From contig NZ_NSKH01000003.1 of assembly GCF_003144095.1 (NCBI RefSeq), forward strand, positions 506,086 to 570,085: 64,000 nucleotides of DNA, given 5' to 3'. Numbering within the stretch: the first letter of the stretch is position 1; every line of letters starts with the position of its first letter. A program made the translations under genes and the position numbers. The DNA comes from Streptomyces sp. ICBB 8177. GTDB lineage: Bacteria > Actinomycetota > Actinomycetes > Streptomycetales > Streptomycetaceae. Positions 1 to 64,000 of the stretch are shown piece after piece. A model generated the notes under the pieces. The model saw nothing but the letters and a program-made list of their open reading frames with translations, searched no databases and was not told the DNA's origin.

Positions 1-1
1 C

Positions 2-424
2 ACCGAGGTGCTGGGGGCGCCGGGCGGCGGACACCGGCTGGTGGTGCGCGACGTCAACTACGCCAAGCGCGACACGGTCGACGTCGACGTCGTCGTCCTG
101 GCCACCGGATTCCGCGACTTCGGCACCGGCCCCGGCGACGAGCCCTACCACCCGCTGCTGCGGGAGATCGCCCACCGGCTGCCGATGGACTCCGACGGCG
201 TCCCGGTGGTCGCCCGCGACTACTCCATCACCCTGCGGCCGCGCACCCCCGGTGCTCCCGCGCCGCGCGTCTACCTCAACGGGCTGTGCGAGGCCAGCCA
301 CGGCATGGGCGACGCGGGGGCGCTGGCCATGCTGTCGGTGCGCTCCACCGACATCGCCGGCTCGCTCGCCGAACGCGTCGGCACCGGCAGCGACGCACCC
401 CTGGTCGCCGGAGCCCTGCGATGA
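2..424 (+). CDS. Amino-acid N-hydroxylase, C-terminal part (SidA/IucD/PvdA family)
   Basis: The gene enters from the left edge; about 140 C-terminal residues are visible. They contain the family's ATGF element (residues VVVLATGF) and the C-terminal substrate-side motif HGMGDAGALAMLSVRS typical of FAD/NADPH lysine-N6 or ornithine-N5 hydroxylases. Such enzymes make the hydroxylamine of hydroxamate siderophores and also the N-hydroxylysine used for N-N bond formation. The stop overlaps the next start (ATGA at 421-424), so the genes are translationally coupled. The FAD and NADPH Rossmann motifs lie outside the window, so whether the substrate is Lys or Orn cannot be read here. Confidence 0.8.
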   Translation, partial: TEVLGAPGGGHRLVVRDVNYAKRDTVDVDVVVLATGFRDFGTGPGDEPYHPLLREIAHRLPMDSDGVPVVARDYSITLRPRTPGAPAPRVYLNGLCEASHGMGDAGALAMLSVRSTDIAGSLAERVGTGSDAPLVAGALR

Positions 425-1524
425 CGCGAGGCGCCGGGGCGGCGGTGACGCGAGCCGTCGCCTCGGCGGACGTCGCCGTCGTCGGCTGCGGCATCGCGGG
501 ACTCGCCGCGGCCGAACGGCTCTGTCGCGACGGGCTGACCGTCGTGATGGCCGACCCGGCCGGCATCGCCTCCGGCGCCACCGGTGCCTCCGGCGGGCTG
601 GTCCGCGCCCTCGACCTGTCCCGCCGGTACGGCGACCGGGCCGCCGAGAGCCTCGACGTGTACCTGCGCCGGGGCCCCCGCGGCCACTGGCCCGCGGTCC
701 GCGAGGACGGCAGCCTGACCCTCTTCGGCGCGGGCGACCTGCGCGCCGCGCACGAGGCGGCCGGGCGGCTGCGGGCGGCGGGGCACGCGGTGGAGCTGCT
801 GACGGCGGCCGACGTCGCCGCCCGCTTCCCCGCGCTCTCCCCGGCCGGCGTGCTCGGCGGCGTCCTGGAACCCCGGGCGGGCTGGCTGCCCGCCCGGGAG
901 GTCGCCGCCGCCCTGGTCCGCGACGCGGGAGGTCGCCTGCTCGTCCTCGAGGCCCGCGCGACCCGGCTGCTGACCCGCGCGGGCCGGGTCACCGGCGTCC
1001 GCACGAGCGCGGGCGACGTGACCGCCGGGGCCGTGCTGCTGGCCGCCGGGGTCGGCAGCGTGCCGCTGGCCGCCCAGGTCGGCGTCGACCTGCCGCTGTG
1101 CACGCGGTCGGTCGGCTACTGCCTCTTCGCGCCCGACGACACCGCCGCGGCCACCGGACTGCCGACCGTCGTGGACGCCACCACCGGTGCCTGGCTGCGG
1201 CGCTGGGACGACGGCGTGCTGCTCGCGGGCGTCACCTCCAAGGAGACCGACGTGCCCGCCCGCGTCACCCACCACGTCACCGACGCCGAACGGCACCGGG
1301 TCCACGACGTCGTGCGGCGGCTGTGCCCCGCGCTGGCCCGGGCCCGGTTCACCGGCGGGGTCACCGCGTACGACGCCATGTTCACCGACGGACCCGGGGC
1401 CGTCACCGCCTGGCCCGCCGCGCCGGGACTGGTCACCGCCGTCGGCTGGAACGGCGGCGGCTTCAAACTCGCCCCCGCCGTCGGCGCCGAGGCGGCCGCC
1501 CTGCTGAAGGAGGCGATGGCATGA
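421..1524 (+). CDS. FAD-dependent amine/amino-acid oxidase, DAO family
   Basis: A 367-residue protein. Its N-terminal dinucleotide-binding motif VGCGIAGLAAAERL lies at about residues 20-35, followed by the GASGGL segment common in glycine/sarcosine-oxidase-like DAO proteins. The C-terminal GWNGGGFKLAPAVG motif closes the FAD site. Family members oxidise the C-N bond of secondary or primary amines, usually producing imine and peroxide. The ATG at 421 was chosen because it overlaps the upstream stop by four bases. The gene overlaps the following one the same way (ATGA at 1521). Sitting directly behind an N-hydroxylase, it recalls hydrazinoacetate pathways in which such an oxidase cleaves a hydrazino-lysine; that role is inference. 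Confidence 0.8.
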   Translation: MTRGAGAAVTRAVASADVAVVGCGIAGLAAAERLCRDGLTVVMADPAGIASGATGASGGLVRALDLSRRYGDRAAESLDVYLRRGPRGHWPAVREDGSLTLFGAGDLRAAHEAAGRLRAAGHAVELLTAADVAARFPALSPAGVLGGVLEPRAGWLPAREVAAALVRDAGGRLLVLEARATRLLTRAGRVTGVRTSAGDVTAGAVLLAAGVGSVPLAAQVGVDLPLCTRSVGYCLFAPDDTAAATGLPTVVDATTGAWLRRWDDGVLLAGVTSKETDVPARVTHHVTDAERHRVHDVVRRLCPALARARFTGGVTAYDAMFTDGPGAVTAWPAAPGLVTAVGWNGGGFKLAPAVGAEAAALLKEAMA

Positions 1525-2945
1525 GCCCGCGCGGCACCTGGCGGCTCGGCCCCACCGACGAGATGCTGCGCGACTCCGCCCGCGCCCTGGGCTCCGCGCG
1601 TACCGTCCAACTGCTGTGGCGCTTCCCCGGACCGGTCAGCGCCGACGCGCTGGACGCCGAGTGGCGGCGGCTGGACCGCGGCCGGCTCAGCCGCCGCATC
1701 GTCCCGGCCGGCGTCCCCGGCGCCCGCGACCGCTGGGCCCCGGCGCACAACGAGGAACCCCCGCGCCACGACGACGTGCCGCTGACCGGCACCACCGTGC
1801 GCGGCTGGCTCGACGACCAGGTCCGCGCGCCGCTGCCGGTCGACTCCGGCGCGCTGTGGCGGCTGTCGGCGGCGCCCTACCGCGACGGGAGCCTGGTCTC
1901 GCTGTGCGTGCCGCACTTCCGCTGCGACGGCATGGGCCTCTTCCGCGCCCTCGCCGAACGCACCGACCCGCCCGCACCGCGCCACCGCATACCCGGGCCC
2001 CTGGCCGGGGACCTCGCGGACGCCGCCTCGGGCGTCGCCGCCGCCCTCACCCGCACCCCACCGTGGGCCGCCGCCCTGTTCACCCACCCCGAACGGCTGC
2101 GGCGGCTCGCCCGGGCGCTGCGCCCCGCGGGCCCGGCGCCCGCCGCGAGCGCGCCGCGCTACTTCTCCTGGGACGTCTTCGAGGTCGACGCCGCCGCGTG
2201 GGAGGAACGCGCCCGCGCCCACGGCGGCACCGTCAACAGCCTGTTCGTCGAGATCGCCGCCAACCTGGTGCGCGCCGCCGTCCCCCGCGACGCCGAGGCC
2301 GACGTGGCGATCGGCGTCCCCGTGGACCGCCGCACCTCACCCGGCGACGGCCGGGCCAACGCCCTCGTCGTCGTCCCCGTGGCCGTCGCGGGCGGCCCGC
2401 CCCGCCACGACGGCCTGCGTCCCACCCGCCGGGCCACCAAGGCCGCCCTCGCCGACCCGCAGCTCCAGGCCGCCACGCTCGTGCCGGAACGCCTGTGGCA
2501 CCTGCTGCCCGGCGGCCTCGCGGGTGCCCTGAAGACCCCCGGCGCCCAGCAGACGGACGCGGTCGCCTCCAACTTCGGCGCCGCCCCCGAGGCGGTGACC
2601 CTCTTCGCCGGGGCCCGCGCGGACGCCGTGGCGCTGCGCACGATGAACGTGCCCGGCGTGGTGCCCGAGCGCGCCCGGCTGCGCGCCTCGTTGTGCCTGC
2701 TGCGCACCGGCGACCGCTTCCACGTCACCGTCACCGGCATGCCCGACCACTTCGGCGACGGAGACACGCTGCATCGGCTGGCCCGCGAGGAGTTCGCCGC
2801 CTGGGACCTGCAGGCCCGCGGCTGGTGGGAACCGGCGCCGTACGACGACCGGTTGCCGCCCGTTCGCTCAACGGCGGTGCGTGGTGCGGCCGTTGGTGTC
2901 GCCCATCGCGGTGCCCGTCCTGTCACCGGAGGAAGTGAACGATGA
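1521..2945 (+). CDS. Condensation-fold acyltransferase-like protein
   Basis: A stand-alone protein of 474 residues, close to the size of one NRPS condensation or wax-ester-synthase type domain. The motif VPHFRCDGMG at about residues 130-140 matches HHxxxDG with the first His replaced and the catalytic second His and the DG kept. A TVNSLFVEIAANL helix follows around residue 235, as in condensation and WS/DGAT folds. No carrier or adenylation domain is attached. It overlaps both neighbours by four bases, so it probably acts in the same pathway, perhaps acylating the amine or hydroxylamine made upstream. The substrate is unknown. Confidence 0.6.
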   Translation: MSPRGTWRLGPTDEMLRDSARALGSARTVQLLWRFPGPVSADALDAEWRRLDRGRLSRRIVPAGVPGARDRWAPAHNEEPPRHDDVPLTGTTVRGWLDDQVRAPLPVDSGALWRLSAAPYRDGSLVSLCVPHFRCDGMGLFRALAERTDPPAPRHRIPGPLAGDLADAASGVAAALTRTPPWAAALFTHPERLRRLARALRPAGPAPAASAPRYFSWDVFEVDAAAWEERARAHGGTVNSLFVEIAANLVRAAVPRDAEADVAIGVPVDRRTSPGDGRANALVVVPVAVAGGPPRHDGLRPTRRATKAALADPQLQAATLVPERLWHLLPGGLAGALKTPGAQQTDAVASNFGAAPEAVTLFAGARADAVALRTMNVPGVVPERARLRASLCLLRTGDRFHVTVTGMPDHFGDGDTLHRLAREEFAAWDLQARGWWEPAPYDDRLPPVRSTAVRGAAVGVAHRGARPVTGGSER

Positions 2946-3814
2946 CCGCGACCCCCCGTGCGGCGGCGCTCCCCGAGCGCTGGTTCCGTACGCTCCCCGA
3001 CGCGTCCGGGCTCGAACGGTCCCGCGTGCTCGCCCGGTCCCTCATACCGCTCGCCGAACTCGACCGGCACATCGCCTTCCACGAGGACCTGCTCGGCGTG
3101 CCCGCCTCGCTGCGCATGCCCATACCGGACTTCGGCGGGCTCGAACTGGCCGCCGTGGGCGACCTGTTGCTCATCGCCAGCGAGCGTCCGTTCACCCCGG
3201 TGCAGCGGCGGACCGCGTACTCCCTCATCGTGCCGTCGCTCGCCGACGAGCTGGCGCGGCTGGAGGGTACCGGCACGACCGTCCTCGAACCGGTGGAGGA
3301 CATCCTGCCCGGCGCCCGCGCCCGGGTGCGCTACCCCGACGGCACGCTCGCCGAACTCGTCGAGCACCGCCCCCGGCCCGGCGAGACCCCGTGCCCGCCG
3401 GCCGTCCCCGAAGGCCGCGTGCCCTCCGGCGTGCGTGTGCTGGCCCGGCGAGCGGTGCCACGCGCGGGATTCACCGAAATGGTGGCGCTGTACGAGGAGT
3501 TGCTCGCGACGGCGGCCGGTCCGCGCGGTCGTGGCGCGGCAGCCGTCGGGAACGTGCTGGTGGTCGCCGACGACGCCGCTTCCCACGACGGCGGTGCGGG
3601 CGACGAGGGTGCGCGGGCGGCGTTGCTGGCGCCGGACGCGGCAGCGGCCGATGCCCTACGGCAACTCGTCGCGGTGGGTGGTTCCTTCGGGCGGAACGCG
3701 ACCCGGACGGTCACCCTCATCGGCGGGACCCCGGCGGAGGTCTGGAACGCGGACGACCTGGGCGATCCCGGCGCCGTCGCGGCCCCGGCCGGGTCGGCGC
3801 ACCGGCCGGGATGA
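2942..3814 (+). CDS. VOC (glyoxalase/dioxygenase-like) protein, two repeats
   Basis: A 290-residue protein. The first half (about residues 30-145) has the VOC arrangement: LDRHIAFHEDLLGVP early, then a beta-rich core and a PDGTLAELVEH end. The second half (about 150-285) repeats the pattern weakly, with FTEMVALYEELLAT. VOC proteins are metal-dependent isomerases, dioxygenases or resistance/binding proteins, and I cannot tell which this is. It starts at an ATGA overlap with the acyltransferase gene, making it the last gene of the coupled operon. The next gene, korA, is 69 bases further on and unrelated in function. Confidence 0.6.
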   Translation: MTATPRAAALPERWFRTLPDASGLERSRVLARSLIPLAELDRHIAFHEDLLGVPASLRMPIPDFGGLELAAVGDLLLIASERPFTPVQRRTAYSLIVPSLADELARLEGTGTTVLEPVEDILPGARARVRYPDGTLAELVEHRPRPGETPCPPAVPEGRVPSGVRVLARRAVPRAGFTEMVALYEELLATAAGPRGRGAAAVGNVLVVADDAASHDGGAGDEGARAALLAPDAAAADALRQLVAVGGSFGRNATRTVTLIGGTPAEVWNADDLGDPGAVAAPAGSAHRPG

Positions 3815-3883
3815 CGGCCGGCGGGTCCGCAGAGACGACAACTGCCCGGGAACGACGGCGGCGTACACGAGAGGGACGACGAG

Positions 3884-5782
3884 ATGAGCACGGCGACCGT
3901 CCGGCGGTTGGATCGGGTGATCATCCGGTTCGCTGGTGATTCCGGTGATGGGATGCAGCTGACGGGTGACCGGTTCACTTCGGAGACGGCGTCGTTCGGT
4001 AACGACCTGTCGACGCTGCCGAACTTTCCGGCGGAGATCCGGGCTCCGGCGGGTACGTTGCCGGGTGTCTCGTCGTTCCAGTTGCATTTCGCCGATCATG
4101 ACATTCTCACGCCGGGTGATGCGCCGGATGTGCTGGTGGCGATGAACCCGGCGGCGTTGAAGGCGAACATCGGTGATCTGCCGGCGGGTGCGCAGGTCAT
4201 CGTCAACACCGATGAGTTCACCCGGCGGGCGTTGCAGAAGGTCGGCTACGCGGCGGATCCGTTGCAGGACGGGTCGCTGGAGGCGTTCCGGGTGCATCCG
4301 GTGCCGTTGACGACGTTGACGGTCGAGGCGCTGTCCGGCTATGACCTGTCGCGGAAGGAGGCCGAGCGGAGCAAGAACATGTTCGCGTTGGGCCTGCTGT
4401 CGTGGATGTACCACCGCCCGACCGCGTCGACGGAAGGTTTCCTGCGGGCGAAGTTCGCGAAGAAGCCCGCGATCGCGGAGGCGAACATCACCGCGTATCG
4501 GGCGGGGTGGAATTTCGGGGAGACCACGGAGGAGTTCGCCACCGTCTATGAGGTGGCCCCGGCGTCGAAGGCGTTCAGCCCGGGCACCTACCGCAACATC
4601 TCCGGGAACCTGGCGCTGGCCTATGGTCTGATCGCGGCCGGCCGGCAGGCGGACCTGCCGCTGTTTTTGGGTTCGTATCCGATCACTCCGGCCTCCGACA
4701 TCCTGCACGAGTTGTCGCGGCACAAGAACTTCGGGGTGCGCACCTTCCAGGCGGAGGACGAGATCGCCGGGATCGGTGCCGCTTTGGGTGCGGCCTTCGG
4801 CGGCTCGCTGGCGGTGACGACGACGTCGGGGCCGGGGGTGGCGTTGAAGTCGGAGACGATCGGGCTGGCGGTCTCGCTGGAGTTGCCGCTGCTGATCGTC
4901 GACATCCAGCGCGGTGGGCCGTCCACCGGCCTGCCCACCAAGACCGAGCAGGCTGATCTGCTGCAGGCGATGTACGGGCGCAACGGTGAGGCGCCGGTGC
5001 CGATCGTGGCACCGGCGACGCCGGGGGACTGTTTCACCGCCGCCCTGGAAGCCGCCCGCATCGCCTTGACCTACCGCACCCCGGTCTTCCTGCTCTCCGA
5101 CGGGTATCTGGCCAACGGCTCCGAACCGTGGCGGGTCCCGCAGCTCGATGAACTGCCGGATCTGCGGGTGCGGTTCGCGACCACGCCGAATCATGACGGG
5201 GAGTTTTGGCCGTATCTGCGGGACCCGGTCACGCTGGCGCGGCCGTGGGCGGTGCCGGGCACGCCGGGTCTTGAGCACCGGATCGGGGGCATCGAGAAAC
5301 AGGACGGCAGCGGGAACATCTCCTACGACCCGGCCAACCACGACCTGATGGTCCGCACCCGCCAGGCCAAAATCGACGGCATCACCGTCGAGGACATCGA
5401 AGTCGACGACCCCGACGGGGACGCGACCACGTTGGTCATCGGCTGGGGCTCCACCTACGGCCCCATCACCGCCGCGGTGCGGCGGGTACGGCGCGCGGGC
5501 GGGAAGGTCGCGCAGGCGCATCTGCGGCACATCAACCCCTTCCCCGCCAACCTCGGCCAGGTCCTGAAGGCCTACGAGAAGGTGATCGTGCCGGAGATGA
5601 ACCTCGGCCAGCTCGCCACCCTGCTACGCGCCAGATACCTGGTCGACGCCCACTCCCACACCCAGGTGACCGGCCTGCCCTTCAAAGCCGAACAACTGGC
5701 CACCGCCATCACCCACACCATCAACCAGCAGCAGTTGCATGCCAGCGGCAACGGGCACGAGGGGGACAGCGCGCATGTCTGA
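3884..5782 (+). CDS. korA: 2-oxoacid:ferredoxin oxidoreductase, fused gamma/alpha subunit
   Basis: A 632-residue protein in which the gamma domain (residues 1-200, starting VIIRFAGDSGDGMQL) is fused to the alpha pyrimidine-binding domain (about 240-620, with GSYPITPASDIL and TTSGPG). This is the usual actinobacterial form of 2-oxoglutarate:ferredoxin oxidoreductase. With KorB it decarboxylates a 2-oxoacid, probably 2-oxoglutarate, to the acyl-CoA and passes electrons to ferredoxin. It overlaps korB by eight bases. The first 1.2 kb uses many T-ending codons (GGT, GAT, TTG), unlike the C-ending codons of the second half and of its neighbours. Confidence 0.92.
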   Translation: MSTATVRRLDRVIIRFAGDSGDGMQLTGDRFTSETASFGNDLSTLPNFPAEIRAPAGTLPGVSSFQLHFADHDILTPGDAPDVLVAMNPAALKANIGDLPAGAQVIVNTDEFTRRALQKVGYAADPLQDGSLEAFRVHPVPLTTLTVEALSGYDLSRKEAERSKNMFALGLLSWMYHRPTASTEGFLRAKFAKKPAIAEANITAYRAGWNFGETTEEFATVYEVAPASKAFSPGTYRNISGNLALAYGLIAAGRQADLPLFLGSYPITPASDILHELSRHKNFGVRTFQAEDEIAGIGAALGAAFGGSLAVTTTSGPGVALKSETIGLAVSLELPLLIVDIQRGGPSTGLPTKTEQADLLQAMYGRNGEAPVPIVAPATPGDCFTAALEAARIALTYRTPVFLLSDGYLANGSEPWRVPQLDELPDLRVRFATTPNHDGEFWPYLRDPVTLARPWAVPGTPGLEHRIGGIEKQDGSGNISYDPANHDLMVRTRQAKIDGITVEDIEVDDPDGDATTLVIGWGSTYGPITAAVRRVRRAGGKVAQAHLRHINPFPANLGQVLKAYEKVIVPEMNLGQLATLLRARYLVDAHSHTQVTGLPFKAEQLATAITHTINQQQLHASGNGHEGDSAHV

Positions 5783-6923
5783 GGCACCCGTCATCGACCA
5801 CCAGCCCACCAACAGCACCGCCCCCGCCACCGCGGCCACCGCGGCCACCGCGGCCACCGCGGCCACCGCGGGCGGCCTGCCGGCGTTGTCGCTGGTGCCG
5901 AAGGCCGACGCACAGCAGTCCGCCCGCGACTTCAAGTCCGACCAGGAAGTGCGCTGGTGCCCCGGCTGCGGCGACTACGCCATCCTCGCCGCCGTCCAGG
6001 GCTTCCTGCCCGAACTCGGCCTGGCCCGCGAGAACATCGTGTTCATCTCCGGCATCGGCTGCTCCTCCCGCTTCCCCTACTACATGAACACCTACGGGAT
6101 GCACTCCATCCACGGCCGCGCCCCCGCCATCGCCACCGGACTTGCCACCACCCGCCCCGACCTGTCCGTCTGGGTCGTCACCGGCGACGGCGACGCCCTG
6201 TCCATCGGCGGCAACCACCTCATCCACGCCCTGCGCCGCAACGTCAACCTCAAAATCCTGCTGTTCAACAACCGCATCTACGGCCTCACCAAAGGCCAGT
6301 ACTCCCCCACCTCGGAAACCGGCAAGATCACCAAATCCACGCCGATGGGATCCCTCGACGCCCCGTTCAACCCCCTCTCCCTCGCCCTCGGAGCGGAAGC
6401 GGGGTTCGTCGCCCGCACCATCGACTCCGACCGCAAACACCTCACCACCGTCCTGCGCGCCGCAGCCGCCCACCCCGGCACCGCACTCGTGGAGATCTAC
6501 CAGAACTGCAACATCTTCAACGACGGCGCCTTCGACGCCCTCAAAGACAACACCACCGCGCAAGAAGCCCTCATCCGCCTCGAACACGGCCAGCCCATCC
6601 GCTTCGGCACCAACGGCGACAAGGGCGTCATCCGCGACCCCCACAGCGGAGAACTGACCATCACCGACGTCACCGACGCCAACGCCCACCAGATCCTGGT
6701 GCACGACGCCCACGCCACCTCACCCACCACCGCCTTCGCCCTCACCCGCCTCGCCGACCCCACCACCCTCCACCACACCCCCATCGGCATCCTCCGCGAC
6801 ACCACCCGCACCGTCTACGACACCGCCATGACCCACCAACTCGACACCGCCGTCGAACAACACGGCAAGGGCGACCTGAGCGCGCTGCTGGCGGGCAAGG
6901 ACACCTGGACGGTCGTCGGCTGA
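5775..6923 (+). CDS. korB: 2-oxoacid:ferredoxin oxidoreductase beta subunit
   Basis: A 382-residue thiamine-diphosphate subunit. It shows the WCPGCGDYAIL motif, whose cysteines help bind the 4Fe-4S cluster, the GIGCSSRFPYY segment, and the TPP/magnesium motif GDGDALSIGGNH. The ATG at 5775 follows a purine-rich stretch inside the end of korA; an earlier in-frame start at 5739 has no better site. The first 50 residues are an Ala/Thr-rich extension partly encoded by five 9-base repeats, and the conserved domain begins only at about residue 45. Together with KorA it forms the oxidative-decarboxylation enzyme that supplies reduced ferredoxin. Confidence 0.92.
   Translation: MSEAPVIDHQPTNSTAPATAATAATAATAATAGGLPALSLVPKADAQQSARDFKSDQEVRWCPGCGDYAILAAVQGFLPELGLARENIVFISGIGCSSRFPYYMNTYGMHSIHGRAPAIATGLATTRPDLSVWVVTGDGDALSIGGNHLIHALRRNVNLKILLFNNRIYGLTKGQYSPTSETGKITKSTPMGSLDAPFNPLSLALGAEAGFVARTIDSDRKHLTTVLRAAAAHPGTALVEIYQNCNIFNDGAFDALKDNTTAQEALIRLEHGQPIRFGTNGDKGVIRDPHSGELTITDVTDANAHQILVHDAHATSPTTAFALTRLADPTTLHHTPIGILRDTTRTVYDTAMTHQLDTAVEQHGKGDLSALLAGKDTWTVVG
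5826..5870 (+). repeat. Five tandem 9-bp repeats inside korB
   Basis: The unit gccaccgcg occurs five times without change. It encodes an Ala-Thr-Ala repeat in the non-conserved N-terminus of KorB. Being a multiple of three, copy-number change would lengthen or shorten the tail without breaking the frame. Confidence 0.9.
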
Positions 6924-6930
6924 CCGCCCG

Positions 6931-6959
6931 GCCGACCGCCGGCGGCTCCGGCGATCGGC
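6931..6959 (+). terminator. Hairpin after korB
   Basis: A 12-base stem with one mismatch (gccgaccgccgg pairing with ccggcgatcggc) around a five-base loop begins eight bases after the korB stop. There is no T run, which is common for actinomycete terminators. Confidence 0.5.
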
Positions 6960-7037
6960 GGCGGAGGGACCACCGTCCCGGTGCCCGGCCGTCGCGTCCC
7001 CGTGACTCGGCGGCCGGGCGGCCGTATTCCTTGACGC

Positions 7038-9017
7038 ATGGCCGCCACCGAGCCCGTGCCCCCGTCGCACGACCGACCGCTGTACCGCGTCAAACGGCTG
7101 CTGCTCGGCCCGCCGCTGATCACGGAGGAGTTGCGCACCGAGAAGCTGTCGAACCCGATGGCGCTCGGGGTGCTCGCCTCCGACTGCATGTCGTCGACCG
7201 CGTACGGGCCGGAGGAGATCCTGCGCGCGCTCGTCCCGGTGATCGGGGCGGCCGCGTTCTCGTTGCTGCTGCCGATCACCGGGGTGGTGATCCTGGTGCT
7301 GCTCCTGCTGACGCTCTGTTACCGGGACGTGGTCACCGTCTACACCCGGGCGGGCGGCAGTTACGTGGTGGCGCGGGAGAACTTCGGGCCCAACGTCGCG
7401 CAGATCGCGGCGGTCGCGCTGCTCATCGACTACGTGGTGACGGTCGCCGTACAGACGGCGGCAGGGACGGACGCGCTGGTGTCGCTGGCGCATCTGGCGG
7501 GCGGCGGGTTCACCGGGTTCGACCGCTTCAGGACGCCGTTGAGCGTCCTGGTGGTGCTGGTCCTGATGTACGGCAACCTGCGCGGGATCCGCGAGGCGGG
7601 GCGGGCGTTCGCGCTGCCCGCGTACCTGTTCATGGTGGCGGTCGGCGCGATGCTGGTGACCGGCGCGGTGCGGCTCGCCGTCGACGGACGGCTGCCACAC
7701 GCCTACCTGCACGCGTCGGGGGCGGTGCCGCTGGGCAGTCCGGGCGGCGGGGCGCTGTACGGGGCGTCGCTGTTCATCGTGCTGCGCGCGTTCGCCAACG
7801 GCGGGTCCTCGCTGACCGGCCTGGAGGCGATCTCCAACGGCGTGTCGGCCTTCCGTGAGCCGCAAGGCGTCAACGCGCGCCGCACGCTGGTGGCGATGAG
7901 CTGCACGCTGGGCGTGATGGTGCTGGGTGTGTCGCTGCTGGCCCGCGCCACGCACGCGATCCCCTACACGGACGGCAACCCGACGGTGATCGCGCAGGAG
8001 GCGCACCTGCTGTTCGGGTCGGGCTGGTTCGGCACGGTGGGGTTGATCTACGTGCAGCTGGCGACCGCGCTGATCCTCTACACCGGGGCCAACACGCCGT
8101 TCACCGGTTTCCCGTTCCTGGCCAGCTTCGTGGCCGAGGACTCCTTCCTGCCCCGGCAGCTGACCCGGCGCGGGCACCGGCTGGCCTTCTCCAACGGAAT
8201 CATCGTGCTGACCGCGCTGGCGCTGGCCCTGCTGCTGGTGACCGGCGGCAGCGTGGACCGGCTGGTGGCGCTGTACGCGATCGGGGTGTTCACCGGGTTC
8301 ACCATGGCGGCGGCCGGGCTGACCGCGTACCACTTCAGGCGGCGCGAGCCGGGGCGCCGGTTCAAGCTGCTGGTCAACGCGGCGGCGGGTGTCGCGTCGG
8401 CGCTGGTCGTGCTGATCTTCGCGGTCACCAAGTTCGCGGAGGGTGCCTGGCTGGTGGTGATCCTCTTCCCGCTGGGCGTCGGCGCGCTCGTCCGGATCAA
8501 CCGTCAGTACCGCGCGGAGGCCGCCGCGATGGACCAACTGCCCGCGCCCGGCGCCGATCGCGCGCCCTGGCGGCGGCACGTGGTCTACGTGCTGGTGGAC
8601 AGCCTGGACCTGGCCACGTTCAAGGCGCTGCGGTACGCGCACGGGCTGGCGCCGGACGAGATCCGGGCCATCCACTTCATGATCGACGAGCGGCACGCGC
8701 GGGCCCTGATGGAACGCTGGACAGACTCGATGGGGACCACGGTGCCGCTGGAGGTCATCGCCTGCCCGGACCGGCGGCTGAACCAGGCGGTGCGCACGCT
8801 GGCCCGCGAGACCACGCACGGCGGCGGGACCGCGCTGACGCTGCTGGTGCCGCGCCGCACCTACGGCTCTGTCCTCGGCCACATCCTGCACCGGGACACC
8901 GGTGACGCGATCGGCAAGGCGGTCGACCTGCCGGACGTCGCGGTGACGATCCTGCCGTTCGACGTGGACGCGGCGGTCCGGCGCCTGGAGTCGGGGCGCC
9001 GCGCGCGTTCGGCGTGA
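7038..9017 (+). CDS. KimA-like APC-family transporter (annotated elsewhere as amino acid permease)
   Basis: A 659-residue membrane protein with about 12 hydrophobic helices in residues 45-480 and a soluble C-terminal domain of some 170 residues. The opening (KRLLLGPPL, then SNPMALGVLASDCMSSTAYGPEEIL and GGSYVVARENFG) closely resembles the potassium importer KimA (YdaO) as I remember it, including the cytosolic tail that in KimA responds to c-di-AMP. Potassium uptake is therefore at least as likely as amino acid transport. No clear Shine-Dalgarno precedes the ATG. It ends 12 bases before the convergent ABC permease gene with no visible terminator. Confidence 0.75.
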   Translation: MAATEPVPPSHDRPLYRVKRLLLGPPLITEELRTEKLSNPMALGVLASDCMSSTAYGPEEILRALVPVIGAAAFSLLLPITGVVILVLLLLTLCYRDVVTVYTRAGGSYVVARENFGPNVAQIAAVALLIDYVVTVAVQTAAGTDALVSLAHLAGGGFTGFDRFRTPLSVLVVLVLMYGNLRGIREAGRAFALPAYLFMVAVGAMLVTGAVRLAVDGRLPHAYLHASGAVPLGSPGGGALYGASLFIVLRAFANGGSSLTGLEAISNGVSAFREPQGVNARRTLVAMSCTLGVMVLGVSLLARATHAIPYTDGNPTVIAQEAHLLFGSGWFGTVGLIYVQLATALILYTGANTPFTGFPFLASFVAEDSFLPRQLTRRGHRLAFSNGIIVLTALALALLLVTGGSVDRLVALYAIGVFTGFTMAAAGLTAYHFRRREPGRRFKLLVNAAAGVASALVVLIFAVTKFAEGAWLVVILFPLGVGALVRINRQYRAEAAAMDQLPAPGADRAPWRRHVVYVLVDSLDLATFKALRYAHGLAPDEIRAIHFMIDERHARALMERWTDSMGTTVPLEVIACPDRRLNQAVRTLARETTHGGGTALTLLVPRRTYGSVLGHILHRDTGDAIGKAVDLPDVAVTILPFDVDAAVRRLESGRRARSA

Positions 9018-9029
9018 GCGGCCGGAGCG

Positions 9030-9986
9030 TCAGGCCGTCACGTCGCGGGTGGTCAGCCGGGCCCAGGCGGCCGAGACGAAGACGGCCGCGTACAGGGCCT
9101 GGAGTCCGGCGTTCCTGGCGATCGCGCCCCCGACGACCGGGGCGCGCAGCAGGTCGGCGAAGCTCATCCAGTAGTGCGGGAACAGGTAGGGCTGGACGGC
9201 GTGCAGTTGCGGGACCGCGCCGAGGATCTGCACGGTGAGCAGGACGCCGACGGTGGTGGCCATGGCCGCGATGGCGCTGTCGGTGAGCGTGGAGACGAAC
9301 AGGCCGAGCGCCGCGACGCCGACCAGCGAGACGGCCACCGTGCCCGCGATGGCCAGTGCCCGCAGCAGGCCGTCGCCCAGCGACACGGTCTGCCCGGAGA
9401 TCAGCGTGATGTCGCCGAACGGGAAGAGGGCGGCGCCGGTCACCAGCGCGGCCAGGGACACCACCAGCGTCGCGGCCGCGCAGAACACCAGCACGCAGGC
9501 GTACTTGGTGAGCAGCAGCCGGGTCCGCCCGGCCGGGGCGACCAGCAGATAGCGCAGCGTGCCGGCGTTGGCCTCGCCCGCGACGGAGTCGCCCGCCACC
9601 ACGCCGACCGCCATCGGCAGGAAGAACGGCAGGGTGACGGCGAGCGAGGTGAAGACCAGGAACAGGCCGTTGTTGGTGACGTCGGCGATGAAGGCGGGGC
9701 CGTCGCCCGCGCCCTGTCGGTCGCCGCGGGTCTGGAGCTTCACCGCGGCACCGACCAGCACCGGGATCGCGGCCAGGACGCCCAGCAGCGCGGCGGTGCG
9801 CCAGCGGCGGAAGACGATGCGCAGTTCGCCACGGAACAGGCCCAGCGACCGCAGTGCCCGCGCCGCCCTGGAAGCGCTCGGCGTGGTCGCCGAGGCCGGC
9901 TCGCCCGTCGCGGGACCGGTCCCCGCCGTCTGCGCCCCGGCTCCCGCCGCCGCGTCGGCGGTCGTGTGCGCCTCAGCCCGCGACAT
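9030..9986 (-). CDS. ABC-2 type exporter, membrane subunit
   Basis: A 318-residue protein with a soluble Ala/Thr-rich start of about 45 residues and six predicted membrane segments, beginning at TAALLGVLAAIPVLVGA. The GEANAGTLRYLLVAPAGRTRLLLTK segment is the signature of ABC-2 permeases, in which a coupling helix contacts the ATPase. Its start lies 14 bases inside the end of the ATPase gene, so the two are coupled and surely work together. The exported substrate is not evident; neighbouring envelope-related genes suggest a cell-envelope or lipid role. Confidence 0.85.
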   Translation of the reverse strand: MSRAEAHTTADAAAGAGAQTAGTGPATGEPASATTPSASRAARALRSLGLFRGELRIVFRRWRTAALLGVLAAIPVLVGAAVKLQTRGDRQGAGDGPAFIADVTNNGLFLVFTSLAVTLPFFLPMAVGVVAGDSVAGEANAGTLRYLLVAPAGRTRLLLTKYACVLVFCAAATLVVSLAALVTGAALFPFGDITLISGQTVSLGDGLLRALAIAGTVAVSLVGVAALGLFVSTLTDSAIAAMATTVGVLLTVQILGAVPQLHAVQPYLFPHYWMSFADLLRAPVVGGAIARNAGLQALYAAVFVSAAWARLTTRDVTA

Positions 9987-10923
9987 CGAAGCCCTCCCCG
10001 GTCAGCGCCACGAAGGCGTCCTCCAGCGACGCGCGTTCGGTGCCGAAGGCGCGCACCCGTACCCCGGCGGCGACCAGGGCGGCGTTCAGCTCGGCCACGT
10101 CCGCGGCAGGCTGCGGCAGCTCACCGATGACCCGGTCGGAGTCGGTCGCGAGACCGGTCAGGCCATGTTCCCTCAGGACGCGGACGGCCTCGGCCACGTC
10201 CGGCGTGGTGACGGCGAGCCGACCGCGCGCGCCCGCGGACAACTCGGCGACCTCGCCCTGGACGACCAGCTCGCCCCGGGACATCACCGCGGCGTGCGTG
10301 CAGACCTGCTCGATCTCGTCCAGCAGGTGGGAGGAGAGGAAGACGGTGGTGCCCTCGGCGGCGACCTCGCGCACCAGCGTGCGGATCTCCCGCATGCCCT
10401 GCGGGTCGAGGCCGTTGGTCGGCTCGTCCAGCACCAGCAGCTCGCGCGGCCGCAGCAGCGCGCGGGCCAGGCCCAGGCGCTGCTTCATGCCCAGCGAGTA
10501 CACCCGCGCCTTCTTGCCCGACGCCGCGCCGAGCCCGACGCGTTCCAGCGCGGCGCCGACCCGCGCCGTCCGGGTGGCCGGATCGGCGGTGGGGTCGGCG
10601 GCGTCGTAGCGCAGCAGGTTCTCCCTGCCGGTGAGGAACCCGTACAGCGCGGGGCCCTCGATGAGCGCGCCGACCCTGGGCAGCACCTGGCGGGCGGCGC
10701 GCGGCATGGGCTCGCCCAACACGCGCGCGCCGCCCGAGGTCGGCTCGACCAGCCCCAGCAGCATGCGGATGGTGGTGGTCTTGCCCGAGCCGTTGGGCCC
10801 GAGGAAGCCGAAGACGCTGCCGCGCGGCACGGTCAGGTCGAGACCGCGTACCGCGAACTGCCCGCCCCGGAAGCGCTTGGTCAGCCCTCGCGTGGCGATC
10901 GCGGGGTCGGGCGGCCCGTCCAT
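9973..10923 (-). CDS. ABC transporter ATP-binding subunit
   Basis: A 316-residue DrrA/CcmA-type ATPase: Walker A GPNGSGKT at about residue 44, signature YSLGMKQRLGLARAL around 140, Walker B LLVLDEPTNGLDPQG and the switch SSHLLDEIEQV. The C-terminal 80 residues form the extra domain usual in drug- and lipid-export ATPases. An AGGAGG ribosome site lies five bases before the ATG. It is the first gene of a two-gene unit with the permease and follows a LolA/RseB-like gene on the same strand after a 57-base gap. Confidence 0.9.
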   Translation of the reverse strand: MDGPPDPAIATRGLTKRFRGGQFAVRGLDLTVPRGSVFGFLGPNGSGKTTTIRMLLGLVEPTSGGARVLGEPMPRAARQVLPRVGALIEGPALYGFLTGRENLLRYDAADPTADPATRTARVGAALERVGLGAASGKKARVYSLGMKQRLGLARALLRPRELLVLDEPTNGLDPQGMREIRTLVREVAAEGTTVFLSSHLLDEIEQVCTHAAVMSRGELVVQGEVAELSAGARGRLAVTTPDVAEAVRVLREHGLTGLATDSDRVIGELPQPAADVAELNAALVAAGVRVRAFGTERASLEDAFVALTGEGFDVAG

Positions 10924-10980
10924 CCGGTTCCTCCTAGCTGCTCGGCCGCGGCCCGCGCGGGGCCGCGGCCGGGGCGACGG

Positions 10981-12351
10981 TCACCCGGCGGCCGCGTTCG
11001 CCGCCTCGACCAGGCCCTCCTGGGTGACGGCGCCCGCGTAGACGGCGCCCTTGTCGGTCACCAGCACGTTGACCAGGCGGGTGCTGATCACCGTACCGGA
11101 GCCGAAGCGGCCGGAGACGTGGTGACCGAGCGTGCCGAGCAGCCCTTCGACCCCGGCCGGGCCCTGGCCGCTCGGGCTGTTCCCGGCGCTGCCGCCGCCG
11201 CTCTTGCCGGCCGCGCCCGACGGCGCCTTCAGCTCGGCGATCGTGGTCCAGCCGGTGCCGGTCAGCTCGGGGCCCGAGGCTCCGCCCGGCAGCTTCGCCG
11301 CGCCGGAGCCCGCCGCACCGTTCTGCCCGCCGGGGCGCTCGCCGTGGTCCTGCTTGCCCTGCGTCACCTTGGCGCCCTTGGGCACGGTGAAGGTGAAGTC
11401 GCTCGCCGACGGCTTGCCGAAGTCGACGCGGGTGTAGGCGATGTCCACCGCCGCCTTGCCGCCGCCCTTCGGGGTGAGGGTGAAGGCGAGCGGTGTGCCG
11501 GTGGCGGAGTCCACCGCGACGCGGACCGAGTCGATCGTGCTGTCGGCCTGCTTGGGCCGCACCAGCAGCTCGTACGCGCTGCGCCCGGCGACGCGCGCGG
11601 TGCCGTCCACCGTCATCGCGGTGGTCGGCCCGGCGGCCTTCAGCAGCTGGTCCACCGCGGCCTGCGGGGTCGCCGGCACCCCGGCCCGGGGCTGCTTGGC
11701 GTGCGCGGTCCTGGCGGTGTGCGCGGGCTCGGTGGCGTGGTAGACGGAGTTGGCGCCGCTGTCGTACGCCCACACCTGGGTGCCGTCGTGGATGACGGTG
11801 TACTGCGAGGTGTCGTCGACGATCGACAGCCGCTGGCGGTCCGGGCCGTCGGCGGCCACCTGGAGGGTGTGAGTCCCCGACAGCAGCTCGGACAGCTTGG
11901 CCGCCGGGTCGGCGTCGGAGGAGGCCGAGGGGCTGGAGGAGCCCGGTCCGGACGCGCCCGAGGCCGAGGAGCCCCCACTGAACGGGGCCGAGGAGCCGGC
12001 CGAGCCGCTCGCGCCACCGGCGACACCGCTCAGCAGCCCGCCGGACAGGCCCGAGGGCAGGCCGAGGTCCGTGCTGACGCGGACCGAGCCGGACAGCGTG
12101 CTGGTGTCGGACGCCGCCATCTTGTCCAGCAGCTGGCGCACCGTCAGGTGGGGCAGGGACGGGCCGCTGCCGGTGCTGGCCAGCGCGGTGCCCAGGCCGA
12201 TGGTGGTCGCGGCCACCGCGGCGACCGCGACCGGCACCGCGTAACGCGTCAGCGCGCGGCGCCGCCGGGCCCTGGCCTCGCCGTCGACGTCGCCGAAGTC
12301 CGCGTACCCCCCGAAGTCCCCCTCAGGTCGCGGCGATTCGTTCCGTGCCAT
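10981..12351 (-). CDS. Membrane-anchored LolA/RseB-like envelope protein
   Basis: A 456-residue protein with a short basic cytosolic start, one membrane anchor at about residues 37-58 (YAVPVAVAAVAATTIGLG), a low-complexity Gly/Ser linker at about 95-145, and an extracytoplasmic beta-rich domain. Segments such as SIVDDTSQYTVIHDGTQVWAYD and TLTPKGGGKAAVDIAYTRVDFGKP are typical of LolA/MucB-RseB-like (DUF2092-type) actinobacterial proteins. These may bind lipids or sense envelope stress. GGAGGT precedes the ATG by five bases. It is divergent from the ECF sigma factor gene and lies upstream of the ABC exporter, so the three may form one envelope-stress unit. Confidence 0.7.
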   Translation of the reverse strand: MARNESPRPEGDFGGYADFGDVDGEARARRRRALTRYAVPVAVAAVAATTIGLGTALASTGSGPSLPHLTVRQLLDKMAASDTSTLSGSVRVSTDLGLPSGLSGGLLSGVAGGASGSAGSSAPFSGGSSASGASGPGSSSPSASSDADPAAKLSELLSGTHTLQVAADGPDRQRLSIVDDTSQYTVIHDGTQVWAYDSGANSVYHATEPAHTARTAHAKQPRAGVPATPQAAVDQLLKAAGPTTAMTVDGTARVAGRSAYELLVRPKQADSTIDSVRVAVDSATGTPLAFTLTPKGGGKAAVDIAYTRVDFGKPSASDFTFTVPKGAKVTQGKQDHGERPGGQNGAAGSGAAKLPGGASGPELTGTGWTTIAELKAPSGAAGKSGGGSAGNSPSGQGPAGVEGLLGTLGHHVSGRFGSGTVISTRLVNVLVTDKGAVYAGAVTQEGLVEAANAAAG

Positions 12352-12638
12352 TGCCTACCTCCGTCGTTGGCGGCGGTACCGGACCATTGTCACCCCGGCC
12401 CCCCTTCGTCCGCTGTGTTCCATCCCACCAAACGGGTCCGCCGTCCACATCCCCCCACGGGATCAACCTCGGGTACGCCCCGGGGATGACGGGGCGGGGC
12501 CGCCGTCCCCTAGGGGCGGCGGCTCGCCCCCGGCCTCGCTGAACGGGTGCGCCGAGGTGGGCCGGCACTCCGGCCTGATCTCTCGGATCTCCAACTACCC
12601 CTCTCGACCTGGGGGTTCGAGTGCGACAGGATGCGGGC

Positions 12639-13166
12639 GTGAGCGAGCACCGACCCTCCAGGGGCCAGCACAGACGGTCCACCGGCCCGGAGCCGGACGA
12701 GGAGTTGATACGCGCCCTGCACGCCACGCACGCGGCACCGCTGTACGCGTTCGTGCTGCGGCTGGTGGGGGGTGACCGGGACCGCGCGCAGGACGTGGTG
12801 CGCGAGACGCTGCTGACCGCCTGGCGGGAGACCGAACGGCTGGAGCGCGGGCCGGGGGCGTTGCGGCCCTGGCTGGTGAGCGTGGCCCGGCGGATCGCGC
12901 TGGGCCCCTCGGGCGGCCGGGCGCCTGCGCCCGTGCCGGAACCCGGGGAGGTCGACGGCGCGCTGCGGATGATGGCGGTCTGCGACGCGCTGGCGGACCT
13001 GACGGAAAGCCACCGCGAGGCGCTGACCGCGACGTACTTCTCGGGGCGGACGGCCGCTCAGGCGGCCCAGGAGCTGGGGGTGCCGGCGCAGGAGGTGCGG
13101 ACCCGGGCCTTCTACGCGCTGCGCAGGCTGAAGATCGCGCTGGAGGAACGCGGGGTGTCGTCGTGA
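12639..13166 (+). CDS. ECF-type RNA polymerase sigma factor
   Basis: A 175-residue sigma factor. Region 2 lies at about residues 25-75 (LYAFVLRLVGGDRDRAQDVVRETLLTAW), recognising the -10 element, and region 4 at about 115-170 (LTESHREALTATYFSG, then AAQELGVPAQEVRTRAFYALRRLK), the helix-turn-helix for the -35 element. The GTG at 12639 has AGGA seven bases upstream; a GTG at 12621 is an alternative. Its stop overlaps the start of a zinc-finger anti-sigma gene (GTGA at 13163), the standard pairing for a membrane-stress or redox-controlled sigma factor. Confidence 0.88.
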   Translation: MSEHRPSRGQHRRSTGPEPDEELIRALHATHAAPLYAFVLRLVGGDRDRAQDVVRETLLTAWRETERLERGPGALRPWLVSVARRIALGPSGGRAPAPVPEPGEVDGALRMMAVCDALADLTESHREALTATYFSGRTAAQAAQELGVPAQEVRTRAFYALRRLKIALEERGVSS

Positions 13167-13396
13167 CCGCCGGCGATCGGCACCACGTGGACGTCGGGGC
13201 GTATGCCCTGGGTCTGCTGGAGGAGGCGGACGCGGACCGGTTCGAGGAGCACCTCGCCCAGTGCGGGCGCTGCGCGGACCTGCTGGAGGACTTCGTCGGC
13301 CTTGAGCCCCTGCTGGCGGCCTACGCGGCGCGGCAGGGCACGGCGAGCGCGGCGAGCGCGGCGGACGCCGCGCAACGGGGGCCGGGAGGACGGTGA
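13163..13396 (+). CDS. Short zinc-finger anti-sigma factor
   Basis: Only 77 residues. The sequence AYALGLLEEADADRFEEHLAQCGRCADLLEDF contains the ZAS motif HxxxCxxC (HLAQCGRC, about residues 29-36) with an upstream His, as in RsrA-like anti-sigma factors. Typical partners continue for 150 residues or more through a membrane helix, but here the frame ends just after an Ala-rich tail. It may act as a soluble redox-sensing partner of the adjacent sigma factor or be a truncated remnant; the repeat-rich DNA directly downstream favours loss of the distal part. Confidence 0.75.
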   Translation: MTAGDRHHVDVGAYALGLLEEADADRFEEHLAQCGRCADLLEDFVGLEPLLAAYAARQGTASAASAADAAQRGPGGR

Positions 13397-13785
13397 CCGT
13401 CTTCGGCGGTGCGGCGGGTTTCGGCGGTACGCGGGGTTCCGGCGGTGCGCCGGGCCACACGGTGCGGCGGGGTCGGCGGTGCGGCCGGTTCCGGCGGTGC
13501 GCCGGAGCGGGCACGCGGCGGGATCGGTGGGCTCGGCACCGCCGGACAGCTGCGTGCCTGTTGCTCGCCGTCGCGGCGGAAGAAATGGGTGCGGCGGAAG
13601 GAAATGGGTGCGGCGGAAGGGAACGGGGCCGACAGCCGTGGCGCTGCTCCGCCGGTCCGGTCGGCTCGGCACCGCCGGACAGCTACGTGCCTCTTGCTCG
13701 CCGTCGCGGCGGAAAGAAATGGGTGCGGCAGCCGTGGCGATCATGCCGCCGTCGCGGCGGAGGACAGGCGGCGCCCCGCTCGCAC
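13397..13785. repeat. Non-coding, repeat-rich 389 bp between anti-sigma and prenyl synthase genes
   Basis: No frame here encodes a believable protein. A 66-base unit beginning ggctcggcaccgccgg occurs at 13530-13595 and again, nearly identical, at 13663-13729. Inside and beside it the word aaatgggtgcggc occurs three times, and gccgtcgcggcgga three times. The first 100 bases repeat ggcggtgcg-like words. I see no hairpin that is clearly a terminator. Confidence 0.7.
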
Positions 13786-14790
13786 TCAGCCCGCCCGGTG
13801 CACCACCGCGTCGCACAAAGCCTCCAGGGCGTTCTTCGCGGGGCAGTCCGGCAGGGGGGACAGGGACGCGCGGGCCAGGTCGGCGTAGCGGATCGCGTCG
13901 CGGCGGGCCATCTCCAGCGCGGGGTGCGCCCGCAGCAGGGCGAGCGCTTCCGCGTGGCGGGCGTCGTCCGTCAGGTCGCCCTCCAGCAGCGCGACCAGGC
14001 GGCGGTCGTCGGGGCTGTCGAAGGCGCCGGAGCGCAGGTGCAGCACCGGCAGCGTGGCGATGCCCTCGCGCAGGTCGGTGCCCGGGGTCTTACCGGACTC
14101 GTGGCCGTCGCTTGCGATGTCCAGCACGTCGTCCACGAGCTGGAAGGCGATGCCGATGCGCTCGCCGTACTGGGTGAGGGTGTCCACCACCGCGTCGTCC
14201 GCGCCGGACATCATCGCGCCGAACCGCCCGGACACCGCCATCAGCGAGCCGGTCTTGCCGGCCAGCACCTCCAGGTAGTGGTCGATGGCGTCGCGCCCGT
14301 CCTGCGGGCCCGCGGTCTCCAGGATCTGGCCGGTGACCAGCCGCTCGAACGCCTCGGCCTGGATGCGCACGGCCTCCGGGCCCAGGTCGGCCAGTATGTG
14401 CGAGGCGCGGGCGAAGACGAAGTCGCCGGTCAGCACGGCCACCGAGTTGTCCCAGCGGGCGTTGGCGGTGGGCACGCCGCGCCGCACGTCCGCCTCGTCC
14501 ATGACGTCGTCGTGGTAGAGCGTGGCCAGGTGGGTCAGCTCCACGACGACCGCCGCGGGCACCACGCCGGGCGCGTACGGGTCGCCGAACTGCGCGGCCA
14601 GCAGTACGACCAGCGGCCGGAAACGCTTGCCCCCGGCCCGCACCAGGTGCTGCGCGGCGTTCGTGATGAACGGCACGTCGCTCTTGGTGGCCTCCAGCAG
14701 GCCCTCTTCGACCTCCGCGAGACCGACACGGATGTCGGTGTCGAGGACCTGGTCGCGCACGTTCAGCCCGAAGGGCCCGACGACGGTCAC
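13786..14790 (-). CDS. All-trans polyprenyl diphosphate synthase (menaquinone side chain)
   Basis: A 334-residue trans-isoprenyl diphosphate synthase with both Asp-rich motifs, HDDVMDEAD at about residues 85-93 and QLVDDVLD at about 215-222, plus AGGKRFRPL for binding isopentenyl diphosphate. It condenses isopentenyl units into the long chain that is attached to the menaquinone ring. The GTG at 14790 was chosen over upstream starts because AGGAG lies eight bases before it and the protein then begins VTVVGPFGLNV. The chain length cannot be read from sequence by eye. Other menaquinone genes in the window support the quinone role. Confidence 0.88.
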   Translation of the reverse strand: MTVVGPFGLNVRDQVLDTDIRVGLAEVEEGLLEATKSDVPFITNAAQHLVRAGGKRFRPLVVLLAAQFGDPYAPGVVPAAVVVELTHLATLYHDDVMDEADVRRGVPTANARWDNSVAVLTGDFVFARASHILADLGPEAVRIQAEAFERLVTGQILETAGPQDGRDAIDHYLEVLAGKTGSLMAVSGRFGAMMSGADDAVVDTLTQYGERIGIAFQLVDDVLDIASDGHESGKTPGTDLREGIATLPVLHLRSGAFDSPDDRRLVALLEGDLTDDARHAEALALLRAHPALEMARRDAIRYADLARASLSPLPDCPAKNALEALCDAVVHRAG

Positions 14791-14965
14791 GAGGGGAACT
14801 CCTGTCGCTGATTCGGTCGTGGCCTGAAGTGCCATTGGTTGCAGCGTATCCGGTCCCCTGTGGATCACTGGCGGCCGGTGCGCCGGACACCGTGGTGAGC
14901 TGCCAGGTGAAACGGCCGTTCCGGGGGTTGCTCGACGGCGCCCGCCGCCCCCGCCGCGGGGGTCC

Positions 14966-16201
14966 TCAGCCGGCGCCCGCCGCCCCCGCCCCGCGCACCC
15001 GTGCCGTCACCGCCGCCGCCAGCCGGGGCGAGGCGTACCGGGTGCCGCACACGAAGCGCATGAGCGGCCCGAAGGTCGCGGCGGACGGCAGGCCGGTGAA
15101 GTACAGGCCCGGCACCGATCCCACGTAGCCGCGGTCCAGCAGCGGGGAGCCGCCGGTGCGGGTCAGCCGGGCGCGCAAGCCCGGCCCGAGGAAGTCCAGC
15201 GCGTCGACGTCCACCCGGTAGCCGGTGGCGGCGAGCACGTGGTCGGCGGAGAAGTCGCGCGAGTTCCCCTCGGCACCGCCTCGTGTCGTCAAGATCACGC
15301 GGTTGGTGGCGGGGTCGAGCCGGGTGGCTACCGGTTCACGGCCCTGGACGACGGGTGCGCGGCCCTCGAAGCGGTCGTGCAGCCACCAGGCGCCACGCGG
15401 CCCGAGCACCTTGCGCACCAGCCACAGCCGGGTGGGTTCCGGCAGGTAGCGGAAGGCGGAGGGGCCGGGCACGTTGCTGAACGCGTAGAGGGACCAGGCG
15501 CGGCCGACCGGCGAGTCGGGCTTCCACTGGATGCCCTCGCGCGGCGGCGCGCCGAAGCCGACGCTGCCGCGCCGCCGGGCCAGCACGGTGACCGACGCGC
15601 CGCCCTCGGCGAGCAGCGCGGCGCTCTCCAGCGCGGACTGCCCGGCGCCGACGACCAGGACGTCGCGTCCGGCGAAGCGGTCGAGGTCGGTGTGCTGGCT
15701 GCTGTGGGAGACCGGGCCGGTGGCGGACGGGCCCCCGGGGGCGGCGCCGAGCAGCGCCTCGGGCACGTGGGCGAAGCCGCTCAGGCCGCTGGCGACGACG
15801 ACCGCCGGGGCGGTCAGCTCCTCGCCGGACTCCAGCTTGACCCGGAACTCCCGCGCGTCGCGGTCCACCGAGGCGACCCGTACGCGTTCGACCTCGGGCA
15901 CGAGGCGTTCGGTGAACCACTCGCCGTAGCGGACGAAGAACTCCAGGGTCACCAGGTCCCGCTCGGTGACCAGCCGGGGCTCCCCCACCGCGTCGCAGAA
16001 GTCCTGGAGGGTGTGGCCGCGGCCGGGCGCGGAGATGGTGGAGGCGTCCGGGGTGGACTTCAGCACCATCTTCTGCGGCATCGTCTCCGTCCAGCTGGAC
16101 ATCGGGGTGCCGAAGATCCGGATTGGGACGCCGCGCGCCTTCAGGTGCGCCGCGGTGGACAGGCCGTACGGCCCGGCGCCGATCACCACCACTGGGTTCA
16201 T
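14966..16201 (-). CDS. FAD/NAD(P)-binding oxidoreductase (flavin monooxygenase-like)
   Basis: A 411-residue flavoprotein with two dinucleotide folds: VVVIGAGPYGLSTAAHL at the start for FAD and VLVVGAGQSALESAALL at about residue 180 for NAD(P). An ATGY motif (HVLAATGYRVDVDAL) near residue 330 is of the kind seen in flavin monooxygenases and N-hydroxylases. Its ATG overlaps the stop of the ATP-grasp gene by four bases, so the pair is coupled. The substrate is unknown; oxidation of a product of the ligase, or of its amino-acid substrate, is plausible. Confidence 0.75.
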   Translation of the reverse strand: MNPVVVIGAGPYGLSTAAHLKARGVPIRIFGTPMSSWTETMPQKMVLKSTPDASTISAPGRGHTLQDFCDAVGEPRLVTERDLVTLEFFVRYGEWFTERLVPEVERVRVASVDRDAREFRVKLESGEELTAPAVVVASGLSGFAHVPEALLGAAPGGPSATGPVSHSSQHTDLDRFAGRDVLVVGAGQSALESAALLAEGGASVTVLARRRGSVGFGAPPREGIQWKPDSPVGRAWSLYAFSNVPGPSAFRYLPEPTRLWLVRKVLGPRGAWWLHDRFEGRAPVVQGREPVATRLDPATNRVILTTRGGAEGNSRDFSADHVLAATGYRVDVDALDFLGPGLRARLTRTGGSPLLDRGYVGSVPGLYFTGLPSAATFGPLMRFVCGTRYASPRLAAAVTARVRGAGAAGAG

Positions 16202-17535
16202 GCCGGATCCCCTTCCGGAACGGATGTCGTGCGGGCCGATGTCGTGTGGGCCGAGGCGGTACGGGCGGCGGGTGGCGGCGCGGGCGGCCTCACCGACCGG
16301 TTGCGGCGCCGGGTCCGCCACAGCTGGAGCAGGTGCTTGGCGCCCGGTCCGCCGAACCGGGCGAGCATGGTGAGGAAGGGCTTGACGTCGTCGGCCGAGA
16401 ACCAGGCGAGTTCGGTGCCGGTGGCGCGGCGCGGGGCGTGCGGGGTGGTGTAGGCGCCGCGGCGGTAGGCGATCAGGGCGGGCAGATCGATGTTCTCCAC
16501 GACGAAGCGGCGGCCGTCCAGCTGGGCCGCCTCCGGGACATGACGGCCCGTCAGATCGAGGTGGTGGGCGCGGACGACGTCGATGCCCGCGGCGTTCTCG
16601 AAGAGCCGGAACTGCGCGCCGACGCGGGGGTTGAAGTCCAGCAGCTTGTAGCGCCCGTCGCGGCGGTCGAAGCGCAGGTCGAGGTCGGCGCTGCCGCAAA
16701 AACCGATCCGCTTGACGAACTGGGCGGCCAGATCGGCGAGTTCGGGGTTGGGCACGACGTAGGCGCAGGCGGTCATCCCCGCGTGCGGCGGCCAGGAGCG
16801 GACCTTGACGCCGGTGAACAGGGCTGCGGGCGCGTGGTCGGCGTCGAAGTAGCCGTGCACGATCCAGTCCTCGGCCTGCTCGCGCGGCAGGTACTCCTGG
16901 AGGATCACGCCGGGCCGCTCGCCCCAGCCGCGCGCCAGCGCCAGCAGTTCGCGCGGTCCGGCGATGCGGGTGGTGCCGGGCACGACGGGGGCGCGGCGGC
17001 GTTCGAACGCGTCGCGGTTCTTGGCGACCACGGGGAAGCGCGCCTCCTGCGCGAACTCCCTGATGTCGTCCTGGCTTTCGGGGAACGCGGCGCGCGGGGT
17101 GGGCACGCCGTGCGTCAGGCACAGGTCGTGCAGGCCGCGCTTGCTGGCGAGCCGCCGGGGCAGCGCCGGGTCGACGCGGGGCAGCAGGAAGCGGGCGGAC
17201 AGCTCGGCCGCGTGCTCGGCGACGAGCACGGCGGCCTCCTCGTCGGTGGGGATCAGCACGCTGGGTCTGCCGATCCTGCGCCCGACGTCGAGCAGTCCGG
17301 CGACCAGCCGCTCGGGTTCCTCCAGGCCGGTGGTGGGCCACACATAGCCATGGGTGAGGTAGCGGGAGGAGGCCGCCGGGGTGCAGCGGTCCTCGGTGAC
17401 CGCGTACATCGGGACGCCCAGCCTGCCGAGACTGCGGATGGCGCCGACACCGCCGTGGTGCAGCGGGTAGTTGCCGATCTTCACTATGAGGCCCGGTACG
17501 GACCTGTCCACCGCGAACGACGGCGCACTCGCCAC
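16198..17535 (-). CDS. ATP-grasp carboxylate-amine ligase
   Basis: A 445-residue ligase. The N-terminal part (GLIVKIGNYPLHHGGVGAIRSLG) is a preATP-grasp domain. The centre (VVAKNRDAFERRR, then GVILQEYLPREQAEDWIVHGYFD) forms the ATP-grasp fold, and KLLDFNPRVGAQFRLFE carries the metal- and ATP-binding Asn/Asp. Such enzymes join a carboxylate to an amine via an acyl phosphate. The GTG start has GAGGGGGG a few bases upstream. Directly coupled to the flavoprotein gene, it suggests a small two-step pathway acting on a peptide-like or cell-wall-related substrate. The product is unknown. Confidence 0.75.
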   Translation of the reverse strand: MASAPSFAVDRSVPGLIVKIGNYPLHHGGVGAIRSLGRLGVPMYAVTEDRCTPAASSRYLTHGYVWPTTGLEEPERLVAGLLDVGRRIGRPSVLIPTDEEAAVLVAEHAAELSARFLLPRVDPALPRRLASKRGLHDLCLTHGVPTPRAAFPESQDDIREFAQEARFPVVAKNRDAFERRRAPVVPGTTRIAGPRELLALARGWGERPGVILQEYLPREQAEDWIVHGYFDADHAPAALFTGVKVRSWPPHAGMTACAYVVPNPELADLAAQFVKRIGFCGSADLDLRFDRRDGRYKLLDFNPRVGAQFRLFENAAGIDVVRAHHLDLTGRHVPEAAQLDGRRFVVENIDLPALIAYRRGAYTTPHAPRRATGTELAWFSADDVKPFLTMLARFGGPGAKHLLQLWRTRRRNRSVRPPAPPPAARTASAHTTSARTTSVPEGDPA

Positions 17536-17637
17536 ATGACCCCCCTCGGTCGCGGGAGGTCTCCCCCCTCCCCGCGGCGTTCCCAGGACGCTACTGGCGG
17601 ACCGTCGGGCCCAGCAACCGGTTCGGCCATATTGCGA

Positions 17638-17667
17638 ACACGATGTCGGGCATTGGCCCGATCGTGT
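17638..17667. promoter_or_regulatory. Inverted repeat upstream of the ATP-grasp gene
   Basis: The sequence acacgat..cgggc attg gcccg atcgtgt forms two nearly perfect arms with a two-base bulge about 100 bases before the ATP-grasp start. It could be an operator or a weak hairpin; nothing else distinguishes the two. Confidence 0.35.
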
Positions 17668-17681
17668 CATCAGGGCCCGTT

Positions 17682-17723
17682 CGTGCCGTCCGGCACTCCG
17701 CACGGGGAGCGCCGGACGGCACG
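17682..17723 (-). terminator. Hairpin downstream of the small secreted protein gene
   Basis: A perfect 13-base stem (cgtgccgtccggc with gccggacggcacg), whose 16-base loop contains a further CTCC/GGAG pairing. It begins 50 bases past the stop of the secreted-protein gene on the minus strand. Confidence 0.6.
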
Positions 17724-17773
17724 CACAGGACGGTCTCCGCGTGCCGGGGACGGCCGGCGCGACGGCTGGCGGG

Positions 17774-18229
17774 TCAGCTCCACAGCGGGTACGACACATG
17801 GCGCGCACTGTGGTCCGGGCGGGCGCCCGGGTAGGTCAACTCCAGCGTGGTGAACCGCTGTTGGCCGTGGTGCCCGGCCCACGGCCTCGGGTTCGCCAGC
17901 TTCACGTCGACGGCGTAGGAGTGGAACGTGCCGGCCGCGCAGTAGGGCTTGCAGTCGTTGACGACGTCGGTGCCGGTCGCCGTGGCCGACGAGGCGCTCC
18001 AGGACTTCCAGTGCAGCCTGACGAGGCCGTTGTTGCCGTCCGCGCAGGCCAGCAGGTAGGTGCCGGGACGGACCTGCGCCTTGAAGGAGCAGTCGACCAC
18101 CACCGGCCGCGCACCTGAGGTATGCGTATCGGAAGGGGCCCGGGTGGCGGCGGTCGCCGGCAAGGAGGCTCCGGCGAGGGCGGCGCCCGCGCAGAGTATG
18201 ACCGCGATCTTCAGGTGACGACCTCGCAT
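17774..18229 (-). CDS. Small secreted protein of unknown function
   Basis: A 151-residue protein with a classical signal peptide (basic start, IAVILCAGAALAGASLPATA, cleavage near residue 28). The mature part has a Cys-containing beta-rich pattern (VVVDCSFK, YLLACADGNNGLVRLHWKSW, VNDCKPYCAAG). The four cysteines could form two disulphides outside the cell. The ATG at 18229 has GGGAGG just upstream and puts the signal peptide at the very start. I do not recognise a family with certainty. It reads away from the nuo operon end, in the same direction, 163 bases later. Confidence 0.7.
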   Translation of the reverse strand: MRGRHLKIAVILCAGAALAGASLPATAATRAPSDTHTSGARPVVVDCSFKAQVRPGTYLLACADGNNGLVRLHWKSWSASSATATGTDVVNDCKPYCAAGTFHSYAVDVKLANPRPWAGHHGQQRFTTLELTYPGARPDHSARHVSYPLWS

Positions 18230-18392
18230 GGGTCCTCCCCGGGTTGGGACGTGAATGCCGGGTACGACCCTACGACCCGATTCGGCGGAATACCAACCAA
18301 TCTGGTCATAGGTTCGTAACGACATTTACGGTGACAGAAAGGGACGAGTGGCAACCATGTGTGACGGGCGCCACAACGGGCCTCCTGCCCTG

Positions 18393-20057
18393 TCAGCGCA
18401 CGAAGACACCCGCCTTTCCGGCCAGGTCCAGGAAGTACTGCGGAGCGACACCCAGCACCAGCGTCACCGCCACGCCCAGCGCGATCGCGGTGGAGGTCAG
18501 CGGGCTGGGGATGGCCACCGTGGGGCCCTGCGGCTGCGGCTCCTGGAAGAACATCATGACGATGACCCTGATGTAGAAGAACGCGGCGATGGCCGAGGAG
18601 ATCACACCGATGACGACCAGCGGGACCGCGCCCGCCTGCGCCGCCGCCTTGAAGACCGCGAACTTCCCCGAGAACCCGGCGGTCAGCGGAATGCCGGCGA
18701 AGGACAGCAGGAAGACCGCGAACACGGCGGCCAGCAGCGGTGAACGCCGCCCGAGACCGGCCCACTTGGACAGGTGCGTCGCCTCGCCGCCCGCGTCGCG
18801 CACCAGCGTGACCACGGCGAAGCCGCCCAGCGTCACGAAGGAGTAGGCGACGAGGTAGAACAGCACCGACGACACACCGCTGGGCGAGACCGCGATGACC
18901 CCGGTGAGCAGGAAGCCCGCGTGCGCGATCGAGGAGTAGGCCAGCAGCCGCTTCACGTCGGTCTGGGTGACCGCGATGATCGCACCGACCACCATGGTGA
19001 CGATGGCGACGCCCCACATCACCGGCCGCCAGTCCCACCGCATCCCCGGCAGCACCACGTACAGCAGCCGCAGCAGAGCGCCGAACGCCGCGACCTTCAC
19101 CGCTGCCGCCATGAAGCCGGTGACCGGGGTCGGCGCGCCCTGGTACACGTCGGGCGTCCACATGTGGAACGGCACCGCCGCGACCTTGAACAGCAGGCCC
19201 ATCACCACCATCGCGCCGCCGATCAGCAGCAGCGCGTCGTTGCCCGTGGTGTTGGCCAGCGCGGGCGTCAGCTTGGCGGTGCCGTCGACCACGTCCGCGA
19301 TGCCGCCGTACGAGACCGTGCCCGCGTAGCCGTACAGCAGCGCGACGCCGAACAGCAGGATGGCGGAGGAGAACGCGCCCAGCAGGAAGTACTTGACCGA
19401 CGCCTCCTGCGACATCAGCCTGCGGCGGCGGGCCAGCGCGCACAGCAGGTACAGCGGGAGGGAGAAGACCTCCAGCGAGACGAAGAGCGTCAGCAGGTCG
19501 TTGGCGGCGGGGAAGATCATCATGCCGGCGACCGCGAACAGCAGCAGCGGGAAGACCTCGGTGGTGGTGAACCCGGCGCGTACCGCCCTCTGTTCCTGCT
19601 CGCCGCCGGGCACCGCGGAGCCCTGCGCGGCGAAGGAGTCCACCCGGTTGCCGTGGGCCACCGGGTCGAGCCGGCGTTCGGCGAAGGTGAACGTGGCGAC
19701 CAGCGCGATCAGCACGATCGTGCCCTGGAGGAAGAGCGCGGGCCCGTCGACCGCGACCGCGCCCATCGCGGCGACGTGCGACCGCCCTTGCGCGTAGCCG
19801 TCGGCGGCCAGCGCCACCAGGGCGGCGAAGGCGGCCGCCAACCCCACGACGGACACCGCGAGTTGGCAGGCGTAACGGGCGGCGCGGGGGGCGAACGCCT
19901 CGATCAGCACGCCGAGCACGGCGGCGCCGAAGACGATCAGCACCGGGGAGAGCTGGGCGTACTCGATGTGCGGGGTGGGAATGGCGGGGGTCGCGGCGGT
20001 GTCCGCGAGGGCCCGCGTCGTCCACAGGCTGTGGACGGCTGCTGCCGTGGCGCTCAC
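18393..20057 (-). CDS. nuoN: NADH-quinone oxidoreductase subunit N
   Basis: A 554-residue antiporter-like subunit of complex I with about 14 membrane helices. Characteristic stretches are LEVFSLPLYLLCALARR, EASVKYFLLGAFSSAILLFG with the conserved Lys, and DVKRLLAYSSIAHAGFLL. It is one of three proton-pumping channels of the membrane arm. The GTG start overlaps the nuoM stop by four bases. It is the last gene of the operon. No convincing terminator hairpin follows before the secreted-protein gene. Confidence 0.95.
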   Translation of the reverse strand: MSATAAAVHSLWTTRALADTAATPAIPTPHIEYAQLSPVLIVFGAAVLGVLIEAFAPRAARYACQLAVSVVGLAAAFAALVALAADGYAQGRSHVAAMGAVAVDGPALFLQGTIVLIALVATFTFAERRLDPVAHGNRVDSFAAQGSAVPGGEQEQRAVRAGFTTTEVFPLLLFAVAGMMIFPAANDLLTLFVSLEVFSLPLYLLCALARRRRLMSQEASVKYFLLGAFSSAILLFGVALLYGYAGTVSYGGIADVVDGTAKLTPALANTTGNDALLLIGGAMVVMGLLFKVAAVPFHMWTPDVYQGAPTPVTGFMAAAVKVAAFGALLRLLYVVLPGMRWDWRPVMWGVAIVTMVVGAIIAVTQTDVKRLLAYSSIAHAGFLLTGVIAVSPSGVSSVLFYLVAYSFVTLGGFAVVTLVRDAGGEATHLSKWAGLGRRSPLLAAVFAVFLLSFAGIPLTAGFSGKFAVFKAAAQAGAVPLVVIGVISSAIAAFFYIRVIVMMFFQEPQPQGPTVAIPSPLTSTAIALGVAVTLVLGVAPQYFLDLAGKAGVFVR

Positions 20058-21670
20058 TTGGCGTTCTCCTTCGCTGCGGCGACCGCCGGCACGGTGACCT
20101 TCGGCGGGGGGTCGGTGCGGTGGACGTCGGAGAGGGTGTCCTTGACCGCCGGGTTGATCACGTCGGTCACCGGTTTGGGATAGACCCCGAGGAAGAGCAG
20201 CAGCGCGATCAGCGGCGCCACCACCACGAGTTCACGTGCCTTGAGGTCCTTCATGCCCTCGATGCCCGCCCGGACGGGGCCGGTCATGGTGCGCTGGTAG
20301 AGCACCAGCACGTACAGCGCGGCCAGCACGATGCCGAGGGTGGCGATCACACCGAGCGCCGGGTAGCGGGTGAAGGTGCCGACCAGCACCAGGAACTCGC
20401 TGACGAACGGCCCGAGTCCGGGCAGCGACAGCGTCGCCAGGCCGCCGATCAGGAAGGTGCCGGCGAGCAGCGGCGCGACCTTCTGCACGCCGCCGAAGTC
20501 GGCGATCCTGCGCGAGCCGCGCCTGCTGATCAGGAAGCCCGCGACCAGCAGCAGCGCGGCGGTGGAGACACCGTGGTTGACCATGTAGAGCGTCGCGCCG
20601 GACTGGCCCTGGGAGGTCATCGCGAAGACGCCCAGGATGATGAAGCCGAAGTGCGAGATCGACGCGTACGCGATCAGCCGCTTGATGTCGCGCTGGCCGA
20701 CCGCGAGCAGCGCGCCGTAGATGATGCCGATCACGGCCAGCACCAGGATCACCGGCGTCGCCCACTTCGAGGCGGCCGGGAAGAGCTGGAGGCAGTAGCG
20801 CAGCATCGCGAAGGTGCCGACCTTGTCCACGACCGCGGTGATCAGGACGGCGACCGGTGCGGTGGACTCGCCCATGGCGTTGGGCAGCCAGGTGTGCAGC
20901 GGCCACAACGGCGCCTTGACCGCGAAGGCGAAGAAGAAGCCCAGGAAGATCCAGCGCTCGGCGGTCGTGGACAGCGTCAGCGTGCCGTTGGCCCGGTCGT
21001 GCAGGATCTGCGGCAACGAGAAGGTGCCCGCGCCGAGTTGGTGTGCGGTGACCGCGTACAGGCCGATCACCGCGGCCAGCATCACCAGGCCGCCGACCAG
21101 GTTGTAGAGCAGGAACTTCACGGCCGCGTAGGAGCGTTGGCGGGCCTGCTCGTCCTCGCCGTGCGCGCCCGCCTGGTCGCCGAAGCCGCCGATGAGGAAG
21201 TACATCGGGATCAGCATGGCTTCGAAGAAGACGTAGAAGAGGAAGACGTCCGTGGACTCGAAGGCGATCACCACCATCGCCTCGACCAGCAGGATCAGCG
21301 CGAAGAACCCCTGCGTGGGACGCCAGCGGCGGTCACGGGTCTCCAGGGGGTCGGCGTCGTGCCAGCCCGCCAGCATCACGAACGGCACCAGCACCGCGGT
21401 CAGCAGCACCAGCACCACCGCGATGCCGTCCACCCCGAGTTCGTAGCGCACCCCGAACGCGGTGATCCAGGCGTGCGACTCGGTGAGTTGGTAGCGCGGG
21501 CCGCCCGGCGAGAAGCGGGCGGTGACCACGGCCGCGAGCACCAGCGTGGCCAGCGCGAAGGCCAGCGCCGTCCACTTGGCCGCGGTGCGCCGGGCGGCCG
21601 GCACCGCGGCGGTCACCACCGCGCCGGCCGCGGGCACCACGGCGGTGGCGGTGAGGAGCGGGAAGGACAT
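20054..21670 (-). CDS. nuoM: NADH-quinone oxidoreductase subunit M
   Basis: A 538-residue antiporter-like subunit with 13-14 helices. Diagnostic segments are LGVDGIAVVLVLLT, FFEAMLIPMYFLIGGFG with the key Glu, HTWLPNAMGESTAPVAVLI and DIKRLIAYASISHFGFI. It pumps protons next to NuoL and NuoN. The ATG at 21670 was preferred to a GTG nine bases earlier because GAGGGG lies eight bases before the ATG. There is a one-base gap to the nuoL stop codon. Confidence 0.95.
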   Translation of the reverse strand: MSFPLLTATAVVPAAGAVVTAAVPAARRTAAKWTALAFALATLVLAAVVTARFSPGGPRYQLTESHAWITAFGVRYELGVDGIAVVLVLLTAVLVPFVMLAGWHDADPLETRDRRWRPTQGFFALILLVEAMVVIAFESTDVFLFYVFFEAMLIPMYFLIGGFGDQAGAHGEDEQARQRSYAAVKFLLYNLVGGLVMLAAVIGLYAVTAHQLGAGTFSLPQILHDRANGTLTLSTTAERWIFLGFFFAFAVKAPLWPLHTWLPNAMGESTAPVAVLITAVVDKVGTFAMLRYCLQLFPAASKWATPVILVLAVIGIIYGALLAVGQRDIKRLIAYASISHFGFIILGVFAMTSQGQSGATLYMVNHGVSTAALLLVAGFLISRRGSRRIADFGGVQKVAPLLAGTFLIGGLATLSLPGLGPFVSEFLVLVGTFTRYPALGVIATLGIVLAALYVLVLYQRTMTGPVRAGIEGMKDLKARELVVVAPLIALLLFLGVYPKPVTDVINPAVKDTLSDVHRTDPPPKVTVPAVAAAKENAK

Positions 21671-21671
21671 G

Positions 21672-23651
21672 TCAGACACCCCTCATCAGCAGGGTCGCGG
21701 CGACCAGCACGGCCGTGCCGCCGAGCATCGAGACCGCGTACGACCTCACGAAGCCGTTCTGGAGCCTGCGCAGCCGCCCCGACAGGCCGCCGACGCCGGC
21801 CGCCGTGCCGTTGACCGCGCCGTCGACGAGCGTGTGGTCGAGGTAGACCAGGCTGCGGGTCAGGTGCTCGCCGCCGCGCACCAGGACCACGTGGTTGAAG
21901 TCGTCCTGGAGCAGGTCGCGTCGGGCGGCCCGGGTGAGCAGCGAACCGCGCGGCGCGACGGCGGGGACGGCCTGCCGTCCGTACTGCTGCCAGGCGAGGG
22001 CGACGCCGAGGACCAGCACGACCAGCGTGGCCACCGTGACCTCCCAGGTGGCGACCGGCGAGTGGCCGTCGCTGTGGCCGGTGACCGGCTGGAGCCACTT
22101 GAGGAAGGCGGAGTTGATGGAGAGCAGCCCGCCCGCGAAGACCGAGCCGAAGGCCAGAATGCACATCGGGATCGTCATGATCTTCGGCGACTCGTGCGGG
22201 TGCGGCATCTCGCCCTCGCCGTGCGTCGCGCCGAGTTCGTGCGGCTGGCCGGCGCCGTGCGTCTCGGCGGCGGCCGGCTCCGCGCTGGGGCGGTCCGGCG
22301 ACGGTGCGGGCTGCCAGCGCTTGTCGCCGAAGAACGTCATCAGCATGACGCGGGTCATGTAGAACGCGGTGATGCCCGCGCCGACCAGGGCCACCGCGCC
22401 GAGGATCCAGCCCTCGCCGCCGCCCTTGGCGAACGCCGCCTCGATGATCTTGTCCTTGGACCAGTAGCCGGACAGCCCGGGGAAGCCGATGATCGCCAGG
22501 TAGCCCAGGCCGAACGTCACGTAGGTGACGGGCATGTACTTGCGCAGCGCGCCGAACTTGCGCATGTCCACCTCGTCGTTCATCCCGTGCATCACGGAAC
22601 CGGCGCCGAGGAACAGGCCCGCCTTGAAGAAGCCGTGGGTGACCAGGTGCATGATGGCGAAGACGTAGCCGATCGGGCCCAGCCCGGCGGCCAGCATCAT
22701 GTAGCCGATCTGCGACATCGTGGAGCCCGCAAGCGCCTTCTTGATGTCGTCCTTGGCGCAACCGACGATCGCACCGAAGACCAGCGTGACCGCCCCGACC
22801 ACGCAGACCGCCAGCTGCGCGGTGGGCGCCGCGTTGAAGATCGCGCCGGAGCGCACCACCAGGTAGACGCCCGCGGTCACCATGGTCGCCGCGTGGATGA
22901 GCGCCGAGACCGGGGTCGGGCCCTCCATCGCGTCACCGAGCCAGGACTGGAGCGGCACCTGGGCCGACTTGCCGCAGGCGGCCAGCAGGAGCAGCAGCCC
23001 GATGGTGGTCAGCCGCCCCTGTGAGACGTCGCCGACGTGCGCGAAGACCGGGCGGAAGGCGAAGGAGCCGAACGTGGTGAACATGACCATGATGGCGATC
23101 GACAGGCCCATGTCGCCGACCCGGTTGACCAGGAACGCCTTCTTGGCCGCCGTCGCCGCGCTGGGCTTGTGCTGCCAGAAGCCGATCAGCAGGTACGAGG
23201 CGAGGCCCACGCCCTCCCAGCCGACGTACAGCAGCAGGTAGTTGTCGGCCAGCACCAGCAGCAGCATCGCCGCGAGGAAGAGGTTGAGGTAGCCGAAGAA
23301 CTTGCGGCGGTTCTCGTCGTGCTCCATGTAGCCGACCGAGTAGATGTGGATCAGCGTGCCCACACCGGTGATCAGCAGCACGAAGGTCATCGACAGCTGG
23401 TCGAGCTGGAAGCCGACGTCCGCCTGGAAGCCCGCCACCGGCACCCAGGTGAACAGGTGGGAGGTCAGCGTCCGCTGGGCCGGGCTCCTGGAGAGCAGGT
23501 CGGCGAAGAGGACGACGCCGATGACGAAGGAGACGGCCGCCCACAGGCAGCCGATCCAGTGTCCGGTGCGGTCGAGCCGCCTGCCGCCCACGAGCAGGAT
23601 GCCCGCCCCGAGCAGCGGTGCCCCGACCAGGGCTCCGATGAGAGGATCCAC
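21672..23651 (-). CDS. nuoL: NADH-quinone oxidoreductase subunit L
   Basis: A 659-residue distal membrane subunit. [50 protein letters not shown] and [18 protein letters not shown] are the conserved channel segments. The C-terminal 150 residues include the loop and long lateral helix region, and a His-containing hydrophilic insert sits around residues 445-485. It starts at a GTG with AGGAG eight bases upstream. NuoL is the outermost proton-pumping subunit, and its long helix couples the arm. Confidence 0.95.
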
Positions 23652-23666
23652 GTCGAGTGCTCCTGT

Positions 23667-23966
23667 CTACAGCTTCATCAGGTCGGCGTCATCGACCGAG
23701 GCCGAGTGGCGTGAGCGGAAGAAGGTCACGATGATCGCGAGGCCCACCACGACCTCGGCCGCCGCCACGACCATCGTGAAGAAGGCGATGATCTGGCCGT
23801 CGAGGTTGCCGTGCAGCCGGGAGAAGGTGACGAACGCCAGGTTGCAGGCGTTCAGCATCAGCTCGACGCACATGAAGACGATGATCGCGTTGCGCCGGAC
23901 GAGGACCCCGGCGGCGCCGATGGTGAACAACAGGGCGGACAAATACAGGTAGTTGGCGGGATTCAC
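23667..23966 (-). CDS. nuoK: NADH-quinone oxidoreductase subunit K
   Basis: A 99-residue, three-helix subunit with the conserved membrane glutamates in [20 protein letters not shown] and [13 protein letters not shown]. These residues carry protons along the central axis of complex I. The GTG start overlaps the nuoJ stop (GTGA). The size is as expected for the family. Confidence 0.94.
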
Positions 23967-24823
23967 TTGGCGGCTCCCTCGGCGTGGTTCGCCCCGTCGT
24001 TGTCGCCCGAGCGGTCCTGGCCGCCCTCCGGCTCGCTCTCGCCCTCGGTCACGCCCTCGACGTACTCGTCCGAGCGCTGCTCCAACCGCCGTACCCGGCG
24101 CAGCTGTTCGCCGCCCACGTCGCGGACCTGACCTCGGGCACGCAGCGTCTGGTTGACCGTCAGCTCCGACGGGGTGCCGTCGGGCAGCAGGCCGGGGACG
24201 TCGACCGCGTTGTGCCGGGCGTAGACGCCGGGGGCCGGGAGCGGGGTGACGTTGCGGCCCTCGCGGACCCGGGCCTCGGACTGCTCGCGCTGGGTGGCGG
24301 GGCGCTCGGTGCGCTCGCGGTGGGTGAGGACCATCGCGCCGACCGCCGCGGTGATCAGCAGCGCGCCGGTGATCTCGAAGGCCCACACGTAGGTGGTGAA
24401 CACCAGCCGGGCCAGGCCCTCGACGTTGCCGCCCGCGTTGGCCTGGGCGAGGCCGGTGAACTGGTGCAGCGAGGCGTTGGCGATGCCCGCGATCAGCAGG
24501 ATGCCGAAGCCGATCCCGCACAGCACGGCCGCCGCGCGCTGGCCGCGGATGGTCTCCCTCAGCGAGTCGGCGGCGGTGATGCCGACCAGCATGACGACGA
24601 AGAGGAACAGCATCATGACCGCGCCGGTGTAGACGACGATCTGCACGATGCCCAGGAAGTAGGCGCCCTGCGCGAGGTAGAAGACGGCCAGCACGATCAT
24701 CGTGCCGGCCAGGCAGAGGGCGCTGTGCACCGCCTTTCTCATGCCGACGGTGCCGAGCGCGCCGAGCACCGCGACGACGCCGAGGACCCAGAACTGGATC
24801 GCCTCGCCGGTGGATGTGGTCAT
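23963..24823 (-). CDS. nuoJ: NADH-quinone oxidoreductase subunit J
   Basis: A 286-residue protein. The first 165 residues are the NuoJ core with five helices, including the conserved [21 protein letters not shown] helix that moves during the coupling cycle. The remaining 120 residues form a hydrophilic, charged tail (for example [16 protein letters not shown]) longer than in enteric bacteria but usual in actinomycetes. The ATG start overlaps the nuoI stop, and the stop overlaps nuoK. Confidence 0.94.
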
Positions 24824-25452
24824 CGGGTCGCTCCTCCCGGGTGCGCGGTGGTCTCGGGTCCGGCGACGCGCGCCTCGTCCCCGCCCACCTCGTCCGCCCG
24901 CTTCTCGCCCTTGCTGAGCGCGGGCTGCCGGACGGTGCCGGGCGCGGCCTCGGTGACCTTGCCGAGGTAGTAGTCCTGCTCGTCGGTGCCGGGGTAGATG
25001 GCGTGCGGGGTGTCGACCATGCCGTCGGTGAGCCCTGCGAGCAGTTCGTCCTTGGTGTAGATCAGGGAGGCGCGGGTGCGGTCGGCGAGTTCGTACTCGT
25101 TGGTCATGGTCAGCGCCCGGGTGGGGCACGCCTCGATGCACAGCCCGCACAGGATGCAGCGGGCGTAGTTGATCTGGTAGACGCGGCCGTAGCGCTCGCC
25201 GGGCGAGTAGCGCTCCTCGTCGGTGTTGTCCGCGCCCTCGACGTAGATGGCGTCGGCGGGGCAGGCCCAGGCGCACAGTTCGCAGCCCACGCACTTCTCC
25301 AGGCCGTCCGGGTGCCGGTTGAGCTGGTGGCGGCCGTGGAAGCGGGGCGCGGTCGGCTTCTTCTGCTCCGGGTACTGCTCGGTCAGCCGCTTCTTGAACA
25401 TGGCCTTGAAGGTCACGCCGAAGCCGGCCACCGGGTTTTCGAAGTCAGGCAT
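24820..25452 (-). CDS. nuoI: NADH-quinone oxidoreductase subunit I, 2x[4Fe-4S]
   Basis: A 210-residue ferredoxin-like subunit with two CxxCxxCxxxCP clusters, [12 protein letters not shown] at about residue 54 and [12 protein letters not shown] at about 99. They hold centres N6a and N6b that pass electrons toward NuoB. The last 60 residues are a hydrophilic extension. It overlaps nuoH by eight bases at its start and nuoJ at its stop. Confidence 0.95.
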
Positions 25453-26791
25453 CGTCGCCGTCCTTGCCTACGAGTTGGTGTTCGGCGGCCTCGGGGGCTC
25501 GCGAGCGCCTGCGAGGCACCGGTGGCAGCGTCTGTCCCGGTTTCGGCGGCACGGGGAAGCCGCCCGCCATCGGGTCGAACCGGTCGCCGGCGGCGTCCTG
25601 CGGGGCCTGCCCGGCCTCGGCCTTCTTCGCCGCGCGGTCCCGGAAGACGTCGGCGGCCAGCGAGATCAGCAGCACCGCGAGCACGCCGCCGCCCACGTAG
25701 AGCAGGACCCGCTGGAAGTCGTAGTTCTCGTTGCGCAGCGCCCGTACCGAGGCGACCAGCATCAGCCAGACCATGGACACCGGGATGAGGACCTTCCAGC
25801 CCAGCTTCATGAACTGGTCGTAGCGCATGCGCGGGAGCGTGCCGCGCAGCCAGATGAACAGGAACAGCAGCAGCTGGATCTTGACCGTGAACCACAGCAG
25901 CGGCCACCAGCCGTGGTTGGCGCCGGCCCAGAAGGTGCTGATCGGCCAGGGGGCGCGCCAGCCGCCGAGGAAGAGGGTGGTGGCGACCGCGGAGACGGTG
26001 ACCATGTTGACGTACTCGGCGAGCATGAACATCGCGAACTTGATCGACGAGTACTCGGTGTTGAAGCCGCCGACCAGCTCGCCCTCGGCCTCGGGCAGGT
26101 CGAAGGGGGCGCGGTTGGTCTCGCCGACCATCGAGACGATGTAGACGAGGAAGGAGACCGGCAGCAGCAGCACGTACCAGGTGTGCTGCTGGGTGGCGAC
26201 GATCTGCGAGGTCGACATGGAGTGGGAGTAGAGGAAGACCGCGGCGAACGAGATGCCCATCGCGATCTCGTACGAGATCATCTGCGCGGTCGAGCGCAGG
26301 CCGCCCAGCAGCGGATAGGTCGAGCCGGACGACCAGCCGGCCAGCACGATGCCGTAGATGCCGACCGAGGCGGTGGCCAGGATGTACAGCACGCCCACCG
26401 GCAGGTCGGTCAGCTGCATCGGGGTGCGGTGGCCGAAGACCGAGATCTCGTTGTCGGCCGGGCCGAAGGGCACCACCGCGAACGACATGAACGCCGGGAT
26501 CGCGGCGACGACCGGCGCCAGGACGTAGACGAACTTGTCGGCGCCCTTGACGACCACGTCCTCCTTGAGCATCAGCTTGATGCCGTCGGCGAGCGACTGG
26601 AGCATGCCCCAGGGGCCGTGCCGGTTGGGGCCGATGCGCAGCTGCATCCAGGCGACGACCTTGCGCTCCCAGACGATGGAGAACAGCACGGTCAGCATCG
26701 CGAACGCGAAGCAGAAGACCGCCTTGACGACGACCAGCCACCACGGGTCGCGCCCGAAGTAGGCCAGGTCGTCCACTGCCAGGCTGATCAC
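25445..26791 (-). CDS. nuoH: NADH-quinone oxidoreductase subunit H
   Basis: A 448-residue membrane subunit that anchors the peripheral arm and shapes the quinone chamber. Landmarks are [21 protein letters not shown] near the start and [20 protein letters not shown] at about residue 220. The C-terminal 70 residues after the last helix are a Pro-rich cytosolic tail not found in Escherichia coli. The GTG start overlaps the nuoG stop by four bases. Confidence 0.95.
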
Positions 26792-29273
26792 TTGGTCACC
26801 TCCGCGGCGGCGGCGCCGATCGTGACGACATGGCCGGGTACCGCGCCGAGGTCCGCGGGGACGCCGCCGCCCACCGAGTCCAGCGGCAGCCAGACCACCC
26901 GGTCCGGCATGGCGGTGACGGCCAGCGGCAGGGTGACCGCGCCGGCCGGTCCTGTGACGGTGAGCGGGTCCCCGTCCTTCACGCCGATCTCGTCGGCGGT
27001 GGCGGGCGACAATCGGGCGAGCGCCGCGTGCCGGGTGCCGGCCAGCGCGTCGTCGCCCTCCTGGAGACGGCCGCGGTCCAGCAGCAGCCGGTGTCCCGCG
27101 AGCACGGCCTGCCCGGCCTCGGGTCGCGGCAGCAGCCCGGAGGAGTGGTCGGGCCCGGCCGGGCGGGCGCCGGTCCAAACCCCCAGGCGCCGCAGTTCGT
27201 CGCGGGCGGCGCGCGCGTCGGGCAGCCCGAGGTGGACGTCCATCGCGTCGGCGACCATGTTCAGCACCCGGGTGTCCGACTGGAGGTGCCGCTGCGTCAA
27301 CTGGTCGGGTTTCAGGGCGGCTTCGAACGGCCGGGCCCTGCCTTCCCAGTCCAGGAACGTACCCGCCTTCTCGGCGACCGCGGCCACCGGCAGCACCACG
27401 TCGGCGTGGGCCGTGACCTCACTGGGCCGCAGTTCCAGGCTGACCAGGAAGCCGACCTCGGCGAGCGCCTCGCGGGCCCGCGCCGGGTCCGGCAGGTCGG
27501 CCGGGTCGACGCCCGCGACCACCAGCGCCGCCAGCGACCCGTCCGCGGCGGCCGACACGATGCCGGACGCGTCGCGCCCGAAGCGGGACGGCAGCGACGC
27601 CACCCGCCACACGTCGGCCACCTCGTCGCGGGCGGCCGGGTCGGTCAACGGGCGCCCGCCGGGCAGCAGTCCGGGCAGCGCGCCCGCCTCCAGCGCGCCG
27701 CGTTCGCCCGCGCGGCGCGGGATCCACGCCAGGCGCGCGCCGGTCGCGGCGGCGAAGCGCACGGCCGCGGTCAGCGCGCCGGGCACCGCGGCGAGCCGTT
27801 CGCCGACGAGCACCACCGCGCCGTCCTGGCGCAGGTCGGCGGCGGCGCGCTCGCCGGTCTCGTCCAGGCCGCCACCGGAGGCCAGGGCGTCCAGCCACTC
27901 CGGCTCGGTGCCGGGGGCGGCCGGGAGCAGGGTGCCGCCCGCCTTGGTCAGGCCACGGGTGGCGTGGGTGGCGAGCGCGTAGGTGCGCTGGCCGTGCTTG
28001 CGCCAGGCCTTGCGCAGCCGCAGGAAGACGCCGGGCGCCTCCTCCTCGGCTTCGAGTCCGGCGAGCAGGACGGCCGGCGCGCGCTCGACGGCGCTGTACG
28101 TCAGGCCCGTGCCGTCCAGGTCCCTGCCGCGTCCGGCGACGTGCGCGGCGAGGAAGTCGGCCTCCTCGGCGCTGTGGACGCGGGCCCGGAAGTCGATGTC
28201 GTCGGTGTCCAGCGCGACCCGGGCGAACTTGGCGTAGGCGTAGGCGTCCTCGACGGTGAGCCGGCCGCCGGTCAGCACGCCGGCGCGTCCCCGGGCGGCC
28301 GCGAGTCCCCGGGCGGCGGCGTCCAGCGCCTCCGGCCAGGCGGCGGCGCGCAGTTCACCGGTCTCGGCGTCGCGGACCAGGGGGTGGGCGAGGCGGTCGG
28401 GCAGCTGCGCGTAGCGGAACGCGAAGCGTCCCTTGTCGCACAGCCACTCCTCGTTGACCTCCGGGTCGTTGCCCGCCAGGCGCCGCATGACCTTGCCGCG
28501 CCGGTGGTCGGTGCGGGTGGCGCAGCCGCCCGCGCAGTGCTCGCACACCGACGGCGAGGAGATCAGGTCGAACGGCCGGGAGCGGAAGCGGTAGGCGGCG
28601 GAGGTGAGCGCGCCGACCGGGCAGATCTGGATGGTGTTGCCGGAGAAGTACGACTCGAACGGGTCGCCCTCACCGGTGCCGACCTGCTCCAGCGCGCCGC
28701 GTTCCAGCAGTTCGATCATCGGGTCCCCGGCGATCTGCTGGGAGAAGCGGGTGCAGCGCGCGCACAGCACGCAGCGTTCGCGGTCCAGCAGGATCTGGCG
28801 GGAGATGGGGACCGGCTTGGGGTAGGTGCGCTTGACGCCCTCGAAGCGGGTGTCGGCCTGCCCGGCGCTCATCGCCTGGTTCTGCAACGGGCACTCGCCG
28901 CCCTTGTCGCACACCGGGCAGTCCAGCGGGTGGTTGATCAGCAGCAGCTCCATCACGCCGCGCTGCGCCTTCTCGGCGACCGGCGAGGTCAGCTGCGTGC
29001 GCACCACCATGCCGTCGGTGCAGGTGATGGTGCACGAGGCCATCGGCTTGCGCTGGCCCTCGACCTCCACGATGCACTGGCGGCAGGCCCCGACCGGGTC
29101 GAGCAGCGGGTGGTCGCAGAACCGGGGGATCTCCACGCCGACCATCTCGGCGGCCCGGATCACCAGCGTGCCCTTCGGCACCGACAGCTGGATGCCGTCG
29201 ATGGTGACGGAGACCAGGTCCTGCGGCGGGACCGGCGCCTGGTCGCCCCCGGAGGGAGCGCTCGTCGTGACGG

Positions 29274-29277
<4 letters not shown>
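26788..29277 (-). CDS. nuoG: NADH-quinone oxidoreductase subunit G
   Basis: An 829-residue subunit. The N-terminal ferredoxin part has the 2Fe-2S site ([15 protein letters not shown]), the His-ligated 4Fe-4S site ([17 protein letters not shown]) and a further CVLCARC cluster. A molybdopterin-oxidoreductase-like domain follows, with another cysteine group ([13 protein letters not shown] and [10 protein letters not shown]) at about residues 240-290, as in enzymes with the extra N7 cluster. The C-terminus has a formate-dehydrogenase-type end domain. The ATG at 29277 has GGAGGTGA upstream and overlaps the nuoF stop. Confidence 0.94.
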
Positions 29278-30625
<1,348 letters not shown>

Positions 30626-30626
<1 letters not shown>

Positions 30627-31488
30627 CACTCCCCCTCCTCGGTGCCGTCGGTCACGGGCCCTGCCGGGTGCTCGGGGTCGGAGGCCGACGTGGCCTGCGG
30701 CGCGTCGTGCGAGCTGGGGTGCCCTGGCGGCGGTTCGTCGGACGGGTAGCCGGAGCTGCGCGGCGAGACGATCCTGCCGGGCGAGCCCGGCACGGTCTCG
30801 CCCTTGGCCAGCCGCAGCCCGGCGAGCGAGGCGTGCCCGGCGCCGCCGCCCGCCTCGACCGCCCCGGCACGCGGGTCGGGGAATCCGGCCAGCACCCGGG
30901 CGGTCTCGCGGTAGGTGCACAGCGGGGCGCCGCGGCTGGGCTTGACGGTGAGGCCGGCGCGCAGGTCGTCGACGAGGCGCTTGGCGGTCTCGGGGGTCTG
31001 GTTGTCGAAGAACTCCCAGTTGACCATCACCACCGGCGCGAAGTCGCAGGCCGCGTTGCACTCGATGTGCTCCAGCGTGACCTTGCCGTCCTCGGTGGTC
31101 TCGTCGTTGCCGATGCCCAGGTGCTGCTGGAGCGCCTCGAAGATGGCGTCGCCGCCCATCACCGCGCACAGCGTGTTGGTGCAGACGCCGACCTGGTAGT
31201 CGCCGGAGGGCTTGCGGCGGTACATCGTGTAGAAGGTGGCCACGGCGGTGACCTCGGCGGTGGTCAGCCCCAGCAGGTCGGCGCAGAACCGCATGCCGGT
31301 CCTGGTCACGTACCCCTCCTCGGCCTGCACGAGGTGGAGCAGCGGCAGCAGGGCGGAGCGGGAGTCGGGGTAGCGGCCGATCACCTCGGCGGCGTCGGCC
31401 TCCAGCCGGGCCCGTACGTCGGCCGGGTACTCGGGCGCGGGCATCTCGGGCATCCCGAGCCCCACCGCACCCTGTTCTGGGGTGTTGG

Positions 31489-31492
<4 letters not shown>
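30626..31492 (-). CDS. nuoE: NADH-quinone oxidoreductase subunit E
   Basis: A 288-residue thioredoxin-fold subunit with the 2Fe-2S (N1a) ligands in [13 protein letters not shown] and [11 protein letters not shown]. The core ends near residue 185. The remaining 100 residues are Pro/Ser-rich and poorly structured, as is common in actinomycetes. The GTG start overlaps the nuoD stop. Confidence 0.94.
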
Positions 31493-32816
<1,324 letters not shown>

Positions 32817-32820
<4 letters not shown>

Positions 32821-33584
32821 GAGTACGACCTCCGCTGGTCGGGAGCCGGGATCTGGGCGCCCTTGTACTCGACGGGGATGCCGCCGAGCGGGTAGTCCTT
32901 GCGCTGCGGGTGGCCCTGCCAGTCGTCCGGCATCATGATCCGGGTCAGCGCGGGGTGGCCGTCGAAGACGATGCCGAAGAAGTCGTAGGTCTCGCGCTCG
33001 TGCCAGTCGTTGGCCGGGTAGACCGGGACGAGCGACGGGATGTGCGGGTCGCTGTCGGGGGCCGAGACCTCCAGCCGGATCAGCCGGTTGTGGGTGATCG
33101 AGCGCAGGTGGTAGACGGCGTGCAGCTCGCGGCCCTTGTCGCCGGGGTGGTGGACGCCGGAGACCCCGGTGCACAGCTCGAAGCGCAGCGCCGGGTCGTC
33201 GCGCAGGATCCTGGCCACCCGGGGCAGGTGCTCGCGGGCGATGTGGAAGGTGATCTCGCCGCGGTCGACCACCGTCTTCTCGATGACGTTGGCCGGGAGC
33301 AGGTCCTGCTCCTCCAGCGCGCCCTCCAGTTCGTCGGCGACCTCGTCGAAGTCCCCGTACGCGGATCCGCCGTACGGCCGGGAGGCCTCCCCCGGCATCC
33401 GCACCGTGCGGACCAACCCGCTGTAACCGGACGTGTCCCCACCGTTGTTGGCGCCGAACATGCCGTGCCGCACGCCGATGACCTCGCCGTGGTCACCGCG
33501 CTGGCCGGGGAGGTTGGTGGCGCTGACGTCCTTGTCGGGGTTGACGCCGTTGCTCCCGGCGCCGTTGGCTTCGGAGTCGCTCAC
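32817..33584 (-). CDS. nuoC: NADH-quinone oxidoreductase subunit C
   Basis: A 255-residue peripheral-arm subunit. Residues 1-75 are a Gly/Asn-rich actinobacterial extension. The conserved core contains [20 protein letters not shown] and the signature [20 protein letters not shown] near residue 195. It stabilises NuoD and NuoI. It starts at a GTG overlapping the nuoB stop. Confidence 0.94.
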
Positions 33585-34135
33585 CGCAGCAGCCCCTTCA
33601 TCTCGATCGTCGGCAGGGCCTTCAGCGCCGCCTCCTCCGCCTCCCGGGCCGCGCGCTCCTTGTTCACGCCGAGCTTCTCGCCCTGGATCTTGGCGTGGAG
33701 CTTGAGGATCGCGTCGAGCAGCATCTCGGGGCGGGGCGGGCAGCCGGGCAGGTAGATGTCGACCGGGACGATGTGGTCGACGCCCTGCACGATGGCGTAG
33801 TTGTTGAACATGCCGCCGGAGGAGGCGCACACGCCCATGGAGATGACCCACTTCGGGTTCGGCATCTGGTCGTAGACCTGGCGCAGCACCGGGGCCATCT
33901 TCTGGCTCACCCGGCCGGCGACGATCATCAGGTCGGCCTGCCGGGGCGAGCCGCGGAAGACCTCCATGCCGAAGCGGGCCATGTCGTAGCGCCCGGCGCC
34001 GGTGGTCATCATCTCGATCGCGCAGCAGGCCAGACCGAAGGTGGCCGGGAACACCGACGCCTTGCGCACCCAGCCGGCCGCCTGCTCGACCGTGGTGAGC
34101 AGGAAGCCGCTCGGCAGCTTCTCCTCGATACCCAT
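33581..34135 (-). CDS. nuoB: NADH-quinone oxidoreductase subunit B, [4Fe-4S] N2
   Basis: A 184-residue subunit whose ligands for the terminal cluster N2 are visible: the tandem CC in [11 protein letters not shown], Cys in [10 protein letters not shown] and Cys in [10 protein letters not shown]. It donates electrons to menaquinone. It ends with a charged C-terminal extension. A 69-base gap separates it from nuoA, the largest gap in the operon. Confidence 0.96.
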
Positions 34136-34204
34136 CGCGTTTGCCCCTGTCCTAAAGGCTGGTGTCCCAAATGTCGGGTTTCGCGTCCATTGTCACTCGG
34201 TGAC

Positions 34205-34564
34205 TCAGTCCCATTCCAGGCCCCCGCGCCGCCAGACGTAGGCGTAGGCGACGAAGACGGTGAGGACGAAGAGCAGCATTTCCACGAGGCCGAACAGGCC
34301 GAGCGCGTCGAAGGTCACGGCCCACGGATAGAGAAAGACGATCTCGATGTCGAAGACGATGAAGAGCATCGCCGTCAGGTAGTACTTGATCGGGAAGCGG
34401 CCTCCGCCGGCCGGCTGGGGCGTCGGCTCGATACCGCACTCGTAGGCGTCCAGCTTGGCCCGGTTGTACCTCTTTGGCCCGGTGAGCGAGGCCATGGCCA
34501 CGGAGAAGATCGCGAACCCCGCTCCGAGGCCTCCGAGCACGAGGATGGGCGCGTAGGCGTTCAC
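34205..34564 (-). CDS. nuoA: NADH-quinone oxidoreductase subunit A
   Basis: A 119-residue, three-helix subunit and the first gene of the operon. The loop KLDAYECGIEP carries the conserved Cys near the quinone site, and FDIEIVFLYPWAV is the second signature. The GTG at 34564 is preferred to an ATG at 34600 because GGAAGGAG lies nine bases before it and the protein then begins VNAYAPILVLGG like its relatives. A long promoter region with a Rex-type site lies upstream. Confidence 0.95.
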   Translation of the reverse strand: MNAYAPILVLGGLGAGFAIFSVAMASLTGPKRYNRAKLDAYECGIEPTPQPAGGGRFPIKYYLTAMLFIVFDIEIVFLYPWAVTFDALGLFGLVEMLLFVLTVFVAYAYVWRRGGLEWD

Positions 34565-34727
34565 CGTCCCGCACTCCTTCCAGTCGGCGTTGACTGACAT
34601 GCCGGTCGGCGTTGGCCGGCACGACGGACCGGACCCGGGCCGGCGGGCCGCCCCACGGCGGTCCCGGCCGCGCGACGACCGGGGCAGCAGTCGCGATCCG
34701 TGGCCGCGCGGACCTAGATCACGGCTA

Positions 34728-34743
34728 TGTGAGGCAGTTCACA
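34728..34743. promoter_or_regulatory. Rex-operator-like palindrome upstream of nuoA
   Basis: The 16-mer tgtgaggcagttcaca keeps both outer arms of the Streptomyces Rex operator consensus TGTGAACGCGTTCACA, with a diverged centre. It lies 164 bases before the nuoA start. Rex is an NADH/NAD-sensing repressor known to control nuo in Streptomyces coelicolor. Confidence 0.7.
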
Positions 34744-34893
34744 AGCCCGAACCGCCTGCATCCTATGCCCGTCCGTGTGTGATCTGCGACACGGGGTGCG
34801 CCAACGACTTTGTGATCTCCACCACCTGACGAAGGATCATGAAGCCGGACGACCGGTGCCGGTCGCACGCAAAGCGCTCATCTGATCACCATA

Positions 34894-34968
34894 GGTCACA
34901 TCAAGTCCGGTAACCGCAGGTCACACCAGTCGACGCAATACCAAGTCACGCCGTCCGACGCAAAGTTG
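34894..34968. repeat. Degenerate 25-bp tandem repeat in the nuoA upstream region
   Basis: The word gtcac recurs at 34895, 34920 and 34945, and cgacgcaa at 34931 and 34956, all 25 bases apart. Three imperfect copies of a 25-bp unit thus lie between the two Rex-like sites. This could be an array of binding sites for another regulator. Confidence 0.45.
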
Positions 34969-35147
34969 GTCATGGCCGGTCCGTCGTGATATGGCGCGAA
35001 CACGTCGGTCGTGGGCGCCGCGCGGGAGGTCGCCGACGGGTGGGGCGGGAGGCGGCCGACGGGTGCGCGCGCCCTGCCCGCGGGTCGCCGGACCGGAGGA
35101 CGCGGGACACGCCGCGCTGACCCCGGGGAACTACTGTCCGTCCACTG

Positions 35148-35163
35148 TGTGAACGCGTGCACG
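35148..35163. promoter_or_regulatory. Second Rex-operator-like site
   Basis: The 16-mer tgtgaacgcgtgcacg matches the Rex consensus TGTGAACGCGTTCACA at 14 of 16 positions, a better match than the site nearer nuoA. It lies 584 bases from nuoA and 215 bases before the divergent NlpC/P60 gene, so it could act on either promoter. Confidence 0.5.
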
Positions 35164-35377
35164 AGCGGCCGGAGGCGCGCATTCCGTCACCTGCGCGTAA
35201 GAGGGGAGAAGGCGCCGTCGCGTACGGCTTTCAATGAGCCGTCAGAAGTCGGGAACGCGGGCCGGAATCGGCGGTTGTGAAGATCGAATTCGCGCGTTGT
35301 CCAGCCTGTCCACGACAACTGTGGCGCATCTTACGTTTTTTGTATGGACCCAAGAATTCCTGATAGCCATATCTGCC

Positions 35378-36202
35378 ATGTCCCCAACGCAGACCCGGGC
35401 CCCGCAGTCCGATCCCCGCACAAACCGCCGGCGGCACGCCCGACATACCCAGCCCAACTGGGTGAAACGCGCCGGAGTTACCGGTGGCGTGATCGGTGCG
35501 GCGGTCCTGACCGCGGCGGCGTCCCCCGCCTCGGCCACCCCCGCCACCGGTGACGCGCCGGTCAACGAGGTGACCCAGACCCTCGACCTCTCGCAGCTGC
35601 GCGCGGCCGACGCCACCGCCCAGGCGGCCGTCAACTACCAGCTGCAGGCGGCCGAGCAGCAGGCCTCCACGGCCGCCGTGAAGACCGCGGAGCAGCACAA
35701 GAAGGCCGACGACGCCAAGCGCGCCGCGGCGGCCAAGGCGGCCAAGGAGCGCGCCGAGCAGGCCGCTTCGCGCTCGCAGGAGCGCCCGTCGCTCTCCCTG
35801 ACGTCGAACAGCTCGTCCGCTTCGTCGTCTTCGTCGTCCTCCGCCTCCGGCAGCGTCGCCTCCGTGGTGAGCTTCGTCGAGTCGCAGGTCGGCAAGGCCT
35901 ACGTGATGGGCGCGACCGGGCCCGACGCGTACGACTGCTCCGGCCTGGTGCAGGCCGCGTACCGCACGATCGGCGTGGACCTGCCGCGCGTCTCCGAGGA
36001 CCAGTCGACGGCCGGCACGCAGGTGTCGCTGAGCGACCTTCAGCCCGGCGACATCCTCTACTGGGGCTCCGCGGGCAGCGCGTACCACGTGGCGATCTAC
36101 ATAGGCGGCGGCAACTTCATCGGCGCCCAGAACCCGAGCAGCGGCGTCGTCGAGCACCCGCTCAGCTACGACGAGCCGACCGGCGCGGTGCGCGTGGCGT
36201 AG
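35378..36202 (+). CDS. Secreted NlpC/P60 peptidoglycan hydrolase
   Basis: A 274-residue protein. It has a long signal peptide (basic start, then AGVTGGVIGAAVLTAAASPASA, cleavage near residue 50), an Ala/Lys-rich helical segment at 70-130 likely to form a coiled coil, a Ser-rich linker, and a C-terminal NlpC/P60 domain. The catalytic Cys is in YDCSGLVQAAY and the His in AYHVAIYIGGG. It cleaves peptide stems of peptidoglycan outside the cell. The ATG at 35378 fits the signal peptide best; an earlier frame start at 35234 would add 48 residues with no support. Confidence 0.88.
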   Translation: MSPTQTRAPQSDPRTNRRRHARHTQPNWVKRAGVTGGVIGAAVLTAAASPASATPATGDAPVNEVTQTLDLSQLRAADATAQAAVNYQLQAAEQQASTAAVKTAEQHKKADDAKRAAAAKAAKERAEQAASRSQERPSLSLTSNSSSASSSSSSSASGSVASVVSFVESQVGKAYVMGATGPDAYDCSGLVQAAYRTIGVDLPRVSEDQSTAGTQVSLSDLQPGDILYWGSAGSAYHVAIYIGGGNFIGAQNPSSGVVEHPLSYDEPTGAVRVA

Positions 36203-36260
36203 TTCGCCGCTTTTGTCCTGCACTTGCTCCACGTTCGCCGGAATTGCCCTCTTTACACCT

Positions 36261-36297
36261 GAACGGCCGCCAACCCTTTGCGGGTCGGCGGCCGTTC
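36261..36297. terminator. Bidirectional terminator hairpin
   Basis: A 16-base stem with one mismatch (gaacggccgccaaccc with gggtcggcggccgttc) around loop tttgc sits between two convergent genes, 58 bases after the hydrolase stop and 20 bases from the stop of the opposite gene. Confidence 0.8.
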
Positions 36298-36317
36298 GGC
36301 GTTCTCCGTAGCCGGGG

Positions 36318-37142
36318 TCAGCCGGTGAGCGGCATCGTCAGGCTGGGCTGGACCGGGTTGGCGTCGGGACGCACCCGGTTGACGGCGGTGCCGAGGGCGA
36401 AGAACTCGACCGCGTGCTCGCCCCAGTAGCGGTGGTCGTTGACCGTCGTTCCGACGACGCCGTCGGCGCCGATCTGCTGGCCCTCGTACTGCATCCGCGC
36501 CATCGCCAGCTCCCGCGCGTCGTACAACGCCTGGGTGAACTGCGGGAGTTCGGTGTTCTGGCCCGCCTGGGAGATGGTCTGCCGCAGGGTCTGGTGGGCG
36601 ACGTGGTAGACGCACGAGCCGAGCGCCAGGCGGCGCGGCAGCCAGCCGTGCTGCCACAGCGTCCAGAAGTCCTGGCCGGACAGGGTCGTGGTGAACGGCC
36701 TGCCGTCCGGCGCCCGGTACGACTGCGCGCTGTCGGTGGCGCGCACCGCGGTGCCGAAGGCGATGTACTCGATGACGTCGGAGAAGAAGCCGTAGTTCAT
36801 CGGCCGCAGCACGACGCTCAGCACACCGTCCGCGCCGAGCTGCGCGGCCTCGGCCTCCATGCGGCCCATCGCCAGCTCGCGGACGTTGTACATGGCCTGG
36901 CTGAGGTAGCCGAGCTCCTGGCTGGTGCGCCAGTTCCCCTGCTGGGTGCCGACGTGGTAGACGCTGGTGCCCATCACCATGCCCAGCGGCTCGAACCCGG
37001 CCTGGGTGACGAGCACGAACTCGTTCACCGACAGGTCGGAGGTGAAGCAGGGCCGCCCGGCCCGCGAGTTGTCCAACCGGGTCCGCGCCACATCCGGCAG
37101 CGGAGGCAGCGCCGGCCCGGCACCGGCAGTGGTCGTCGTCAT
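36318..37142 (-). CDS. Tandem YbjQ-like (DUF74/heavy-metal-binding fold) protein
   Basis: A 274-residue protein built of two similar halves. Each has a Leu/Phe-rich start, a G[TS].VYHV segment (GTSVYHVG at about 59; GSCVYHVA at about 176), an helical Y..RELAM.RM segment (YNVRELAMGRM; YDARELAMARM), then a GADGV turn and an EY/EF-AFGTAV-type strand. This is the YbjQ fold duplicated. YbjQ-like proteins form pentamers of uncertain role. AGGAG lies seven bases before the ATG. No signal peptide is visible, so it is cytosolic. Confidence 0.7.
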   Translation of the reverse strand: MTTTTAGAGPALPPLPDVARTRLDNSRAGRPCFTSDLSVNEFVLVTQAGFEPLGMVMGTSVYHVGTQQGNWRTSQELGYLSQAMYNVRELAMGRMEAEAAQLGADGVLSVVLRPMNYGFFSDVIEYIAFGTAVRATDSAQSYRAPDGRPFTTTLSGQDFWTLWQHGWLPRRLALGSCVYHVAHQTLRQTISQAGQNTELPQFTQALYDARELAMARMQYEGQQIGADGVVGTTVNDHRYWGEHAVEFFALGTAVNRVRPDANPVQPSLTMPLTG

Positions 37143-37258
37143 CTTCAGGCTCCTGTTCCCCGTGGGTCCCCGGATGCTAGTGCGGGACCCTGGAGCCCGA
37201 GCACGCGGGGCGATCAGCCCCTGTTGCGCTGAACACCCCTTCCGCCCGCCGTGTTCGG

Positions 37259-37930
37259 TCAGCCCGCCTGGACCGGGCCGATGGTCAGGCTGTGGATGGT
37301 GGGGCCGGCGCAGTGCTGGGTGCTCCACGGGATGAACAGGGCCGCCTTCTGGTTGGGCGGGTAGACGCGCAGGCCCTGCGCCTGCGACAGCCGGCACTGG
37401 GACGGGTCGTAGCCGCCGATGCCGTTCGCGTCGTGCAGGACGGCACTGGCGGTGCCGTGCGGCTTCAGGGTGACCACGTGGGCCGGACCGCCGCTGCGCT
37501 GGGCGGCGTTGCCGGACTGCACGCCTGCCTGCTTGACGTAGGAGACGCCGGGGAAGCCGTCGAGGGTGCAGGTGGTGCCGGAGACGTTGGTGAAGACGAT
37601 CTTCGAGTAGTACTGGCCCGCGCCCACGCTCGCGTCCTGCTGGGTGGCCTTGAGCTGGCCGGTGGCACACGGCACGACGCTCGCCGCGCCGCCTGCCTGC
37701 GTCCGCAGCGAGGAGGACGACGTGCCGGAGGTGGCCGTGGAGCCCGTGCCGGTGGACGTGGACGGCTGCGAGGAGGTCCCCGTCGAGCCCAAGGCGGACG
37801 CGCTCTGCGAGGCCGTCGTGCTGCCGGAGGCGGCCGTGGACGAGCCGCCCGAGGAGCACGCGGTCAGGGACAGGGCCGCCGTGGCGAGCGCGGCGGCCGA
37901 TATCGCCAGTCGTGCGGACCTGGTTCGCAT
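37259..37930 (-). CDS. DUF4232 lipoprotein
   Basis: A 223-residue protein with a signal peptide ending in the lipobox LTAC (Cys about residue 25), a Ser/Thr/Gly-rich linker to about residue 80, and a DUF4232 beta-sandwich domain. The latter has IVFTNVSGTTCTLDGFPGVSYV and FIPWSTQHCAGP, with paired cysteines. It is therefore anchored outside the membrane. The function of the family is unknown. AGGAG lies eight bases before the ATG. It is divergent from the MOSC gene. Confidence 0.85.
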   Translation of the reverse strand: MRTRSARLAISAAALATAALSLTACSSGGSSTAASGSTTASQSASALGSTGTSSQPSTSTGTGSTATSGTSSSSLRTQAGGAASVVPCATGQLKATQQDASVGAGQYYSKIVFTNVSGTTCTLDGFPGVSYVKQAGVQSGNAAQRSGGPAHVVTLKPHGTASAVLHDANGIGGYDPSQCRLSQAQGLRVYPPNQKAALFIPWSTQHCAGPTIHSLTIGPVQAG

Positions 37931-38204
37931 CGTCGAATCTCCTAACGGAAAGCCGTGGGGGGAGTCTTCACTTCCTCGTCTTTCCGACCTTGCGCCGGAG
38001 ATTCCCCGATGTCACGTCCTGTTACGCGGCTATGACACGCCCCTGCCCGGCCTGCGACAATCAGGAACGCGGCGCGACCTTTTTCCGGCCCCGGTCTGCG
38101 GACGGCACGCCCCGGCCCCACCGCGATCGATCGTGGATGCTGCTCCGGGGGGCGGGGGCTAGGGTGGTGATCGATCACGGTTACCGACGAGGGGGTTCCG
38201 AGGT

Positions 38205-38747
38205 ATGAGCGGGAGAGTGACTGCGGTCAGCAGCAACGGGGAGTATTCGTTCACCAAGCCGAACCGGGACAGTGTCCGACTGCTCGCCGGGCTTGGTGTG
38301 GAAGGGGACGTCCACGCCGGTGTGACGGTCAAGCACCGCTCGCGCGTGGCGCAGGATCCCACTCAGCCGAATCTGCGCCAGGTCCACCTCATCCACGAAG
38401 AGCTCTTCGCGGAGGTCGGCGAAGAAGGATTCAAGGTGGCGCCCGGCGAACTCGGCGAGAACATCACCACGCGCGGCATCGACCTGCTCGCTCTGCCGGT
38501 CGGCACCCTGCTGCACGTCGGCGACTGCGCGGTCCTGGAAGTCACCGGCCTGCGCAATCCCTGCCTACAGATCGACAACTTCCAGGACGGGCTGCTGAAG
38601 CAGGTGGTCGGCCGCGACGAGGCGGGGAGGATCGTACGCAAGGCCGGAATCATGAGCATCGTGAGGGAAGGCGGCGTGGTGCGCCCTGGCGACACGATCG
38701 ACACAGCACTTCCCAGCGGTCCGCACCGGCCCCTGGACCGGGTCTGA
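38205..38747 (+). CDS. MOSC-domain protein
   Basis: A 180-residue protein that is almost entirely a MOSC domain: GVEGDVHAGVTVKHR near residue 33, LRQVHLIHEELF, GELGENITTRGIDLLALPVG, and the conserved Cys in LRNPCLQIDNFQ at about residue 121. MOSC proteins bind the sulfurated molybdenum cofactor and act on N-hydroxylated compounds or carry sulfur. The substrate is not predictable here. It starts at ATG 38205 with GAGGGGG ten bases upstream and is monocistronic. Confidence 0.85.
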   Translation: MSGRVTAVSSNGEYSFTKPNRDSVRLLAGLGVEGDVHAGVTVKHRSRVAQDPTQPNLRQVHLIHEELFAEVGEEGFKVAPGELGENITTRGIDLLALPVGTLLHVGDCAVLEVTGLRNPCLQIDNFQDGLLKQVVGRDEAGRIVRKAGIMSIVREGGVVRPGDTIDTALPSGPHRPLDRV

Positions 38748-38884
38748 CCGGCCTGGCCGAGCCGTGACATCTGGCCAGGCCGTGACATGGCGATGGCCGC
38801 GCGGTTGTCGAGGCGTGAGGTCCGAGCGGGCCCGCGCGGCCACGGCCCATCGTTCCGGCGTGCGGCCCCCGGCCGCACGCACGG

Positions 38885-40174
38885 TCACGAACGCGGCGCG
38901 ACCTTCGACAATCCGTTGATCACGCGGTCCATCGCGTCGCCGCCGGTCGGGTCGGTCAGGTTGGCCAGGAGCTTGAGGGTGAAACGCATCAGCATCGGAT
39001 GGGTCAGGCCGCGCTGGGCGGCCAGCTTCATGATCTTCGGGTTGCCGATCAGCTTCACGAACGCCCGGCCCAGCGTGTAGTAGCCGCCGTACGTGTCCTT
39101 GAGGACCTTGGGGTAGCGCTGGAGGGCCAGTTCGCGCTGGGCCGCGCCCGCGCGGGCCGCCGCCTGGGTGATGACGTCCGCCGCGATCTGGCCGGATTCC
39201 ATCGCGTAGGCGATGCCCTCGCCGTTGAACGGGTTGACCAGACCGCCCGCGTCGCCGACCAGCAGCAGGCCGCGGGTGTAGTGCGGCTGGCGGTTGAAGG
39301 CCATCGGCAGGGCCGCGCCGCGGATCGGTCCGGTCATGTTCTCCGGGGTGTAGCCCCAGTCCTCGGGCATGGACGCGCACCACGCCTTGAGGATCTCCCG
39401 CCAGTCCAGCTCCTTGAAGTCGGCGGAGGTGTTGAGCACGCCGAGGCCGACGTTGGACGTGCCGTCGCCCATGCCGAAGATCCAGCCGTAGCCGGGCAGC
39501 AGCCGGTCCTGGGCGCCGCGCCGGTCCCACAGCTCAAGCCAGGACTCCAGGTAGTCGTCGTCGTGGCGCGGGCTGGTGAAGTACGTGCGCACCGCGACGC
39601 CCATCGGGCGGTCCTCGCGCCGGTGCAGGCCCATGCCGAGCGACAGCCGGGTGGAGTTGCCGTCGGCCGCGACCACCAGCGGGGCGTGGAAGGTGACCGG
39701 GGTCTTCTCCTCGCCGAGCTTCGCCTCGACGCCGGTGATCCGGCCGGTGCGCGGGTCGGTGATCGGCGCGCCCACGTTGCAGCGCTCGTACAGCCGCGCG
39801 CCCGCCTTCTGCGCCTGCTGGGCCAGCTGCTGGTCGAAGTCGTCCCGCTTGCGGACCAGGCCGTAGTCCGGGTACGAGGCCAGCTCCGGCCAGTCCAGTT
39901 CGAGCCGCGCCCCGCCGCCGATGATGCGCAGGCCCTTGTTGCGCAGCCAGCCGGCCTCCTCGGAGATGTCGATCCCCATGCCGACCAGCTGCTTGACGGC
40001 GCGCGGGGTCAGGCCGTCGCCGCAGACCTTCTCGCGGGGGAACGCGGTCTTCTCCAGCAGCAGCACGTCCAGGCCGGACTTGGCCAGGTGGTAGGCGGTG
40101 GCCGAACCGGCGGGACCGGCTCCGACCACGATCACGTCGGCGGTGCGCTCGGTGGCGACGGTCGGCTCTGTCAC
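38885..40174 (-). CDS. menJ: Geranylgeranyl reductase-family flavoprotein, probable menaquinone side-chain reductase
   Basis: A 429-residue FAD enzyme: VIVVGAGPAGSATAYHLAKSG at the start, CGDGLTPRAV (the family PxxYxWxFP-type pocket follows as LPGYGWIFGMG), and GLLLVGDAGGLVNPFNGEGIAYAME at about residue 290. Members saturate isoprenoid double bonds. In mycobacteria the homologue MenJ, located next to menG, hydrogenates the second isoprene of menaquinone. Here menG follows on the same strand after 160 bases, supporting the same role. Reduction of another polyprenyl lipid is possible. Confidence 0.75.
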   Translation of the reverse strand: MTEPTVATERTADVIVVGAGPAGSATAYHLAKSGLDVLLLEKTAFPREKVCGDGLTPRAVKQLVGMGIDISEEAGWLRNKGLRIIGGGARLELDWPELASYPDYGLVRKRDDFDQQLAQQAQKAGARLYERCNVGAPITDPRTGRITGVEAKLGEEKTPVTFHAPLVVAADGNSTRLSLGMGLHRREDRPMGVAVRTYFTSPRHDDDYLESWLELWDRRGAQDRLLPGYGWIFGMGDGTSNVGLGVLNTSADFKELDWREILKAWCASMPEDWGYTPENMTGPIRGAALPMAFNRQPHYTRGLLLVGDAGGLVNPFNGEGIAYAMESGQIAADVITQAAARAGAAQRELALQRYPKVLKDTYGGYYTLGRAFVKLIGNPKIMKLAAQRGLTHPMLMRFTLKLLANLTDPTGGDAMDRVINGLSKVAPRS

Positions 40175-40334
40175 GGTCCAGTCTCCAGTCCGCTGGGCGA
40201 ATCTACGGGGTGTGCACGGGCGGGGGACGGCAGCGCGTGGGCCGGTTCCCGTCCGCGACGAGTCTAGGCAGGCGGGGCGGCGAGGGGGACGGCCGGGCGC
40301 GGTGTCACGCCAGGGCCGCGCCGGGCGGCCGCCG

Positions 40335-41027
40335 TCAGGGCTTCGTGGCGCGGTGCAACGCGACGATGCCGCCGGTGAGGTTGCGCCAGGCCACCTTCGA
40401 CCAGCCCGCCTCGGCCAGCAGCGCGGCCAGGCCCGGCTGGTCGGGCCAGGCGCGGATGGAGTCGGCGAGGTAGACGTACGCGTCCGGGTTGCTGCTGACC
40501 GCCGTGGCGACCGGGGGCAGCGCGCGCATCAGGTACTCGGTGTAGACCGTACGGAACGGCGCCCAGGTCGGGTGGCTGAACTCGCAGACCACGATCCGCC
40601 CGCCGGGCCGCGTCACCCGCAGCATCTCGCGCAGCGCGCCCTGCGTGTCCTGGACGTTGCGCAGGCCGAAGGAGATGGTGACGGTGTCGAAGACGTCGTC
40701 CGCGAACGGCAGCCGGGTCGCGTCGCCCGCGGTGAACGGCAGGCCGGGCCGGCGCCGCTTGCCCTCGCCCAGCATGCCGAGGGAGAAGTCGCAGGGCACC
40801 ACGCGGGCGCCGGCGCGCTCGAAGGGCAGCGAGGAGGTGCCGGTGCCGGCCGCCAGGTCCAGCACGCGGTCGCCGGGACGGGCGTCCACGGCGCGGGCGA
40901 CCGCCTTGCGCCACAGCCTGCTCTGGCCCAGGGACAGCACGTCGTTGGTGAGGTCGTACTTGGCGGCGACGTCGTCGAACATCGAGGCGACGTCGGACGG
41001 CTGCTTGTCCAGGAAGGCGCGGGTCAC
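40335..41027 (-). CDS. menG: Demethylmenaquinone methyltransferase
   Basis: A 230-residue UbiE/MenG-type SAM methyltransferase. Motif I is [15 protein letters not shown] at about residue 55. [17 protein letters not shown] and [19 protein letters not shown] are diagnostic of the quinone methylase. The N-terminal [24 protein letters not shown] is also typical. It performs the last ring methylation that turns demethylmenaquinone into menaquinone. The GTG start is preceded by a G-rich site. It lies between menJ and mqnC on the same strand. Confidence 0.92.
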
Positions 41028-41071
41028 GCCCCCAGCATAGGCAGCGCGCGGCGGCCCCCCGCGTACCGCCC

Positions 41072-41521
41072 TCACCGCCTGCGGTGCAGCACGCGCCCCG
41101 CGAGCACGGTCGCCAGGCACTCCCCGGCGTCCCCGAGGACCGTCAGGTCCGCACGGGCTCCCGGGGCCAGCGCGGGCACCACGGCCTCGTCCACCACCCT
41201 GACCCCGCTGCGCCGCGCGGCGTCCCGCAACGCCGGGTCGGTGACGTGGCGGGCGACGACGGCCGCCGCCCCCGTCCGCATCACCGCGTACACCCGCTCC
41301 CGCGGACTCGGCGCGTCCGGCAGCGGTCCTTCGTGCACCAGGGCGGGCCCGAGCGTGCCGGGCCAGCACCGCACGCGCGCGGACGGGTAACGCGCGGTCA
41401 GCTCCTCCAGACCGCCGACCGCCTCGATCCGGTCCCCCGACACCACCACAGCGCCCTCCGGCACGGGCGGCCCGGACTCCCAGCGCGTCCGCAGCAGCGG
41501 CGCGGTGTGAATCGTCAGCAC
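41072..41521 (-). CDS. Small amidohydrolase/imidazolonepropionase-like protein lacking the catalytic barrel
   Basis: 149 residues that align only with the two ends of an amidohydrolase: a beta-strand start ([24 protein letters not shown]) and the composite-domain end ([28 protein letters not shown]). A shortened middle has no HxH metal motif and no further metal-binding histidine or Asp pattern. The shortened form cannot be a normal deaminase. It begins six bases after the mqnC stop, so it is cotranscribed with the menaquinone genes and may be a regulator, scaffold or relic in that pathway. Confidence 0.6.
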
Positions 41522-41527
41522 CAGGGA

Positions 41528-42730
41528 CTACGACGCGTCGATGAGCTTCAGCTCGGGATGCGCCGTGCCCCCCTCGATCGCGGTGGACGAAAGGTGCGAC
41601 ACCACATGGTCGTTGACCGGGTCGTTCGCCGGGTCGTCGTGCACGACGAGGTGCTCGTACGTGGTCGCCCGCTGCGCCGGGACGCGGCCCGCCGAGCGGA
41701 TCAGGTGGATCAGCTCCATGCGGTTGGAGCGGTGCTTGGCCCCGGCCGAGGAGACCACGTTCTCCTCCAGCATCACCGAGCCGAGGTCGTCGGCGCCGTA
41801 GTGCAGCGACAGCTGGCCGACCTCCTTGCCGGTGGTCAGCCACGAACCCTGGATGTGCGCCACGTTGTCCAGGAAGATCCGGGCGATGGCGATCATGCGC
41901 AGGTACTCGAAGAGCGTGGCCTGCGTCATGCCCTTCAGGTGGTTGTTCTCCGGCTGGTAGGTGTACGGGATGAACGCGCGGAAGCCGCCCGTGCGGTCCT
42001 GGACGTCGCGGATCATGCGCAGGTGCTCGATGCGCTCGGCGTTGGTCTCGCCGGTGCCCATCAGCATCGTGGAGGTGGACTCCACGCCCAGGTTGTGCGC
42101 GGTCTCCATGATCTCCAGCCAGCGTTCGCCGGACTCCTTGAGCGGGGCGATCGCCTTGCGCGGGCGCTCCGGCAGCAGCTCGGCGCCCGCGCCCGCGAAG
42201 GAGTCGAGGCCGGCGGCGTGGATGCGGCGGATGGCCTCCTCCACGGAGACACCGGAGATGCGGGCCATGTGCTCGACCTCGGAGGCGCCGAGGGAGTGGA
42301 TGACCAGCTGCGGGAACGCCTTCTTGATGGCGGAGAAGTGCTCCTCGTAGTACTCGACCCCGTAGTCGGGGTGGTGGCCGCCCTGGAACATGATCTGGGT
42401 GCCGCCCAGCTCCACGGTCTCCGCGCAGCGGCGCAGGATGTCGTCGAGGTCGCGGGTCCAGCCCTTGGCGGTGTCCTTCGGCGCCGCGTAGAACGCGCAG
42501 AACTTGCACGCCGTCACGCAGACGTTGGTGTAGTTGATGTTCCGCTCGATGATGTACGTGGCGATGTGCTCGGTGCCCGCGTAGCGGCGGCGGCGGATCG
42601 CGTCGGCCGCGGCGCCCAGCGCGTGCAGCGGCGCGCTGCGGTACAGGTCGAGGGCTTCTTCCGGGGTGACCCGGCCCCCGGCGGCGGCACGGTCGAGCAC
42701 GGACTTGAGGTCGTCCTGCGAGGTCACCAC
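41528..42730 (-). CDS. mqnC: Cyclic dehypoxanthine futalosine synthase (radical SAM)
   Basis: A 400-residue radical SAM enzyme with the CxxxCxxC cluster in [12 protein letters not shown] at about residues 70-81. [40 protein letters not shown] and [23 protein letters not shown] are characteristic of MqnC. It cyclises dehypoxanthine futalosine in the futalosine route to menaquinone. GGAGGG lies eight bases before the first of two adjacent GTG codons, so the first (42730) was chosen. It is the first gene of the mqnC - small protein - menG unit. Confidence 0.93.
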
Positions 42731-42928
42731 GTCGTCGTCCCTCCGGGGTTGCGTTGACGGACCGTCTCAGCCTACCGGGTCGCATGCGGCGCCGTTCTGG
42801 CCCGTTTCGTCCCCATGGCGGGCCGCCGCGAGCCTCTTGGGGCGGGGCGGGCAGGCCCGTGACACCCCCAAATCGTCCGGCTACCCTCTTGACCGGCAAG
42901 CGCGCGCGAAGCTATTGGGGGAGCCGGG

Positions 42929-45232
42929 ATGTCGGAGACTGGCGGCGGGCCGCGGCCCGGACTGCGGCTGCGCGATCTGCGGGAGCGCCCTGAGGCGGCG
43001 GCCGGCGCCCGTACCGGGCAGGGGAGGAGAGCCGACGCGCTGCGCCGGGCCGCCCGCGCGGTCTGGGCCGCCGTACGCCCGACCCGCAACCGCACGACCG
43101 GCTACGTGGCCGTCGGCGCGGTCGGCGCACTGGTCGGCACCTCGGTCGCGGTCGGTGTGGGCGCCGCCGGAGCCCTGCCCAGGCTGGCCGACGTCGGCGC
43201 GTGGCTGGGCAGTTCGCACAAGGGCGAGGCCGCCCACGCCAACGGCCTGACCGGCCAGGTGGACGGCAAGGTCACGCTGCCCGGGATGGCGGGCGACCCG
43301 GTGCAGATCTCGCAGGACGGCAAGACGGTCCTGGTCCTCGACACCCGCACCGGCAAGGTGGTCCGGCTCGACCCTTCGCAGCTGACCGCCGAGCAGTCCA
43401 CCGAGTACGGCGCGGCCGGGCTGCAACTGGTCTCCGGCGGCGCGGTCTCCTACCTGGTCGACCCCGCGCACGGCACCGTCCAGCGCATCGACCCGGTGCT
43501 CACCACACCGCTCGGTCCCAAGCTGGACCTGGGCGCGCCGCTGGGCGCCGCGGAGGTGGACCCGCGCGGCACGCTGTGGGTGCCGGTGCCCTCGCGCGGC
43601 CAGGTCGTCCCCGTGACCGGCGACACCCGCAGCCCGGCCGTCACCGTCGGCAGACCCGGCGACAATCTCGTCCTCACCCTCGCGGGCGGGCAGCCCGTGG
43701 TGACCGACACCACCGCCGGCGTCCTCAGGACGCTGTCGGCGACCGGCACGCAGGAGTCGTTCAACCTCCCCGGCGTGGCCGCCTCCGGCGCCTCCGGCGT
43801 GCTGATCCCCGACCAGACCGACGACGCCGTCGTCCCCGTCCTGGACACCGGCGACGGCACGATGGTGCTGGTCCAGACCGGCACCGGCGGTCAGACCGAC
43901 GTCAAGGTGCCGACCGGCGGCGACCGGCTCGGCGCGCCGCAGGTGCTGGGCAGCAAGGTCTACATCCCCGACGACTCCACCGGCAGGCTGGTGGTCTACG
44001 ACACGGCCACCGCCTCGTTCGACCCCACCTACACCGTCACCGGCACGCCCGGCACCCTCAACGTCTTCGTGCGTGACGGCCTGTTGTGGGCCAACGACGA
44101 GAACAACGCCACCGCGGCGGTGATCAACGCGGACGGGCAGGCCCACCGCATCGGCAAGTACGCGGACGACGTGCCCACGCACCGGCAGCCGCGCGAGCAC
44201 GACCCGGTGGTCGACACCGTGCCGACCGCGCCGGTCCACACCTCCGTACCCGCCGGGCCCACCCGGCACCGCGCGCCGTCAGGCCCGCCGCCGGGCCCGG
44301 TGGACACCGTGCGGCCGACGCCCACGCCCACCCCCAGGCCCAAGCCGAGCCCCTCCCGTGACTGCGGCACCGACTGGCAGCCGGGGTGCCCGGAGCCGAT
44401 GGCCCCGGGCACGCCGCAGGCCCAGTCCGGCGCGGGCACGATCACCGTGACGTTCGCCGCGGCCTCGGGCACGACGCCGAAGGACTACACGCTCAGCGGC
44501 GCCCCCGCGGGCGCCACCGTCACGCCCGACTCGGTGGGCCCCGGCGGCCCGTTCATGTTCGAGGTGCGCGGCGGGTCGTGCGGGAGCCGGTACACGTTCA
44601 CGGTGGTCGCCCACTACGCGGGCGGCGCCCCGGACAAGGCGTCGCAGCCGTCGGCGCCTGCGCAGCCGTGCGTGGTCCCGACCCCGCCGACGGTCAGCGT
44701 GTCGGTACCGCAGGGCGGCCACGGCGCGGACCTGAGCTGGACGTCGTCCGGGAGCGGGATGACGTACACGGTCTCCGGCGCGGGCGCGACGGCCACGACC
44801 AGCGGCCTGTCGCACAGCGTGCGGGGGCTGACCAACGGCAGGACGTATGCCGTGACGGTGACGGCCCGCAACGGCGCGGGGTCGAGGGCGGGCAGCGCGA
44901 CGATCAACCTGACGCCTCCGGCGCGGACGTTCCACGTCACGGACAACTCCAACAACGGCGATCCGCTGTACGTCCACACAAGCCCGTACGCGACGACGGC
45001 CAACCGCACGACGACTCACATCAACGCGGGCGACAACACGACCCAGCTGACCGTCTACTGCCAGACCACCGGAAGCCACGTCAGCAACGACAACGGCAAC
45101 TACAGCGGCAGTATCTGGGACCGCATCCAGTGGGACGGCAGCAGCAACAGCTACGTCAGCGATCTGTGGGTCTCGACCGCCAACCACCGCAGCGGCCAGT
45201 TCTCGCCCCAGGACGTATGGCAATGCACCTGA
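42929..45232 (+). CDS. Membrane-anchored beta-propeller / FN3 protein of the type VII-like locus
   Basis: A 767-residue protein. It has a charged cytosolic start, one membrane helix at about residues 57-80 (GYVAVGAVGALVGTSVAVGVG), and an extracellular region with repeated short blades (for example VQISQDGKTVLVLDTRTGKVVRL and GSKVYIPDDSTGRLVVYD) suggesting a beta-propeller to about residue 410. A Pro-rich linker follows, then two fibronectin type III-like domains at about 490-675, and a C-terminal SH3-like or cell-wall-binding domain with paired cysteines. Adhesion or a structural role in the secretion locus is plausible. It starts at an ATG after GGGGGAG. The MoxR gene follows 46 bases on. 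Confidence 0.65.
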   Translation: MSETGGGPRPGLRLRDLRERPEAAAGARTGQGRRADALRRAARAVWAAVRPTRNRTTGYVAVGAVGALVGTSVAVGVGAAGALPRLADVGAWLGSSHKGEAAHANGLTGQVDGKVTLPGMAGDPVQISQDGKTVLVLDTRTGKVVRLDPSQLTAEQSTEYGAAGLQLVSGGAVSYLVDPAHGTVQRIDPVLTTPLGPKLDLGAPLGAAEVDPRGTLWVPVPSRGQVVPVTGDTRSPAVTVGRPGDNLVLTLAGGQPVVTDTTAGVLRTLSATGTQESFNLPGVAASGASGVLIPDQTDDAVVPVLDTGDGTMVLVQTGTGGQTDVKVPTGGDRLGAPQVLGSKVYIPDDSTGRLVVYDTATASFDPTYTVTGTPGTLNVFVRDGLLWANDENNATAAVINADGQAHRIGKYADDVPTHRQPREHDPVVDTVPTAPVHTSVPAGPTRHRAPSGPPPGPVDTVRPTPTPTPRPKPSPSRDCGTDWQPGCPEPMAPGTPQAQSGAGTITVTFAAASGTTPKDYTLSGAPAGATVTPDSVGPGGPFMFEVRGGSCGSRYTFTVVAHYAGGAPDKASQPSAPAQPCVVPTPPTVSVSVPQGGHGADLSWTSSGSGMTYTVSGAGATATTSGLSHSVRGLTNGRTYAVTVTARNGAGSRAGSATINLTPPARTFHVTDNSNNGDPLYVHTSPYATTANRTTTHINAGDNTTQLTVYCQTTGSHVSNDNGNYSGSIWDRIQWDGSSNSYVSDLWVSTANHRSGQFSPQDVWQCT

Positions 45233-45278
45233 CCCCCGCCCCCGTACCGATCCCCGACACCCCCCGAGCGAGCGCCCG

Positions 45279-46277
45279 ATGACCGTCCCCGCGCAGCACC
45301 CCGCCTCCGGGCCGAACGACGCCGTCTCGCTGTTCGCCCAGTGCTTCCACGCCCTCGCCGACAACGTCGAGCGCGTCGTGAAGGGCAAACGGCCCACCGT
45401 CGAGCTGGCGTTGACCTGTCTGTTCGCCGAAGGGCACCTGCTCGTCGAGGACGTGCCGGGGACCGGCAAGACGACGCTCGCCCGGTGCCTGGCGGCCTCC
45501 CTGGAGGCAAAGTTCGCGCGCGTGCAGTTCACCCCGGACCTGCTGCCCTCCGACATCACGGGCGTGACGGTCTACCGTCAGAACACCGGCACCTTCGACT
45601 TCCTGCCCGGCCCGGTCTTCGCCAACATCGTGCTGGGCGACGAGATCAACCGCGCCTCGCCCAAGACCCAGTCCGCGATGCTGGAGGTCATGGAGGAACG
45701 GCGGGTCACCGCCGACGGCAGGACGCACCCGGTGCCGCGGCCGTTCATGGTGCTGGCCACGCAGAACTCCGTGGACATGGGCGGCACCTATCCCCTGCCC
45801 GAGGCGCAGCTCGACCGGTTCCTGATGCGCGTCACCGTGGGATACCCGGACCACGCCTCCGAGGTGGCCGTGCTCAACGGCTCGGCGGCGGGCGCGACTC
45901 CCGAGTCGCTGTCCACGATCGCCTCCGCGCACCACATCGCGGAGTTCATCCAGGTGGCTCACCAGATCCAGGTCGCCGAGCAGCTCTACGACTACATCGT
46001 GCGGATCACGGCCGCCACCCGTGAGCTGCCCGACGTGCGGCTGGGCGCCTCGCCGCGCGGCAGCGTCGCGCTGGCGAGGGCGGTGCGGGTGCGCGCCGCC
46101 TCGCAGGGGCGGCCGTACGCGCTGCCGGAGGACGTCAAGGCGCTGGCCGAACCGGTGCTGGCGCACCGCCTGATCCTCACGCCGGAGGCCGAACTCAGCG
46201 GCCGCACCGGCGCGGACGTGGTGGCGCAGGTGCTGGCCACCGTGCCGGTGCCGCACGCGGGCGGGGCCCGGGTGTGA
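45279..46277 (+). CDS. MoxR-family AAA+ ATPase
   Basis: A 332-residue ATPase: Walker A EDVPGTGKTTLA at about residue 60, Walker B VLGDEINRASPKTQ, sensor 1 VLATQNSVDMGGTYPLPEAQLDRF, and the C-terminal lid with GASPRGSVALARA. MoxR proteins work as chaperones with DUF58 partners, often inserting metal or assembling complexes. The following DUF58 gene starts inside its stop region, confirming the usual MoxR-DUF58-transglutaminase module. Confidence 0.92.
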   Translation: MTVPAQHPASGPNDAVSLFAQCFHALADNVERVVKGKRPTVELALTCLFAEGHLLVEDVPGTGKTTLARCLAASLEAKFARVQFTPDLLPSDITGVTVYRQNTGTFDFLPGPVFANIVLGDEINRASPKTQSAMLEVMEERRVTADGRTHPVPRPFMVLATQNSVDMGGTYPLPEAQLDRFLMRVTVGYPDHASEVAVLNGSAAGATPESLSTIASAHHIAEFIQVAHQIQVAEQLYDYIVRITAATRELPDVRLGASPRGSVALARAVRVRAASQGRPYALPEDVKALAEPVLAHRLILTPEAELSGRTGADVVAQVLATVPVPHAGGARV

Positions 46278-47431
46278 TGCTCACGCCGACCGGGTGGGGC
46301 GTGGGGGTCGCCGGCGCGGTGCTGACCGCGCTGGGCTACGCCTTCGGCTACCGCGAGGCGGCGGCGCTGGGCGTCGCGGGGCTGCTCGCGGTGGCGGTGG
46401 CCGTGGTGTGGACGCTGCCGCGACCGCGTCTTGAGGCGACGCGCCGGATCGCGCCGCGCAAGGTGGCCAGGGGCGAGTACGCGCAGGGCGTGGTGACGCT
46501 GGCCAACGCGGGCTCGCGCACCCGGCGCGGCCTGCGGGCCACCGACGTGTGCGGCGGCGAGGCGCTGAGCCTGGCGGTGCCGGTGCTGCGGCCGGGCGCG
46601 ACGTACGAGGCGCGCTACCCGCTGCCGACCGCGCGGCGCGGGCGGATCGCCGTGGGGCCGTTGGGACTTGAGCGCACCGACCCGCTGGGCCTGTCGCGCC
46701 GGACGGTGGCGTACGGGGAGGCCGACGCGTTCGTGGTGCGGCCGAAGGTGTGCGTGCTGCCGGTGCTGCCGTCCGGCACGGCGCACCACATGGAGGGCCC
46801 GACCTCGGACACCGCCGACGACGGTTCGCTGACCTTCCACGCGCTGCGCGAGTACGTGCTCGGCGACGACCTGCGCCGGGTGCACTGGCGATCCTCGGCG
46901 CGCACCGGCACGCTGATGGTTCGTCAGATGGTGGACGTCTCGCTTCCGCACACCACGCTGGTGCTCGACACCCGCACGGTCGCGTACGGCTCGGAGGACG
47001 ACTTCGAACTCGCGGTGGACTGTGCGGCGTCCATCGGGCACGCGGCGGCCCGTTCCAACTTCCCCGTCGAACTGCGCGGCGCGGGCGGTCTGTTGCTGCG
47101 CGCGGACGGATCGGGGCAGGACGCGGAGGCGCTGCTCGACCGGCTGGCGCTGGTGGAGGGCACGCGGGAGCGCTCGGCCGCGGCGGCCTTCGACGGCCTG
47201 GAGAACCACCGCGGCGGCGGCTCGCTGATCGTGGTGACCGGCACCGGCGACACCGAGGGCATGGCGGCGCTGGGCCGGGTGCGGCGGCGGTTCGACCGGG
47301 TGACGCTGCTGCGGGTGGGCGGCGACGCCGAGGCTCCCGGGGCGCGCGAAGTGGCGTCCGACGTACCGCAGTTGCCGATCTCCTCGCTCAACGCGCTGGT
47401 CGCGAACTGGCGTTGGGAGGCCGTGCGGTGA
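46274..47431 (+). CDS. DUF58 (VWA-like) protein, partner of MoxR
   Basis: A 385-residue protein with two N-terminal membrane helices (residues 6-45), a soluble immunoglobulin-like part, then the DUF58 core with GDDLRRVHWRSSARTGTLMVRQM at about residues 195-217 and a VWA-like end that binds metal. The start is a GTG (or the ATG three bases later) overlapping the MoxR stop. The stop overlaps the next start by GTGA. It links the ATPase to the membrane transglutaminase-like protein. Confidence 0.88.
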   Translation: MMLTPTGWGVGVAGAVLTALGYAFGYREAAALGVAGLLAVAVAVVWTLPRPRLEATRRIAPRKVARGEYAQGVVTLANAGSRTRRGLRATDVCGGEALSLAVPVLRPGATYEARYPLPTARRGRIAVGPLGLERTDPLGLSRRTVAYGEADAFVVRPKVCVLPVLPSGTAHHMEGPTSDTADDGSLTFHALREYVLGDDLRRVHWRSSARTGTLMVRQMVDVSLPHTTLVLDTRTVAYGSEDDFELAVDCAASIGHAAARSNFPVELRGAGGLLLRADGSGQDAEALLDRLALVEGTRERSAAAAFDGLENHRGGGSLIVVTGTGDTEGMAALGRVRRRFDRVTLLRVGGDAEAPGAREVASDVPQLPISSLNALVANWRWEAVR

Positions 47432-49833
47432 GCGCCACCGAGACGGGAACGGGTACCGGAAGCCGTCCGGCGCGGGTGCGGCCCGCGCCCGCCGCCGGGA
47501 ACGACTGGGAGTGGGCGGCCCCCGCCCCTACCGCCGCCCCGCCCCCGCACGCCCCGGGTCCCGCAGGGCCGCACGGCGCCCCGTCGCCCGGGGCCGGCGC
47601 CCCGCACGCCCGAGTCCCCCGGCGCCGCCGCCTGCTGGTCTCGCTGCTGCCGCTGGTGCTGCTCCTGGCCGTGTCCGGCTGCGGCTTCCTGCGGGTCTAC
47701 CCGGCGGCCCGGCTGGCACCGGTCGTCGCGGTCGCGGTGCTCGCGCCGATGACGCTGTCGGTGCTGCTGTCCGGGGCGCTCTCGCGCCGCCGCGCCACGC
47801 TCAACCCCCTGTGGCCCTCGGTCCTGCTGACCGTCGTCGGCTGGCTGGTGACCGTCTGCGCCACCCTGTTCCGGCACAGCGGCGGCGGTCTGCCGACGCC
47901 CGCCGCGATGAGCGACGCGTGGTCGGCGCTGCTGGACGCGCCGCGCGCCGTCCTCACCACGATCCTCCCCGTTCCGGGCACGCCCGCGCTGCTGGTGCTG
48001 CCGCACGCGGTGCTGTGGCTGGCGTCGTTCGCCACCGCCGAACTGGGCTTGCGCACGAAGGGACCGCTGCTGCCCGCGCTGCCCGGCGTGGTCGCGTTCG
48101 GCGTCCCCGTGGTCTTCGGGGTGGGCGGCCCGGGGCCCGGGCTCGTACTGGTGGGCGCGCTCGCGGCCTGCGCCGGGCTGGTCGCGCTGACCCGGGGCCG
48201 GGTGGCGCCGTCGTGGCGGTCGCTGGCGGTCGGGCTGCCGACGGTCGCGGCGCTCGCCGTCGTCGCGGGCGCGGTCGGCCCGTACCTGCCGGGCGTCGGC
48301 GCGCCCTACGACCCCCGGCACACGGTCACCCCGCCGATCACGCGCCCGATGTCGGTCAGCCCGCTGGACGAGGTGGCGGTCTGGATGCGCGCCGGGACCC
48401 AGCCGGTGTTCACGGTGCGCACGAGCGGCGGCGACGGCGGCCAGAACTACCGGCTCGCGGTGCTCGACTCGTACGACGGCGTCACCTGGTCCAGCGACGC
48501 CCGTCTGGAGCGCACCGGCGGCCGGGTGCCGTCGCAGCCCGGCGTCGACCCGGGCGGTACGCAGAAGGTGGTGCAGCACTTCACCGTGGATTCGCTGCCC
48601 GGGATCTGGCTGCCCGCCGCCGACCGGCCGGTCCAGGTGAGCGCGCCCGCCTCCGCCGACCTCGCGGTCGACCCGGCCGGCGGTACGTTGACGGTGGGCG
48701 GCAGCGCGCTGGGCCCGGACCAGGCGTCGGTGCGGGCGGGCTACCGCTACACCGCGACCAGCGAGGTCCCGGTCTACGACGCGAGCCGCCTCCAGTACGC
48801 GCCGGCCGCCGACGATCCGGCGATGACCGAGCTGCCGCGCACCGACGCGGCGGGGCAGCCCATCGAGGCGGTCTCCACCTTCACCAGGACCGCCGCCCAG
48901 GCCACGGCGGGCGCCACGTTCCCGTACGAGCAGGCCGTCAAGCTGGCCGACTGGCTGCGCGACACCTACCACTTCGACCCGACCGCGCTGCCCGGACACA
49001 GCTACCGGCAGCTGGAGTTCTTCCTCACCAGCGGCAAGCGCGGCACCAGCGAGCAGTTCGCCGCGGCGTTCGCGGTGATGGCGCGCACCCTGGACCTGCC
49101 CTCTCGGGTGGTCGTCGGCTTCCGGCAGGGCGTGCCGGTCGGCGGCGGCACGTACCAGGTGCGCGGGCAGGACGTGCTGGCCTGGCCGGAGGTGGAGTTC
49201 CAGGGCATCGGCTGGGTGCCGTTCTACCCGACGCCCGACGCCGCCTCCGCGCACGGCGCCTCCGTCGCGCCCGCCGGGCAGCCGAAGCAGCGTCAGCAGG
49301 TCGACCAGAAGATCACCCAGCAGCCGCGTTCGGCCACCCCGCCGCGCAAGGACGGCGTCGGCGGGCAGGCCGCCGCGCCCGGCCGCGCGGGCGGTCCGCC
49401 GCCGTGGCTCTACGCCCCCCTGGCGGTGCTCGCGCTCGCCGTCTGCTACCTGCTGCGCGCCGCCTGGGTGCCGTGGCGCAGACGGGCGCGGCGGCGCGGC
49501 GACCCGGATCCGGGGCGGCGGGTGCTGGGCGCCTGGCAGCAGATCGTGGACCGGCTGACCGAGATCGGGCTGCCCCCGACCGGCGCCCACACCGCGGCGG
49601 AGGTGGCCGCGTTCGGCGCGGAGCGCGTCGGCGGGGCCGCGGGCGAGCACCTTCCGGCGCTGGCGGAGCTGGTCAACCAGGTCGGCTACGCGGGCCGGGC
49701 GCCGGACGCCGCCGCCGCGGACGCCGCCTGGCGGCACTGCGACGCGGTCGAGCGCGTGGTGGTCGCGAGCCGCCCGCGCCGGGAGCGGCTGCGGCGGGCG
49801 CTGCGCCCTTCGGCACTGCTGGGCCGCCGGTAG
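47428..49833 (+). CDS. DUF3488/transglutaminase-fold membrane protein with lost catalytic residues
   Basis: An 801-residue protein with a Pro-rich cytosolic start, about six membrane helices at 70-290, an extracellular transglutaminase-like domain at about 350-600, a helix at 656-680 and a DUF4129-like cytosolic end. In active relatives the core reads GxCxxFA and HAWPEV. Here the Cys position is Ser541 (KRGTSEQFAAAF) and the His position is Leu584 (DVLAWPEVEF), and the usual acidic residue after is in YPTPDA. It therefore probably lacks transglutaminase or protease activity and acts as a binding partner of the MoxR-DUF58 pair. Confidence 0.85.
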   Translation: MSATETGTGTGSRPARVRPAPAAGNDWEWAAPAPTAAPPPHAPGPAGPHGAPSPGAGAPHARVPRRRRLLVSLLPLVLLLAVSGCGFLRVYPAARLAPVVAVAVLAPMTLSVLLSGALSRRRATLNPLWPSVLLTVVGWLVTVCATLFRHSGGGLPTPAAMSDAWSALLDAPRAVLTTILPVPGTPALLVLPHAVLWLASFATAELGLRTKGPLLPALPGVVAFGVPVVFGVGGPGPGLVLVGALAACAGLVALTRGRVAPSWRSLAVGLPTVAALAVVAGAVGPYLPGVGAPYDPRHTVTPPITRPMSVSPLDEVAVWMRAGTQPVFTVRTSGGDGGQNYRLAVLDSYDGVTWSSDARLERTGGRVPSQPGVDPGGTQKVVQHFTVDSLPGIWLPAADRPVQVSAPASADLAVDPAGGTLTVGGSALGPDQASVRAGYRYTATSEVPVYDASRLQYAPAADDPAMTELPRTDAAGQPIEAVSTFTRTAAQATAGATFPYEQAVKLADWLRDTYHFDPTALPGHSYRQLEFFLTSGKRGTSEQFAAAFAVMARTLDLPSRVVVGFRQGVPVGGGTYQVRGQDVLAWPEVEFQGIGWVPFYPTPDAASAHGASVAPAGQPKQRQQVDQKITQQPRSATPPRKDGVGGQAAAPGRAGGPPPWLYAPLAVLALAVCYLLRAAWVPWRRRARRRGDPDPGRRVLGAWQQIVDRLTEIGLPPTGAHTAAEVAAFGAERVGGAAGEHLPALAELVNQVGYAGRAPDAAAADAAWRHCDAVERVVVASRPRRERLRRALRPSALLGRR

Positions 49834-50009
49834 CGCACCGTGGCGGGCGCCCTCGTGGGCCCGCGAGGACCGCCGGATTCCGATCCCGTACCGAAGGGGG
49901 ACGAGCGGGATGCGCGGGCGGTGCGGGGCTGAGCGGGCGCGATACGTTGGGCAGCGCCGCGGGCGCGTCACGCCGCGGAAACGGGAGAACGCAGGGCACG
50001 GGAGGGTCA

Positions 50010-51614
50010 GTGGACCGGACGCCGGGATGGGGCCACAAGGACGCGGGCGGCGCCGGCAGCCTCGGCAGTTACGGCGCGGGCGGCGCGTGGGCCGAGCGGG
50101 CGCGGCCGGGGACCGGTTCCTCGGGCGGCGGCTCGTACAGCGGGATCGCCGCGGAGGCCGACGCGATGGGCGGACGGCTGCCGCAGGGCTACCAGTTGCT
50201 GCGCCGGATCGGCACCGGCCGCCACAGCACGGTGCTGCTGTGCCGCGAGGAGGCGACCGGGCAGGAGGTCGCCGTCAAGCTGCTGCACCTGACCGTGGAC
50301 GACGAGGGCGCCCGGCTCGCGGCGCACTCCGAACTGCTGTCGGCGGGCGCGGCGGCCAAGCACCCCTGCTCGGTGCTGGTGGACGACGCGGGCTTCACCC
50401 AGGACAACCACCCCTACCTGGTCGAGCGGTTCTGCCGGGGCGGCAACGCGCAGGCCAAGCTGGCCAACTCCGGCCCGTTCCCGGTCGACGAGGTCGTCGT
50501 CATCGGCATCCGCGCCGCGCTGTCGCTGGCCTGCGCGCACCGGCGCGGCGTGCTGCACCTGGACGTGCGGCCCGCCAACGTGCTGTTCGACGACGCGGGC
50601 GACGCGCTGCTGGCCGACCACGGGGTGGGCCGGGTGCTCCAGCGCTCGGCGCCCGAACTCGGCGCGGTCTTCGACCCGATGTACGCCTCGCGCGAGCTGT
50701 TCGGCTGGGAGAAGCCCGGCCCGTCGGCGGACGTCTACAGCCTCGGGGCGACGCTGTACGCACTGCTCAACGGGCTTCCGGCGTACGCGGAAGCGGGCAG
50801 CACCAGCTGGTCGGCGCTGTACAACGAGGTGCTGCGCGGGGAGTTGCCGCACCCCCACCGGATGGACGTGCCCCCGCAGTTGTTCGACCTGGTGCGCCGG
50901 ATGATGTCGGTCAACCCCGAGGGCCGTCCGCCGCTCACCGAGGTGCACCGGGTGCTGCGGCTGCTGCTGCCGCCCGCCTACGCGAGCCGGGTGCCCGACC
51001 AGGACCCGCAGCCCGCGCCGGAGCCGGTGCTGCCCGGCTGGGACCCGGCCGACGACGTCACGCCGGAGGAGCAGGCGGAGGCCGAGCGCATCGGCGCCGA
51101 GGCGGAAGCCGAACTCAAGCGGCGCTCCCGGCGCCGGATCATGGCGTCGGCTGCGGCCCTGGTGGTCTTCGCGGCCGCGGCGACGGCGATGACGCTGGTG
51201 CTGCACCACGGCGGCAAGAAGACGCAGGCGCACGGCGGCCCGTCCGGCTCGGCGTCCGCGCCGGCCTCCGGCACCCAGGGCAACCCGCAGGCCCAGCAGG
51301 TCCCGCAGGACAAGGTGGCGGCCCTGATGCCTCGCGGTGTCTCACTCGCGGCGGCCGACGGCAGCGTGCAGGTGTCCTGGAAGCAGCCGCAGCAGCCCGC
51401 CACGGTGGCCGGTTACTACGTGCAGGCCTCGGCCAACGGCAAGCAGGTCGCCCTCAAGCCGGCCGGGTCCAGGACCGACTCCGAGGTGGTCTTCACCGAC
51501 CCCGCCTCGCTCAAGCCGGGGGTGTGCTACACGGTGGTGTCCATCGTGGAACTCACCAACGGCCAGGTGCAGTACGCCCCGGCGCCGCAGGTGTGCCGTA
51601 CGACGACCGGCTGA
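50010..51614 (+). CDS. Degenerate Ser/Thr protein kinase with extracellular FN3 domain
   Basis: A 534-residue protein: kinase domain at about 60-330, an acidic linker, a membrane helix at 378-400 and an extracellular FN3-like domain. The catalytic loop reads HLDVRPAN instead of HRDLKPxN, and the metal loop is DHG instead of DFG. The APE motif is altered (YASRELFG), and the glycine loop is GTGRHS. The VAVK Lys near residue 90 and the two Asp are kept, so weak activity is possible. A GTG start after GGAGGG was chosen. It lies between the transglutaminase-like gene and the WXG100-like gene, facing the latter. Confidence 0.8.
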   Translation: MDRTPGWGHKDAGGAGSLGSYGAGGAWAERARPGTGSSGGGSYSGIAAEADAMGGRLPQGYQLLRRIGTGRHSTVLLCREEATGQEVAVKLLHLTVDDEGARLAAHSELLSAGAAAKHPCSVLVDDAGFTQDNHPYLVERFCRGGNAQAKLANSGPFPVDEVVVIGIRAALSLACAHRRGVLHLDVRPANVLFDDAGDALLADHGVGRVLQRSAPELGAVFDPMYASRELFGWEKPGPSADVYSLGATLYALLNGLPAYAEAGSTSWSALYNEVLRGELPHPHRMDVPPQLFDLVRRMMSVNPEGRPPLTEVHRVLRLLLPPAYASRVPDQDPQPAPEPVLPGWDPADDVTPEEQAEAERIGAEAEAELKRRSRRRIMASAAALVVFAAAATAMTLVLHHGGKKTQAHGGPSGSASAPASGTQGNPQAQQVPQDKVAALMPRGVSLAAADGSVQVSWKQPQQPATVAGYYVQASANGKQVALKPAGSRTDSEVVFTDPASLKPGVCYTVVSIVELTNGQVQYAPAPQVCRTTTG

Positions 51615-51644
51615 CCCCGCCACGGGCCGAGCCCGCCCGAACGG

Positions 51645-51688
51645 CGACGCGCCGCCGCGGTCCCGCGTGGGACTGCGGCGGCGCGTCG
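51645..51688. terminator. Strong hairpin between convergent kinase and WXG100-like genes
   Basis: A 20-base stem with one mismatch around loop gcgt, starting cgacgcgccgcc and ending ggcggcgcgtcg, lies in the 90-base gap between two stop codons. Confidence 0.85.
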
Positions 51689-51704
51689 GCGCGTACGACC
51701 CGAG

Positions 51705-52004
51705 TCAGTGGCCGATGCCCTTCGCGAGCTGCTCGTCCGCCTGCTGGAAGGTCTGCGCGGCCTGCTCCAGGAACTTGGCCATGCCGTCGATGCCCTCGAT
51801 GGTCTTCGTCGCACCGTTGTTGAACTCGGTGTACGACTGCTCGAACTGCTTCGACGAGCGGTCGGTGACGTAACCGCCGTTGACCAGCTGGTTGACGTAC
51901 TTCTGCAGGTCGTGCAGCTTCTGGGTGATGTCGTGCTGACCCGTGCGCAGCTTGGTCGCCGCGTCCTTCATGTCCTGGTACGTGACGTTAACGTTCGCAG
52001 CCAT
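51705..52004 (-). CDS. WXG100-family-size secretion substrate, Trp motif absent
   Basis: A 99-residue, all-helical protein of ESAT-6 size with two amphipathic helices joined by a short turn. The turn reads VNGGYVTD where the family has WxG; the first Gly pair remains but no Trp is present. The C-terminal helix ends EQLAKGIGH. WXG100 proteins leave the cell as dimers through the FtsK-like ATPase of type VII systems, which is encoded divergently 296 bases away. Only one such gene is visible, so it may act as a homodimer. AAAGGT precedes the ATG. Confidence 0.8.
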   Translation of the reverse strand: MAANVNVTYQDMKDAATKLRTGQHDITQKLHDLQKYVNQLVNGGYVTDRSSKQFEQSYTEFNNGATKTIEGIDGMAKFLEQAAQTFQQADEQLAKGIGH

Positions 52005-52300
52005 ACCGGCTTACCTTTCGAGCACGCCTCAGGGCCGACCCCCGTGGCTCCCTGGTACAACGGTCGTTCAGCTTACGGGGGGAGACGCGGCCGTCGCATC
52101 CCCCGTTCCCGCAAGTGGGAGGCGGGGCGCGAGGTTTCACCGCGTTCCGCGCCGCCTTCACCGTTCCCACACCTGGCCCGGCACCCGGCGCCTGGGAGGC
52201 CGTCGCGGGCCTGAGGCATCATGGTGGCCGTCCGACGAGAACCACCCCGCGACGGCGAAGGCCGGGCGCGGGCCATGATCCAACGCCCGGGGGGACGGCC

Positions 52301-55300
52301 GTGGAACTCCAGCTCAGCGTCATCGACCCGGTCCGGGACGGCCGCGCCGACGTGCTGGTCGACGCGGACCCGGCGGCACCGGTCGGCGCGCTCGCCGTCG
52401 AGATCGCCCGGCAGCTCGGCAGGCCCGACGACGGCCAGGGCCCGCCCGGGCTGCACGTGGGCGGCTTCCGCCTCGACCCCGAAGTGAGCCTGGACGCCTC
52501 CCCGCTGCGCGACGGCGCCCTGGTCTCGCTGGCCGCGCCGGTCGCCTGCCCGACGCCCGACGCGCAGGGCACCGTCGAGGTGCGCGTCGTGGGCGGCCCC
52601 GACGCGGGCGGCGTGCACCGGCTGGGACCCGGGGTGGCCGTGGTGGGCAGCGGCGCCGACGCCTGGATACGGCTGGCCGACCCCACGCTGCCGCACGCCG
52701 CCGTCGAGGTGGACGTCGCCATCGACGGCACCGTGACCGTCCACCCCTCCTACGGCGCCACCGCCACGCTGGACGGCGAGGCGCTGACCGGGCCGATGCC
52801 GTGGCGCAGGCGCAGCGTGGTGGCCGTCGGCCAGAGCCTGCTGGAGCTCCAGCACCCCACGTTCCCCGACGCCGCGCTCAAGCCCTCCGAGGACGGCACC
52901 GGCCTGGACTACAACCGGCCGCCGCGCATCACCCCGCCGCCGCGCCCCACCAAGTTCAACCTGCCCTCGCGGCCCAAGCAGAGCGAGGCGCGGCCGCTGC
53001 CGTGGGTGATGGCGGGCATCCCGCTGGTCGGCTCGGTCGCCATGGCGACGATGATGCACCAGCCCTCGTACCTGTTCATGGCGGTGCTCAGCCCGCTGAC
53101 GATGGTCGGCAACTACGTCAACGACCGCAAGCAGGGCAAGAAGTCGTTCCGCCAGACGCTGGCGGACTACGAGAAGCAGAAGGACTCCATCGAGCGGCAG
53201 GCCCGCAAGGCCGCCGCAGCCGAGACCGGCGCCCGCCGCGACGGCGCGCCCGACCCGGCCGAGGTGCTGGTCACCGCGACCGGCCCGGGTCAGCGGCTGT
53301 GGGAGCGGCGCCGAGCCGACTTCGACTACGGCCAACTGCGCGTCGGCACCGGCACGTTGCCCTCCGAGGTCGAGGTCTCCGACCCGATGCAGGAGGAGCA
53401 CAAGCGCACCGCGCCGCGCAAGCTGCTGGACGTGCCCGTGACCGTGCCGCTCCAGGAGCACGGGGTGCTGGGCATCGCCGGGCGCGGGGAGATGCCGCGC
53501 GCCATCGGCCGCTGGCTGGTCGCGCAGGCCGCCGTGCTGCACTCCCCCGCCGACCTCCAGGTCTGCGTGCTGACCGACCCCAGCGGCCGGGAGAGCTGGG
53601 AGTGGGTGCGCTGGCTGCCGCACGCCCGCGCCCGCGACGGGCAGTCGGCGATCTCGCTGATCGGCACCGACTCCGACTCGGTCGCCCGGCGCATCTCCGA
53701 ACTGCTGGCCCAGGTCACCGCCCGCCAGGAGGCGGCACGTGACGCGGGTCTGGCCGCCAACCAGATGTGGAGCGGGCCGACCACCCTGGTCGTCCTCGAC
53801 GGCTCGCGGCGGCTGCGCGCCCTGCCGGGCCTCACCCAGATCCTGCGCGACGGCCCGAAGGTCGGCATCCACCTGGTCTGCCTCGACGCCGACCGGCGGC
53901 TGCTGCCGGAGGAGTGCCGGGCGCTGGTCGAGGAGGACTACTACGGCATGCTCCAGGTCTCGATGGCCGGCCAGGAGCCGGTCACCGGGGTCCGCCCGGA
54001 CTGCGTGAGCCCGCAGTGGTGCGAGCAGACCGCCCGCGCGCTCGCCCCGATCCGCGACATCAGCGGCGACGACGGCGCTGCGCTGCCGGACGCCTGCCGC
54101 CTGCTGGACGTCATCGACCTGGAACCGCCCACCGCGCAGGGCATCGTGGGGCGCTGGGCGGCCGGCGGCCGGTCCACCAGCGCGGTGGTCGGCGCGTCCT
54201 TCGACGGCGCGTTCGCCATCGACCTGGTGCGCGACGGGCCGCACGGCCTGGTCGCGGGCACCACCGGTTCCGGCAAGTCGGAACTGCTGCAGACCATCGT
54301 CGCCTCGCTCGCGGTGGCCAACCGGCCGGACGCCATGACGTTCGTGCTGGTCGACTACAAGGGCGGCTCGGCGTTCAAGGACTGCGTGAAGCTGCCGCAC
54401 ACCGTGGGCATGGTCACCGACCTCGACACCCACCTGGTGGAACGCGCCCTGGAGTCGCTCGGCGCCGAACTGCGGCGCCGCGAGCACATCCTGGCCGCCG
54501 CGGGCACCAAGGACCTGGAGGACTACATCATCGCGATGCGGTCCAACCCGTCGCTCGCGCCGATGCCCCGGCTGCTGATCGTCATCGACGAGTTCGCCTC
54601 GATGGCCCGCGAACTGCCGGACTTCGTCACCGGCCTGGTCAACGTGGCGCAGCGCGGCCGCTCCCTCGGCATCCACCTGATCCTGGCCACCCAGCGCCCG
54701 TCCGGCGTGGTCTCGCCGGAGATCCGCGCCAACACCAACCTGCGCATCGCGCTGCGCGTCACCGACGCCGCCGAGTCCTCCGACGTCATCGACGCCCCCG
54801 ACGCCGGGCACATCGCCAAGTCCACGCCGGGCCGCGCGTACGTACGGCTGGGCGCCTCGTCGCTCCTGCCGTTCCAGTCCGGCCGGGTGGGCGGACGCCG
54901 TCCGGGGCAGGTCGCCACGAAGGCGCCGGCGCCGTTCACCGCGGCCGTCGGCTGGGAGGCGCTGGGGCGGCCCGCGCCGGAGCGGCCCGCGGGCGCGAAG
55001 TCCGGCGACGACGACCTGCTGACCGACCTCGCCGTGCTGGTCGACGCGATCATCGAGGCCAACGGGCAGCTGGGCATCCCCGCGCAGCACAGCCCGTGGC
55101 TGCCCGCGCTGCCTGAGGCGATGACGCTGGACGACCTGGAGCCGCCGCGCCGGCTGTCGCGCGACGGACTGCTGCCCGCGCCGTACGCCATCGACGACCT
55201 GCCGGGCCAGCAGGCCCGCCGCACCTGCGTCATCGACCTGCCGAGCTTCGGCCACCTGATGATCGCGGGCGCGCCGCGCACCGGACGCTCGCAGGCGCTG

Positions 55301-56701
55301 CGCACCATCGCCGGCTCGCTGGCCCGCGCCAACTCCCCGGCGGACGTGCACCTTTACGCGCTGGACTGCGGCAACGGCTCGCTGCTCGCACTCAACTCGC
55401 TGCCGCACTGCGGCGCGGTGGTGCGCGCCAACGAGGCGGACCGCGCGGTGCGGCTGATCGGCAACCTCTCCGCCGAGGTGCAGCGGCGCATGGCGCTGCT
55501 GGGCGAGCGCGGCTTCACCGACATCAACGAGCAGCGGCTCGGCGTCCCCGAGCAGGACCGGCTGCCGCACATCGTGCTGTTCCTGGACCGCTGGGAGGGC
55601 TTCACGCCCTCGCTGGGCGAGCTGAACGCGGGCGAACTGACCGACGCGGTCCACCAGTTGATGCGTGAGGGTGCCTCCGTCGGCGTCCACGTGGTGATCT
55701 CCGGCGACCGCACGCTGCTGCTGGGCCGGATCTCGACGCTGACCGAGAACAAGATGGCGTTCCAGCTCAGCGACCCCTCCGACCTGACCCTGATCGGTCT
55801 CAACCCGCGCAAGGTGCCGCAGTCCATGCCGCCGGGCCGGGGCTTCCGCCAGCAGGGCGCGGTCGAGACGCACGTGGCGATGCTGACCCAGGACCCCTCG
55901 GGCCAGGCGCAGGCCGCAGCCCTCGTCACCATCGGGCAGTGGGCCAGGGGCCGTTGGGCCGGCGTGCCGCGCTCCCGCATGCCGTTCCGGGTGGACGTGC
56001 TGCCGAACCGGATCTCCTTCGAGGAGGCGTGGGAGCTGCGCGAGCCGGGCGACCGTTCCGTGGCGAGCCCGATGTGGGCGCTCACCGCGGTCGGCGGCGA
56101 CCAGCTGCTGGCGCTCGGGCCCGACCTGGCCACCGGCAGCCCGGCGTTCGTCGTCGCGGGGCCGCCGCGCTCCGGCCGCAGCACCGTGCTGCTGACGATG
56201 ACGCGCTCGCTGCTGTCGGTCGGCACCCAGGTCATCCTGGCCGCCCCGCGCCGCCAGTCACCGCTGCGTCGGCTGAAGAACGCGCCGGGCGTCGTCGGCT
56301 ACTTCGCCGGGGAGGACATCTCGCCCGACGAGCTGCGCGAGGCGCTGGAGCGGGTGCACGGGCCGGCCGTGCTGCTGGTGGACGACGCGGAGCTGCTGCG
56401 CAACTGCGAGGCCAACGATGTGCTGACCTCGCTGGTGCGGCGGTCGGCCGGCAAGGACGTCGGCGTGGTCATCGCGGGCGACGCGGACGACGTGTGCGGC
56501 GGCTTCTCCGGCTGGCAGGTGGAGATGAAGAAGGCCCGGCGCGGTCTGCTGCTCTCCCCGCAGAACCTCTCCGACGCCGACCTGGTCGGGGTGCGGCTGC
56601 AACGCGGCTCGGTCGGGCAGCCGGTGGTCCCGGGCCGCGGGCTGCTCCACCTCGGCGACGGCGAGGTGCGCACCGTCCAGGTCCCGCTGACGGCGCTGTA
56701 G
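52301..56701 (+). CDS. EssC/EccC-like type VII secretion ATPase with N-terminal FHA-type domains
   Basis: A 1466-residue protein. Residues 1-85 form a ubiquitin-like or FHA-like domain, 90-190 a second FHA-like domain, and two membrane helices lie at about 230-270 (GIPLVGSVAMATMM, LFMAVLSPLTMVGN). Three FtsK-type ATPase modules follow: D1 with a complete Walker A GTTGSGKS (Lys659) and Walker B LLIVIDEFAS, D2 GAPRTGRS (Arg996 in place of Lys), and D3 GPPRSGRS (Arg1293). Active D1 with altered D2/D3 is typical of secretion ATPases. The GTG at 52301, preceded by a G-rich site, starts the conserved sequence. The two FHA domains resemble the Firmicute EssC layout rather than mycobacterial EccC. 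Confidence 0.88.
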   Translation: MELQLSVIDPVRDGRADVLVDADPAAPVGALAVEIARQLGRPDDGQGPPGLHVGGFRLDPEVSLDASPLRDGALVSLAAPVACPTPDAQGTVEVRVVGGPDAGGVHRLGPGVAVVGSGADAWIRLADPTLPHAAVEVDVAIDGTVTVHPSYGATATLDGEALTGPMPWRRRSVVAVGQSLLELQHPTFPDAALKPSEDGTGLDYNRPPRITPPPRPTKFNLPSRPKQSEARPLPWVMAGIPLVGSVAMATMMHQPSYLFMAVLSPLTMVGNYVNDRKQGKKSFRQTLADYEKQKDSIERQARKAAAAETGARRDGAPDPAEVLVTATGPGQRLWERRRADFDYGQLRVGTGTLPSEVEVSDPMQEEHKRTAPRKLLDVPVTVPLQEHGVLGIAGRGEMPRAIGRWLVAQAAVLHSPADLQVCVLTDPSGRESWEWVRWLPHARARDGQSAISLIGTDSDSVARRISELLAQVTARQEAARDAGLAANQMWSGPTTLVVLDGSRRLRALPGLTQILRDGPKVGIHLVCLDADRRLLPEECRALVEEDYYGMLQVSMAGQEPVTGVRPDCVSPQWCEQTARALAPIRDISGDDGAALPDACRLLDVIDLEPPTAQGIVGRWAAGGRSTSAVVGASFDGAFAIDLVRDGPHGLVAGTTGSGKSELLQTIVASLAVANRPDAMTFVLVDYKGGSAFKDCVKLPHTVGMVTDLDTHLVERALESLGAELRRREHILAAAGTKDLEDYIIAMRSNPSLAPMPRLLIVIDEFASMARELPDFVTGLVNVAQRGRSLGIHLILATQRPSGVVSPEIRANTNLRIALRVTDAAESSDVIDAPDAGHIAKSTPGRAYVRLGASSLLPFQSGRVGGRRPGQVATKAPAPFTAAVGWEALGRPAPERPAGAKSGDDDLLTDLAVLVDAIIEANGQLGIPAQHSPWLPALPEAMTLDDLEPPRRLSRDGLLPAPYAIDDLPGQQARRTCVIDLPSFGHLMIAGAPRTGRSQALRTIAGSLARANSPADVHLYALDCGNGSLLALNSLPHCGAVVRANEADRAVRLIGNLSAEVQRRMALLGERGFTDINEQRLGVPEQDRLPHIVLFLDRWEGFTPSLGELNAGELTDAVHQLMREGASVGVHVVISGDRTLLLGRISTLTENKMAFQLSDPSDLTLIGLNPRKVPQSMPPGRGFRQQGAVETHVAMLTQDPSGQAQAAALVTIGQWARGRWAGVPRSRMPFRVDVLPNRISFEEAWELREPGDRSVASPMWALTAVGGDQLLALGPDLATGSPAFVVAGPPRSGRSTVLLTMTRSLLSVGTQVILAAPRRQSPLRRLKNAPGVVGYFAGEDISPDELREALERVHGPAVLLVDDAELLRNCEANDVLTSLVRRSAGKDVGVVIAGDADDVCGGFSGWQVEMKKARRGLLLSPQNLSDADLVGVRLQRGSVGQPVVPGRGLLHLGDGEVRTVQVPLTAL

Positions 56702-56770
56702 CGGACCTCGTCACGCGGACCTCGTCACGCGAGCGTCGTCACGCGAGCGCGGTCACGGGGGCGCGGTCGC
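56701..56770. repeat. Tandem 14-bp repeats after the ATPase gene
   Basis: Five consecutive 14-base units, gcggacctcgtcac twice exactly and then progressively diverged copies, begin at the last base of the stop codon. They are followed by a run of gcggtcgcggtcgc-like words up to about 56790. No hairpin stands out. Confidence 0.75.
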
Positions 56771-56828
56771 GCGGTCGCGGTCGCGGGGGCCGGGCCCGCG
56801 GCGGTCGGGCCCTCGGCGTCCGCCGCGC

Positions 56829-57743
<915 letters not shown>

Positions 57744-57890
57744 CTAGACCCGGCGCCTTGCCGCACCGCGCAGGGGGCCGCCGAAGGCCCCGCGGTGCGC
57801 CGCCGGACCGGCCGCCGCACCTCGCCCCTTACCGACGGTCACGCCTCTGAGCAGGGACGACGCGGACCCGACACAAAGATCTTTGGGGCC

Positions 57891-57919
57891 TTCCGCACAC
57901 CACGCGCCCGTGCTACGCT
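57891..57919 (+). promoter_or_regulatory. Possible promoter of the cold-shock gene
   Basis: ttccgc (57891-57896) and tacgct (57914-57919) are 17 bases apart, a weak match to a housekeeping promoter. It would give a leader of roughly 120 bases before the cold-shock ATG. Confidence 0.35.
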
Positions 57920-57956
57920 CAGCGCAAGTTGCAGTTTGGTTTCCCTTGCAGTACAG

Positions 57957-57993
57957 AGCCTGCGGAGCTGACGCCGCAGGCTTTTGTAGTTTT
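57957..57993 (+). terminator. Terminator-like hairpin in the cold-shock leader
   Basis: A perfect 9-base stem (agcctgcgg with ccgcaggct) with loop agctgacg is followed by a T-rich run (ttttgtagtttt). It lies 55 bases before the cold-shock start codon, so it could attenuate transcription of that gene. Confidence 0.6.
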
Positions 57994-58047
57994 CAGACTT
58001 CTTTGCAGGTTCTGGAGCAGGGCAACCCGTGGCCCAAGGAGGGCTTT

Positions 58048-58251
58048 ATGGCTACCGGAACCGTGAAGTGGTTCAACGCTGAAAAGGGCTTCGGCTTCAT
58101 CGCCCAGGACGGCGGGGGCCCCGACGTCTTCGTTCACTACTCCGCGATCAACGCCTCCGGCTTCCGTTCGCTCGAAGAGAACCAGCAGGTCACCTTCGAC
58201 GTCACGCAGGGCCCGAAGGGCCCGCAGGCGGAGAACGTCACCCCGGCCTGA
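58048..58251 (+). CDS. Cold-shock domain RNA chaperone
   Basis: A 67-residue single CSD protein starting [21 protein letters not shown]1 (KGFGFI) and RNP2 (VFVHY) are intact, as are the conserved aromatic residues. It binds single-stranded RNA and DNA and can melt secondary structure. AAGGAGG lies just before the ATG. The long leader contains a terminator-like hairpin, and a strong hairpin follows the gene, so it is transcribed alone. Confidence 0.95.
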
Positions 58252-58303
58252 GCATTCCGGCCCGCGTGAGGCGGGCAGGGTTGTCGCACGACAGCAGTAC
58301 CCA

Positions 58304-58332
58304 AGGAGCCCCGCGCGAAGCGCGGGGCTCCT
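58304..58332 (+). terminator. Terminator after the cold-shock gene
   Basis: A perfect 13-base stem (aggagccccgcgc with gcgcggggctcct) around loop gaa, 53 bases after the stop. Confidence 0.88.
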
Positions 58333-58721
58333 GCCTTCTCCCCGGCGCCTGGCGGCCCCGGGGGAATTGACGGGACAGGCGCGCCGCCGCGCCGGCCCCC
58401 GGCCGCCGAGCTGCGGGCCTTCGGCCCGGCGTACGCCGCGTCCGGCCTCCGCAGGGCGCCCGCCGGGCCCGGCCCCGGCCGCCCGGCACAAGCGCCACCG
58501 CCGCTCATGCGGCCGGGTGCGAACCGCAGGTCGCCGAGCGCCCCCGCGCCGGGGCGTCAGGTCCAGCGGCCCCAGGCCCGGCGGCAGACCGGCCGGCCCG
58601 GCGTTCGCTTCCCGGGCGTGGTCCGGCAGGCAGCCGAGCGACACCTTCCGGGGCCCGGGCCGCTAAGCCCTCCCGGCGGGTGCGGGCCCGCCAGGCCCTC
58701 CAAGGTCGCCCAAGCGGTCCG
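58333..58721. other. Non-coding 389 bp, no feature seen
   Basis: Extremely GC-rich DNA between the cold-shock terminator and the end of the acyl-CoA ligase gene. Open frames here are Arg/Pro-rich and not protein-like. No clear hairpin or repeat family was found apart from short g/c words. Confidence 0.6.
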
Positions 58722-60611
58722 CTAGGGCCGGTACAGGGACTCCACTCGGTCCGCGTACGTGCGCAGCACCGCCGCTCGCTTCAGCTTCAGCGACGGGGTC
58801 AGGTGGCCGCTCATTTCCGTGAAGTCCACCGGGAGCACCGCGAATCGGCGGATCGACTCGGCGCGCGAGACCGTGTAGTTGGCGTCGTCGACCGCCTGCT
58901 GGAGGTCGGCGCGCAGTTCCTCGTCCTCGATCAGCCGCGACAGCGGCACGTCCTGCTTCCGCCGCATCCGCCGCCAGTGCGCGAGCCCGTCCGGGTCCAG
59001 GGTGATGAGCGCGGCGACGTACGGGCGGCCCTCGCCGACCACCATGCACTGGCTGACCAGCGGATGCGCCCGCAGGCGGTTCTCCAGCGGCGCCGGTGCG
59101 ACGTTCTTGCCGCCCGCCGTGATGATGATCTCCTTCTTGCGGCCGGTGATGACCAGATAGCCCTCGTCGTCCAGCCGCCCGATGTCGCCGGTGGCGAACC
59201 AGCCGTCCGCCGAGGCGGGCCGCACGCCGCCGCCGGCCGTCCAGTAGCCCCTGAAGACCTGGGCGCCCGCGAGCAGGACCTCCCCGTCCGCCGCGATCCG
59301 CACCGCCGTGCCCGGCAGCGGGCGGCCCACGGTGCCCAGCCGGGGCGCCTGCGGCGGGGTGACGGTGGCCGCCGCCGTGGTCTCGGTGAGGCCGTAGCCC
59401 TCGAACACCTCGACGCCCGCGCCCGCGTAGAACGCGGCCAGATCCCGGCCGAGCGGCGAGCCGCCGCAGATGACGTGGCGCACGCGGCCGCCGAGCGCCG
59501 CCCGCACGCGCCGGTAGACCAGCGGCTCGTACAGCGCGTGCGCGGCCCGCAGGGCGACCGCGCCGGTGCCGCCCACGGCCAGCGCCTCCCCGTGTCGCCG
59601 GGCGACCCGCGCTGCGCGGTCGAAGGAGGAGGCCCGGCCCATCGACTCGGCGGTGGCCCGGGCGGTGTTGAAGACCTTCTCCAGCACGTAGGGGATCGCC
59701 GGCAGGAACGTCGGGCGGAAGCCGGCCAGGTCGGCGAGCAGGTCGTCGGTGGCGATGCTGGGCGCGTGCCCGAGCCGGACCCGGGCGCGCAGGCAGCCGA
59801 TCGCCACCATCCTCCCGAAGACGTGGCTGAGCGGCAGGAACAGCAGCGTGGACGCGGGCTCCTCGCTGCGCGCCTTGAAGACCGGGTGCAGCAGCTCGGT
59901 CGCGTTGTCGATCTCGGCGAAGAAGTTGCCGTGGGTCAGCACGCAGCCCTTGGGCCGGCCGGTGGTGCCTGAGGTGTAGATCAGGGTGGCGATGGTGTCC
60001 GGTGTGAGGGCGGCGCGGCGCACGCGCACCACCTCGTCGGGGACGCGCCGCCCGGCCGCGGTCAGTTGCGCCAGTGCCGCGGTGTCCAGCTGCCACAGCT
60101 CGCGCAGCGCGGGCAGCTCACCGCGGACCGAGGTGACCAGGCGGGCCTGCTCGACGTTCTCGACCGCGCAGGCCACCGCCCCGGAGTCGGCGAGGATCCA
60201 GGCGGTCTGGGAGGCGGAGGAGGTCGGGTAGACGGGGACGGTGACCGCCCCGGCGGCCCAGGCGGCGAAGTCCAGCAGCGTCCACTCGTACGTCGTCCTG
60301 GCCATGATCGCGATGCGGTCGCCGGGGCGCAGACCGGTGGCGATCAGGCCCTTGGCGACGCCGAGTACCTCGTCGCGGAAGGTGGCGGCGGTGACGTCGT
60401 TCCAGCGGCCGGAGGTGTCCTTGCGGCTGAGTACCGCGTCGCCGGGCGCCTCGCGGGCGTTGTCGAACGGGATGTCGGCGAGGCTGCCGCGGGTGACGGC
60501 GGGCGCGACCGGCGCGGTGGCGGCCTGTACGACGCGGCCCGCGTGGCGGATCAACTCCGGTTCCGGGAGCGCGGGTTCGCGGCTTCCGGCCGCTGGCGGC
60601 ACGCGGGACAT
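58722..60611 (-). CDS. Long-chain acyl-CoA ligase, AMP-binding (FadD-like)
   Basis: A 629-residue adenylating enzyme with the P-loop YTSGTTGRPKGCVLTHGN at about residue 215, GYGLTETTAA, GWFATGDIG and the hinge/Lys motif TGRKKEIIITAGGKNVAP. It activates a fatty acid as the acyl-AMP and transfers it to CoA. The length and the KKEIIITAGGKN motif are those of long-chain ligases. The N-terminal 40 residues are variable. GGGAG lies six bases before the ATG. The gene is single, flanked by a leader-rich csp unit and a small membrane protein gene. Confidence 0.88.
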   Translation of the reverse strand: MSRVPPAAGSREPALPEPELIRHAGRVVQAATAPVAPAVTRGSLADIPFDNAREAPGDAVLSRKDTSGRWNDVTAATFRDEVLGVAKGLIATGLRPGDRIAIMARTTYEWTLLDFAAWAAGAVTVPVYPTSSASQTAWILADSGAVACAVENVEQARLVTSVRGELPALRELWQLDTAALAQLTAAGRRVPDEVVRVRRAALTPDTIATLIYTSGTTGRPKGCVLTHGNFFAEIDNATELLHPVFKARSEEPASTLLFLPLSHVFGRMVAIGCLRARVRLGHAPSIATDDLLADLAGFRPTFLPAIPYVLEKVFNTARATAESMGRASSFDRAARVARRHGEALAVGGTGAVALRAAHALYEPLVYRRVRAALGGRVRHVICGGSPLGRDLAAFYAGAGVEVFEGYGLTETTAAATVTPPQAPRLGTVGRPLPGTAVRIAADGEVLLAGAQVFRGYWTAGGGVRPASADGWFATGDIGRLDDEGYLVITGRKKEIIITAGGKNVAPAPLENRLRAHPLVSQCMVVGEGRPYVAALITLDPDGLAHWRRMRRKQDVPLSRLIEDEELRADLQQAVDDANYTVSRAESIRRFAVLPVDFTEMSGHLTPSLKLKRAAVLRTYADRVESLYRP

Positions 60612-60812
60612 CGGCGGCTCCCGTGGGGCTCGGCGACGCGGGAGGGACCGCCCGGCGCGGCCCGTCGCCCGGCGTCCCGTATACCGCCGGTAACTTACTG
60701 TGGAGTAGGTCGCTCGCCAAGAGGCGCGGCGCGAACTTTCACCCCGCCCCCACGAACCCCGCTCGAAGCCGCCCGGACCGCTCCGGAAGGGGGCGCGTCG
60801 CCGCGAAAGGCC

Positions 60813-61106
60813 TCAGGCGCTCTGGGCGCGGGCCGCGTCGTCCGCCGCGTCCTCGTCGGCCGCCTTCGCCTGGTACGCGGCGCGGGACCGCTCGACGCGC
60901 TCGGAGATCTGCACCGACGCCCGGTCGCGGGCGCCGCGCAGCAGCACGTAGCTCAGCGGCGCGGAGACCACCAGGGCCAGCAGCAGCACCCACAGCAGAT
61001 TCGACTTGCCCAGACCGGCCGGGAGGACGTGCAGGTAGACCAGGCCCCAGATCACGCCGAAGCTGACCAGGAACAGGCCGGCGCGCAGCGCGGTGTAGCG
61101 GAGCAT
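60813..61106 (-). CDS. DUF4229 small membrane protein
   Basis: A 97-residue protein with two membrane helices (AGLFLVSFGVIWGLVYLHVLP and LLWVLLLALVVSAPLSYVLL), then RGARDRASVQISERVERSRAAYQAK, the DUF4229 signature tail, and an acidic end. The function is unknown. The ATG at 61106 (MLRYTALRAG) was chosen; a longer frame start at 61193 would add an unconserved basic stretch. Confidence 0.75.
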   Translation of the reverse strand: MLRYTALRAGLFLVSFGVIWGLVYLHVLPAGLGKSNLLWVLLLALVVSAPLSYVLLRGARDRASVQISERVERSRAAYQAKAADEDAADDAARAQSA

Positions 61107-61202
61107 GGCACTCGGCTTCCAGCTCACAGCGATTCCACTCTTTCGTTCCGGTATTGGGGGTACGTCACGTAGCCCATCCAGTGAAGCACGCACCCTTACC
61201 GA

Positions 61203-61721
61203 TCACGTCAGGGGGAGCCACATCATGACGTCGTCGCGCTCGTCGCCCGGGGCGACGCGGATCGCGGACGGCACCCGGCCGACCTCCTTGTACCCGGCGG
61301 CCTCGTAGAACCGCTCCAGGCCCAGCCCGCCCCGGCAGGTCAGCCGCAGCGCCCGAAGACCCTGGTCGCGGGCGAACTCCTCGGCGGCGCGCAGCAGACG
61401 CAGGCCGACGCCGCGGCCCTGGAGCGCCGGGTCCACCATGACGGTGTACAGCCAGCCCCAGTGACCCATCAGGCGGTGGGTGTTGAGACTCAGGAACGCG
61501 GTGGCCACCGGCCGGTCCCCGTCGAAGCCGACGAGCGGGCGGACCCGGCCCTGCTCGATCTGCGGCAGGTACGCCTCCAGCGACGGGCGCACGTCGTCCT
61601 CGGTCACCGGCGGCACGAACCCGACCGCGCCGCCCGCGTTGCTGACCCGCGCCCACAGCGCGACGAGCGCGTCGCACAGCGCGGGGGTGGGCTCGGGGTC
61701 ACGACGAAAGGTAAGGGTCAT
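61203..61721 (-). CDS. GNAT-family acetyltransferase
   Basis: A 172-residue protein with the GNAT acetyl-CoA motif VDPALQGRGVGLRLLRAAEEFA at about residues 100-120 and the FYEAAGYKEVGR end. The substrate is unknown. The ATG at 61721 starts the conserved part. A small gap separates it from the DUF4229 gene downstream, and it is on the same strand as mqnE upstream. Confidence 0.85.
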   Translation of the reverse strand: MTLTFRRDPEPTPALCDALVALWARVSNAGGAVGFVPPVTEDDVRPSLEAYLPQIEQGRVRPLVGFDGDRPVATAFLSLNTHRLMGHWGWLYTVMVDPALQGRGVGLRLLRAAEEFARDQGLRALRLTCRGGLGLERFYEAAGYKEVGRVPSAIRVAPGDERDDVMMWLPLT

Positions 61722-61798
61722 GAGGCCCAGGGAAGCATTACGCCTCCCGCGCGGGCAAACGCGTTCCGCTCTCTGGACACGACCGCCCGCCGCGCGGC

Positions 61799-61822
61799 GG
61801 GCGGCGGGCGGCGGGCGGCGGG
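61799..61822 (+). repeat. Four-tract G-quadruplex motif
   Basis: The plus strand reads ggg-cggc repeated, with ggg runs at 61799, 61806, 61813 and 61820, all separated by cggc. Next to it, 61784-61803 is a perfect 20-base palindrome. It lies 80-100 bases upstream of the GNAT start. Confidence 0.6.
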
Positions 61823-61994
61823 CGAACAAGCGGGTCCGCGATGGGCGGCCAGACGCCGCGAGGCCACGCGAGGCCGAAAGGCCACGAGGTGCCGGCGCGA
61901 CCGGCGGCGGCACGGACGCCGGGCCCGGGCGGGGGCGCCGGGCCCGGGGCCCGGCGGGACCGCGCACCGCTCCCGGGCCGGCCTCCTGGCCGGA

Positions 61995-63158
61995 TCAGAC
62001 GCGCATCGCCTGCGGGGTCTCGCGGCGGTCCGGGTCGGGGCCCTCGTACTCGCGGATGATCTCGTAGCGGGTGTTGCGCTCCACCGGGCGGAAGCCCGCG
62101 TCCCGGATCAGGTCCAGGATGTCGTCGCGGGTCAGCTTGTTCGGCGTGCCGAAGTCGTCCGCGTCATGGGTGATCTTGTACTCGACCACCGAGCCGTCCA
62201 TGTCGTCGGCGCCGTGGTTGAGCGCGAGCTGCGCGGTCGACAGCCCGTGCATCACCCAGAACACCTTCACGTGCGGCACGTTGTCGAACAGCAGCCGCGA
62301 GACCGCGAAGGTCTTCAGCGCCTCCGCGCCGGTCGCCATCGTGGTGCGCGCCTGAAGGGTGTTGCGGATCTTGCCGTCGGCCATGTCCACGAAGTCGTGC
62401 TGGTAGCGCAGCGGGATGAAGACCTGGAAGCCGCCGGTCTCGTCCTGGAGTTCGCGCAGCCGCAGCACGTGGTCGACGCGGTGCCGGGGCTCCTCGATGT
62501 GCCCGTACAGCATCGTGCACGGGGTCTTGAGACCCTTGGAGTGCGCGAGGCGGTGGATGCGGGACCAGTCCTCCCAATGGGTGCGGTGGTCCACGATGTG
62601 CTGCCGGACCTCCCAGTCGAAGATCTCCGCGCCGCCGCCGGTCAGCGACTCGAGCCCCGCGTCGATCAGTTCGTCCAGGATCTCCGAGGCGCTCAGGCCC
62701 GAGATGGTCTCGAAGTGGTGGATCTCGGTCGCGGTGAACGCCTTCAGCGCCACGTGCGGCAGCGCCTCCTTCAGCGCCCGCAGCGACCGCGGGTAGTACC
62801 GCCACGGCAGCGTCGGGTGGAGGCCGTTGACGATGTGCAGCTCGGTCAGGCTCTCGTTCTCCATCGCCTTCGCCAGCCGCACCGCCTCCTCGATGCGCAT
62901 GGTGTACGCGTCCTTCTCGCCCGGCTTGCGCTGGAACGAGCAGTACGCGCACGACGCGGTGCACACGTTGGTCATGTTGAGGTGGCGGTTGACGTTGAAG
63001 TGGACGACGTCGCCGTTCTTCTTCGTGCGCACGTGGTGGGCGAGGCCGCCCAGCCAGGCCAGGTCGTCGGACTCGTAGAGGGCGATCCCGTCCTCGCGGG
63101 TCAGCCGCTCCCCTGCGTAGACCTTCTCCTCCAGCTCGCGCTTGAGCCCCGCGTCCAT
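61995..63158 (-). CDS. mqnE: Aminofutalosine synthase (radical SAM, MqnE)
   Basis: A 387-residue radical SAM enzyme with CxxxCxxC in CTASCAYCSFQ at about residues 66-73, ELHIVNGLHPTLPWRYYPR, KAFTATEIHHFE, GGGAEIFDWEVRQ and NHGADDMDGSVVEYKITHDA. It joins the chorismate-derived enolpyruvyl benzoate to SAM's adenosine part, giving aminofutalosine. GAAGGAGGG lies just before the ATG at 63158. With mqnA and mqnC it shows that this organism makes menaquinone by the futalosine route. The steps of MqnB and MqnD are not in the window. Confidence 0.94.
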   Translation of the reverse strand: MDAGLKRELEEKVYAGERLTREDGIALYESDDLAWLGGLAHHVRTKKNGDVVHFNVNRHLNMTNVCTASCAYCSFQRKPGEKDAYTMRIEEAVRLAKAMENESLTELHIVNGLHPTLPWRYYPRSLRALKEALPHVALKAFTATEIHHFETISGLSASEILDELIDAGLESLTGGGAEIFDWEVRQHIVDHRTHWEDWSRIHRLAHSKGLKTPCTMLYGHIEEPRHRVDHVLRLRELQDETGGFQVFIPLRYQHDFVDMADGKIRNTLQARTTMATGAEALKTFAVSRLLFDNVPHVKVFWVMHGLSTAQLALNHGADDMDGSVVEYKITHDADDFGTPNKLTRDDILDLIRDAGFRPVERNTRYEIIREYEGPDPDRRETPQAMRV

Positions 63159-63214
63159 CCGCCCTCCTTCGTCAACCGGGCCCGCACGGCTTTCGGCGCG
63201 GGCCCCGACCGAGC

Positions 63215-63676
63215 CTACGCCTGCGTTTCGCCCGGAAGCTCCCCGACCCGGTTCTCCCACTTGGTGGACAGCACCACGGTGGTCCGGGTGCGCGCCACCC
63301 CGCGCAGGCCGGACAGCCTGCGGATGGTGTGCTCCAGGCCGTCCACGTCGGCGACCCGCACCTTGAGCATGTAGGAGTCGTCGCCGGCGATGAACCAGCA
63401 GTCCTCGATCTCCTCCAGGTCGTGCATCCGCCGCGCCACGTCCTCGTGGTCGGCGGCGTCGCTGAGCTGGATGCCGATCAGCGCCGTCGCGCCCAGGCCC
63501 AGGCTGGCCGGGGCCACGGTGGCGCGGTAGCCGGTGATCACCCCCGCCTGCTCCAGGCGGTTGATGCGATCGGTGACGCTCGGGCCGGACAGGCCCACGA
63601 GCCTGCCCAGCTCGGCGTAGGAGGCCCTGCCGTTCTCGCGCAGCGCCTGGATGAGCTGCCTGTCCACCGCGTCCAT
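63215..63676 (-). CDS. Lrp/AsnC-family transcription regulator
   Basis: A 153-residue regulator: helix-turn-helix at about 5-50 (DRQLIQALRENGRASYAELGRLVGLSGPSVTDRINRLEQAG) and the RAM ligand/oligomerisation domain at 65-145 (EEIEDCWFIAGDDSYMLKVRV). The ATG at 63676 (MDAVDRQL) is preferred to a TTG 18 bases earlier, with GGAAGG ten bases upstream. Amino acids are the usual effectors. It lies between mqnE and a UbiX-like gene on the same strand. Confidence 0.9.
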   Translation of the reverse strand: MDAVDRQLIQALRENGRASYAELGRLVGLSGPSVTDRINRLEQAGVITGYRATVAPASLGLGATALIGIQLSDAADHEDVARRMHDLEEIEDCWFIAGDDSYMLKVRVADVDGLEHTIRRLSGLRGVARTRTTVVLSTKWENRVGELPGETQA

Positions 63677-63742
63677 GTACTCGGGGCCTTCCAATCCTGC
63701 TGAAGTCGGGCGGGTTACGGTTCGAATCTAAGGCACGCACCG

Positions 63743-64000
63743 TCAGGTGCTGACATCCGTACCGCCGCCCAGCGTCCCGGTCCACCGGCGGTACAGCTCG
63801 TGCGGGACCCCGGCGGCGTCCAGCGCGCGGCCCGCCACGAAGTCCACCAGCTGCTGCGCGGTGACGGCGCCGGAGTAGAAGGCGGGGGACGCGGGCAGCA
63901 CGACCGCGCCCGCCTCGTCGAGGGCGACCAGCTGGCGCAGCACCGGGCCGCCCAGCGGGGTCTCGCGCACCACGACGACCAGCGGGCGGCGCTCCTTCAG
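63743..64000 (-). CDS. UbiX-like flavin prenyltransferase, C-terminal part
   Basis: The last 85 residues of a gene that continues past the right edge. VVVVRETPLGGPVLRQLVALDEAGAVVLPASPAFYSG and LVDFVAGRALDAAG match the UbiX/Pad1 C-terminus. UbiX makes prenylated FMN for UbiD-type decarboxylases, and a UbiX/UbiD pair is used for late menaquinone steps in futalosine-pathway actinomycetes. The neighbour mqnE supports that assignment. The N-terminal FMN-binding part is outside the window. Confidence 0.8.
   Translation of the reverse strand: MKERRPLVVVVRETPLGGPVLRQLVALDEAGAVVLPASPAFYSGAVTAQQLVDFVAGRALDAAGVPHELYRRWTGTLGGGTDVST

What the first reader, a model, noticed from the sequence alone, without database searches (positions are those of the whole stretch)
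2..3814. Edge of a small coupled operon: N-hydroxylase, DAO oxidase, condensation-fold acyltransferase, VOC protein
The four genes overlap by ATGA. An amino-acid N-hydroxylase next to a DAO-family oxidase is the pairing used in hydrazinoacetate formation (as in s56-p1 and triacsin pathways), where N6-hydroxylysine is joined to glycine by a cupin/MetRS-like enzyme and then cleaved by a flavin oxidase. The free-standing condensation-fold protein, with HxxxDG partly kept, could acylate the product. It may be an undescribed N-N or hydroxylamine natural-product cluster cut by the window edge. A hydroxamate siderophore is the simpler alternative.
Basis: partly seen in the sequence, partly recalled or inferred. 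Interest (0 to 1): 0.62.

Follow-up and report, generated by a model that had tools for sequence, protein, structure and literature searches.

The report
Hydrazine-making operon with own PanD
These genes are the back half of a compact bacterial operon that joins two nitrogen atoms to make a hydrazine building block; it carries its own beta-alanine-making enzyme, so it may make 3-hydrazinopropionate, a building block I found no report of from any organism.

Summary
The window edge cuts an eight-gene operon in a Streptantibioticus genome (C22:501329-509899). Upstream of the lysine N-hydroxylase lie a flavin monooxygenase, a small cupin, a MetRS-like protein (together a split hydrazine synthetase) and, unexpectedly, an aspartate 1-decarboxylase (PanD). 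No siderophore synthetase is nearby. Downstream come the DAO oxidase, an acyltransferase with an intact HxxxDG motif, and a two-module VOC protein. Ten genomes carry this gene set in the same order, with mostly different flanks. In all ten PanD sits between MetRS and hydroxylase; none of 32 other Streptomycetaceae hydrazine-synthetase loci has PanD nearby. The cluster PanDs form their own long branch with catalytic residues kept, and the clade's MetRS pocket is unlike all others sampled. Best reading: PanD supplies beta-alanine, the synthetase joins it to N6-hydroxylysine, and the oxidase releases 3-hydrazinopropionate, which is then acylated and, where the monooxygenase is present, oxidised. 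Described hydrazine synthetases use Gly, Ala, Ser, Glu or Tyr; beta-alanine is not listed. The hydrazine pathway is well supported (about 0.9); beta-alanine as the coupling partner is inferred (about 0.55). No product is known. New variant of a known kind.

The parts
2..424 (+). C-terminal 140 aa of the L-lysine N6-hydroxylase (447 aa; whole gene G000:C22:505166-506509). Four more genes of the operon lie upstream, outside the window, all on the + strand: flavin monooxygenase C22:501329-502579, cupin C22:502640-502981, MetRS-like C22:502978-504591, PanD C22:504726-505094 (window position = C22 position minus 506085).
   Evidence: Hydroxylase PF13434 E 2.5e-79, PDB 5cqf E 1.5e-66. Upstream genes: PF01494 E 9.6e-31, PF07883 E 2.5e-15, PF09334 E 4e-44, PF02261 E 6.5e-47; TIGR00223 141.3 bits for PanD against a cut-off of 106.
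421..1524 (+). DAO-family flavin oxidase, 367 aa, expected to cleave the hydrazine conjugate
   Evidence: PF01266 E 5.9e-42. Present in all 10 clade loci.
1521..2945 (+). Acyltransferase of the WS/DGAT-like, condensation-type superfamily, 474 aa, HxxxDG at residues 132-137, SNFG at 350-353
   Evidence: Ten orthologues. Mycobacterial relatives, one of which passes PF03007 WS_DGAT_cat.
2942..3814 (+). Tandem VOC (glyoxalase/bleomycin-resistance fold) protein, 290 aa
   Evidence: Model pLDDT 65. Foldseek best hit PA4183 (8aid), E 1.0e-11; two-module VOC enzymes also match.
3884..6923 (+). korA-korB, 2-oxoacid:ferredoxin oxidoreductase, directly downstream; membership of the operon uncertain
   Evidence: PF01855, PF01558, PF02775. 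korA directly downstream also in L080, L074 and L078, decayed in L077. Only full korA of this genome.

Best explanation
A complete, compact hydrazine natural-product operon. Shown by sequence: a lysine N6-hydroxylase, a split cupin/MetRS-like hydrazine synthetase, a DAO oxidase, a dedicated PanD, a WS/DGAT-like acyltransferase and a VOC protein, always together and in the same order; a flavin monooxygenase leads the operon in most members. Inferred steps: (1) PanD decarboxylates L-aspartate to beta-alanine. (2) The hydroxylase makes N6-hydroxylysine. (3) The MetRS-like protein activates beta-alanine with ATP and esterifies it onto N6-hydroxylysine. (4) The zinc cupin rearranges the ester to an N-N bond, giving N6-(2-carboxyethylamino)-lysine. 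(5) The DAO oxidase cleaves a C-N bond, most simply releasing 3-hydrazinopropionate and 2-aminoadipate 6-semialdehyde, as Spb39 releases hydrazinoacetate. (6) The acyltransferase acylates the hydrazine from an acyl-CoA, the flavin monooxygenase oxidises it, and the VOC protein shields the producer or assists a late step. Order and products of step 6 are guesses.
For: Gene content and Pfam/NCBIfam matches. Same gene order in ten genomes of at least three genera with mostly different flanks. PanD in 10/10 clade members and 0/32 other hydrazine-synthetase loci. Extra PanD copies besides housekeeping ones; cluster PanDs monophyletic (support 1.0) on a long branch with G24-S25, K9, Y22, R54, T57, Y58 and N72 kept. 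MetRS-like pocket positions invariant in the clade and distinct from 32 other synthetases, e.g. N306 where all others have F or W. Cupin ligands intact. Mechanism of the family from PMC8664883 and PMC11705231.
Against: No product is known and no activity was measured. The pocket argument shows a different pocket, not beta-alanine. The review lists only alpha-amino acids as partners, and beta-alanine would need a six-membered rather than a five-membered rearrangement. PanD could serve another purpose. The cleavage side of the DAO oxidase cannot be read from sequence (Spb39 and Apy10 differ). Two members lack the flavin monooxygenase. The acyltransferase assignment is by a chain of homologues; its own structure model failed (pLDDT 39).
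Confidence: 0.55

Rival explanations
1. Hydrazine operon, but the synthetase uses glycine or another alpha-amino acid, and beta-alanine from PanD is a separate building block, for example the acyl acceptor of the acyltransferase or a part of its acyl donor.
For: All partners listed in the review are alpha-amino acids. A free-standing acyltransferase needs an acceptor and a donor that no other gene of the operon supplies.
Against: PanD sits between MetRS and hydroxylase in every member, and the synthetase pocket of the clade differs from all other sampled synthetases.
Confidence: 0.22
2. PanD is a self-resistance or replacement copy: a hydrazine would trap the pyruvoyl carbonyl of the housekeeping PanD, and the diverged copy stays active.
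For: One complete genome (G177) has only the cluster PanD. The cluster copy is strongly diverged outside the active site. Other housekeeping-type genes (korAB, ferredoxin, serA) sit next to some copies of the operon. Hydrazine attack on pyruvoyl groups is general chemistry, from own knowledge.
Against: The other hydrazine-synthetase loci sampled have no PanD nearby, although their hydrazines should be as reactive. No residue change that would block hydrazine attack could be named.
Confidence: 0.12
3. The synthetase joins N6-hydroxylysine to aspartate, and PanD has been turned to decarboxylating the conjugate or another derivative.
For: The long branch of the cluster PanDs would fit a changed substrate; the end product could be the same.
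Against: The residues recalled as substrate-binding and catalytic in PanD are unchanged, and the protein passes the strict PanD model.
Confidence: 0.07
4. Hydroxamate siderophore operon (N-hydroxylation followed by acylation).
For: An N-hydroxylase next to an acyltransferase; IucA/IucC genes exist elsewhere in the genome.
Against: A cupin/MetRS pair, DAO and PanD are in the operon, and the IucA/IucC genes are about 440 kb away or on another contig. No siderophore receptor or synthetase was seen in the flanks read.
Confidence: 0.02

Closest known systems
Spb38-Spb39-Spb40 (s56-p1) and Tri26-Tri27-Tri28 (triacsin) hydrazinoacetate pathways
   Same: Lysine N6-hydroxylase, cupin/MetRS hydrazine synthetase and DAO-family oxidase encoded together.
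   Different: There the synthetase is one two-domain protein and uses glycine (PMC11705231). Here cupin and MetRS are separate genes, the clade's pocket residues are distinct, and PanD, the acyltransferase and the VOC protein are added.
Albofungin afn cluster (Afn8 MetRS-like, Afn9 cupin, Afn18 hydroxylase)
   Same: Split MetRS-like and cupin genes with a lysine N6-hydroxylase.
   Different: Part of a large type II polyketide cluster with an asparagine-synthase-like hydrazine transferase (PMC11705231). Here there is no polyketide synthase in the operon, and the acyltransferase is WS/DGAT-like.
Apy9-Apy10-Apy11 (actinopyridazinone)
   Same: Hydroxylase, hydrazine synthetase and DAO-family oxidase; shows that the oxidase can cut on the other side.
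   Different: Uses N4-hydroxy-diaminobutyrate and alanine (PMC11705231); no PanD is mentioned in what I read.
Paralogous MetRS-cupin-lysine hydroxylase systems of PMC2922099
   Same: The predicted universal trio of MetRS paralogue, cupin (fused or as the neighbouring 5' gene) and lysine N6-monooxygenase.
   Different: A search of that paper for aspartate decarboxylase and alanine found nothing.
Mycobacterial WS/DGAT-like acyltransferases (relatives of the 474-aa protein)
   Same: 24-29% identity to the window protein, HxxxDG and mostly S-N-x-G, similar length.
   Different: They lie in mycobacterial genomes, one of them (L015) beside an MmpL-like gene, not in hydrazine operons.

Membership tests
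Cupin/MetRS-like hydrazine synthetase | MetRS-like catalytic core with HIGH and KMSKS-type motifs, distinct from the housekeeping MetRS | tested here: met
   PF09334 E 4e-44; HLGH and KFSTS aligned to E. coli MetG; 26% identity to the other MetRS of the genome.
Cupin/MetRS-like hydrazine synthetase | Zinc-ligand pattern with the invariant Glu in the cupin | tested here: met
   H-x-H-x3-E ... H in all 10 clade cupins. The first ligand is His where RHS1 has Asp63; the other sampled cupins mostly also have His there.
Cupin/MetRS-like hydrazine synthetase | Neighbouring L-lysine (or diamine) N-hydroxylase gene | tested here: met
   447-aa hydroxylase two genes downstream, in all ten loci.
Cupin/MetRS-like hydrazine synthetase | ATP-dependent formation of an N-N conjugate | not testable with these tools
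   Needs an enzyme assay.
Hydrazinoacetate (Spb/Tri-type) pathway | Glycine as the amino-acid partner | not testable with these tools
   Dedicated PanD and a distinct pocket argue against glycine, but only an assay decides.
Hydrazinoacetate (Spb/Tri-type) pathway | DAO-family oxidase encoded with hydroxylase and synthetase | tested here: met
   DAO gene overlaps the hydroxylase gene by ATGA and is present in all ten loci.
PanD aspartate 1-decarboxylase | Passes the curated PanD model; Gly24-Ser25 processing site and catalytic residues present | tested here: met
   TIGR00223 141.3 bits against 106; YVGS and K9, Y22, R54, T57, Y58, N72 kept; residue roles from own knowledge.
WS/DGAT acyltransferase (PF03007) | Match of the protein itself to the family profile | tested here: not met
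   No Pfam match at E up to 10; only a mycobacterial relative passes. So it is filed as WS/DGAT-like, not as a member.
WS/DGAT and condensation superfamily | HxxxDG catalytic motif | tested here: met
   H132, D136, G137 invariant among 16 aligned relatives.
NRPS condensation domain (PF00668) | Profile similarity to genuine condensation domains | tested here: not met
   hhalign probability about 1% or less against two condensation-type domains of L057, one of them confirmed as PF00668.
Hydroxamate siderophore cluster | IucA/IucC-type synthetase or siderophore NRPS in the cluster | tested here: not met
   None in the operon or the upstream flank read; nearest IucA/IucC about 440 kb away.

The most novel reading that the evidence does not exclude
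A hydrazine synthetase that takes a beta-amino acid: PanD-fed beta-alanine is joined to N6-hydroxylysine through a six-membered rearrangement, and oxidative cleavage gives 3-hydrazinopropionate, the carbon-nitrogen skeleton of the drug meldonium. It would be the entry to an undescribed family of acylated hydrazine metabolites made by an eight-gene operon without any carrier protein.
Probability: 0.5. Interest if true: 0.75.

Novelty: new variant of a known kind. Interest (0 to 1): 0.62.

Why it matters
The reported partners of these synthetases are a short list of alpha-amino acids, which limits their use for making hydrazines (PMC11705231). A natural beta-alanine version would widen the reaction, would give a biological route to 3-hydrazinopropionate (the meldonium skeleton) and would point to an undescribed class of small hydrazine metabolites in Streptomyces relatives. 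The operon is short, conserved and easy to move into a laboratory host, so the idea is directly testable.

Tried and rejected
Siderophore reading: rejected on gene content and on the distance of the IucA/IucC genes. Structure of the acyltransferase: AlphaFold with only three usable sequences gave pLDDT 39, so no fold search was made with it; sequence-profile search of the PDB found nothing, and hhalign against condensation domains gave no support. One supposed condensation domain (window:54737-56116:-) was an antisense frame of a type VII secretion ATPase gene and is worthless as a comparison. The first PanD comparison used a query one base out of frame; it was repeated correctly. A phylum-wide sample of 396 genomes found no further synthetase at E 1e-50 or better, so the PanD contrast rests on Streptomycetaceae only. 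Paper searches for beta-alanine hydrazine synthetases and for hydrazinopropionic acid in several spellings found none, in an open-licence library that lacks most subscription journals.

Full report
What the window edge cuts. The window is G000:C22:506086-570085, strand +. The closest named relative is Streptantibioticus parmotrematis (L011, 91% identity in the 474-aa protein). The four genes reported are real and are coupled by ATGA overlaps at 421, 1521 and 2942. The first is only the tail of a 447-aa gene.

The rest of the operon. Reading the contig leftwards gave, in order and all on the + strand: a flavin monooxygenase (C22:501329-502579, FAD_binding_3, E 9.6e-31), a 113-aa cupin (502640-502981, Cupin_2, E 2.5e-15), a MetRS-like protein overlapping it by four bases (502978-504591, PF09334, E 4e-44), PanD (504726-505094, Asp_decarbox, E 6.5e-47), the lysine N-hydroxylase (505166-506509, PF13434, E 2.5e-79), then the DAO, acyltransferase and VOC genes of the window. 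PanD also passes the strict NCBIfam model (141.3 bits, cut-off 106). The hydroxylase is closest in the PDB to an L-lysine 6-monooxygenase (5cqf, E 1.5e-66). A siderophore operon is ruled out by content: the genome's IucA/IucC genes are at C22:57659 and on contig C11.

It is a unit of its own. In 395 Streptomycetaceae genomes, 51 have a MetRS-like hydrazine-synthetase match at E 1e-60 or better. Nine of these, the window's genome included, form a clade of at least 74% identity; the next best is 45%. Together with Streptomyces sp. CB02923 (L012) that makes ten genomes. All ten have cupin, MetRS, PanD, hydroxylase, DAO and acyltransferase in the same order. VOC follows in all: it is a direct tblastn hit in nine, and in L077 an orthologue was found at 15157-15978. 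The monooxygenase is missing from two close relatives (L076, L079) and was not found anywhere in their genomes. Flanking genes mostly differ between lineages. Several members have a ferredoxin, korAB, a P450, an acyl-CoA-thioesterase-type gene or gamma-butyrolactone-type regulators close by, none of them universal.

PanD is dedicated. With the correct frame, PanD is found in all ten clade loci (77-98% identity; the S. parmotrematis locus is held twice, as L011 and L080) and in none of 32 other Streptomycetaceae hydrazine-synthetase loci with up to about 9 kb on each side. The window genome has two further panD copies; all the other clade genomes searched but one also have a separate copy. The cluster PanDs form their own clade (support 1.0) on a long branch, with the processing site and the residues recalled as catalytic unchanged. 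In G177, a single-contig, 100%-complete genome, the cluster PanD is the only one. That fits, but does not prove, that it makes real beta-alanine, because other routes to beta-alanine exist. The ten loci are related, so the 10 versus 0 contrast counts a clade, not ten independent events.

The synthetase. The cupin keeps H-x-H-x3-E ... H. In RHS1 the zinc ligands are Asp63, His65, Glu69 and His103, and the Glu is needed for N-N formation (PMC8664883); the pattern aligns with His in place of Asp63, as in most of the other cupins sampled. The MetRS-like protein keeps HLGH and KFSTS. Aligned to E. coli MetG, the positions that I recall as lining the methionine pocket are invariant in the clade, and several are unlike the other 32 synthetases: S25, Y273, H276 and N306 occur in none of them, and I272 in only one; N306 is F or W in all others. 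D66, at the place of the residue that holds the amino group in MetRS, is kept. This shows a different pocket. That it fits beta-alanine is inference. The family mechanism (adenylation, ester on the N-hydroxy group, zinc-cupin rearrangement) is from PMC8664883 and PMC11705231. The partners listed there are Gly, Ala, Ser, Glu and Tyr.

The oxidase and the tailoring genes. Spb39 cuts the conjugate to release hydrazinoacetate, Apy10 cuts on the other side (PMC11705231); sequence does not tell which applies here. The 474-aa protein has no Pfam match of its own, but profile search found mycobacterial relatives of 24-29% identity sharing HxxxDG and mostly S-N-x-G, one of which passes WS_DGAT_cat (32.9 bits, cut-off 23.6). 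An acyl-CoA-dependent acyltransferase is therefore likely, which fits the absence of adenylation or carrier domains in the operon. Its model was poor (pLDDT 39). The VOC protein has two modules; the best fold match of the model is PA4183 (8aid, 34% identity over one module). Whether it is catalytic or protective is open.

Verdict. A hydrazine-forming operon: about 0.9. Beta-alanine as the coupling partner and 3-hydrazinopropionate as the intermediate: about 0.55. Structure of the end product: unknown. It is a new variant of a known kind. The open-licence literature searched holds no report of it, but the main review of the family (Matsuda and Wakimoto 2024, ChemBioChem, cited in PMC11705231) and several primary papers were not readable here, so a description elsewhere cannot be excluded.

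Noticed in passing
window 3884-6923: korA-korB (2-oxoacid:ferredoxin oxidoreductase) follows the operon by 70 bp and is the only full korA copy found in this genome; korA is directly downstream in three other members too, one of them also with korB, ferredoxin and serA, and a decayed remnant in a fifth.
   Followed up: partly
G000:C24:351187 and C24:392794: Two further panD copies about 42 kb apart in the same genome, one of them clearly diverged from the usual actinobacterial form.
   Followed up: no
G000:C10:19667-19768: A short stretch encoding residues 5-38 of KorA at 94% identity, apparently a fragment.
   Followed up: no
L074, L075, L078 (about 4-5 kb upstream of the operon): Genes resembling an AfsA-type butyrolactone synthase, two TetR regulators and a short-chain dehydrogenase, suggesting gamma-butyrolactone control of the operon in some members.
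   Followed up: partly
L015, L099 and similar mycobacterial loci: The acyltransferase has a large, mostly unannotated family in mycobacteria, at L099 as a run of at least three tandem genes.
   Followed up: partly
window 52115-56701: A large gene with FHA-like and FtsK-type ATPase sequence that reads like an EccC protein of type VII secretion, unrelated to the finding.
   Followed up: no
L009:9369-9833: A LysR-type helix-turn-helix domain without an effector-binding domain sits about 0.4 kb upstream of the operon, kept in S. parmotrematis; possibly a truncated regulator.
   Followed up: no
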